From Clostridia bacterium (GTDB lineage: Bacteria > Bacillota_A > Clostridia > Oscillospirales > CAG-272), in assembly GCA_017632155.1 (NCBI GenBank), contig JAGBRZ010000193.1:1-35007 (forward strand): DNA of 35,007 nucleotides, given 5' to 3'. Numbering within the stretch: the first letter of the stretch is position 1; each line of letters opens with the position of its first letter. A program made the translations under genes and the position numbers. Below the pieces are notes generated by a model. The model saw nothing but the letters and a program-made list of their open reading frames with translations, was not told where the DNA came from and ran no database searches. Shown piece after piece: positions 1 to 35,007 of the stretch.

Positions 1-1052
1 CCGAGGTCGAGTTTGATCTCAACGTCGTTAACCGCAATAACGGTACCGGTAACGGTGTCTCCTGAACTTAAAGTTTTGATTGCTGAGTCGAGCATTTCGT
101 CAAAGCTAATTTCTGCCTTGTCGAGTTTGATTTCGCTCATTTTGTTGTATACCTCCTCTATAATGCCGCCGGGCGTTGATGCACCTGCGACAATTCCCAC
201 TTTTTGTGGGATGCTCGGAATTGATCCGTCAAGCTCGTGCGGCTCGGAAATGCAGATCGTATTTTTGCAATTCTCCCTGCATATCGCGTAAAGCTTAGCT
301 GTGTTTGAGCTGTCGCGTCCGCCGATGACAATGACTGTCTCGCACGCTTTTGAAAGCTCCTCCGCTTCAAGCTGCCGAATTTCCGTAACATTACATATTG
401 TATCAAAAATTTTGACATTTGTATATAGTTTTTTGATAACTTTTAATGAATTTTTCCACTCTGTTAACTTTTGAGTGGTCTGTGCTGCCATAATTGGCAC
501 TATATTGTTATTTATTGGTATTTTTTTGTTAACTGCCGCTTCTTCGATTTCCTGAGCGGTTGAGAAGACAAAGCTCTTTCCTTCAAAATAGCTGACAATG
601 CCGATCACTTCGGGGTGGCTTTCAGCACCGAGGAGGATGAAGATATTTTCTTCCCCTTCATTTTCGGATATCGAATTTTCCGCAGCGATCTTGTGGATCT
701 TTTTTACGTAAGGGCACGTGCAATCAACAAAGGAAAAACCGCTATACTTTTCCGAAAGCGAGGTAAGAAGCTCGCTTGTTTGCTTCGTCACGCCGTGGGC
801 GCGGACAAAAACTGTCACGGGGGTTCCCGTTTCGGTCGAGGCGGCTAAATGCTCAAGCTCCTCAATGCTCGTGACGCCGACACCCGCCGCCGCAAGCTGT
901 GCATTATACGTATCGTTATGTATAAGCTTGCCGAGTGTGAAGATGCGGTCGCCGTCGCGGGCTGCAATCTTTTCCGTGATCATGTCCGTGGCGCGCTTAA
1001 CACCAAAGCAAAAGCCCGCGTGTTTGGCTACTGTTATGTCGTGGTGCTTCAT
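1..1052 (-). CDS. ispH: IspH (HMB-PP reductase) fused to ribosomal S1 domain, 3' end cut by window
   Basis: IspH (LytB) catalyses the last step of the MEP isoprenoid pathway, reducing HMB-PP to IPP and DMAPP with a [4Fe-4S] cluster. The frame runs without a stop from ATG 1052 to the window edge (350 codons). Cluster cysteines are visible in HAGFCFGV (C15), DCTCPYVKK (C113) and DTICNVTEIRQ; HNDTYN, RAHGV and GGRDSSNT are also family motifs. After about residue 304 the protein continues with MSEIKLDKAEI and then SGDTVTGTVIAVNDVEIKLD, the start of an S1 RNA-binding repeat. This is the IspH-S1 fusion known from many Clostridia. The ATG overlaps the plsC stop (ATGA), so translation is probably coupled. 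Codons around 380-560 are unusually A-rich. The number of S1 repeats cannot be seen. Confidence 0.95.
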   Translation of the reverse strand, partial: MKHHDITVAKHAGFCFGVKRATDMITEKIAARDGDRIFTLGKLIHNDTYNAQLAAAGVGVTSIEELEHLAASTETGTPVTVFVRAHGVTKQTSELLTSLSEKYSGFSFVDCTCPYVKKIHKIAAENSISENEGEENIFILLGAESHPEVIGIVSYFEGKSFVFSTAQEIEEAAVNKKIPINNNIVPIMAAQTTQKLTEWKNSLKVIKKLYTNVKIFDTICNVTEIRQLEAEELSKACETVIVIGGRDSSNTAKLYAICRENCKNTICISEPHELDGSIPSIPQKVGIVAGASTPGGIIEEVYNKMSEIKLDKAEISFDEMLDSAIKTLSSGDTVTGTVIAVNDVEIKLDL

Positions 1053-1672
1053 TTGTCTTCCTCTTTCCCGAGCGCGATTATGCGGTCGAAAATATACTGA
1101 GTGATCGCTCTCGAATCACCCTCAAGCTCTCCACACTTTGTGTATTCATCATAGGGAATCGGATCGCCGATGATGAGCTTGACCTTTCTGAACGCTTTTA
1201 TGCGGTATTCCTTGGTCTTTATATGGATGGGCAGAACGCTCACCTTTGCCCTTGACGCGATAAGTCCTGCGCCCGCCTTGATGGGCGTGGTTTCGGGATC
1301 GACACCCGCGCGGCGTGTTCCTTGCGGGAACATACCGACACAATAGCCTTCCTCAAGCATCTTGATGGTCTTAATGATAACATCCGCATTCGCGCCCTGT
1401 CTGTCGATCGGATATGCACCAAGCTGAGTTACAAGCCAACCAAGGAAAGGAACCTTGAAAAGCTCCTTCTTTGCCATAAGGCGTGGCTGATGCTTTTTAA
1501 GCACCGCACAGATAAACACGGGGTCGAGAACCGAAATATGATTTGCGCAGATAAGAAGTCCGCCATCCTCAAGAGGAGGCTCCTTTTTTCTTGTTTTGCA
1601 GGAAATGCAGAAAATAAGTCTTACAAGTCCAGCAAGCAGAAAATGGAGCACGGAATAAAGCTTACTTTTCAT
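1049..1672 (-). CDS. plsC: 1-acyl-sn-glycerol-3-phosphate acyltransferase (PlsC)
   Basis: PlsC acylates lysophosphatidic acid to phosphatidic acid at the inner face of the membrane, early in phospholipid synthesis. The 207-residue protein has an N-terminal hydrophobic segment (about 5-20), the catalytic NHxxxxD block as ANHISVLDP, the FPQGTRR substrate-binding block (usually FPEGTR) and VLPIHI. An upstream in-frame start would add 33 residues that lie wholly inside cmk. The ATG at 1672, starting MKSKLYSV, gives the normal family length and overlaps cmk by 11 bp, so it is preferred. It lies between cmk and ispH, a common clostridial order, and its stop overlaps the ispH start. Confidence 0.93.
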   Translation of the reverse strand: MKSKLYSVLHFLLAGLVRLIFCISCKTRKKEPPLEDGGLLICANHISVLDPVFICAVLKKHQPRLMAKKELFKVPFLGWLVTQLGAYPIDRQGANADVIIKTIKMLEEGYCVGMFPQGTRRAGVDPETTPIKAGAGLIASRAKVSVLPIHIKTKEYRIKAFRKVKLIIGDPIPYDEYTKCGELEGDSRAITQYIFDRIIALGKEEDK

Positions 1673-2369
1673 ACAGCACCTCCGAGATGCCAAGCTTGTC
1701 CTTGACGATCTCAAGAAGTTTTGCCAGCGACTGCTCGGGAGTATAACCTGTATTATTGAAAAGGATGGCATCCTCCGCAGGCTTCAGCGGCGCGATGGCG
1801 CGGTTTGAATCGCGGTCATCACGCTCCTTGATATCTGCAAGTATCTGCTCGAAATCTGCAGCCTGTCCCTTTTCGATAAGCTCAGACGTACGGCGCATAG
1901 CTCTTTCCTCGGGCGTTGCCGTGAGGAACACCTTGAGCTGCGCATCGGGCAGAATTACCGTTCCGATATCTCTTCCGTCCATAATGACGTTGTTTTCATC
2001 CGCGATGCTTCTCTGCATATCAAAAAGATACTCCCTGACAGCGGGGATAGCCGAAACCGCGGAAGCATAATGCGAGATCTCGTGCTCGCGTATACGCTCG
2101 CCGAGAAACTCACCATCAAGGTACATATCCTGACGTCCGCCCTCAAATTTTGCCTCGACCTTGATCTTACCGAGCATTTCACTTACCGCGGGTGCATCAT
2201 CGGGTGCAATACCTCTTGCGCGCGCGGCAAAGCCGACTGTGCGATAAATGGCACCTGTATCAACATATGCAAATCCGATCTTCTTCGAAAGTCCTTTTGC
2301 AAGTGTACTCTTGCCGGCACCGCCGGGACCGTCTATTGCAATTTTAAGAGTTGCTTTTTTGTCCATCAT
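1662..2369 (-). CDS. cmk: Cytidylate kinase
   Basis: Cmk phosphorylates CMP and dCMP to the diphosphates in the cytosol. The P-loop is IDGPGGAGKST near the N-terminus, followed by the typical YVDTGAIYR, MDGRDIGTVILPDA and a lid-region RDDRDSNRAIAPL segment. The length of about 235 residues is normal for Cmk. GGAG at 2379-2382 lies 9 bp before the ATG at 2369; a second ATG follows at 2366, and a TTG further upstream overlaps the Shine-Dalgarno site itself and is unlikely. First gene of the cmk-plsC-ispH run. The 94 bp before it contain AT-rich DNA without a clear promoter, so it may be co-transcribed with the flavoprotein gene upstream. Confidence 0.96.
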   Translation of the reverse strand: MMDKKATLKIAIDGPGGAGKSTLAKGLSKKIGFAYVDTGAIYRTVGFAARARGIAPDDAPAVSEMLGKIKVEAKFEGGRQDMYLDGEFLGERIREHEISHYASAVSAIPAVREYLFDMQRSIADENNVIMDGRDIGTVILPDAQLKVFLTATPEERAMRRTSELIEKGQAADFEQILADIKERDDRDSNRAIAPLKPAEDAILFNNTGYTPEQSLAKLLEIVKDKLGISEVLYEK

Positions 2370-2463
2370 AATATAAGACTCCAAAAATCATAAAAAGTTT
2401 CACATATTTTCGTTTGTTTACAAAATATTTAACTATTCCGAGCTAAACAAGCCGATAACAAGA

Positions 2464-3729
2464 TCATTTAGCAACGGCGTTTCCCGCAAGGAATGCAGTC
2501 GACCAAGCGATCTGCAAATTATAACCGCCCGTGTAACCGTCCACGTCAATGATCTCGCCTGCAAAATAAAGCCCATCGCAGATCTTTGACTGCATGGTTC
2601 TCGGGTCGATCTCATCGGTCGGAATACCGCCGCGAGTGATGATAGCCTCGTCGATCGGGCGCAGACCCGAGATCGGCACGCGAAAGGCTTTGAAGGTCGC
2701 AACCATCTTTCTGCGCATCTCCTTGGTGACCGAATGCACCTTGGTGTCGTGCGGAATGCCCGTCATTTCAATAAAGGGCAAAATCATCTTGCTCGGCAAA
2801 AGGTCGCCGAGCGCATTTGCGAGATCGCGGTTTTTGTATTTCGAGAAATCCGAAAGCAGACGCGCATCGAGAGTTGCCTCGTCAAGCGCGGGTTTCAGAT
2901 CGAGTAGGGCGTCATACTTATCGGGAGTGACCTTTTCAAGTCGAGCCGAGGCGGAAAGCGCCATCGGTCCCGTCAGTCCGAAATGAGTAAACATTATCTC
3001 ACCGAAATCATCGTAGACCTTTTTGCCGCTTGCCCTCTCAACGATAGTAAGTGCGGTATTCTTCAGCGAAAGTCCCTGCATTGAGGGGCAGAGCTTGCCG
3101 GGGCAAACGAGCGGAACGAGCGAAGCCGTCAGTGCTGTCGGATGATGCCCGAATGATTCGGCAAAACGGTGACCGTCGCCGGTCGAACCCGTTCTTGGAT
3201 AGGAAACTCCGCCGGTCGCAAGAATGACGCGGTCAAAATCTCGCGGCTTTTCGGCGTGTGTCATATGAACGGTGAAAACGCCGTTTTCCTTTGTAATACT
3301 CTTGACCGCACCGCCGACTACGGATACGCCCGAATACTCAAGATCGCGCACAAGGGCATCGACTATATGCCTAGCCTTATCCGACTCGGGGAAAACACGT
3401 CTTCCTCTCTCGACCTTGAGCGGAACGCCGAGGTATTCGAAATGCTCCATAACACGGCTCGGCGGAAATGCCGAGTATGCGGCATACAGAAAACGCGGAT
3501 TGCGCGGAATATTTTCAAGAAATTCATCACGTGTGCAATCGTTTGTGACGTTGCATCTTCCCTTGCCCGTGATGGCAAGCTTCCAGCCCATTTTGCCGGG
3601 GCCGTTTTTTTCATAAAGTGTGACCGATGCACCCGCATACGCGGCAAAGGCGGCGGCTGCCATTCCGGCAGCGCCGCCGCCTATTACGGCTACGCGAATA
3701 TTATCGGTAGTAATTGCAGAATTATTCAT
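2464..3729 (-). CDS. BaiN/YhiN-family FAD-dependent oxidoreductase
   Basis: A 421-residue flavoprotein of the HI0933/YhiN family (aminoacetone-oxidase-like FAD-binding enzymes, to which clostridial BaiN belongs). Seen: a Rossmann dinucleotide motif VAVIGGGAAGMAAA at about 13-26, the family signature GKGRCNVTND, VILATGG, ITRGGIP and the C-terminal FAD-contacting run LYFAGEIIDVDGYTGGYNLQ. The family is widespread but its physiological substrate is mostly unknown. BaiN itself acts in bile-acid dehydroxylation, but nothing nearby (no bai genes) supports that role here. It starts 21 bp after the RpiR-type regulator stop and is probably in its transcript. Confidence 0.88.
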   Translation of the reverse strand: MNNSAITTDNIRVAVIGGGAAGMAAAAFAAYAGASVTLYEKNGPGKMGWKLAITGKGRCNVTNDCTRDEFLENIPRNPRFLYAAYSAFPPSRVMEHFEYLGVPLKVERGRRVFPESDKARHIVDALVRDLEYSGVSVVGGAVKSITKENGVFTVHMTHAEKPRDFDRVILATGGVSYPRTGSTGDGHRFAESFGHHPTALTASLVPLVCPGKLCPSMQGLSLKNTALTIVERASGKKVYDDFGEIMFTHFGLTGPMALSASARLEKVTPDKYDALLDLKPALDEATLDARLLSDFSKYKNRDLANALGDLLPSKMILPFIEMTGIPHDTKVHSVTKEMRRKMVATFKAFRVPISGLRPIDEAIITRGGIPTDEIDPRTMQSKICDGLYFAGEIIDVDGYTGGYNLQIAWSTAFLAGNAVAK

Positions 3730-3750
3730 ACCAAATTTTACGACTCCGCA

Positions 3751-4614
3751 TTATTCGTGCGCCTTGTCGTAGACCTCGTATTCATCCCAGATTTTTTCAA
3801 GCTTATCAAAGCGAACTCTGATGTCGTCCATCTTCTTGCGCGATACCGCAACGATAATGGCATTGATGATCGAAAGCGGAGCAACGAGCGAATCGACGAA
3901 GGAAACCAGATCACTTCTTGCCAAAAGCAGCTGATCCGCCAATCCCGCTATCGGTGACTGATGGCTGTCTGTCAGTGATATAACGTCCGCCCCCGCATTG
4001 TGAGCATATTCAACTGCGTTGACGATCCTCTTTGAATATCTCGGGAAGCTGATGGCGATCATAACGTCATTTTCATTTATAGACATGATCTGCTCAAACA
4101 TCTCACTGCCCGACGTTGTCTGAACGAACTTGACGTTGTCAAACATCATTCGGAAATTAAAATTCAAGAATCCGGCAAGTGACGATGACGAACGAACGCC
4201 TATAATGTATATCTTTTCAGCAGCAACGATCTTATCGACCGCTGCTTCAAAAGCATCGTGATCGATCTCCTCAAGAGTTCTGCGTATCTTTTCAGCATCC
4301 GAAACAAGTATCTTTTCGAGAACATCGCCCTCTCCGATGAGAGAATTCGTAACCTCAACTCGCTGAACCGAGGTCAGCTTCATTCTGATAAGCTCCTGAA
4401 GCGACTTTTGCATTTCGGGGTAACCCTCGAATCCGAGCTCGATGGCAAATCTTACAACGGTTGACTCAGAAACTCCGACAAGTGCGCCCATTTTTGAAGC
4501 AGTCATATACGCTGCTTTATCATAGTGCTCAAGTATATAACCGGCAATTCTTTTTTGTCCTTTTGAGAAGGTAGGCATACCTTCCTCAATCATTGCGATA
4601 AGGTTGCGTTTCAT
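3751..4614 (-). CDS. MurR/RpiR-family transcriptional regulator (HTH + SIS)
   Basis: A 287-residue DNA-binding regulator. Residues 1-77 form the RpiR winged/HTH_6 domain (FSKGQKRIAGYIL, then TASKMGALVGVSESTVVRFAIELGFEGYPEM). A SIS sugar-phosphate-binding domain follows at about 110-250 (IYIIGVRSSSSLAGFLNF, DVMIAISFPRYSKR, ADVISLTDS). Such proteins usually sense phosphosugars. The start is set by AGGAG just upstream of ATG 4614. It has its own perfect-consensus promoter and a large inverted repeat upstream, which suggests autoregulation. The next gene in the transcript is the flavoprotein rather than a sugar gene, so the regulon and ligand cannot be named. Confidence 0.92.
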   Translation of the reverse strand: MKRNLIAMIEEGMPTFSKGQKRIAGYILEHYDKAAYMTASKMGALVGVSESTVVRFAIELGFEGYPEMQKSLQELIRMKLTSVQRVEVTNSLIGEGDVLEKILVSDAEKIRRTLEEIDHDAFEAAVDKIVAAEKIYIIGVRSSSSLAGFLNFNFRMMFDNVKFVQTTSGSEMFEQIMSINENDVMIAISFPRYSKRIVNAVEYAHNAGADVISLTDSHQSPIAGLADQLLLARSDLVSFVDSLVAPLSIINAIIVAVSRKKMDDIRVRFDKLEKIWDEYEVYDKAHE

Positions 4615-4651
4615 ATATGTCTCCTCTTTCTTTCGCGCAGACTATGAAGGT

Positions 4652-4680
4652 ATTATAAACTATTTTAATCGGTTTGTCAA
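4652..4680 (-). promoter_or_regulatory. Consensus sigma-A-type promoter of the RpiR-type gene
   Basis: Read on the minus strand: -35 TTGACA at 4680-4675, a 17-bp spacer, and -10 TATAAT at 4657-4652. Both hexamers match the housekeeping consensus perfectly, and the -10 ends 37 bp before the regulator ATG. A promoter this strong usually needs a repressor to be useful, which fits the palindrome just upstream. Confidence 0.9.
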
Positions 4681-4694
4681 GTGCAATTCCACCC

Positions 4695-4730
4695 TTTTTT
4701 GCAACATTTTGAAAGTTTTCTTGCAAAAAA
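4695..4730. promoter_or_regulatory. 36-bp nested inverted repeat, candidate RpiR operator
   Basis: Outer arms TTTTTTGCAA (4695-4704) and TTGCAAAAAA (4721-4730) are perfect 10-bp inverted repeats. Inside lies a second palindrome, GAAA-GT-TTTC (4711-4720). The element sits 14 bp upstream of the -35 of the RpiR-type gene. RpiR-family dimers bind such symmetric AT-rich sites, so an operator is the simplest reading. The proposal is an inference from symmetry and position. Confidence 0.55.
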
Positions 4731-4765
4731 TTCAAATCATTGTGGAAAACAGACTACAATTCGGC

Positions 4766-6301
4766 TTATACCGATGCTTTTTTTGCAGCCACGGCTGCAT
4801 CATACTCGCCAAGTGCCTTGATGGTGGATTCGATATCCGAGGGGTAATGATACACTCCTCCGTGGCGGATCATGTGCGTTTCCGCACCTCTTCCGGCAAA
4901 CATAATGACGCTGTCACCGATGCCGGCAAATACGGCACGGCGAATGGCATCACCGCGGAGCTCCTCAACGTCGAAGGGGCATCCGAGAGCCTCAAGATGA
5001 ACGGTTATCTCACGAGCGATCTTCTCAAAAGGTTCGTCCGCGGGATCCTTCTCGCAGATAACAGCATAGTCACAGCATCCGCCGACGATCTTGCCGACCT
5101 CTTCACGTCTGTTCTGAGATTTTGAACCGTGAAGACCGAAGCACGCGATCTTCTTTCTGTCGGGATACGTGCGGCAAACGTATTCGCAAAGAGTTTCGAA
5201 GCTGTTCTTGTTATGAGCGTAGTCGACGATGACGATGACCTTCTCGTCCTCGCTCTTGAACACCTGCATTCTGCCCGCGGTGCGCGCAACGGCAAGTGCT
5301 TTCTCCATAGCCTCGGGCGGAATTCCGACCGCGTAGGTCATTGCGATAGCACAAAGCGCGTTCTTTACGTTGAACTCACCCGGCATCGTGATCTTCATTC
5401 TTCTTTCCCAAAGGGGAGTGACGACCTCAAAATAAATACCGTCAGCGAGAGTTTCGATAGATTTGCAGTAAATCGTATCGCTTTCGTGCGAGCCGAAAGT
5501 GATAACGGGAACTCTGCCGCCGATGTAATCAAGCATAATGTCACACTTGGGGTCATCGGTATTGACGCAAGCGATTCGGCAATTGTCGAAGAGCTTGAGC
5601 TTTGAATAGAAATAATCCTCAAAAGTAGGGTGCTCGACGTCGCTTATGTGGTCGTTGTCGATATTGGTAAAGCCCGCAACGTTGAAGGTCACCCATTCAA
5701 CTCTCTGATATTTGAGAGCCTGTGCCGAAACCTCCACAACATAATTCTCGATTCCCGACTTCACGGCATTTGAGAAATGACGCCACACATCGGGGGATTC
5801 GGGAGTGGTATTGGTCGATTCAAAGCGTTCGATACCGTCGTAAGTATCTATCGTCGACATAAAACCGCACTCGCGCGTGCCGGTATCCGCCGCATATGTA
5901 TCGAGAATTTCTTTAAGGTAGTAAGAAGTCGTTGTCTTACCCTTTGTTCCCGTCACAGCGAAAGTGGTAAGATCGGTTTGCGGATCGCAATAGAACATTC
6001 TTGAGATGAGCGCCATAGCCGTGCGGATGTCGCTGACGGCAATATACTTTTCTCTGCCCGCAATAATTCTGTCGCTGATATAAGCCACCGCGCCTTTATC
6101 TATCGCAGAAAAGAGATATTCTTCTTTAAAATGAACGCCCTTTGCGATAAAAAGCGTGCCGGGAGTTACCTTTCTCGAATCAAAGGTGAGATTGGTCACC
6201 TCGGTCTCCGCATAGGAATCCGGCATATCTGTGCCCATCAGCAAGCCCGAATTATCAAGAGCCTCAATAAATTCGCGTATAGTATAAACCTTATTTATCA
6301 T
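4766..6301 (-). CDS. murE: MurE-type UDP-MurNAc-tripeptide ligase, atypical specificity motif
   Basis: A Mur ligase that adds the third amino acid to UDP-MurNAc-L-Ala-D-Glu in cytoplasmic peptidoglycan synthesis. The 511 residues contain the MurE N-terminal domain (TFDSRKVTPGTLFIA), the ATP loop GTKGKTTTSY at 118-127, NTTPES, VEVSAQAL, TNIDNDHISDVE, and the C-terminal domain DYAHNKNSFETL (360-371) with GSKSQNRRE. Where diaminopimelate-adding enzymes have DNPR, this protein has EKDPADEP (417-424), so the diagnostic arginine is missing. It resembles lysine-type or paralogous clostridial MurE forms. AAGGAA precedes the ATG and a good promoter lies at 6335-6363. The gene is monocistronic or reads into the RpiR region. 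Ligase identity is firm; the amino-acid substrate is open. Confidence 0.9.
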   Translation of the reverse strand: MINKVYTIREFIEALDNSGLLMGTDMPDSYAETEVTNLTFDSRKVTPGTLFIAKGVHFKEEYLFSAIDKGAVAYISDRIIAGREKYIAVSDIRTAMALISRMFYCDPQTDLTTFAVTGTKGKTTTSYYLKEILDTYAADTGTRECGFMSTIDTYDGIERFESTNTTPESPDVWRHFSNAVKSGIENYVVEVSAQALKYQRVEWVTFNVAGFTNIDNDHISDVEHPTFEDYFYSKLKLFDNCRIACVNTDDPKCDIMLDYIGGRVPVITFGSHESDTIYCKSIETLADGIYFEVVTPLWERRMKITMPGEFNVKNALCAIAMTYAVGIPPEAMEKALAVARTAGRMQVFKSEDEKVIVIVDYAHNKNSFETLCEYVCRTYPDRKKIACFGLHGSKSQNRREEVGKIVGGCCDYAVICEKDPADEPFEKIAREITVHLEALGCPFDVEELRGDAIRRAVFAGIGDSVIMFAGRGAETHMIRHGGVYHYPSDIESTIKALGEYDAAVAAKKASV

Positions 6302-6334
6302 TTGTTTTATTCCTTTTTTAGATAAATCAAATTA

Positions 6335-6363
6335 ATTATATCACTTTTCCGAAAGATTTGCAA
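6335..6363 (-). promoter_or_regulatory. Promoter of the murE-type gene
   Basis: On the minus strand: -35 TTGCAA at 6363-6358, a 17-bp spacer and a perfect -10 TATAAT at 6340-6335, 33 bp before the ATG at 6301. The remaining sequence up to the divergent permease promoter (6364-6454) is AT-rich with no further structure recognised. Confidence 0.8.
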
Positions 6364-6454
6364 TAGCAGTTGTCAAAAATCAACAAAGAAATATGTAAAT
6401 ATATTAACGGTACAAAAAATCAACAAAATATGAAAAAATAATTTCCAAATTTAC

Positions 6455-6483
6455 TTTACTTTTGTCGAAAAATATGATATTAT
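6455..6483 (+). promoter_or_regulatory. Promoter of the uracil permease gene
   Basis: -35 TTTACT (6455-6460), a 17-bp spacer and -10 TATTAT (6478-6483). The predicted transcript starts near 6490, which excludes longer in-frame starts and leaves a leader of about 50 nt. Confidence 0.7.
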
Positions 6484-6494
6484 ATATGAAGAAC

Positions 6495-6519
6495 CCGAAG
6501 CGCACGCCAAAAGCTTCGG
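6495..6519 (+). promoter_or_regulatory. Short leader hairpin before the uracil permease
   Basis: CCGAAGC (6495-6501) can pair perfectly with GCTTCGG (6513-6519) around an 11-nt loop, ending 10 nt before the AGGAGG ribosome binding site. It is too short for a purine riboswitch and lacks a T-tract, so it is not a terminator. A role in mRNA stability or start-site access is possible but unproven. Confidence 0.4.
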
Positions 6520-6539
6520 AAATTTTAGGAGGATTTCGC

Positions 6540-7904
6540 ATGCAACTCATCTACAATGTCAAAGATAAGCCGAAATTCGGTCAGCTTATCGTCTTCGCGA
6601 TCCAGCAGCTTCTCGCCATTATGGCGGCAACCATCGCCGTTCCCGCAATCGTCGGAAACGGTATGACCGCTTCCGCTGCTCTCTTCGGAGCAGGTGCGGG
6701 CACCATCATCTATCAGCTCTTCACCAAGTTCAAGAGCCCCGTAGTCCTCGGTTCTTCCTTCGCATTCATCCCCTCAATGCTCGCAGCTTTCGCAGGTGCG
6801 ACCTCGATGCAGCTCGGCTTCCTCGGTCTTCTGATCGGTGCGGCTGCTGCGGCACTTGTTTACGTAATCATAGCTATCATAGTAAAATTTGCGGGTGTCA
6901 AGTGGATCAACGCTCTCATGCCTCCCGTTGTTATCGGCCCCACGGTTGCCCTCATCGGTCTTTCCCTCGCGGGCGCGGCGGTTAAGGACGTATTCTCTTA
7001 CGGTCCTCAGGACGGCAACGGCGCATTCATTATGTCCCCCACTCTTTGGGTATCCTTCATTTGCGCCATCGTTACTATGCTCGTTGTAATCATCTGCTCG
7101 ACCTACGGTAAGAAGATGGTCAAGCTCATTCCCTTCATCATCGGTATCCTTTCCGGCTATGCAGTAGGTCTTGTATTCACCCTTATCGGCATCGCAACCG
7201 ATAACGCGGCTATCCAGATCGTTGATTTTGCTCCCTTCAAGGCACTTGTTGCAGACGGTGTTGGTCTTTCCACATTCGTTGCAATTCCCGAATTCACCTT
7301 CCTCACCGCTCTTAAGGGCACGGGTGAGTTCAACCTCTCCTTCCTCGCAACCGTTATCGTTGCTTACGTTCCCGTTGCTTTCGTAGTATTTGCGGAGCAC
7401 ATTGCAGACCACAAGAACCTTTCTTCCATCATCGAATCCGACCTTCTTGAAGAGCCCGGTCTTCACAGAACGCTTCTCGGTGACGGCGTAGGTTCCTTTG
7501 TAGGCTCCATTTTCGGCGGCTGTCCCAACACCACATACGGCGACTCTGTAGGCTGTGTTGCTATCACAAGAAACGCATCGGTCATCACCATCACCGTAAC
7601 CGCTGTGATGTCTATGATCGTTTCCTTCATCTCCCCCTTCGTTGCATTCCTTGATTCGATTCCCGGATGCGTAATGGGCGGCGTATGTATCACTCTTTAC
7701 GGCTTCATCGCAGTTTCGGGTCTCAAGATGATCCAGAAGATCGACCTTGAGCAGAACGCAAACCTCTTCACCGCTTCGGTCATCCTTATCACCGGTATCG
7801 GCGGTATGGCAATGGCTATTGGCAAGGTAACCATCACCGCTATTGCTTGCGCTCTCATTCTCGGTATCATCGTTAACCTTATTCTTAATAAGGCGAGAAA
7901 GTAA
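6540..7904 (+). CDS. uraA: Uracil/xanthine permease, NCS2 family (UraA-like)
   Basis: A nucleobase:proton symporter of the inner membrane. The 454 residues contain about 14 hydrophobic segments and the NCS2 signatures QQLLAIMAATIAVPAIVG near the N-terminus, VFAEHIADH in the middle (the conserved glutamate of TM8) and GGCPNTTYGDSVG (the NxTTY-type substrate-binding motif of TM10). These fit UraA-type uracil permeases better than xanthine carriers, but the exact base is not certain. AGGAGG lies 6 bp before the ATG at 6540. The gene has its own promoter and terminator, and no pyr genes are nearby. Codons are C-ending and regular, suggesting high expression. Confidence 0.93.
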   Translation: MQLIYNVKDKPKFGQLIVFAIQQLLAIMAATIAVPAIVGNGMTASAALFGAGAGTIIYQLFTKFKSPVVLGSSFAFIPSMLAAFAGATSMQLGFLGLLIGAAAAALVYVIIAIIVKFAGVKWINALMPPVVIGPTVALIGLSLAGAAVKDVFSYGPQDGNGAFIMSPTLWVSFICAIVTMLVVIICSTYGKKMVKLIPFIIGILSGYAVGLVFTLIGIATDNAAIQIVDFAPFKALVADGVGLSTFVAIPEFTFLTALKGTGEFNLSFLATVIVAYVPVAFVVFAEHIADHKNLSSIIESDLLEEPGLHRTLLGDGVGSFVGSIFGGCPNTTYGDSVGCVAITRNASVITITVTAVMSMIVSFISPFVAFLDSIPGCVMGGVCITLYGFIAVSGLKMIQKIDLEQNANLFTASVILITGIGGMAMAIGKVTITAIACALILGIIVNLILNKARK

Positions 7905-7913
7905 TAATTTCAT

Positions 7914-7951
7914 AAAAATAACGGTCAGCCAAGCGGCTGACCGTTATTTTT
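7914..7951. terminator. Bidirectional intrinsic terminator between uraA and rubrerythrin
   Basis: A perfect 17-bp stem (7914-7930 with 7935-7951) and AAGC tetraloop. The GC core GGTCAGCC is flanked by A-runs on one side and T-runs on the other, so it works for both convergent genes. The distal arm overlaps the rubrerythrin stop codon (7950-7952). Confidence 0.9.
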
Positions 7952-8525
7952 ACTCAGAAAACCTTGCAAAATATGCTCTCGGATGCCCGCAGGTGGGACA
8001 ATGCTCGGGGGCGTTTTCATCGGCTATAAGCTGACCGCAGGCAAGGCAGATCCACGGCGTGTTGCCATCCTCGGCAGTCTTGACGAAGGCGTTACCGTCG
8101 GCGAGCTGCTTCTGATACTTGAGGTATCTTTCCTCGTGACGGCGCTCGATCGCGGCTACGCGCTCAAATCTGCCCGCAATTTCGTCAAAGCCCTCTTCCT
8201 TTGCGGTTTCGGCAAACTCGCGGTACATCTTATCCCATTCGAAATGCTCACCGTTTGCGGCTACCTCGAGGTTCTTTTCGCTCTCCTCCATACCTCCGAG
8301 AAGAGTAAACCAGATCTCTGCGTGCTCGGCTTCATTTCTTGCGGTCTCCTCAAAAATTCGAGCAACCTTCTCAAAGCCGTCCTTTCTTGCCTTGCTGGCA
8401 AACCATGTGTAGCGAAGATGAGCCTGCGACTCGCCCGAAAGCGCGGTATGGAGATTCTCCTGTGTTTTGGTGCCCTCAAGTCTGTCTTTGAGGGGTGTAG
8501 GTGCGGGAACTGTTGTTACGTTCAT
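7950..8525 (-). CDS. rbr: Rubrerythrin
   Basis: A cytosolic non-heme di-iron peroxidase that protects anaerobes by reducing hydrogen peroxide. The 191-residue protein has a ferritin-like four-helix domain with the iron-ligand signatures ENLHTALSGESQAHLRY, EETARNEAEHAEIW and AAIERRHEERY. A C-terminal rubredoxin domain follows with two CxxC pairs, WICLACGQLI and HCPTCGHPRAYF. The start ATG 8525 is preceded by AGGAGGA, but that Shine-Dalgarno site lies inside the stem of a terminator-like hairpin (8529-8564), so expression may be attenuated or conditionally translated. The GNAT gene lies 47 bp upstream on the same strand. Confidence 0.96.
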   Translation of the reverse strand: MNVTTVPAPTPLKDRLEGTKTQENLHTALSGESQAHLRYTWFASKARKDGFEKVARIFEETARNEAEHAEIWFTLLGGMEESEKNLEVAANGEHFEWDKMYREFAETAKEEGFDEIAGRFERVAAIERRHEERYLKYQKQLADGNAFVKTAEDGNTPWICLACGQLIADENAPEHCPTCGHPRAYFARFSE

Positions 8526-8528
8526 TTA

Positions 8529-8564
8529 AAAAATCCTCCTGTTTTGGGGTACAGGAGGATTTTT
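8529..8564 (-). terminator. Terminator-like hairpin that contains the rubrerythrin ribosome binding site
   Basis: Arms 8551-8564 and 8529-8542 form a perfect 14-bp stem with an 8-nt loop. Read on the minus strand, the 3' arm is ACAGGAGGATTTTT followed by more T, and then the rubrerythrin ATG. It therefore looks like an intrinsic terminator for the GNAT transcript, while its 3' arm carries the AGGAGG of rbr. If the stem forms, transcription should end or the Shine-Dalgarno site be hidden. Confidence 0.75.
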
Positions 8565-8572
8565 GACATAAT

Positions 8573-9157
8573 TTATGAGAAGTATTCACTCGCAAGTATC
8601 GAACAGTAGCCAACATCAACGTACTCACCGCGATTAAGAAGCGACTGACGGCGGACGCCTTCGAATTTCATGCCGACCTTTTCCATCACTCGGCGCGAGA
8701 CCTCGTTGCCAACGATATATCTTGCTTCGATGCGATTGAGCTTCAGCTCGGTAAATCCAAATTCAAGCACACGCGCGAGAGCTTCGGGTGCGACACCTCT
8801 GCCGCGGTATTCGGGATTGATGACGTAACCAACCTCTGCGGCATTGTTATCGTAATCGAATCGAGTGAATCCGCAAGTACCGATCATCTTTTCGCGATAT
8901 TCCCCGTCGGCGCACCAGATAAGCGCCCAATCGAAAAATTCACCGTTTCGATAACATTTTCCGATAAACTCGAGATAATCCTTTGTGTATTCTCGCGAGG
9001 GATGCGGCTGCCAGGTCAGATAGCGCGTAACGTCCGCACGGTGCGCGTATTCAAACATATCGTATGAGTCGATCGGCTTCATCGCACGCAAGGTCAGCCT
9101 GCGCGTCATAAGCGTGGGAATTCGGGTGAAGACTCGTTTTACAGTTTTTTGTAACAT
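8573..9157 (-). CDS. GNAT-family N-acetyltransferase (RimJ/RimL-like)
   Basis: A 194-residue acetyl-CoA-dependent N-acetyltransferase. It has the RimJ/RimL layout: TRRLTLRAMKPIDSYDMFEYA at the N-terminus, the EVGYVINPEYRGRGVAPEAL acetyl-CoA loop (Q/RxxGxG/A type) at about 123-142, and LNRIEARYIVGNEVSRRVMEKVGMKFEG, the usual end of this group. These enzymes often acetylate the N-terminal alanine or serine of ribosomal proteins, but many act on small molecules, so the substrate is unknown. AAGGACG precedes the ATG. A small inverted-repeat element occupies most of the DNA upstream and may contain its promoter. Confidence 0.88.
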   Translation of the reverse strand: MLQKTVKRVFTRIPTLMTRRLTLRAMKPIDSYDMFEYAHRADVTRYLTWQPHPSREYTKDYLEFIGKCYRNGEFFDWALIWCADGEYREKMIGTCGFTRFDYDNNAAEVGYVINPEYRGRGVAPEALARVLEFGFTELKLNRIEARYIVGNEVSRRVMEKVGMKFEGVRRQSLLNRGEYVDVGYCSILASEYFS

Positions 9158-9180
9158 AGACGCTCGTCCTTTGGAGGTGT

Positions 9181-9314
9181 AAAGTGAAAAGTGATAAGTG
9201 TAAAGTTAAGGAAAATTTCCTCACTGTGTTCGGAAATTATTATTAATTGCTTTTTGAGCAAAGCGAAAAAAAGCTTCCATAACTTTTCACTTTACACTTT
9301 ACACTTTTCACTTT
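9181..9314. mobile_element. MITE-like element with ~28-bp terminal inverted repeats
   Basis: The left end (9181-9208) and the right end (9287-9314) are inverted repeats matching at 25 of 28 positions, built from AAGTGAAAAGTG and AAGTGTAAAG words. The arms enclose about 78 bp without coding potential, including GGAAAATTTCC and a CGGAAATT repeat. The whole 134-bp unit fills most of the gap between the GNAT and yqhQ genes and ends 3 bp from the yqhQ stop codon. No transposase is present, so it would be non-autonomous. It might instead be a local structural repeat; clear target-site duplications were not recognised. Confidence 0.55.
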
Positions 9315-9317
9315 GGT

Positions 9318-10463
9318 TTACCAATTGTCGCTTCCGTCCTCGGGAATAACTTCCTTAACGGCGGCGATGGCGCACTCGATCATTGAATCGTCAGGCTCCT
9401 TGGTTGTGATGTGCTGAAGCCACACACCGGGGGCGGAGATTATTCTTGTAAAGAGGTTATCGTGTCTGCCCGCAAAGCGGATAAGCTCGTAGCCGATACC
9501 CATAATAAAGGGGAGGGTGAGAAGACCGATACCGGTTCTGGCAACGATGTTGAGTATCTTATGGTCAACGATCGTTGCGGGAATGAACATATTGACAACG
9601 ATCGAAACGAGAAGCATCAGAATGAGGAAGGATGTACCGCAGCGGGGATGGAATCTCGACTGACGGCGGACGTTTTCAACGGTGAGCTCAAGTCCCTGCT
9701 CGTAGCAGAAAATTGTCTTATGCTCTGCACCGTGGTACATAAAGGTGCGCTTGATATCCTTCATAAGCGCGACAGCCGCCATATATGCGACCATTATTGC
9801 GATCTTTACCACGCCCGTGATTGCCGCGCGGATGAGATTGAACCAATAGCCCTCTCCTTCAAGCGAAGGGAATGCCCACGTAAGCAATTCATAGATAGAC
9901 TCGGGAAGCACCTTGAAAAGAAGCATTGCAAGTCCAAGGCCGAGAACAAGTGCAACTGCCATAATTCCCGTCATCATACCCGAGTTGTCCTTCTTCTCTT
10001 CCTTGGGTGCGGGAGCGGGCTCCTCTGCGGGGAGTTCTTCCTTTACCTCTGCCTCAGCGGGCTTTTCTGCGGATTCACGCTCCGCAAGCTCCTCGACGGT
10101 GATGCCGAGCTTCTTTGCCTTTTTTGCCTGTTCTTTTGCCGCTTTTTTGGCAGCCTTTTCTCTTTCTTCCTCTTCAATAGCCTCGTCAAGTCCTGCAAGC
10201 TCCGCAGAACGCATCATTGCGGAATAGCCGACTACCATTGAATCGACAAATCCGACCACGCCGCGAACTATCGGCCACTTGAGAAATCCCTTGCGGTCCG
10301 CGCTCTTGAGGTCGCTGACCTCGATGACCATCTCGCCATCGGGCTTTCTTACCGCCATTGCGCTTTTTTTCGGGCCGCGCATCATTATGCCTTCAAGCAG
10401 AGCCTGACCGCCGATGGAAGTCTTCTTCATCGGGCAGGATGCATTTTCATTTTTATTGCTCAT
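9318..10463 (-). CDS. yqhQ: YqhQ-like DUF1385 membrane protein
   Basis: A 381-residue polytopic membrane protein of the DUF1385 family (Bacillus YqhQ), function unknown. Seen: the N-terminal family signature SIGGQALLEGIMMRGP, WPIVRGVVGFVDSM, several membrane segments (about 163-185, 208-235, 278-300, 310-330) and YHGAEHKTIFCYE followed by HPRCGTSFL, the most conserved block. Residues about 95-160 are an extra Lys/Glu/Ala-rich, probably helical cytoplasmic stretch that makes this protein longer than the usual ~320 residues. It has its own promoter. It is separated from prs by the prs terminator and is not obviously in an operon. Confidence 0.92.
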   Translation of the reverse strand: MSNKNENASCPMKKTSIGGQALLEGIMMRGPKKSAMAVRKPDGEMVIEVSDLKSADRKGFLKWPIVRGVVGFVDSMVVGYSAMMRSAELAGLDEAIEEEEREKAAKKAAKEQAKKAKKLGITVEELAERESAEKPAEAEVKEELPAEEPAPAPKEEKKDNSGMMTGIMAVALVLGLGLAMLLFKVLPESIYELLTWAFPSLEGEGYWFNLIRAAITGVVKIAIMVAYMAAVALMKDIKRTFMYHGAEHKTIFCYEQGLELTVENVRRQSRFHPRCGTSFLILMLLVSIVVNMFIPATIVDHKILNIVARTGIGLLTLPFIMGIGYELIRFAGRHDNLFTRIISAPGVWLQHITTKEPDDSMIECAIAAVKEVIPEDGSDNW

Positions 10464-10496
10464 ATCTTAATTTCCTTTATATTTTATTGATATTTA

Positions 10497-10524
10497 ATTA
10501 TATCCCATATTTATGAATTCGTAA
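10497..10524 (-). promoter_or_regulatory. Promoter of yqhQ
   Basis: On the minus strand: -35-like TTACGA (10524-10519), a 16-bp spacer and a perfect -10 TATAAT (10502-10497), 33 bp before the ATG. An AAAGGAA ribosome binding site follows. Confidence 0.6.
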
Positions 10525-10546
10525 TGAACAACATTATTCTTTTAAT

Positions 10547-10580
10547 AAAAAACAGAGCCACAAGCGTGACTCTGTTTTAT
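10547..10580 (-). terminator. Intrinsic terminator of prs
   Basis: On the minus strand AAAACAGAG (10578-10570) pairs with CTCTGTTTT (10557-10549). An interrupted extension (GTG with CAC) closes an AAGC-type loop, and more T residues follow. It begins 9 bp after the prs stop codon. Confidence 0.85.
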
Positions 10581-10588
10581 CTTTATGA

Positions 10589-11722
10589 TCAGAAATCGAT
10601 CTTAAGCTGACCGCCAAGCTCTGCGTTGTGCTTGTCGATAAGAGCGTGGATCTTCTTGACGGGGTCAAGAATGAGGCTGATCGACTCATCGTGGTTAAGG
10701 GTATCGATGATGTAGGAAACGTACTTGCACATACTTACCTCAACGTACCAAGGCTTGTTTGCAAGCTCGGGATCGTTGTAGATGAGGTTGGTGGTGAAGA
10801 TCTTATCGATGATACCGTCCTCGTAAGCCTTATCAAAGCCCTCAAGACCGTTGGTGAAGAGACCGAAGGTAGCAAAGTTGAAGATTCTCTTTGCTCCGCG
10901 CTTCTTGATCTGCTTTGCAACGTCAAAGAGGGAGTCACCCGAGGAGATCATATCGTCAACGATGATAACGTCCTTGCCGGTGAGATCCTGACCGAGGTAT
11001 TCGTGCGCAACGATGGGGTTCTTACCGTTTACGATGCGGGAATAGTCGCGGCGCTTGTAGAACATACCAACATCAAGTCCTGCAACAGAGGAGAAGAACA
11101 TACATCTGCCCATTGCACCCTCGTCGGGAGAGATGATGATGAGCTGTTCCTTATCAAAGGAGATATCGGGAACTGCCTTGACAAGAGCCTTTACCATCTG
11201 GTATGTGGGGCGGTAGTTGTCAAATCCGATAAGCGGAACTGCGTTCTGAACGCGGTCGTCGTGCGCGTCAAAGGTGATAAAGTTCTTTACACCGTAGAAC
11301 TCAAGCTCACGGAGCATCATAGCGCAGTCAAGCGACTCACGGTTAGTTCTCTTGTGCTGTCTGCCCTCATAAAGCATGGGCATAATAACCGAGATACGGC
11401 GCGCCTTACCCTCAATTGCGCCAACGATTCGCTTAAGGTCTGCGAAATGCTCGTCGGGCGTCATGGGGATGTCCGTGCCTCTCATTTTATATGTAACACC
11501 GTAGTTAAAGGGGTCACAGATGATCATAATGTCAAGTCCTCTGACAGACTGTTTAAGAAGGCCCTTGGCCTCGCCCGAACCGAAACGGGGGCATTCTACC
11601 TCTATAAGATAGGATTCGTTTGTTCCACGGCGTTCTCTGAGATAATTGTCTACGCGATTTGCGAATTCCTCGCATCCCTTCATGGCAACTATGCCAAGCT
11701 TACCGAATACTTCTTCCTTCAT
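10589..11722 (-). CDS. prs: Ribose-phosphate pyrophosphokinase, long clostridial form
   Basis: Prs makes PRPP from ribose-5-phosphate and ATP for nucleotide, histidine and NAD synthesis. The PRPP-binding loop DVIIVDDMISSGDS lies at 251-264. An active-site flexible-loop equivalent RRDYSRIVNGK (224-234), the YEGRQHKRTNRESL block at 118-131 and FDAHDDRVQNA at 151-161 (in place of the usual DLHAGQIQGFF-type segment) are present. At 377 residues it is longer than classical ~315-residue Prs and matches a longer, divergent clostridial group. AGGAG lies upstream of ATG 11722, under a strong promoter at 11762-11790. It is monocistronic with its own terminator. Confidence 0.9.
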   Translation of the reverse strand: MKEEVFGKLGIVAMKGCEEFANRVDNYLRERRGTNESYLIEVECPRFGSGEAKGLLKQSVRGLDIMIICDPFNYGVTYKMRGTDIPMTPDEHFADLKRIVGAIEGKARRISVIMPMLYEGRQHKRTNRESLDCAMMLRELEFYGVKNFITFDAHDDRVQNAVPLIGFDNYRPTYQMVKALVKAVPDISFDKEQLIIISPDEGAMGRCMFFSSVAGLDVGMFYKRRDYSRIVNGKNPIVAHEYLGQDLTGKDVIIVDDMISSGDSLFDVAKQIKKRGAKRIFNFATFGLFTNGLEGFDKAYEDGIIDKIFTTNLIYNDPELANKPWYVEVSMCKYVSYIIDTLNHDESISLILDPVKKIHALIDKHNAELGGQLKIDF

Positions 11723-11761
11723 TTTGACTCCTTTTGGGGTTGTTTATTTAGTTGATACTCT

Positions 11762-11790
11762 ATTATACCACACTTTTATCTAACTTGCAA
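11762..11790 (-). promoter_or_regulatory. Promoter of prs
   Basis: On the minus strand: -35 TTGCAA (11790-11785), a 17-bp spacer and a perfect -10 TATAAT (11767-11762), 39 bp before the prs ATG. The hexamers are the same pair as at the murE-type promoter. Confidence 0.85.
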
Positions 11791-11837
11791 ACCCTTTTTG
11801 ATATTTTTTTACGATTTTCGATAATTTTTTTGATTTT

Positions 11838-12818
11838 TTAAACCCAACCTATCGTGCTCATCAAAAATACGCCGATAAATATGGTCACGATGCAGAAAAG
11901 TGTTGAAAGCAAGAGTATCTGCCCCGCAAGCTCATAGTCGCTTTTCATATTCTTTGCCATTATATAGCTGCTGACTGCGGAGGGAGTTCCAAACACGATA
12001 AATGTGATGAGCAATTCATTGCCTCTGAAGCCGAAAAGATACGCCGCTGCAACACCCATTATGGGATGGATGACTGTTTTGATGATTGAAGTAACAGTGG
12101 CAAGCGTAATGTTACCCTTGAGCGTTTTGAAAGAGAATCCCGCGCCAAGGCTTATAAGCGCAAGTGCAGTTGCCGAGTTGGCAAGGTAGTTCACCGAAGA
12201 ATTTACTATGGTGGGAAGCTCCCATCCGAAAAGCATAAAGGGAAGACCGAGCAGAACCGCGATAATGAGAGGATTTTTGATCGTGTTGAGCAAGATCTTT
12301 CCGATATTGATCTTTTTCTTCTCTTCTCCGTCCTCTGTGGGCATAAAGACTGTGAGGACGATAACCGAAAGGACGTTATACATAAGTATAACAAAGGGCA
12401 TCGTGATCGCATATCCCGCGAGTGCAGAATCGGATTCGGGAAGACCCGCATAGATATTAGTAATGAATACAACGCCAAGGATGGAAGAATTCGAACGGAA
12501 CATTCCCTGCACCGATGCACCGACGCGCGCGGGATCCTTGACGGTAAAATGTGTTACCACGGAGAAAAACGTGCAAGTGAAGACAAGCATCAGCGAGGTA
12601 AACAGCGGCAATCTCATAAAGTTACCGCCGCCCGAAAGATCAGCGCCAACGATCTGAACAAAGATCAGCGCGGGGAGCGCAATATCAAATACAAATTTGT
12701 CCGCACCCGAATAAAAGCTGTCGGGGAGAAGCTTTATCTTCTTGAGTAGCATACCGAGCAGAGTAAGCACCAATACGGGCATCACGGTATTGATACTGAG
12801 TATAAAATTATCAAACAT
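11838..12818 (-). CDS. AEC (auxin efflux carrier)-family transporter
   Basis: A 326-residue inner-membrane carrier with about ten hydrophobic segments in two halves. Seen: the N-terminal PVLVLTLLGMLLKKIKLLPDSF pattern typical of AEC proteins, FVFDIALPALIFVQI, a short charged cytoplasmic loop near 165-175 (MPTEDGEEKKK) and the C-terminal FGTPSAVSSYIMAKNM with QILLLSTLFCIVTIF. Bacterial members include malate and other organic-anion carriers; the substrate is unknown. AAGGAAC lies inside the 3' end of rhaB, and the genes are 9 bp apart, so the two are co-transcribed. That suggests export or import of a product of deoxy-sugar catabolism such as lactate or propanediol-linked acids, but this is only inference. 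Confidence 0.88.
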   Translation of the reverse strand: MFDNFILSINTVMPVLVLTLLGMLLKKIKLLPDSFYSGADKFVFDIALPALIFVQIVGADLSGGGNFMRLPLFTSLMLVFTCTFFSVVTHFTVKDPARVGASVQGMFRSNSSILGVVFITNIYAGLPESDSALAGYAITMPFVILMYNVLSVIVLTVFMPTEDGEEKKKINIGKILLNTIKNPLIIAVLLGLPFMLFGWELPTIVNSSVNYLANSATALALISLGAGFSFKTLKGNITLATVTSIIKTVIHPIMGVAAAYLFGFRGNELLITFIVFGTPSAVSSYIMAKNMKSDYELAGQILLLSTLFCIVTIFIGVFLMSTIGWV

Positions 12819-12827
12819 AATTGTTCC

Positions 12828-14294
12828 TTACTTTCTGTCGATAAGACGGAGATAATAATCAAGATATGAATCGTAATCGCTCTTGTTGCCGCGCGGGAGG
12901 TATGTCTTCACGGGGAAGGACTTGCGGACGAGCTCACGAGCTTCGGAGATGCCCGAAACAAGTCCGTGCGCCATTGCCTGAACGAGGAGGTTACCGAGAG
13001 TGGTTGCCTCTGCGGGTCCCGCAACTACGGGCAGACCGCAGACGTCCGCCGTGATCTGCGAAAGGAGAGGATCTTTAGATCCACCGCCAACGATGTTGAT
13101 CGAATTCGGCTTCTTGCCCGTCAGACAAGCGATATCTTCGACTGTATATCTGTAACAAAGAGCAAGGCTGTCGAAGATCGTGCGAATGATCTCGCCGATA
13201 CTTTCGGGAACGTGCTGACCCGTCTTTCGACAGTATTCCGCGATGCGCGCGGGCATATCACCGGGGGGCATAAATACGGGATCGTTGACGTTAATAAAGG
13301 ATACGAAAGGCTTGGCGTTCATAGCCGCCTCGGTCATGCTGTCATAGGTTACGTTCTTGCCCTCCGCCTTCCAAGCGCGGCGGCATTCCTGAACGAGCCA
13401 AAGTCCGACGTGGTTCTTGAGGTAACGGATAGTACCGCAAGCACCGCCCTCGTTTGTGTAGTTGCGCTTTTCGCCCTCCGCACAAATGAGAGGAGCCTTG
13501 AGCTCGCAACCCATCAGCGACCAAGTGCCCGAGCTTATGTAAATGAAATCATCGCTCTCGGCGGGAGTTGCGAACACCGCGCTTGCAGTATCGTGCGAGG
13601 GAACGGTGATGAGCTTCATATCGGATGCAAACTCGGGTTTGACCTTACCGATGATCTGTCCGGGATCAACGATGGGGGCAAACTTGTTCTTTGAAATACC
13701 CAGAGCAGAAAGGATCTCTGGAGAGAAATCACGAGTGTAAGCATCAACTATCGCGCCCGTGGATGCCACGGTGTATTCACTTACCTGCTCGCCCGAAAGG
13801 AAATATCCGAAAAGGTCGGGCAGAAAAAGGATCTTATCCGTCTTCTCGAGTCTTTCGGGAGTGAACTTCTTCTCAGCCGCAAGCTGAAGAACGGTATTGA
13901 ATTCAAGGTACTGAATACCCGTGATCTCGTAAAGTCGGGAAAGCGGCATAAACTGCGAAAAATACTCGCCGATATTTCTCGTGCGAAGGTCGCGGTTGCT
14001 GTAAGGGTCGCAAACAAGCTCGCCCTTCTTATCGACCAGACCGTAGTCAACGCCCCAAGTGTCGATACCAACACTCTGCGCGCCCATCGAAGCGCCGAGG
14101 CGGGTCGCATTCTCAATCTCACGGCGGAGCATCGGGGCATCCCAGACGAGCATATCTCCCTTATATATAGGTTTATTTTCAAATCTGCAGATTTCCTCGA
14201 TCGACATTTTTTCTCCGTCGAAAGAGCCGATAAGACCTCGACCGCTGCCGCCGCCGATGTCTATACCTAACATTTTTATTTTGCTGTCGGACAT
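12828..14294 (-). CDS. rhaB: Rhamnulokinase
   Basis: RhaB phosphorylates L-rhamnulose at O-1 in L-rhamnose catabolism. The 488 residues form a FGGY-type sugar kinase: N-terminal phosphate-1 loop LGIDIGGGSGRGLIG, the rhamnulokinase-typical GIDTWGVDYGLVD, PYSNRDLRT, the VPSHDTASAV hinge region, YISSGTWSLMG, FTNEGG-like YTNEGGACGTIR and the C-terminal IVGGGSKDPLLSQITADVCGLPV adenosine loop. GGAGG precedes ATG 14294. No rhaA, rhaD or regulator is visible nearby; only an AEC carrier follows in the operon. A 20-bp inverted repeat upstream is a candidate operator. A related ketose kinase role cannot be excluded. Confidence 0.9.
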   Translation of the reverse strand: MSDSKIKMLGIDIGGGSGRGLIGSFDGEKMSIEEICRFENKPIYKGDMLVWDAPMLRREIENATRLGASMGAQSVGIDTWGVDYGLVDKKGELVCDPYSNRDLRTRNIGEYFSQFMPLSRLYEITGIQYLEFNTVLQLAAEKKFTPERLEKTDKILFLPDLFGYFLSGEQVSEYTVASTGAIVDAYTRDFSPEILSALGISKNKFAPIVDPGQIIGKVKPEFASDMKLITVPSHDTASAVFATPAESDDFIYISSGTWSLMGCELKAPLICAEGEKRNYTNEGGACGTIRYLKNHVGLWLVQECRRAWKAEGKNVTYDSMTEAAMNAKPFVSFINVNDPVFMPPGDMPARIAEYCRKTGQHVPESIGEIIRTIFDSLALCYRYTVEDIACLTGKKPNSINIVGGGSKDPLLSQITADVCGLPVVAGPAEATTLGNLLVQAMAHGLVSGISEARELVRKSFPVKTYLPRGNKSDYDSYLDYYLRLIDRK

Positions 14295-14331
14295 TTTATA
14301 TTTCCTCCGAAAAATTATTTTATTTAGCTGA

Positions 14332-14351
14332 TTGTAAACGCAGTTTTACAA
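14332..14351. promoter_or_regulatory. Inverted repeat upstream of rhaB, candidate operator
   Basis: TTGTAAA (14332-14338) and TTTACAA (14345-14351) are perfect 7-bp inverted repeats around CGCAGT. The repeat lies in the 63-bp gap between mutS2 and rhaB, 37 bp before the rhaB ATG, and resembles LacI/CcpA-type sites (TGTAAACG). A TTGTAA-19-TAAATA promoter would overlap it on the minus strand. It has no T-tract and so is not a good mutS2 terminator. Confidence 0.5.
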
Positions 14352-14357
14352 GTGCTC

Positions 14358-16754
14358 TTATTTCATTTCAACAACAGTAACGCCGCCGTCGCCTTCACCG
14401 TACTGACCGATACGGAAATTAGCAATTCGGCTTTCGTGGCGGAGCTTATCCCAAAGAGCTGCGCGGAGTGCGCCGGTGCCCTTACCGTGAATGAGTCGGC
14501 AGGTGCGAAGCCCCGCCATTTGAACGTCGTCAAGGTATCTGTCAACCTCGTACCAAGCCTCGTCGCCCGTCATTCCGCGAAGGTCGATCTCATCCGAGCA
14601 GGCGCGGCTGACGCTGGTCTTGGCAAATTCCTTTGCCGTTTTCTTGTTGCCCTGCGAATCGGTGACGGTGACAACGTCATCCATCAGTTTGAGGTTCTTG
14701 ACCTTTGTTTTGGTTCTAACGGGACCGATCTGAACATTGACGTTTCCGCTTCTGTCGGGATCGGAAAGCACAACGCCTTCCTGACTGATATTCATAAGAT
14801 AAACGGCGTCGCCCTTCTTGAGCGGACGGGGAAGAACGTATTCCTCGTCAATATTTTCATCAACGGGATTGTACTTCTCCTCGTTTGCCTTCATATGCTC
14901 TCGAACCTTCTTGCGGGCGGCGTCAAGCTCCTCGCCGAGGCGTTCGCTGTCGCGCGCCTTACGGACCTTATCAAGCTGAGAGAAGACATATTCGGAGGAA
15001 ATTCGTGCGCCCTCGACCATTTCTGCAGCTTTTTTCTGCGCACGCTCGACCTCTTTTTCGGCAGCCGAGATCTTTTCCTTGATCTTTGCCTCTGCCTCGG
15101 TCTTGAATTTTTCGTACTCACGGCGCATATTTTCGGCTTCCTCGCGGTACTTTTCGGCATCTATGCGAGCCGCTTCGAGCTTATCGATAACGTCCTCGAA
15201 GCGTCTGTCATCCGAGCTTACCTCCGCAAGTGCGCGGTCGATGATGTGCTTTGGAAGACCAAGTCTTTCGGAGATCGCAAGCGCGTTCGAGCGTCCGGGG
15301 GTACCGATGGTGAGCTTATAGGTCGGACGGAGAGTTTCTATATCAAATTCACAAGATGCGTTTTTGACACCGGGGGTGTTGAGCGCATAAGCCTTAAGCT
15401 CGGCATAGTGAGTTGTTGCGGCGCAAATAGCTCCCGCCGCGCGAACCTCGCTTATAACTGCTATCGCAAGCGCCGCACCCTCGATGGGATCGGTTCCGAC
15501 ACCAAGCTCGTCGAAGAGAACGAGCGCGTCATCGCGGAGATCATCAACGATCGAAACGATATTGACCATATGCGAGGAGAAGGTCGAAAGCGACTGCTCA
15601 ATGCTCTGCTCATCACCAAGGTCAACAAGAACTCTGCCGTAGATCGGCACGGTTGAATTATCGTCGCAGGGAATGTGAAGTCCCGACTGTGCCATCAGCG
15701 CAAAAAGTCCGAGAGTTTTGAGAGTTACCGTCTTACCGCCGGTGTTGGGACCCGTGATGACGAGAGTATCGAAATCACCGCCAAGGCGGATATTTACGGG
15801 CACGACCTTTTCTTTAGGAATAAGAGGATGGCGTGCACGGCGAAGCTCGGTTCTTCTGTTATCCGAGGAAAGCTTCGGCTGTGAGCCGTTCATCTGGAAG
15901 GAAAGCTCCGCACAGGCAAATACGAAAGCAAGCTCGTCGATATTCGCTCCGTTATAGCGGATCTTATCCGAAATAGCCGCGACCTCGGAGGAGAAATCGT
16001 AAAGGATGCGCTCGATCTCGTGCTTTTCCTTTGCCTCAAGCTCTCGGATCTCGTTGTTTGCGTCAACAACGGCGAGAGGCTCGATAAAGAGAGTTGCGCC
16101 TGTCGCGGAAGCATCGTGTACAAGACCCTTGATATCGTTCTTGCATTCAGCCTTTACGGGAACAACAAATCTGCCGTTACGAATGGTAACGATATTCTCC
16201 TGCAGGCTCTTCGAGTATGCGCCCGTGGTGTATTTTGCAAGAATATCGCGCACCTTTGCGGTGGTCACGCGGATCTTGCGGCGGATGTTGTAAAGCTCGG
16301 GCGAGGCTTCGTCAGCCATCGTTTCCTCGCTTATGATAGCGGTTCTGATCTTATCCTCGAGCTTTTTATCGGGGAGAAGACGCTCGAAGACCTCGTCAAG
16401 CACTGTCTCGAAACGGCGGTTGGTGCGGCTGTAATCGAGAAGCACACGGCTTGTGCGGAGGATGTCGGCAACGTCAAGCAGCTCGCGCTGTGTCAGCATC
16501 GCGCCCTTTTCGGCGCGCTCACAATGGGGAGTTATATCCTTGACTCCGCCAAAGGCGGGCTGCCCCTTCTCTGCCGCAAGTCTTTTTGCGTCGGTCGTCC
16601 GCCTTTGCATATTGAGCACGCGGACGAGATCGGATTCGGGCATAAGCTCAAGTGCCGCGGCGCGCGCACCCTCGGTGCGTGCACAGTCGCAAAGCATCTG
16701 CCTGATCTTATCAAATTCAAGTAATTTTATACTTTTTTCGGGTAGGTACATCAT
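14358..16754 (-). CDS. mutS2: MutS2 endonuclease/ATPase with Smr domain
   Basis: MutS2 (in Bacillus also studied as a collided-ribosome rescue factor) is a dimeric ABC-type ATPase with a C-terminal Smr nuclease domain. The 798 residues show the N-terminal core and clamp (1-300), Walker A TGPNTGGKTVTLKT at 334-347, Walker B VLFDELGVGTDP near 415, and the signature STFSSHM. A long charged coiled coil (about 525-630), the KOW-like LKKGDAVYLMNISQEG segment and the Smr domain follow from about 720 (IDLRGMTGDEAW, RLIHGKGTGALR). Length and order are typical. AGGAA lies 9 bp before the first of two adjacent ATGs. It is the last gene of the yqfC-to-mutS2 operon, 19 bp after recO. Confidence 0.97.
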   Translation of the reverse strand: MMYLPEKSIKLLEFDKIRQMLCDCARTEGARAAALELMPESDLVRVLNMQRRTTDAKRLAAEKGQPAFGGVKDITPHCERAEKGAMLTQRELLDVADILRTSRVLLDYSRTNRRFETVLDEVFERLLPDKKLEDKIRTAIISEETMADEASPELYNIRRKIRVTTAKVRDILAKYTTGAYSKSLQENIVTIRNGRFVVPVKAECKNDIKGLVHDASATGATLFIEPLAVVDANNEIRELEAKEKHEIERILYDFSSEVAAISDKIRYNGANIDELAFVFACAELSFQMNGSQPKLSSDNRRTELRRARHPLIPKEKVVPVNIRLGGDFDTLVITGPNTGGKTVTLKTLGLFALMAQSGLHIPCDDNSTVPIYGRVLVDLGDEQSIEQSLSTFSSHMVNIVSIVDDLRDDALVLFDELGVGTDPIEGAALAIAVISEVRAAGAICAATTHYAELKAYALNTPGVKNASCEFDIETLRPTYKLTIGTPGRSNALAISERLGLPKHIIDRALAEVSSDDRRFEDVIDKLEAARIDAEKYREEAENMRREYEKFKTEAEAKIKEKISAAEKEVERAQKKAAEMVEGARISSEYVFSQLDKVRKARDSERLGEELDAARKKVREHMKANEEKYNPVDENIDEEYVLPRPLKKGDAVYLMNISQEGVVLSDPDRSGNVNVQIGPVRTKTKVKNLKLMDDVVTVTDSQGNKKTAKEFAKTSVSRACSDEIDLRGMTGDEAWYEVDRYLDDVQMAGLRTCRLIHGKGTGALRAALWDKLRHESRIANFRIGQYGEGDGGVTVVEMK

Positions 16755-16773
16755 AACTGTTAATTCCTCAAAA

Positions 16774-17577
16774 TTATTCGCTCAATTCGTGATAAAGCCT
16801 GAGCGATGCAAAGCCACGCTCAAGATGGTTGAGAATATAGGTCTCCGACGCGCGGCAAAATGTTTTTTTATCAACTTCGGACGTGATGCCGAAGGAGAGC
16901 AGTCTTTTAAGCGGCGCGCCGACAACGTATCGCATCGCCGCAAGAACTCCCGCAGTTATCGGTATAATTATCGAACGGGTGCCGTAAGCATCAACGGGTA
17001 TCTCCGCCTCGGGTATTTCGGGCGCGGATGCTATGCAATCAGAGCAGACTATACCGCCGCCCATAACGTCAAGGTAAAAGGCGGGAGCTTCTGTCTTTTC
17101 GCACCTTATGCATTCGGTAAGCTCGGGCAGATAACCCGAAATTGCCGCCGCACGAAGCTCGAATGCCGCTTTTACAAGCGCGCGGTCATATTTTTCCGAA
17201 CAAAGTGCGTGAAAAGTATTCAGCGCAAGCGGCAAAAGCTCGCCCGCGGGCTCACCCTGACCCGAAAGCTCACAGCAGACGTCCGAGATATATTGGGCAA
17301 GATACATCAGCTCAATATCCTGCTCAAGCGCGGTGAAGGATTTTATGACCGACGCATCGCGAACCCAAGCCATATCGCCTTTGAAATGAAGCTCAAAGTT
17401 GCCCCACACAAAGGCGCGGCAAGGCGACATCAGCTTATTGCGAAGCGATCTTGCACCCTTTGCAATGACGGTTATCCTCCCCTCATCGGGACAAAGAAGC
17501 GTCAAAAGACGGTCGTGATCACCTTGCGGCACGGCGCGGATGACAAGCGCATCGGTTGAAATATCATAGGTTGCCAT
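16774..17577 (-). CDS. recO: DNA repair protein RecO
   Basis: RecO works with RecF and RecR in loading RecA on gapped, SSB-coated DNA. The 267 residues start with the OB-fold (TDALVIRAVPQGDHDRLLTLLCPDEGRITVIAKGAR), then a helical domain. A zinc-binding cluster follows with C156, C159, C178 and C181 (ECIRCEKT and IVCSDC), as in Gram-positive RecO. It starts 6 bp after the era stop codon, its usual Firmicute neighbour. Confidence 0.95.
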   Translation of the reverse strand: MATYDISTDALVIRAVPQGDHDRLLTLLCPDEGRITVIAKGARSLRNKLMSPCRAFVWGNFELHFKGDMAWVRDASVIKSFTALEQDIELMYLAQYISDVCCELSGQGEPAGELLPLALNTFHALCSEKYDRALVKAAFELRAAAISGYLPELTECIRCEKTEAPAFYLDVMGGGIVCSDCIASAPEIPEAEIPVDAYGTRSIIIPITAGVLAAMRYVVGAPLKRLLSFGITSEVDKKTFCRASETYILNHLERGFASLRLYHELSE

Positions 17578-17583
17578 ATCGGC

Positions 17584-18480
17584 TTACTGATCAATGTCCT
17601 TTTTGTTATAGCCGAAGTTCGAAACAAGTCCTTCGCGCTCGCGCCAATTTTCCTTGACTCTTACCCAAAGATCAAGGAAGATCTTCGAGCCCGTAACCTT
17701 TTCAAGCTCCTCACGCGAATACATACCGACCTTCTTGAGCACCTCTCCGCCCTTGCCGATAATGATCTGCTTATGCGACTGCTTTTCGCAAATGATCTCT
17801 GCGCGGATCTTGGTGAGATTGCCCGTGTCACGGTATTCCTCGATGACTACGGCGATACCGTGGGGGACTTCTCTGTCAAGCGCACGAAGAAGTTTTTCGC
17901 GGATAATCTCGGAAACGTACTGGCGCATAGGCTGATCGGTCGCGGCATCCTCGGGGAAGAACCACTCGCTTTCGTGAAGGAATTTAGAAAGCTCGTCCAT
18001 AACCTCGTCAACGTGCTTGCCCGACTTTGCGGAAACGGGAACGACTGCGTCGAACTCGTGCTTTGAAGCATAAGCCGCGATCTTTTCCGCGATCTGCTCG
18101 CGGCGAACGGTATCGATCTTGTTAAGAACCAGAACCGAAGGAACTCCCTCTCTCTTGAGGTATTCAATGATCTCAAGCTCGGTCTTTGAAACGGGCTTGT
18201 TTACGTCAACGACGAGCATAACCACGTCACCCTGCTGCATACCCGACTTTGCCGCGGTGACCATATAGTCGCCAAGGCGGTTCTGCGGGCGGTGAATACC
18301 GGGGGTGTCGAAGAACACGAACTGATCCTCGCCCTCGGTGAGAATTCCGCGGATGCAGTTTCGGGTCGTCTGCGGCTTATTTGAAACTATGGCGATCTTT
18401 TCGCCGAGTATGCGGTTCATGATGGTGGATTTGCCGACGTTGGGTCTGCCGACTATCGAGATAAATACTGTTCTTTTCAT
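17584..18480 (-). CDS. era: GTPase Era
   Basis: Era is an essential GTPase that binds 16S rRNA and helps mature the 30S subunit. The 298 residues contain G1 GRPNVGKST (11-19), G2 NKPQTTR, G3 DTPGIH (58-63), G4 NKID (120-123) and G5 SAKSG. A C-terminal KH domain follows from about 200 with IIGKGGEVLKKVG and FLDLWVRVKENWRE. It lies 1 bp from the preceding small lipoprotein gene and 6 bp before recO. Confidence 0.98.
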   Translation of the reverse strand: MKRTVFISIVGRPNVGKSTIMNRILGEKIAIVSNKPQTTRNCIRGILTEGEDQFVFFDTPGIHRPQNRLGDYMVTAAKSGMQQGDVVMLVVDVNKPVSKTELEIIEYLKREGVPSVLVLNKIDTVRREQIAEKIAAYASKHEFDAVVPVSAKSGKHVDEVMDELSKFLHESEWFFPEDAATDQPMRQYVSEIIREKLLRALDREVPHGIAVVIEEYRDTGNLTKIRAEIICEKQSHKQIIIGKGGEVLKKVGMYSREELEKVTGSKIFLDLWVRVKENWREREGLVSNFGYNKKDIDQ

Positions 18481-18481
18481 T

Positions 18482-18895
18482 TTATTTCTCCGTCATTTCA
18501 TCTATAAATTTCTGCAGGTCATAAGATTTTGCATCTTCCGTGTACTGTGTTGCGTTCGGGTCAAGTCTGCCCGGGTTTTTATGGAATAAGTATATCTCCT
18601 CGCCCGATACATGCGAAAGCATCATGCTCTCAATGGTTCCCTCTTCATCCATTCCTATCGTGAATGCGAAATCGATCTCGCGAAGCGGGAAATAAAAGAT
18701 GGGCAGTTCGGACGAACCAAGCATAACATTTTCAAACTTTGAAAACTGACTGAGCTGGAGCTCTCTTGCCATATCCGCAAAGTCGAGAACCGTTGCAAGA
18801 CTCATAAGCGGCTTATCCTCTTCCTCTTTTCCGCAACCCGCAAAGGCGCAAAGAATAAAGGCAAGTGCAAGAAAAATTGAAAGTATCTTTTTCAT
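18482..18895 (-). CDS. Small predicted lipoprotein, unknown function
   Basis: Not recognised as a named family. The 137-residue product starts MKKILSIFLALAFILCAF and has a lipobox FAGC with the lipid-modified cysteine at residue 21, followed by an acidic KEEEDK linker. The remaining ~110 residues look like a small soluble extracytoplasmic domain with alternating strands (FAFTIGMDEEG, IESMMLSHVSGEEIYLF). The start is the second of two adjacent ATGs, because GAGGTG is too close to the first; its A overlaps the ybeY stop (TGATG). It lies between ybeY and era, the place often held by dgkA or cdd in other Firmicutes. Its constant co-translation with ribosome-maturation genes may be positional only. 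Confidence 0.75.
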   Translation of the reverse strand: MKKILSIFLALAFILCAFAGCGKEEEDKPLMSLATVLDFADMARELQLSQFSKFENVMLGSSELPIFYFPLREIDFAFTIGMDEEGTIESMMLSHVSGEEIYLFHKNPGRLDPNATQYTEDAKSYDLQKFIDEMTEK

Positions 18896-19368
18896 CATTT
18901 CACCTCAAGTCCCATGATCTTCATGATCTCGCGCTGGCGGGAGCGCATATCCGCCTCGTCCTCTTCTCCGGTTTCGTGATCGTAGCCGAGAAGGTGGAGG
19001 GTTGAATGAACGCAAAGGAATGCAACCTCGCGCTCAAAGGGATGGCCGAATTCGTTTGCTTGCTGGCGCGCTCTTTCGAGCGAGAGAACAATGTCGCCAA
19101 GGCAGAGCTTTTCGCCGTCAAATGCTTCATCGAGATCGCCGTCCTCAGCGATCGGGAAGGAAAGTACGTCGGTCACGCGGTCGATACCGCGATATTCTGC
19201 ATTGAATCGGCGTATGCCCATGTTTCCGACGAATGTGACGGAAACCTCGCAGTCGTCCTCGATCTCCTCGAATTCAAGAGTTGTTTCAATAGCACGCGCA
19301 ACGAGCTTCTTCAGCTCATCCGTGACCTTTTCCTTTCGGCATCTGACCGAATAATCAATCGTCAGCAT
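18895..19368 (-). CDS. ybeY: Endoribonuclease YbeY (rRNA maturation)
   Basis: YbeY is a zinc-dependent single-strand endoribonuclease involved in 16S rRNA processing and ribosome quality control. The 157 residues contain RVTDVLSFP and the metal-binding motif HSTLHLLGYDHE with H121, H125 and H131. GAGGAGG sits just upstream of ATG 19368, right after the phoH stop. The stop codon overlaps the start of the following lipoprotein gene. Confidence 0.97.
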   Translation of the reverse strand: MLTIDYSVRCRKEKVTDELKKLVARAIETTLEFEEIEDDCEVSVTFVGNMGIRRFNAEYRGIDRVTDVLSFPIAEDGDLDEAFDGEKLCLGDIVLSLERARQQANEFGHPFEREVAFLCVHSTLHLLGYDHETGEEDEADMRSRQREIMKIMGLEVK

Positions 19369-19379
19369 TTTCTACCTCC

Positions 19380-20402
19380 TCAATAGCTCTTTCGGCGGTA
19401 GGTGTGACCGCCCTTGTCTTTGTTTTGATTTTCCTTTTCGTACTTGTCGTAGGCGAGAATTATCTTCTGCACAAGCTTGTGACGGACAACGTCGCGCTCG
19501 GTGAATTGATGGATCGCGATTCCTTCAATTCCGTCGAGGATCTTTACCGCCGACCAAAGTCCGCTGACCTGACCGCCGGGGAGGTCGGTCTGCGTAAGGT
19601 CACCCGTTACGACCGCCTTTGAATTGTTGCCAAGACGGGTCAAGAACATCTTCATCTGCTCGAAGGTTGCGTTCTGCGCCTCGTCGAGAATTATGAAAGC
19701 ATCGTCAAGGGTGCGTCCGCGCATATATGCAAGGGGTGCGACCTCGATTATCTGCTTTTCAACGTTTCGCTGATAGTTTTCGGGTCCCATCATCTCAAAG
19801 AGCGCATCGTAAAGCGGACGGAGATAGGGGTCGATCTTGCTTTGCAGATCGCCGGGGAGATAGCCGAGCTTTTCGCCCGCTTCAATTGCGGGGCGGGTCA
19901 GAATTATACGGCTGACCTTTTTGTCGCGCAATGCCTTGACAGCCATCGCAACCGCAAGGAAGGTCTTACCCGTACCCGCAGGACCCGTGCCGAGGATGAT
20001 GGTATTGTTGCGGATCGACTCGATATATTTCTGTTGACCCACGGTCTTCGGCTTGATCGGTTTGCCCTTTGCCGTCACGCAGATGCAGTTTTCGTCAAAT
20101 GCCTCAAGCTCGCCCTCGCGACCGTCGCGAACCATATTGATGACGTAAAGCACCGTTTGCTCGGCGAGTGTTTCACTTCTCTCGCCCATTCGCGCCAGAG
20201 TTTCGATAGCACGCGCGGCGGCGTCGACACCTTCCGTTGTGCTTCCGCTGACGGTAAAGACCTCACCGGCACCCGAAATATCTGGGCGCGTATGGACCGT
20301 TACGGCAAAAGCAGCCTCGACAAGCTTCATGTTGGCGTCAAATGCACCGTAAAGCTTTGCGGCAAGCTCTGCCGAGCCTATTTTAACTATTTTTTGTTCC
20401 AT
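19380..20402 (-). CDS. phoH: PhoH-family ATPase (PhoH/YbeZ)
   Basis: A cytosolic P-loop ATPase of the PhoH/YbeZ group, which works with YbeY in RNA metabolism in several bacteria. The 340 residues have an N-terminal KH-like domain. Walker A is LGTGPAGTGKTFLA (137-150), with KIDPYLRPLYDAL, FIILDEAQNATFEQMKMFLTRLG (Walker B) and TGDLTQTDLP. A longer in-frame start would add 35 residues lying inside yqfD. The ATG at 20402, with GAGGAG 6 bp upstream, is clearly the true start. It follows yqfD by 10 bp. Confidence 0.96.
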   Translation of the reverse strand: MEQKIVKIGSAELAAKLYGAFDANMKLVEAAFAVTVHTRPDISGAGEVFTVSGSTTEGVDAAARAIETLARMGERSETLAEQTVLYVINMVRDGREGELEAFDENCICVTAKGKPIKPKTVGQQKYIESIRNNTIILGTGPAGTGKTFLAVAMAVKALRDKKVSRIILTRPAIEAGEKLGYLPGDLQSKIDPYLRPLYDALFEMMGPENYQRNVEKQIIEVAPLAYMRGRTLDDAFIILDEAQNATFEQMKMFLTRLGNNSKAVVTGDLTQTDLPGGQVSGLWSAVKILDGIEGIAIHQFTERDVVRHKLVQKIILAYDKYEKENQNKDKGGHTYRRKSY

Positions 20403-20412
20403 ATTGTTCTCC

Positions 20413-21624
20413 TCACTCGGATCTGTTGATGTAAAAGGGGACCGTCTCGGCGATATCGTCAATGCACTCGACTCGACATTCAAGCCTGTAAGCCGTGCCG
20501 TCTGCATTCTCGCCGCCGGTGAATGATTTTGAAAGTATCTCTGCCCCGGGGATAGAGGCGAGTATAATGCGGTTGATCTCGAAATATGCTATATCCACCG
20601 CCTCTGCAGGCGTGCGCGTGGCAGCCCTCTCGGTGAATATCGGAACTCTTGTAACCGAGAGTCCGATGGGTATCGTTGCGTCCCCCGAAGAGTATATATA
20701 AATATCCGAGTATATTTTATCATATTTAGTACCCGAAAATCCACCCTTTTTGAAAAATTTTTGCCGAAAAGAGAAAAAAATTATAGAAATTTCGCTGATT
20801 TCGCTGTTTTGAGCCTCCCTGACCGTGTAATCGTATGGGATTTCCACCTCAAAGTGATACTCTGTCCGTGCAAAAACGCTCCCCTTGGCGTGTGTCGCAC
20901 GGAATCCGAAGCGTTCGCTGTCGTAAAGTCCGCTTGCAATAAGCTCGCCTTTTCTGACCGTCCGACCGATCTCGACTGTCGGCTCGCCTGCGATCAGCTC
21001 GTACCCGACGATCACGCCATCGCGACTTGCAACGAGGTTTGCTCCGTCACCTTCTTTGCCATCTTCCGGAGGATCATTGACTTCGGGAATCACCTCGACG
21101 TATGCGACCGTGCCGATCACGTTTATCGACATCCACGCGATCTTGTTCGAATCGCGTTCGATTCTCGTTTGAATGTCGCCGACGTCGATCCGCGAAAGCC
21201 ACGCCCCGGGTTTGACTCCGTGTTCGGCAAGGAGAGCTTTTACTTCCGCCGTTTCAAATGCCTCGTTCGGCGCAACGCGGACATCCCAGAGAACGCTGTT
21301 GCCAAGTAAGAGTATCAGCAATCCCGCAATAGCTCCCGCAATCATCCCGGGACGTGACAAGAGCCGCCCAAAATAATAAGGCAACCCCGACAGCAGAACG
21401 GCTTTTGATTCGATTCCCGAAGCACGGCAAAGCGCAACGGCACGTCGAGCAGAAATATAGGCTATGTCAACCGAAGCTACGCCGTCAGCAGACACGATGT
21501 TTGAATAGCTTTCCCCCATCGAAAGCAAAACGTTGAGCATTAGGATAAGTTCATCCTCGGCGCATTCAAGCCTTGCTTTGCCGAAAAGAAAGCTGTCAGC
21601 CGTGCCTCTGTTTTTCTTTTTCAT
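20413..21624 (-). CDS. yqfD: Sporulation protein YqfD
   Basis: YqfD is a membrane protein of endospore formers, co-transcribed with yqfC and normally expressed in the mother cell; it is required for efficient sporulation. The 403 residues have a soluble N-terminal part (GKARLECAEDELILMLNVLLS), one membrane segment at about 93-113 (MIAGAIAGLLILLLGNSVLW), and a long extracytoplasmic part. The latter has the family pattern LLAEHGVKPGAWLSRID, DSNKIAWMSINVIGT and VASRDGVIVGYELIAGEPTVEIGRTVRKGELIASG. The ATG at 21624 lies 8 bp after GGAGG; a GTG three codons earlier would overlap that site. The start overlaps the yqfC end by 29 bp. Confidence 0.93.
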   Translation of the reverse strand: MKKKNRGTADSFLFGKARLECAEDELILMLNVLLSMGESYSNIVSADGVASVDIAYISARRAVALCRASGIESKAVLLSGLPYYFGRLLSRPGMIAGAIAGLLILLLGNSVLWDVRVAPNEAFETAEVKALLAEHGVKPGAWLSRIDVGDIQTRIERDSNKIAWMSINVIGTVAYVEVIPEVNDPPEDGKEGDGANLVASRDGVIVGYELIAGEPTVEIGRTVRKGELIASGLYDSERFGFRATHAKGSVFARTEYHFEVEIPYDYTVREAQNSEISEISIIFFSFRQKFFKKGGFSGTKYDKIYSDIYIYSSGDATIPIGLSVTRVPIFTERAATRTPAEAVDIAYFEINRIILASIPGAEILSKSFTGGENADGTAYRLECRVECIDDIAETVPFYINRSE

Positions 21625-21922
21625 TTTCCTCACCTCCGCAATAATCTATCCGATCGATCTCGCCGCGAATGCTAATTCTGCCGTCGGAATAGGAAGACAT
21701 TGAAAGTCTTCTTCCCTCGATCAAAACGCAATATCCGCTTTGCAGAAGAGAGATCCTTTCGGGGCAGTAGCAGAGTATCTCGCGGCAACCGCAAAGAAGC
21801 AATTCGTTTCTGCCGCGCATCTCAAGGCTCATCCCCGAGATAAGATCCGCAGGAATATCCGCAAGTTTTGATAAAAGCTCGGGGAGCGTTGGCCTTTCGT
21901 GGCGTATTTTTCTTTTCTTCAT
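21596..21922 (-). CDS. yqfC: Sporulation protein YqfC
   Basis: A 108-residue member of the YabP/YqfC family. After a basic start (MKKRKIRHERPTLPELLSKL) come the family blocks LISGMSLEMRGRNELLLCGCREILCYCPERI and LIEGRRLSMSSYSDGRISIRGEIDRIDY. The product is cytosolic and its molecular role is not established. The second ATG (21922) has the better spacing to GGAGG; the first lies at 21925. It is the first gene of the yqfC-to-mutS2 operon and is divergent from the ylbJ-like gene, sharing a 68-bp intergenic region. Confidence 0.92.
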   Translation of the reverse strand: MKKRKIRHERPTLPELLSKLADIPADLISGMSLEMRGRNELLLCGCREILCYCPERISLLQSGYCVLIEGRRLSMSSYSDGRISIRGEIDRIDYCGGEENEKEKQRHG

Positions 21923-21939
21923 CATTTCCTCCGCTTCAT

Positions 21940-21967
21940 TTGAATACACTTTTTTATAAAATAATAT
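21940..21967 (+). promoter_or_regulatory. Weak candidate promoter of the ylbJ-like gene
   Basis: TTGAAT (21940-21945), 16 bp, TAATAT (21962-21967), about 23 bp before ATG 21991. A sporulation sigma factor (SigE type) may be used instead; the 68-bp divergent region must also carry the yqfC promoter, which I could not place with confidence. Confidence 0.35.
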
Positions 21968-21990
21968 GCGGGCTGGGGGTGCTCAATTAC

Positions 21991-23085
21991 ATGTTATCGG
22001 TACGCAAATATTCGGGCAGCGGGACAGCAATTTCTGTCCTGTGCATTTTTCTGTTCATTCTGCTATTTCTCGACTCGGAGATTGCAAGCGAACAGATGAG
22101 GCGAGGGATGAGGATCTGCTCCGATACTCTCGTTCCCTCGCTCTTCCCTTTTATGGTAATCTCCGAGCTGCTTGTTCGCTCGGGAGCTTGCGACCCCGTA
22201 TCGCGCCTTATGAGGCAACCGATGAAGGCGCTTTTCGGCATTTCGGGAGAATGTGCCTCGGCACTTTTACTTGGAATCGTCTGCGGCTTTCCCGTCGGAG
22301 CAAAAGCGGCGGCATCGCTTTATTTGCGTGAAGATATAAGTAAAAATGACTGCGAGCATCTGCTCTCGTTTTGTAACTTCCCGTCAGCACCGTTTGTGAT
22401 TTTTGCCGTCGGCGAAGGAATGTTTGGGAGCAGGGATGTCGGCATACTGCTTTACTGCACCGTCCTCTTTTCGGGATTGCTTTATGGAATGCTGTTCCGA
22501 CCTGAAGGCAGAAAATCGGATAATATCAAAGTATCCAAAGCCGTTTTGAGTAATGAAAACGCTCTATCTCTTTTTTCATCATCGGTAACCTCAGCCGCGG
22601 CTTCAGTAATATCGGTATGTGCTTTTGTGACCTTTTTCACCTGTATTGTCGGCACTATATCATCACTTTTCGGAGCGGGAACAAGCTCTCCTCTGCGGGC
22701 GCTGATGTTTTCATTTTTCGAGCTTACCTCCGGTTGCGCGGCTTGCACGTCGATCGATCAGCCGCGGCTCGCACTCATACTTGCCGCCGCGGCGAGCGGA
22801 TGGTCGGGGCTTTCTGTATTTTTGCAGATATATTCTCTCACACGCACCGAAGGTGAAAAGCTTTCGCTTGTTCCGTATATCAAATCAAAAATATTTTGCT
22901 CGCTTATTTGTGCCTCTGTGACTGCGATTATTACATACTTAATTCCGTCAGTCACAAAAAATATTAGCGTCGCCGAAGATGCTTTTTCATCCGTTATTTC
23001 TTATCCGCAGACCTTCACCGTGGCGGTGAATATTATTTTTGCGTTCGCTTTGATCAAACTTCTTGACAGAAAGCGCAAGATTTGA
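21991..23085 (+). CDS. ylbJ: YlbJ-like sporulation integral membrane protein
   Basis: A 364-residue polytopic membrane protein with a nucleoside-recognition (GATE-type) fold pattern. Seen: an N-terminal membrane segment after MLSVRKYSGSG, then LVPSLFPFMVISELLVRSG, ALLLGIVCGFPVGAKAAASLY (the most conserved block) and LLSFCNFPSAPFVIFAVGEGMFG. About five more hydrophobic segments follow to the C-terminus. YlbJ and SpoIVH-like relatives act in spore formation. The divergent location beside yqfC-yqfD supports a sporulation role. The ATG 21991 follows GGGGGTG; longer starts would run into yqfC. The 3' end carries the -35 box of the next gene. Confidence 0.85.
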   Translation: MLSVRKYSGSGTAISVLCIFLFILLFLDSEIASEQMRRGMRICSDTLVPSLFPFMVISELLVRSGACDPVSRLMRQPMKALFGISGECASALLLGIVCGFPVGAKAAASLYLREDISKNDCEHLLSFCNFPSAPFVIFAVGEGMFGSRDVGILLYCTVLFSGLLYGMLFRPEGRKSDNIKVSKAVLSNENALSLFSSSVTSAAASVISVCAFVTFFTCIVGTISSLFGAGTSSPLRALMFSFFELTSGCAACTSIDQPRLALILAAAASGWSGLSVFLQIYSLTRTEGEKLSLVPYIKSKIFCSLICASVTAIITYLIPSVTKNISVAEDAFSSVISYPQTFTVAVNIIFAFALIKLLDRKRKI

Positions 23086-23091
23086 TATAAT
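23063..23091 (+). promoter_or_regulatory. Perfect-consensus promoter inside the ylbJ 3' end
   Basis: TTGACA (23063-23068), a 17-bp spacer and TATAAT (23086-23091). The -35 lies in the last codons of the ylbJ-like gene, and the -10 follows directly after its stop (23083-23085). It uncouples the next gene from sporulation control. Confidence 0.9.
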
Positions 23092-23129
23092 AAGTGTAAT
23101 AATGACAAAAAACGCCACGGAGATATATT

Positions 23130-24038
23130 ATGAGTTTCAGTTTAGCTTCACTTATGAGCTATCCGATATGGACGCTCGTTTTCGCCATTTTCTTTCCCGC
23201 GCTCGCAGCAATAGCAACTTTTGTCTGCTTGCGACGTGCAAATTCCGCTCGAAGGCTTATAGGATTTTTTGTTATCGTACCGATATACGTTGCGCTTGCA
23301 GTCGTCGTATGCGGTGATACGGGAGGGCTTGTGTCCACGCTACTCCCCTGCCTTCGTACATATCCGGGAATCGGCACCCTTGCGGCAATATGCTTTGGAA
23401 TCATCTGCCTCAATTTCATCGGTTTGATATGCGGCGCAGGTATTCTTAAAAGACGCGGTGCCATCGTCAATACGGTTGCTTCCATAATTGCTTTCTTCCT
23501 TAACGCTTTCATCACTTACAGCGCGTGGGCATTTGGTGACTATATTCATTCAAACGGTCTTTTCCGCAATGATATGCACGTAATTTCCGTAAAGGATGCT
23601 TTTCCTTACCTCGAAGAGCTTGGCTTCATCCCTTCCGTGATAATTGATTCGGGTGTTGAAATTCTTGCTCTTGCTGTCCTTGCACTTTTCATTATCGTTT
23701 ATTTTCTCTCTTTCATTCCGCAGAAAAGCGCAGAGGAGATCCTTAAAGAGGATCTTGAACGCAAGCGCCGCGCTGCCCTTGCAGCATCGGTTGAAAAACG
23801 CGACAGCATTGATAAGATCGCGCACACCTGTGCAGATGAAGACGAATGCACGCAATGCTGTGAATTCTGCGAGCACGCCACAACCCTCAAGAGCGACCGT
23901 ACCAAGATGGTCTGCGACAGATTCGGCGTTGTTAGCGCAACTCACAAATGCCGCAAATTCCTTTACGATCCCCTCAAGCGCAAGGCGTTCCGCCCGAAGA
24001 TCGACACGGAAGATCAGCTTGAGCACATAGACATTTAA
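23130..24038 (+). CDS. Membrane protein with C-terminal cysteine-cluster domain, unknown function
   Basis: Not a named family. The 302 residues show four or five hydrophobic segments (about 10-33, 43-61, 80-105, 111-133 and 172-195), then a charged linker (200-230, EEILKEDLERKRRAALAA). A compact cysteine-rich tail has C234, C240, C243, C244, C247, C262 and C274, ordered as CTQCCEFCEHA, MVCDRFGVVSATHKCRKF, then YDPLKRKAF. This tail resembles a short domain that recurs in clostridial proteins and could bind zinc or an iron-sulfur cluster on the cytoplasmic side. CGGAG precedes the ATG. A strong constitutive-type promoter and a terminator make it monocistronic. Confidence 0.85.
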   Translation: MSFSLASLMSYPIWTLVFAIFFPALAAIATFVCLRRANSARRLIGFFVIVPIYVALAVVVCGDTGGLVSTLLPCLRTYPGIGTLAAICFGIICLNFIGLICGAGILKRRGAIVNTVASIIAFFLNAFITYSAWAFGDYIHSNGLFRNDMHVISVKDAFPYLEELGFIPSVIIDSGVEILALAVLALFIIVYFLSFIPQKSAEEILKEDLERKRRAALAASVEKRDSIDKIAHTCADEDECTQCCEFCEHATTLKSDRTKMVCDRFGVVSATHKCRKFLYDPLKRKAFRPKIDTEDQLEHIDI

Positions 24039-24043
24039 GCCAC

Positions 24044-24080
24044 AATAACTCCCGTTTTTTTCGAACGGGAGTTATTTTTT
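24044..24080 (+). terminator. Intrinsic terminator after the cysteine-cluster gene
   Basis: A perfect 13-bp stem (24044-24056 with 24064-24076), 7-nt loop and a run of T to 24080, starting 5 bp after the stop codon. It isolates the six-gene operon downstream. Confidence 0.92.
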
Positions 24081-24092
24081 ATCTGTTTTTTC

Positions 24093-24121
24093 TTGACTTT
24101 TTGCTCCAAATATGATATTAT
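24093..24121 (+). promoter_or_regulatory. Promoter of the LRR-SPFH-ATPase operon
   Basis: TTGACT (24093-24098), a 17-bp spacer and TATTAT (24116-24121), 41 bp before the first ATG. It is the only good promoter seen for the six genes up to 31838. Confidence 0.85.
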
Positions 24122-24162
24122 AAATTGAATAATTATATATTCCTTTGCGAAAGGACTCAACA

Positions 24163-25077
24163 ATGAAACAAAAAAAGCTATTTTGCTTGGCACTTGTCTG
24201 TCTTGTGCCGATCATTCTGACCTTCATTTTAGCCTCGTGCAACGGTTTTTCAGAGACCGAATATGCGATCGTCGAGGAAGGTTTGATATTTGATATCTAC
24301 GTTTACGACAAATATGAAAATTCAACCGTCAGGATCACCGGGATCGACAAGATGCCAAGGCATCTGATAATTCCCGAAAAGATAAACGGTATGACCGTGG
24401 TTGAAATTGCCGAGGGCGCATGTGCAAACAACGATACTCTTCTCTACCTTGAGCTTCCAAAGGGGAACATCAAGCTTGGAAAAGAATTCTGCTGCGGAAG
24501 CCTTGCTCTCACGGGAATCAATCTTTCGGGCTCTGTAAGCGTTATCCCCGAAAATGCATTTGAGGGTTGCTTAAATCTTGCGCGCATCGACGGCACGGAG
24601 GGGCTCACCGCTATCGAATCACAGGCATTCGCGGGCTGCTCATCACTCCCCTCTCTTGCAATACCCGAAACGCTCACCTCTGTCGGAGCCGAGGCTTTTC
24701 GCGGATGCACCGCCCTCTCGCGCATAAGAATTCCGAGTGCCGTAACCTTCATCGGCGAATCGGCTTTCTGGGGGTGCGACGGCCTTGCAGTTGCGGAAAT
24801 GCTCTGCACCGCTGAAATCCCCGAATATTGCTTCCTCGGTTGCGCTTCGCTGACTTCCGTCAAGATCGGCGACAACGTGACTGCGATAAATGCCGAAGCT
24901 TTCAGAAACTGCCGCGCGCTTTACAGCGTTGAGATCGGCAAAAATTGCAAAACGATTGGTGACTATGCATTCCACGCCTGCGATCAGCTCACCGATATCG
25001 TATTTGCCGACAAAGCAAGCGTTTCTATCAGCGAAGGCAATGAAGTGCTGATCGGACAAAGCAAGGAGGCAGAATGA
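24163..25077 (+). CDS. BspA-type leucine-rich-repeat lipoprotein (operon gene 1)
   Basis: A 304-residue predicted surface lipoprotein. The signal peptide MKQKKLFCLALVCLVPI ends in a lipobox LASC with the modified cysteine at 26. After a ~50-residue spacer come seven or eight BspA/LRR_5-type repeats of about 23 residues, with the recurring pattern IGxxAFxGCxxLxxIxIPxxVTxI, for example AFRGCTALSRIRIPSAVTFIG. Such repeats form curved binding surfaces. AAGGAC precedes ATG 24163; an in-frame start six codons earlier has no ribosome binding site. It shares its stop (TGATG) with the next LRR gene. Role within the operon is unknown; it may be an extracytoplasmic sensor or ligand-binding partner. Confidence 0.88.
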   Translation: MKQKKLFCLALVCLVPIILTFILASCNGFSETEYAIVEEGLIFDIYVYDKYENSTVRITGIDKMPRHLIIPEKINGMTVVEIAEGACANNDTLLYLELPKGNIKLGKEFCCGSLALTGINLSGSVSVIPENAFEGCLNLARIDGTEGLTAIESQAFAGCSSLPSLAIPETLTSVGAEAFRGCTALSRIRIPSAVTFIGESAFWGCDGLAVAEMLCTAEIPEYCFLGCASLTSVKIGDNVTAINAEAFRNCRALYSVEIGKNCKTIGDYAFHACDQLTDIVFADKASVSISEGNEVLIGQSKEAE

Positions 25078-26105
25078 TGAAAATTAAAGCTACCGCATAT
25101 ATCCTTATCCTCTTTATGCTTCTGCCGTTGCTTTTCTCCTGCAAAGGAACCGAAGCCGCGTTTACACCCGAAGCATTTGATTTTACTCTCCGCACTCACA
25201 CCGAAGAAATGGGATTTGAAAGCGGATATTCCTTCACAGTTCTTGATGACGGAAGCGTTGTTATCAACGAAGCCGACGTCACGGGCGACGTAAAGATCCC
25301 CGCCGAGCTTGCGGGCAAAAAGGTCACCGCCATCGGCGAAGGTGCATTCTTCAAAAACACTTCGATCACATCCGTAAGCATACCAAACGGAGTCGAATCG
25401 ATCGGAATATATGCCTTTTCCGATTGCACCGCGCTTACCTCGGTCGAGATTTCTGAAAGCGTATGGCGCATCGCTCCGTTTGCGTTCGAGAACACGCCGT
25501 GGCTTTCCGCACAGACCGATGAGTTTGTGACCGTCGGCGGCGGAGTTCTCATTGCCTACAACGGAACGTCCCGCACTCCCGCACTTCCCGAAAAGGTCCG
25601 TCACCTTGGCGGAGCGTTTGCGGGCTCCGAAACCGTCTACACGATCACGGCAAATAAGGAACTGCTCAGCATTTCGGATATGGCGCTTTCATTCTGTATG
25701 AATCTTACCGATATCGACCCGGGACTTTCGCTTGTTTATATCGGAGATCAAGCATTTTCGGGATGTGAAAAGCTCCGTTCGCTGAATCTGCCCGACACGG
25801 CAAGATACATTGGAAGTCAGGCGTTCCTTAACTGCTATGAGCTCAAATCGGTTGACCTCGGCGAGAGTATGACTCTACTTGGCTCCAACACCTTTGAATA
25901 CTGCCAGAGTATGAGAATCATTTACGTCCCCAAAACTCTGACATCTCTCAAAACCTCGCACTTTACCGACTGTATGTCGCTCACACTTCTGCTTTACGAA
26001 GGAAGCGAAGCGGAGTTTGACGCAATATCCACCAATGACAACGCATTCAACTTCAGAGATCTGAACAAGGTCTTCAATTATACCGGAGGCACCAATGAAA
26101 AATAA
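25077..26105 (+). CDS. BspA-type leucine-rich-repeat lipoprotein (operon gene 2)
   Basis: A 342-residue predicted lipoprotein with signal MKIKATAYILILFMLLPL and lipobox LFSC (cysteine 22). A ~45-residue linker leads to LRR_5 repeats in two groups (about 75-125 and 190-300), divided by a repeat-free piece with FVTVGGGVLIAYNGT. It is related to the gene before it, probably by old duplication, but the repeats differ. Two ATGs (25074, 25077) are possible; AAGGAGG spacing favours the second, which shares the A of the upstream TGA. Its 3' end overlaps the first SPFH gene by 11 bp and carries that gene's GGAGG. Confidence 0.87.
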   Translation: MKIKATAYILILFMLLPLLFSCKGTEAAFTPEAFDFTLRTHTEEMGFESGYSFTVLDDGSVVINEADVTGDVKIPAELAGKKVTAIGEGAFFKNTSITSVSIPNGVESIGIYAFSDCTALTSVEISESVWRIAPFAFENTPWLSAQTDEFVTVGGGVLIAYNGTSRTPALPEKVRHLGGAFAGSETVYTITANKELLSISDMALSFCMNLTDIDPGLSLVYIGDQAFSGCEKLRSLNLPDTARYIGSQAFLNCYELKSVDLGESMTLLGSNTFEYCQSMRIIYVPKTLTSLKTSHFTDCMSLTLLLYEGSEAEFDAISTNDNAFNFRDLNKVFNYTGGTNEK

Positions 26106-27876
26106 CAAATTGCGAAAGCTTCTCCCGCCGCTGATATCGCTTATTGTTGCGATAGCTTGCGGCATCGGAATGATTTACTTATACAGGCTGACAAAGTACC
26201 TGCCCATTTATCTTCTCGGCCTCACTCTTCTTCTCCCCTCGGCGGTAAACTTCTCACTCTTCATTTTAAAGATACCGACTAAAAAGAAGGAAAAGAATAT
26301 CGAACTTACAAAAGAGGAACCCGCGCCAGACGCAGAGGAAAAGAAATTCAAAAAGATCCTCCGAGCTGTCGGCAAGGCGATCAAGAGTTTCTTCTGCAAA
26401 ATATGCGGCAAGATCGACGGAGAAAAACTTATTCGCTATCTTTCCATCATCATCGCCGCAGCGGCATTCGTCGCAATTCAGTATTTCTTTGCTATTTCGC
26501 TGAAAGCGGCAACCTCGCTTTACACGATCAATTATGCCTACGCCGTTCTTCTGATCGCGCTCTTCCTTGTATTCATAGTCCTTGACAAGTGGATGCTTCA
26601 CAACGAGGATGCGGGCGAATATGCCTCTGCTCTTGGCGGCAACGTGCGCTCGATCCTGGCACTTGCCAGACTTGCGCTGATACTTATGATCCCCGCGATG
26701 TTCATCAAGCTCCTCGGATTTTACGAGCTTCAGAAGTACGTGGTCATTGCAGTTGCGATCATATTCTACTGGTCATCGCTTTTCACTCTTCTTTCATATC
26801 TGGCAAGGGGCGTTCGCCACGAGCTTGCAAGTGCGCCCGACATCCGCATTCCCACACCCTTCTCGGGCGGAAGCGGAAGGGATATGGGAATCCTCTCCTA
26901 CCTTGAGGAAAACACGGGAATCACAATGCGCGGCCTTTGGAGCGTCAAGCTCATGGGCAAGCTCATCATCCCCTCTCTTGTCTTTGCATTTCTCCTTTTC
27001 TGGATCTCAACAGGATTTGTTGAGATCGGCGCGGGACAGCAGGCTGCACTTTACAACTTCGGAAGGCTTCAAAGCGAACCTCTCGATCCGGGTCTGCACC
27101 TGACTCTGCCTTGGCCGTTTGGAAAAACAGTAATATATAACACAGACGCAGTATCCACCATCACCATCGGCTACCGCTCCGATACCTCGGGCGACAACGT
27201 CTGGACTCAGACGCACGGAAGCGAGGAATACGAGCTTCTGCTTGGCGGAGGTGAGGAGCTTGTTTCGATCAACCTTTGCATCGAATACAAGATCGGCAAC
27301 CTTAATGACTATCTCGTCAACTGCGCACGTCCCGAATCGGTGCTCGAGGCAAGCGCATATGAGCTTGTCGCTGACAAGACCATTGTGACTGACCTCAACA
27401 CGCTTCTTTCAACCGACCGCGATGAATTCGCATCGGCATTTATGGTTGATCTGAAGGAAAAGATTAAGGAACGAAACACGGGACTTGAAATCGTCAGCGT
27501 TGTCCTTGAAAGCATTCATCCCCCTCTCGGCATTGCCGATATTTATCAGCGCCTTGTAAGCGCGGAGATCGAAGCGCAAACACGAATTATGTACGCCGAG
27601 GCATTTGCCGCTGTACGCGTGCTTGAAGCAGAAACCAATTACAGCCAAACCGTTTCTGTAGCAACCGCCGAAAGACTTAACAAGATCGCTGCGGCACAGG
27701 CGGAGGTTTCCGAGTTTATGGCAAGCGTTGCCGCAGACTCATCCTATTCAGACGCTTACAGATATTATAAGTACCTTAACGCCGTTAAAAATGCATACGG
27801 CAACGGAAATATCGTTATAGTCAGCTCGGACATTGATGATTCCCGAATCATCTGGCTCGGCTCTATCAAAAACTAA
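26095..27876 (+). CDS. SPFH/band-7 protein with polytopic N-terminus (HflK-like, operon gene 3)
   Basis: A 593-residue membrane protein. About seven hydrophobic segments come first (11-31, 36-59, 113-134, 144-164, 186-208, 214-235, 289-307), with a lysine-rich loop at 61-100. An SPFH domain follows from about 308: GAGQQAALYNFGRLQSEPLDPGLHLTLPWPF, then VSINLCIEYKIGNLNDYL and VVLESIHPPLGIADIYQRLVSAEIEAQTR. A helical C-terminus (490-565) follows. Classical HflK has one membrane segment, so the polytopic front end is unusual. SPFH proteins form ring-shaped membrane microdomains that shelter or regulate partners such as FtsH. Start ATG 26095 has GGAGG 5 bp upstream. Confidence 0.88.
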   Translation: MKNNKLRKLLPPLISLIVAIACGIGMIYLYRLTKYLPIYLLGLTLLLPSAVNFSLFILKIPTKKKEKNIELTKEEPAPDAEEKKFKKILRAVGKAIKSFFCKICGKIDGEKLIRYLSIIIAAAAFVAIQYFFAISLKAATSLYTINYAYAVLLIALFLVFIVLDKWMLHNEDAGEYASALGGNVRSILALARLALILMIPAMFIKLLGFYELQKYVVIAVAIIFYWSSLFTLLSYLARGVRHELASAPDIRIPTPFSGGSGRDMGILSYLEENTGITMRGLWSVKLMGKLIIPSLVFAFLLFWISTGFVEIGAGQQAALYNFGRLQSEPLDPGLHLTLPWPFGKTVIYNTDAVSTITIGYRSDTSGDNVWTQTHGSEEYELLLGGGEELVSINLCIEYKIGNLNDYLVNCARPESVLEASAYELVADKTIVTDLNTLLSTDRDEFASAFMVDLKEKIKERNTGLEIVSVVLESIHPPLGIADIYQRLVSAEIEAQTRIMYAEAFAAVRVLEAETNYSQTVSVATAERLNKIAAAQAEVSEFMASVAADSSYSDAYRYYKYLNAVKNAYGNGNIVIVSSDIDDSRIIWLGSIKN

Positions 27877-27891
27877 TTTTAGGTGATCAAT

Positions 27892-28986
27892 ATGAAAAAG
27901 AATAAAGTAACAGAAAATAACGAAAAAATGGCGATCTCGCACGAGCCTCGTGAAAAATCAAGCTTTGGCATGCGTTTTCTCAAGGTATTTGTTGCGCTCA
28001 TTCTCGTCACCGCAATTGCATATTTCGGCTTCACCTTTGAAGTCCGCGAGGGCAACTGTGCAGTAGTACTTCGCTTTGGTGCTCCCCGCGCAGAGATCAC
28101 CGAATCGGGACTTTACTTCCGTCTGCCCTGGCCCTTTGAGAACGTTGTTCAGTATGAAAACAGAATGCAGTATCTTGAATCCAACGCGCAGGAAACCGTA
28201 ACAAAGGACAAGAGAAACATAATCCTCTCCTCTTACGTTATCTGGCAGGTTGAAGATCCCCTGCTCTTCCACAACAGCGTCGGTGCTTACGGAAGCACTG
28301 AGGTTTACATCGATCAGCAGATCAGAAGTGCGACACAGAGCACAATGGGTGCTTACGAGCTTACCGAGCTTGTATCCCTCGACACGGAAAAGATCAAAAC
28401 CGAAGAAATTCAGCAGAAAATCTTTGAAAAGGTCAAGGAAAACTGCGAAAAGAACTATGGCATTTCTATCATCGATGTCAGCATCCTTCGTCTGAGTCTG
28501 CCCGATATCAACCTTCAGAGCGTATTCGATCAGATGCGCCAGGACAGACAAACAGACATTGATACCATTCTTGCAAAAGCTGAAAAGGAAGCAAGCCGCA
28601 TTACAAACGAAGCTGAAGTCAAAGCTGAGGAAATAATTGCCAAGGGCACAAACGAAGCTGCGCAGATCAAGGCTGATACAGAAAAAGCAGTTGCGCAGAT
28701 CTATGCAGATGCACAGGCAGCAAATCTTGATCTCTTCACCTTCCTCAAGACCCTTGATACACTTGCTGTTTCCGTAAACTCGAACACCTATGCTATTCTC
28801 AGCACAGATGACTATCCCTTCACCGCTCTCAAAGACTATTCTGATTTGCTTGAAGACGAAGGCGATACCACAATAATCAAAGATCTTTCATACCTCCTTG
28901 AACAGCTGAACGAAACCGACAGACAGGCGCTCATTGACGCCATCGGCAAGCTTCTCGAAGAAGCCGCAAAGGGTAACGCACAATGA
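27892..28986 (+). CDS. SPFH/band-7 protein, HflC-like (operon gene 4)
   Basis: A 364-residue protein with a short charged cytoplasmic N-terminus and one membrane segment (29-48). An SPFH domain runs from about 49 (FEVREGNCAVVLRFGAP, GLYFRLPWPFENVVQYENRMQ). The HflC-like pattern is DKRNIILSSYVIWQVEDP, IRSATQSTMGAYELTELVS and MRQDRQTDIDTILAKAEKEASRI, leading into a long alanine/glutamate coiled coil (220-280). The acidic tail to 364 is extended compared with HflC. ATG 27892 follows AGGTGATC; a GTG three codons earlier is part of that site. The stop overlaps the next start (ATGA). It would pair with an HflK-type partner, probably the next gene. Confidence 0.88.
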   Translation: MKKNKVTENNEKMAISHEPREKSSFGMRFLKVFVALILVTAIAYFGFTFEVREGNCAVVLRFGAPRAEITESGLYFRLPWPFENVVQYENRMQYLESNAQETVTKDKRNIILSSYVIWQVEDPLLFHNSVGAYGSTEVYIDQQIRSATQSTMGAYELTELVSLDTEKIKTEEIQQKIFEKVKENCEKNYGISIIDVSILRLSLPDINLQSVFDQMRQDRQTDIDTILAKAEKEASRITNEAEVKAEEIIAKGTNEAAQIKADTEKAVAQIYADAQAANLDLFTFLKTLDTLAVSVNSNTYAILSTDDYPFTALKDYSDLLEDEGDTTIIKDLSYLLEQLNETDRQALIDAIGKLLEEAAKGNAQ

Positions 28987-29921
28987 AAAAGAACCTTTTA
29001 TTTGAAGACATCCTGAAAACGGTGTCGCGATACTTTGTCGTGATAATCATCGCGGTGGTCATCATAATCGCCTGCTCGGGAATCAGATTCATCAAGAGCG
29101 GCGAATCTGCGATCATACTGCGATTCGGCAAGATAGTTGGCGATACTCCGGAAGAACAGGTCCACGATGCGGGCGTACTCTTCGCCTTCCCCTACATTAT
29201 CGACGAGGTCATCACCATCCCCACAGGAAGCGTGCACGAACTGACGATCAACACTCACTACACGGACGGTGAAATGACCACATATGACAGAAACGGCTAC
29301 GTCATCACGGGTGACAATAACATTGCAATTCTCTCTGCCTCCATCAAATACACGATCATCGATCCCGTTGCTTTCGCACTTGCGGTAAAGGATCCCGGAT
29401 ACATCATTAACGCCGCGATCAGCAACGCAATGATCAACGTTGCGGCAAATTATGCGGTTGACGATATTCTTACCACGGGCAAGGATGCCTACACCAAGGC
29501 TGTCCGCGAAATGTCGCAAAAAAAGCTTGACGAATGCGGAATTGGGATCGCTCTCAGCCACTTGGAGCTTACCCGCGTCGGTATGCCCGAGGAGGTCCGC
29601 GATATTTACGAGCTTGTAAACTCGACCAACATTCAGGCAAGCACACGAATTGAACAGGCTCGTCAGTATTACGAAACAAGGATCCCAGGCGCAGAGGCGG
29701 AGGCAAACTCGCTGATCGCCGAGGCTCGCGCAAACTACTCGAACTACACAGCTGCCGCAAATTCCGATCTTTACGAATTTTACGGCGTACTTGAGGAATA
29801 CAACGCAAACCCCGAGGTTGTAAGGGTAAGACTTTACAACACCGCAATCACCAACATCATCCGCAAGATCGGCACAATCAAGATCGTTGACGATTCGGAT
29901 TCGAAGATAATCATCAACTGA
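28983..29921 (+). CDS. SPFH/band-7 protein, HflK-like (operon gene 5)
   Basis: A 312-residue protein with one membrane segment at 16-34 (FVVIIIAVVIIIACSG). An SPFH domain follows (FIKSGESAIILRFGKIVG, GVLFAFPYIIDEVITIP). The signature GYVITGDNNIAILSASIKYTI at 105-125 matches the (M/L)TGDxNI motif of HflK. ISNAMINVAANYAVDDILTTGKDAYT, then HLELTRVGMPEEVRDIYE and a helix (218-265) complete the family pattern. No HflK-type Gly/Gln-rich N-terminal tail is present. It overlaps the preceding gene by 4 bp and lies 15 bp before the ATPase, arguing for stoichiometric expression. Confidence 0.88.
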   Translation: MKKNLLFEDILKTVSRYFVVIIIAVVIIIACSGIRFIKSGESAIILRFGKIVGDTPEEQVHDAGVLFAFPYIIDEVITIPTGSVHELTINTHYTDGEMTTYDRNGYVITGDNNIAILSASIKYTIIDPVAFALAVKDPGYIINAAISNAMINVAANYAVDDILTTGKDAYTKAVREMSQKKLDECGIGIALSHLELTRVGMPEEVRDIYELVNSTNIQASTRIEQARQYYETRIPGAEAEANSLIAEARANYSNYTAAANSDLYEFYGVLEEYNANPEVVRVRLYNTAITNIIRKIGTIKIVDDSDSKIIIN

Positions 29922-29936
29922 CGGGAGGTTACATAG

Positions 29937-31838
29937 GTGGAAAACTTAGATAACATAGCAAAAAACAGCCTCGAAGCTCTCGCCAAGGATAATCTTAACG
30001 ACAAAAACCGACGCGCACTGACAGCAAATCTCGTCAGCGCCGCCGCTGCACTCGTTTGCATTGCCGTTGGAATCATCTATTCCTGGGTGTTCCCCGACAA
30101 GGCCACCCTGCCCGCACTTCTCTACACCGTTGGATTCCTGATTGAAGGAATTCCCGTCTTCGTCGCGGCGCTCAAAGGCATATTCTCGCGCAATTTCACC
30201 AACGCAATGGAGATCCTCGTTGCCATTGCTATCCTCGCCTGCTACCTTTCGGGCGACCTGATACTTTCGGTTCTCATTCCGCTGATACTCAACATCGCAC
30301 ATCTTCTTGAAGAGCGAAGCATTATGGGCGGGCGCGAGGCTATCGACGGGCTCAAGAGAATGCGTCAGGACAGCGCAGTTCTTCTTGACGGAGACGTTGA
30401 AAGAACCGTCGAAGCATCCTCTCTCGAGGTTGGTCAGACAATCGTCATCCGCCCCGGTTCGGGCATTCCGATCGACGGAAAAGTCATTTCGGGTGAAACC
30501 AACGTCGACCAAAAATCGCTGACCGGTGAACCTCTCCCCGCGCACATTAAGGTTGGTGACAGCGTATACGCGGGCACAGTCAACATCGACGGACGAATTC
30601 TCGTCAAGGTAGAAAAGGCTTACGTCGACACGTCTTTCTCGAATATTCTTACAATGCTTGAGGAAGCGGAAAACATCTCGATTCCCGAATCAAGACTTAT
30701 CGACCGCTTTATGCGCTATTACATTCCCTTCGTTCTCGCGCTTGCGGCGGGAGTTGCGCTGATAACCTCCGATCTTTCAAAGGCTATCGCAATACTCGTC
30801 GTGTCCTGCCCCTGCGGTCAGATGCTCGTCAGCTCCGCGCCGATGATAGCATCTCTCTCGACAGCAACCAAGCGCGGAATACTTATCAAGAACTCAAAAT
30901 TCATCGAGGAAATGACAGAGGTCGAAACCGTTGTGTTTGACAAAACGGGAACTCTTACCGTTGGTGAGCTTTCGCTGACCGATATCATTCCCGCAGACGG
31001 CTATGATAAAGACGATCTCCTCTCTCTTGCCGCATCCCTCGCTTGCGGCTCGAACCACCCCGTATCGCGGGCGGTAACCGATGCCATTGAGGGCAAGGAA
31101 TACGAGGTGCTTGATGATGTCAAGGAGATCCCCGGCAAGGGTATGCAGGGCAAGGACTCCGAAGACCGCGAGCTTCTCCTCGGCAACAAGTACTGGTTCG
31201 ATTCACTCGGCATTGCCATTCCCGAGGGCTTCGGTGAGGCTCTTCTCGGCTCTGTGAGCTTCGTTTCGCGCGGTGGCATACTTATCGGTTGCCTCGGTTT
31301 CAACGACACAGCGCGTGCTGAGGCGGCTCAAAGCATCACTACGCTCAAAGAGATGGGCATCAAAAACACCGTTATCCTCACGGGTGACCGTGAAGCGGCG
31401 GCTCGCAAGATTGCAAGCGAGGTTGGCGCCGATGACGTAAAGTATCAGCTCCTTCCCCAGGATAAACTTGAAGCGATCAACTCCTTGCGCGAGGGCAGCT
31501 GTGTTCTCGCAGTCGGCGACGGCATCAACGATGCTCCCGCACTCCGTCAGGCAGACGTTGGTATCTCGATGGGTGCAATGGGCTCCGACCTTGCAATTCA
31601 ATCTTCGGACATTGCCCTGATGAACAACAATCTCGAAAACATTCCCTTCATCATCAAGCTCTCCAAGCAGACGAGAAAGATCATTTATCAGAACCTCATT
31701 CTCTCTGTTCTCATCAGCCTTACGATGATCGGACTTTCGCTCTTCGGAGTGATCTCCGCCCTCTTCGGTGCGGTCTTCCACAATGTCGGCGCATTCGTCG
31801 TGCTTATCAACAGTTCGAGAATACTGAAGATAAAATAA
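29937..31838 (+). CDS. P1B-like P-type cation ATPase with atypical transmembrane motif (operon gene 6)
   Basis: A 633-residue ATP-driven cation pump of the heavy-metal (P1B) type. Seen: TGEP (196-199) in the actuator domain, the intramembrane motif SCPCGQML at 290-297, phosphorylation site DKTGT with D335, the HP locus SNHPVSRAV (372-380) and TGDGIND-type VGDGINDAPAL (526-536). There is no N-terminal HMA metal-binding domain. The last segments read QNLILSVLIS and AVFHNVGAF. Aligned by eye with E. coli ZntA, the zinc-ligand lysine 693 and aspartate 714 are replaced by S594 and N616, so zinc specificity is doubtful. The start is GTG 29937 with GGGAGG 8 bp upstream. A terminator follows directly. 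Metal and direction of function cannot be given. Confidence 0.9.
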   Translation: MENLDNIAKNSLEALAKDNLNDKNRRALTANLVSAAAALVCIAVGIIYSWVFPDKATLPALLYTVGFLIEGIPVFVAALKGIFSRNFTNAMEILVAIAILACYLSGDLILSVLIPLILNIAHLLEERSIMGGREAIDGLKRMRQDSAVLLDGDVERTVEASSLEVGQTIVIRPGSGIPIDGKVISGETNVDQKSLTGEPLPAHIKVGDSVYAGTVNIDGRILVKVEKAYVDTSFSNILTMLEEAENISIPESRLIDRFMRYYIPFVLALAAGVALITSDLSKAIAILVVSCPCGQMLVSSAPMIASLSTATKRGILIKNSKFIEEMTEVETVVFDKTGTLTVGELSLTDIIPADGYDKDDLLSLAASLACGSNHPVSRAVTDAIEGKEYEVLDDVKEIPGKGMQGKDSEDRELLLGNKYWFDSLGIAIPEGFGEALLGSVSFVSRGGILIGCLGFNDTARAEAAQSITTLKEMGIKNTVILTGDREAAARKIASEVGADDVKYQLLPQDKLEAINSLREGSCVLAVGDGINDAPALRQADVGISMGAMGSDLAIQSSDIALMNNNLENIPFIIKLSKQTRKIIYQNLILSVLISLTMIGLSLFGVISALFGAVFHNVGAFVVLINSSRILKIK

Positions 31839-31843
31839 TGAAG

Positions 31844-31880
31844 AACTCCAACAGATTTTTAAGTCTGTTGGAGTTTTTTT
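31844..31880 (+). terminator. Terminator of the LRR-SPFH-ATPase operon
   Basis: A perfect 12-bp stem (31844-31855 with 31864-31875), 8-nt loop and seven T residues, starting 5 bp after the ATPase stop codon. Confidence 0.93.
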
Positions 31881-31958
31881 GTATCACTTCGACATTCTTC
31901 GCCATATACTTACAGTAGAAGACAAAAGTCTTCAAACGAAAAAGCGAGGCGAGGTAAA

Positions 31959-32177
31959 ATGAGATATATTGCAGTTTTTCCGACACTCACGCTGGCGCAG
32001 AAGGCGGCGAGGGTGCTAAAAAACGAAAAGATCGCGGCGGATGTCATCAAGGTCGATTCAACGCGCACGCGGCGCGGGTGCTCCTGGGGCGTTGCTTTTG
32101 ACGAGAGCAAGCTTTTATCCGTGCGGATGGCGTTTTCAAATAACTCCGTCGCCGAGCGCGAGATCATCAAGGAGTAA
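31959..32177 (+). CDS. DUF3343 protein (putative Se/S carrier-like)
   Basis: A 72-residue cytosolic protein with the DUF3343 layout: a N-terminal strand (MRYIAVFPTLTLAQKAARVLKNEKI), a middle strand and the conserved cysteine in STRTRRGCSWGVAF. The family is annotated as putative selenium/sulfur carrier-like and is often found next to class V aminotransferase-type desulfurases. That is exactly the case here, where the desulfurase starts 3 bp downstream. GAGG lies upstream of ATG 31959. The 78 bp between it and the upstream terminator hold no convincing promoter; a TATACT box at 31905-31910 lacks a good -35. Confidence 0.85.
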   Translation: MRYIAVFPTLTLAQKAARVLKNEKIAADVIKVDSTRTRRGCSWGVAFDESKLLSVRMAFSNNSVAEREIIKE

Positions 32178-32180
32178 ATG

Positions 32181-33335
32181 ATGACATATCTTGACAACGC
32201 CGCCACATCCTTCCCCAAGCCACCCGAGGTTATCGATGAAATGGCGCGCTGTATGAGAGAATACTGCGGCAATCCCGGGCGGGGTTCGCACAAGCTTGCC
32301 TTGGCGGCGGCGGAAAAGATCTATGATTGCCGGGCAAGTCTGTGCGATCTCTTTTCGGCAGAGTCGCCTGAAAACGTGATCTTCTGCCAGAATGCCACCC
32401 ACGCGCTGAATATCGCGATCCTCTCGCTTGCACGTGACGGCGCACATTTCATCTGCTCGGATATGGAGCATAACTCCGTCCGTCGTCCGCTTGAATACCT
32501 TGCCCGCGAGCGCGGATGCTCATACTCGGTTTTCGATTCCCACACTCTCGATCCAAATCGGAATGCTCAAAAGATCTGCCGCTCGATCTCTTCACTTGTG
32601 AAGCCGCAAACGGTTGCGGTGATCTCGACTGCCTGCCCGAATATCTGCTCGGCAAGGATGCCTCTTGACGAAATAGGCGAGCTATGCCGGCGTGCGGGAT
32701 TGCATTTTATCGTTGACGGTGCTCAAGGAGCGGGACACTTCCCGATAGATATGAAACGCTCAGGCATCTCGGCACTTGCCCTTCCGGGTCACAAGGGTCT
32801 TCTCGGACCGCAAGGAAGTGGAGCTTTGATAGTATCAAACAGCTTCCCCGCCCGACCGTTGACCTTTGGCGGCTCGGGAAGCGCCTCTCTCGACGCCGAA
32901 ATGCCCCGAGAATTACCCGAAAGGCTCGAGGCGGGCACTCTTTCAACTCCCGCGATCGTGGGCTTGGAGGCGGGAATTCGGGCTCTGCAAGGTATCGGAC
33001 TTCAGAACATTTCATCACACGAAGAGATACTCTTTAAGAAAGCTCTGCGATTGCTATCCGAAATTCGCGGGGTAACAATTTACGCTCCTCGACATATCGG
33101 ATCGGTGATATCGTTTAACATTGATGGCATTCCCTCTGACCGAGTGGCAAATATGCTTTCCGAGCGCGACATTTGCGTGCGCGGCGGATTTCATTGCAAT
33201 CCTATGGCACACGCCACACTCGGAAACGATCACGGCGGCAGCGTCCGCGCTTCCTTCTCCCCTTTCAACACCGCGGATGACGTGCTCGCTCTTGCTGACG
33301 CAGTGCGCGACATCTCGCGGGGAAAATATAGATAA
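32181..33335 (+). CDS. Class V aminotransferase, cysteine desulfurase-like
   Basis: A PLP enzyme of the NifS/SufS-related cysteine desulfurase family found beside DUF3343. The 384 residues start TYLDNAATSFPKPPEV. They show NPGRGSHKLALAAAE, the PLP-binding aspartate in FIVDGAQGAGHF (D179), the Schiff-base lysine in LPGHKGLLGPQGSG (K205) and a candidate catalytic cysteine in CVRGGFHCNPMAH (C339). It would release sulfur (or selenium) from cysteine (or selenocysteine) and pass it to a carrier. Two ATGs (32178, 32181) follow AAGGAG; spacing favours the second. No selD or Fe-S assembly genes are visible in the window. Confidence 0.87.
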   Translation: MTYLDNAATSFPKPPEVIDEMARCMREYCGNPGRGSHKLALAAAEKIYDCRASLCDLFSAESPENVIFCQNATHALNIAILSLARDGAHFICSDMEHNSVRRPLEYLARERGCSYSVFDSHTLDPNRNAQKICRSISSLVKPQTVAVISTACPNICSARMPLDEIGELCRRAGLHFIVDGAQGAGHFPIDMKRSGISALALPGHKGLLGPQGSGALIVSNSFPARPLTFGGSGSASLDAEMPRELPERLEAGTLSTPAIVGLEAGIRALQGIGLQNISSHEEILFKKALRLLSEIRGVTIYAPRHIGSVISFNIDGIPSDRVANMLSERDICVRGGFHCNPMAHATLGNDHGGSVRASFSPFNTADDVLALADAVRDISRGKYR

Positions 33336-33344
33336 TATCGCGCG

Positions 33345-33376
33345 AAAAAAAGCCTACCCGAATTTCGGGTAGGCTT
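33345..33376 (-). terminator. Terminator of the rpoA-rplQ operon
   Basis: A perfect 12-bp stem (33350-33361 with 33365-33376) and 3-nt loop. On the minus strand it ends in seven T residues, so it terminates rplQ. On the plus strand it may weakly end the desulfurase transcript. Confidence 0.9.
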
Positions 33377-33394
33377 GATTTGTAATTAAATTAA

Positions 33395-33814
33395 TTACTC
33401 AGCGTCCTTAGCCTTCTTGGAAGACTTCTTTGCTGCCTCAGCTGCTGCAGCTGCCTCTTCTTCAGCCTTGGTGGTTACGAGAGTGATGAGAGCCATCTCT
33501 GCTGCGTCGCCACGACGGGGGCCGATCTTGTAAATGCAGGTGTAACCGCCGTTTACATCCTCATAGCGAGGTGCGATCTCGTCGAACAGCTTCTTAACTA
33601 CCTCATCAGAAGTGATGAAAGCGTAAGCGGCACGACGGCTTGCAAGTGTATTCTGCTTACCGAGAGTGATCATCTTCTCAGCAAGTGCACGGACTTCCTT
33701 AGCACGGGTCACAGTGGTCTCAACCTTGCCGTACTGAAGCAGGTAGGTAACAAGACCGCGAAGCATAGCTTTTCTGTGAGCGGTAGGTCTGCCGAGTTTT
33801 CTGGTTCCGGGCAT
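33395..33814 (-). CDS. rplQ: 50S ribosomal protein L17
   Basis: L17 is a component of the large subunit near the exit tunnel. The 139 residues start [20 protein letters not shown] and contain [20 protein letters not shown] and [21 protein letters not shown]. The C-terminal ~25 residues are an extra Ala/Glu/Lys-rich tail. It follows rpoA by 51 bp, in the usual order, and ends the operon. Confidence 0.98.
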
Positions 33815-33865
33815 CTTAATGCTCCTCCTTAATAAATCTGTGTTGTGAATGAAATCGTCCTGCTC

Positions 33866-34843
33866 TTATTCCTCGTCGTTACGAAGTGTAAGACCGAGGC
33901 TTTCGAGCTTAAGGATGACTTCTTCGAGCGATTTCTTACCGAGATTACGAACCTTGATCATTTCGTCCTCGGAGCGGCTGACCAAATCTTCTACCGTGTC
34001 AATGCCTGCGCGCTTCAAACAGTTGAAGCTACGTACAGACAGGTCAAGTTCCTCAATGGTCATCTCAAGAACCTTTTCTTTTTCCTTTTCGGGTCTCTCA
34101 ATCATGATCTCCGCGTTCTTTGCTTCATCCGACAAATCCACAAACAAGTTGAGATGCTCGTTGAGAATCTTGGCACCGAGCGAAATCGCTTCTTTTGCTG
34201 TGATGGTTCCGTTTGTCAGAACCTCGAGCGTGAGTTTATCATAATCGGTCATATTACTTCCGACACGAGTGTTCTCAACAGTGTAGCTGACGTTGTAAAC
34301 GGGTGTGTAGATCGAGTCTGTGTAGATCAGACCGATAGGTGCGCTTACTGCAGTACCGAAGCTGTCAGCGTGGATCAGCTTGTTCTTGTCCTGCGATACA
34401 TAACCGCGGCCGTTTTCAAAGGTCAGTTCAATATAAAGGTGTGCACCCTCTGCAAGAGTTGCAAGGTGGTGATCCGAGTTGAGAATTACGATATCGGAGT
34501 CCTGCTTGATGTGTCCTGCGGTTACGTTGTCGGGGCCAACCGCATCAAGGATGACAGTCTTGGGCGCCTGAGTATAGAGCTTTGCAACAATGCCCTTGAT
34601 ATTCAGAACGATCTCTGTCAGATCCTCTGCCACACCGGGAAGCGAGGTGAATTCGTGTAATGCACCGTCTACCTTGATAGATGTAACGGCTACACCGGGA
34701 AGCGAGCTCATAAGAACTCTGCGAAGCGAGTTTCCGAGTGTGGTTCCGTATCCGCGCTCAAGAGGCTCAACGATAAATTTACCGCTTCTGCCGTCTTCGC
34801 TTTCATCTACCGTTACGATATTTGGCTTTTGAATCTCTATCAT
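33866..34843 (-). CDS. rpoA: DNA-directed RNA polymerase subunit alpha
   Basis: The alpha subunit dimerises to nucleate RNA polymerase assembly and contacts UP elements and regulators. The 325 residues have the N-terminal domain ([41 protein letters not shown]) and linker. The C-terminal domain has the helix-hairpin-helix segment [45 protein letters not shown]. Length and order (rpsD-rpoA-rplQ) are typical. GGAGGG precedes the ATG by 11 bp. Confidence 0.99.
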
Positions 34844-34886
34844 TCCAGATTATACCCTCCAATAATTTTTTGTCTGCGATAATAGT

Positions 34887-34954
34887 TTATGCGCATAAGT
34901 TTATGCTCCCACGTATTACGCACACCCCCAAAGCCGGAGTGCAGCCTGTGGGAG
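34887..34954 (-). promoter_or_regulatory. Structured rpsD-rpoA spacer with stem-loop and palindrome
   Basis: CTCCCAC (34906-34912) pairs with GTGGGAG (34948-34954). Inside, GCAC and GTGC with adjacent CC/GG can pair. Next to it is a perfect 12-bp palindrome TTATGCGCATAA (34887-34898). There is no T-tract, so it is not a terminator. It could be an mRNA processing or translational control element before rpoA. Confidence 0.4.
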
Positions 34955-34965
34955 AATGTGCGGTA

Positions 34966-35007
34966 TTACTTGGAATAGAGCTCGACGATGAGCTGCTCGT
35001 TGAAGTC
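34966..35007 (-). CDS. rpsD: 30S ribosomal protein S4, C-terminal codons only
   Basis: The last 13 codons of S4 (DFNEQLIVELYSK, then stop at 34966-34968) are present; the gene continues beyond the window. The sequence matches the conserved C-terminal end of S4, and the location upstream of rpoA is the standard order. Confidence 0.9.
   Translation of the reverse strand, partial: DFNEQLIVELYSK

Follow-up and report, generated by a model that had tools for sequence, protein, structure and literature searches.

Gene organization of the operon

The stretch of DNA analyzed here (the window, 35,007 nucleotides) comprises positions 1-35,007 of the forward strand of contig JAGBRZ010000193.1 from a Clostridia bacterium (assembly GCA_017632155.1), and all features described below are on its plus strand. 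A stem-loop with a T tail at 24044-24076 ends the upstream gene, insulating the operon. Downstream of it lie a sigma-70-type promoter at 24093-24121 (TTGACT-17-TATTAT, 10/12, TG present) and six genes. The first two encode the BspA-type LRR lipoproteins LRR1 (24163-25077; ATG start, with an alternative TTG at 24145) and LRR2 (25074-26105). These are followed by the polytopic SPFH protein S1 (26095-27876; Band_7, 8.4e-11), an HflC-like SPFH protein (27883-28986; Band_7, 3e-27) and an HflK-like SPFH protein (28983-29921; Band_7, 8.7e-21), the latter two with one N-terminal TM each, and finally by a P1B ATPase of an SPFH-linked (HmtA-type) clade (29937-31838). A stem-loop followed by a T run closes the operon at 31844-31875; the scan reported it on the minus strand only, and the plus-strand reading also ends in a T run. 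The successive junctions measure -4, -11, +6 (or +15), -4 and +15 bp, the HflC-like gene starting at either GTG 27883 or ATG 27892. The original prediction of six genes packed so closely that no overlap or gap exceeds 15 bp therefore agrees with the ORF list, and the promoter and terminator (31844-31880) by which it bracketed them are both present. The same gene order is repeated in L004-L007 and, overall, in 15 of 39 Clostridial loci. The promoter element upstream of LRR1 is also seen in L004, L006 and L007 in an alignment read by eye, in which L005 is misaligned; promoter-like matches are frequent in the window (26 found by the promoter scan, 11.3 expected).

Both LRR proteins have the characteristics of BspA-type lipoproteins, namely, LRR_5 repeats (5.9e-44 for LRR1 and 1.2e-40 for LRR2), a signal sequence, and a Cys in a lipobox-like context (LASC and LFSC, respectively). 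Their genes occur in 18 of the 39 Clostridial loci and in none of 44 loci from other organisms. The LRR pair is thus a local, Clostridial addition in this genome to a conserved unit, and the earlier view of these lipoproteins as general parts of the system is not sustained. Their absence from most homologous loci had in fact been named beforehand as one half of what would refute that prediction.

A four-gene core conserved across phyla

The conserved unit consists of the last four genes of the operon, encoding S1, the HflC-like protein, the HflK-like protein and the P1B ATPase (26095-31838). Among the 83 loci in which S1 was found (39 Clostridial and 44 others; Clostridia, Planctomycetota and Proteobacteria), this set is complete and in this order in 81, and the two exceptions are a contig end and a gene fusion. 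Similarly, when the searches started from the cassette-type ATPase, HflK was located upstream of the pump in all 17 loci (three of them search centres), directly adjoining it except in two loci, where about 600 bp separate the genes. Among the 96 loci of other P-type ATPases that served as a control, only 4 have an SPFH neighbour, and the pumps of these four loci are sister to the cassette pumps (support 99). The trees, here and below, are quick ones built with no bootstrap. In them, each of the three SPFH positions forms one clade across phyla (support 89, 94 and 94), and these congruent clades support a shared history of the cassette genes. Apart from this, the cassette is also found on plasmids, and its distribution within Pseudomonas is patchy.

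Another finding is that a P1B ATPase and an SPFH domain are joined in a single ORF in four genomes (L118/L073, L117/L091, L210 and L211), with HflC and HflK adjoining the fusion gene in L118 and L210. The fusion ATPases fall outside the cassette clade in the trees, which makes them evidence for P1B pumps being paired with SPFH proteins, but not for exactly this pump. Six further long ORFs (984-1087 residues) from Paraburkholderia and Burkholderia were rejected as 5' extension artefacts in GC-rich DNA, leaving L073 as the only genuine fusion among the seven long ORFs checked. Taken with the gene order and the ATPase-first loci, the fusions bear out the earlier idea of a unit of pump and SPFH proteins; an ATPase mostly lacking SPFH partners, which would have spoken against that idea, is not what is found in this clade.

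Features of the P1B ATPase

The window ATPase scores 513 bits against TIGR01525 (cut-off 346) and 454 bits against TIGR01512 (Cd family), and it contains the motifs CPC, DKTGT and, in TM8, HN; no HMA domain was detected in the Pfam scan. CPC is present in 32 of 33 cassette ATPases (CPM in L044) and HN in 31 of 33. In the tree, 32 of the 33 group together (SH-aLRT 100), and the CopA- and ZntA-type pumps from these genomes fall elsewhere; with wider sampling the clade including the window and Pseudomonas rows has a support of 99; the P. aeruginosa pump P0253 is not in the tree. The HN motif was rejected as a hallmark of the cassette, as 5 of 29 further Bacillota pumps and 2 of 27 from Planctomycetota also have it but show no SPFH neighbour in the flank of about 1.5 kb examined. 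These seven more distant P1B pumps form side branches in the tree. Since the motif extends outside the cassette, only the clade is claimed here.

We take the ZntA-type P1B-2 exporter motif to be a Lys in TM7 and DxG in TM8. In the window ATPase, these positions are occupied by S and HNVG, and the protein thus departs from the ZntA type. Its first 40 residues contain no His, and there is no His-rich N-terminus; such an N-terminus is found in part of the Proteobacteria, being present in P0253 but absent in L046, L048 and L065. The window ATPase and P0253 are 33% identical.

The three SPFH proteins

In S1, a six-TM domain (residues 1-243) is followed by TM7 and by an SPFH domain, in which one loop carries the pattern W-x3-H (W370 and H374). 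The W is found in 81 of 81 S1 sequences and the H in 80 of 81; the loop also occurs in all four fusions and in none of the 14 other SPFH proteins checked. The six-TM domain is modelled with a CDF/ZnT-like fold, with Foldseek E values above 1; CDF was the only fold to stand out in the structure comparison of residues 1-243, a result that excludes nothing. At the sequence level, S1 differs from CDF/ZnT (SLC30) proteins. The hhalign probability of its membrane domain against CDFs was only 1.2%, PF01545 (CDF) had no match at E values up to 10 in six proteins searched, and the membrane domain precedes the SPFH domain. In addition, no D, H or C is conserved in more than 85% of 47 Clostridial sequences in the TM region, nor are acidic, His or Cys ligands conserved there, whereas the CDF metal ligands are presumably Asp/His in TM2 and TM5.

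The SPFH folds are likewise predicted, and topology prediction places the SPFH parts outside the cytoplasm. The HflC-like protein scores 138.5 bits against TIGR01932, above the cut-off of 134.4, and the HflK-like protein 136.8 bits against TIGR01933, below the cut-off of 159.4; S1 reaches 73.9 bits with the curated HflK profile (cut-off 159.4). The cassette HflC and HflK proteins form clades separate from the presumed canonical ones (support 94 and 94), the canonical sequences being named by pairing and tree position rather than annotation. A further adjacent SPFH pair in the Pseudomonas, Rhizobium and Enterobacter genomes groups with the presumed canonical HflKC, and a second pair in Burkholderia is recognized by position only. 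Compared with the HflKC-FtsH cage of E. coli, the cassette adds a third, polytopic SPFH member and differs in its order (HflC-HflK), its constant P1B ATPase partner and its separate clades. An NfeD partner, as in flotillin-type SPFH-NfeD pairs, had no Pfam match at E values up to 0.01 in eight window proteins.

Correspondence to the Pseudomonas hmtA cluster and the zinc link

By synteny and published labels, the core corresponds to PA2439-PA2435 of P. aeruginosa, that is, PaFlo5-7 and HmtA. The published gene numbers and labels give the order HflK family, HflC, HflC family and P-type ATPase, and the cassette ATPase of L045 shares 82-84% identity with P. aeruginosa proteins, P0253 among them. 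A near relative of the pump also occurs in P. protegens (P0343, 83% identity to that of L045). On the other hand, HflK and the pump are separated by a further small gene in L045, L049 and L067 (PA2436 would do the same, by its number), the Pseudomonas pump has a His-rich N-terminus that the window pump lacks, LRR matches are absent from the 44 non-Clostridial loci, and a Zur link is reported for P. aeruginosa with none found in the window operon. The original prediction that no characterised system has this composition is to be corrected: the hmtA cluster is a known zinc-responsive locus, but the papers found do not treat the PaFlo5-7 SPFH proteins as partners of HmtA, nor do they report an interaction or complex of the pump with SPFH proteins.

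HmtA, reportedly linked to Zur, is described in reviews as a Zn/Cu importer whose overexpression raised cell Zn and Cu; one review regards the import activity as in need of confirmation and hmtA as an exception to Zur binding. Contrary to this exception, Zur is reported to bind the PA2439 promoter in vitro (EMSA), and in the same study hmtA mRNA was unresponsive to Zn. PA2434-PA2439 are reportedly induced in a znuA deletion, and the proteins of the PA2439 cluster increase under Zn depletion, partly significantly. Deletion of PaFlo5-7 is reported to cause no growth defect in LB. A 2026 study notes that a limited number of species from different classes share the PaFlo5-7 operon; it makes no mention of HmtA, and it judges the whole SPFH set to be without conserved operon context.

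Zinc genes flank L114, the source of the queries, and a ZnuA-ABC-ABC3 set adjoins L043. Besides L114, strong zinc-gene neighbours (at least 100 bits) occur at L043, L065 and L070, together with one ABC ATPase at L116; most cassette loci have none within the available flank, and the control loci (2.5-4.8 kb) are too short for a fair comparison. Before the Clostridial operons, Zur boxes (1/40, 0.95 expected from shuffles) and Fur boxes (8/40, 7.1 expected) were no more frequent than chance. A PerR-like box (25/40, 12.45 expected) and the Pseudomonas-type palindrome (5/40, 1.0 expected) were in excess, for which our guess is the AT-rich sequence. No tie of B. cenocepacia BCAM0727 to the cassette was found, and L048 had no match among the E. 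coli genomes of the collection.

Proposed mechanism and alternatives

SPFH proteins are widespread, yet few of them have a known client. The shared gene order and the fusions of pump and cage suggest that in some bacteria a metal pump works under a protein dome. Our leading explanation, to which we give a little less than an even chance, is that the pump takes up Zn, perhaps Cu, under an extracytoplasmic dome built by the SPFH proteins; what we infer here is the dome, the ATPase as its client, the metal, the direction of transport and the part played by the LRR proteins. S1 and the HflC-like and HflK-like proteins would form a dome like those of HflKC and stomatin, standing on the outer side of the cytoplasmic membrane. 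The P1B ATPase would occupy the membrane patch beneath it, anchored by the CDF-like domain of S1. Between the dome and the outer mouth of the pump there would be a small space, in which scarce Zn2+ (perhaps Cu) could be collected and passed on for uptake, the activity reported for HmtA, and the nearly invariant W-x3-H loop of S1 may face this space. In Clostridia, the two lipoproteins, on the same outer surface, may dock to the dome or cap it.

Precedents are available in HflKC, reported to enclose FtsH, and in the stomatin domes described around AQP1 and UT-B in erythrocytes. The latter resemble the proposed structure in that an SPFH dome encloses a transporter, but they are eukaryotic and their SPFH domains are cytosolic, whereas those of the cassette are predicted to be extracytoplasmic. 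A bolder reading, which we hold only tentatively, is that of a new machine class, in which a hetero-oligomeric SPFH dome having one subunit with a degenerate CDF-like domain would create an extracytoplasmic nanocompartment enabling import by a P-type ATPase. This machine would be the same from Clostridia to Pseudomonas (HmtA), with the fusions as its one-polypeptide form. The present result places HmtA, a puzzling P-type importer by report, and the uncharacterised PaFlo5-7 in a single unit that recurs in several phyla. Their link offers a concrete candidate client, a test condition (limitation of Zn or Cu) and, in the fusions, proteins favourable for structural study.

Export instead of import is unlikely in our judgment, although it is the strongest competitor. 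The SPFH proteins would then gather a P1B exporter into a microdomain that confers resistance to Zn, Cd or Cu, much as PacL proteins are reported to cluster the P-type pumps CtpC, CtpG and CtpV in effluxosomes. A review describes P-type metal pumps as usually efflux pumps, and the TIGR01512 score of the window ATPase fits such a role; yet the best-studied member reportedly responds to Zn depletion, the reported overexpression effect of HmtA is one of accumulation, and the Lys and Asp positions of ZntA are replaced. PacL/CtpC effluxosomes share with the cassette small membrane partners encoded alongside the pump, but PacL is a DUF1490 protein rather than an SPFH protein, the pumps are exporters, and no dome is described in the reports found; none of the six operon proteins has a DUF1490 match in the Pfam scan (E values up to 0.01).

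Slightly less probable still is that the SPFH trio are FtsH modulators, HflKC paralogues that under metal stress would govern how fast the pump or other membrane proteins are degraded; the pump would then be a substrate of proteolysis instead of the occupant of a transport dome. The HflC-like protein passes the TIGR01932 cut-off, the cassette HflC and HflK clades adjoin the presumed canonical sequences, and P. aeruginosa papers call PaFlo5-7 FtsH modulators. However, Pseudomonas, Rhizobium and Enterobacter already possess a separate canonical-like pair, and the HflC-HflK order, the constant pump partner and the ATPase-SPFH fusions speak against this reading. Mere co-regulation of metal-stress genes travelling together with no physical complex is improbable, because the order unbroken across phyla, the congruent clades, the fusions and the overlapping starts and stops in the window all argue against it, even though mobility, given the plasmid location and patchy occurrence, could maintain the linkage.

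Conservation of the four-gene core

Six ORFs lie on one strand of the window, bounded on the 5' side by a terminator (24044-24076) and a promoter (24093-24121) and on the 3' side by a stem-loop followed by a T run (31844-31875). The junctions are -4, -11, +6 (GTG start) or +15 (ATG start), -4 and +15 bp, and by Pfam and NCBIfam the products are two BspA-type LRR proteins, both with a signal sequence and a lipobox-like Cys, three SPFH (Band_7) proteins and one P1B ATPase. The six-gene operon of the original prediction is thus borne out by its ORFs, junctions, families and flanking signals.

The core of this operon is four genes, encoding the polytopic SPFH protein S1, an HflC-like protein, an HflK-like protein and the ATPase (the cassette). 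A tblastn search of plasmids with S1 returned 18 records, and among the five inspected the same gene order was found on plasmids of Rhizobium, Burkholderia, Klebsiella (annotated) and Paraburkholderia, the fifth record being without annotation. An S1-alignment scan of genome contigs gave 183 relatives; in the best 80 loci plus three plasmid loci, the cassette is complete and ordered in 81 of 83, the exceptions being L011, cut by a contig end, and L073, which carries a fusion. These loci come from Clostridia (39), Planctomycetota, Sumerlaeota and alpha-, beta- and gamma-Proteobacteria.

Because loci found with S1 are biased towards S1, a second search was started from the ATPase, with the best few candidates scored per genome. 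Matches of at least 770 bits occurred in 11 of 398 genomes of a Pseudomonadota sample, in 1 of 398 of a phylum sample around the search centre G001 (the centre itself), and, in two one-order searches with four genomes in common, in 5 of 245 each; weaker matches (337-385 bits) were present in 47 further genomes around G001. HflK lies upstream of the ATPase in all 17 loci obtained, three of them search centres, and HflC lies beyond HflK in 15, the flank being too short in the other two. In L199 and L200, approximately 600 bp separate HflK from the pump, as in the Pseudomonas locus L045. As a control, 96 loci of other P-type ATPases (21 + 29 + 27 + 19, from four samples) were viewed over approximately 1.5 kb on each side, and an SPFH neighbour was present in four (L127, L130, L138 and L145, all of the Planctomycetota phylum). 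The expectation that this ATPase travels with SPFH partners therefore held, and the control strengthens the pairing. In the four control loci, a P1B ATPase stands beside an SPFH gene, and the loci are too short for the full gene set.

The LRR genes had also been expected to co-occur with the cassette, which stood for only part of the Clostridia: two LRR genes lie directly 5' of S1 in 15 of the 39 Clostridial loci and one in three, 18 in all, while none is found in 21 (two with less than 1.2 kb upstream) or in any of the 44 non-Clostridial loci. On the S1 tree, LRR presence requires three changes, or four with the outgroup counted as lacking, and the genes are present in the deepest Clostridial group. 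They look like an old addition in Clostridia that was lost more than once.

Beyond the operon, a 302-residue membrane protein with no Pfam match is encoded at 23130-24038, and ORFs of similar size occupy the equivalent place in L004-L006. On the 3' side (31960-33335), a small ORF and a class-V aminotransferase (cysteine desulfurase-like) are separate from the operon.

Phylogeny and ATPase-SPFH fusions

All trees were built quickly, without bootstrap, and contain some long branches. The first combined 33 of the cassette ATPases with 21 further P-type ATPases encoded in these genomes; 32 of the 33 cassette rows group as a single clade (SH-aLRT 100), separate from the CopA-like and ZntA-like pumps. 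A second tree of 66 rows unites its 18 cassette pumps (support 99), with the four control pumps that have SPFH neighbours as their sister group (support 99). Of the 33 cassette rows, 32 have the CPC motif and 31 the HN motif of TM8, with other residues at the ZntA Lys and Asp positions; HN-bearing pumps with no SPFH neighbour in view fall outside the cassette clade in the 66-row tree, and this wider spread weakens HN as a cassette motif. In the SPFH tree, where refetched cassette copies carry the label 'other', every cassette position resolves as a clade of its own (support S1 89, HflC 94, HflK 94) that includes Clostridia, Planctomycetota and Proteobacteria, and the HflC and HflK clades adjoin presumed canonical HflC and HflK. 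The quick trees support one shared history for the cassette members.

Single ORFs in which an SPFH domain follows a P1B ATPase were found in L073/L118 (Sumerlaeota, 1038 aa), L091/L117 (a planctomycete, ORF truncated where the contig stops), L210 (993 aa) and L211 (1154 aa). HflC and HflK adjoin the fusion gene on the same strand in L118 and L210, and neither lies beside it in L211 at the threshold used. In the Planctomycetota phylum, with few candidates scored, at least 3 of the 246 genomes sampled carry a fusion, including the search centre G007, which also carries the split cassette L044; fusions occur in 1 of 40 genomes from the phylum of L073, the search centre itself. The two fusion ATPases placed in trees group together outside the cassette clade, both on long branches. 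The fusions argue that a P1B pump and an SPFH domain work side by side, but they belong to a neighbouring branch. In the planctomycete locus L044 (6032-7918), an ArsP_1-family permease gene ends a few bp 5' of S1.

Proposed arrangement of the pump and SPFH proteins

The composition, gene order and fusions are direct observations, and the topology and folds are predictions. In the most likely arrangement, which is inferred together with the client, the metal, its direction and the LRR role, the three SPFH proteins would assemble into a dome. There are precedents: HflKC, as told in PMC13086221, forms a cage around four FtsH hexamers, and native stomatin encloses AQP1 and UT-B (PMC12407830, preprint). 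The ATPase would be the natural client, because it is the constant partner, the last gene and SPFH-fused in relatives. Such a dome would lie over the pump's outer mouth, which makes most sense for uptake of a scarce metal; the LRR lipoproteins would share this outer surface, possibly docked to the dome. An efflux platform of SPFH proteins and pump, like PacL/Ctp (PMC13043812), is doubtful. That the trio modulates FtsH, the partner in the HflKC precedent, is unlikely given that the constant partner here is the ATPase. Mere co-regulation of the cassette genes is very improbable beside the fusions.

The Pseudomonas aeruginosa counterpart and zinc

The ATPase of L045 is 82-84% identical to P. aeruginosa proteins that were equated with HmtA from synteny and from labels in publications rather than from accessions. 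In the P. aeruginosa literature, one cluster comprises PA2439 (HflK family), PA2438 (HflC), PA2437 (HflC family), PA2435 (HmtA) and PA2434; it rises 5.6- to 14.4-fold upon znuA deletion, and a weak Zur site is predicted for it (PMC4542158). In EMSA, the PA2439 promoter is bound by Zur, despite which hmtA mRNA was low and unrepressed (PMC8531726), and a later review treats hmtA as the exception to Zur binding (PMC10393844). Cluster proteins increase in Zn depletion, with p <0.05 in the table for PA2438 only, by one of two methods (PMC11761036), and N-acetylcysteine raises three cluster genes (PMC9431628). HmtA is reported as an importer of Zn and Cu, for which confirmation is said to be needed (PMC10393844, PMC8456098). 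The SPFH trio, named PaFlo5-7, has been deleted, leaving normal growth in LB, reduced biofilm and attenuation in Galleria; a limited number of species from different classes share the trio together with its context, the conclusion for all nine SPFH proteins is that conserved operon organisation is absent, and the main text mentions neither HmtA nor P-type (PMC13086221).

In the open-licence literature, we found no paper that treats this ATPase and SPFH proteins as a single system, which does not prove absence, nor, among the matches listed, one containing both HmtA and SPFH; PMC4542158 and PMC11761036 tabulate the cluster genes together, with no complex proposed in the text seen.

Around L114 lie ZigA, a zinc ABC transporter and a Fur-family gene, and in a planctomycete (L043:278-2832) genes for ZnuA, an ABC ATPase and an ABC-3 permease adjoin the cassette directly upstream, approximately 25 bp before S1, possibly as a joint zinc-uptake operon. 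Such neighbours are absent from most loci within the flanks examined. Some Pseudomonas loci (L045:13296-13823, L049:5487-5984, L067:13232-13720) encode, between HflK and the ATPase and at the position of PA2436, a small protein with a signal-like N-terminus, whose L045 copy has no match in Pfam. In the collection protein P0263, a P. aeruginosa-type ATPase is in frame with a downstream PF16304 domain, perhaps through a frameshift into the next gene. The stomatin/prohibitin homologue BCAM0727 of B. cenocepacia stands at 68.6 in a micro-oxia expression table (PMC3759415).
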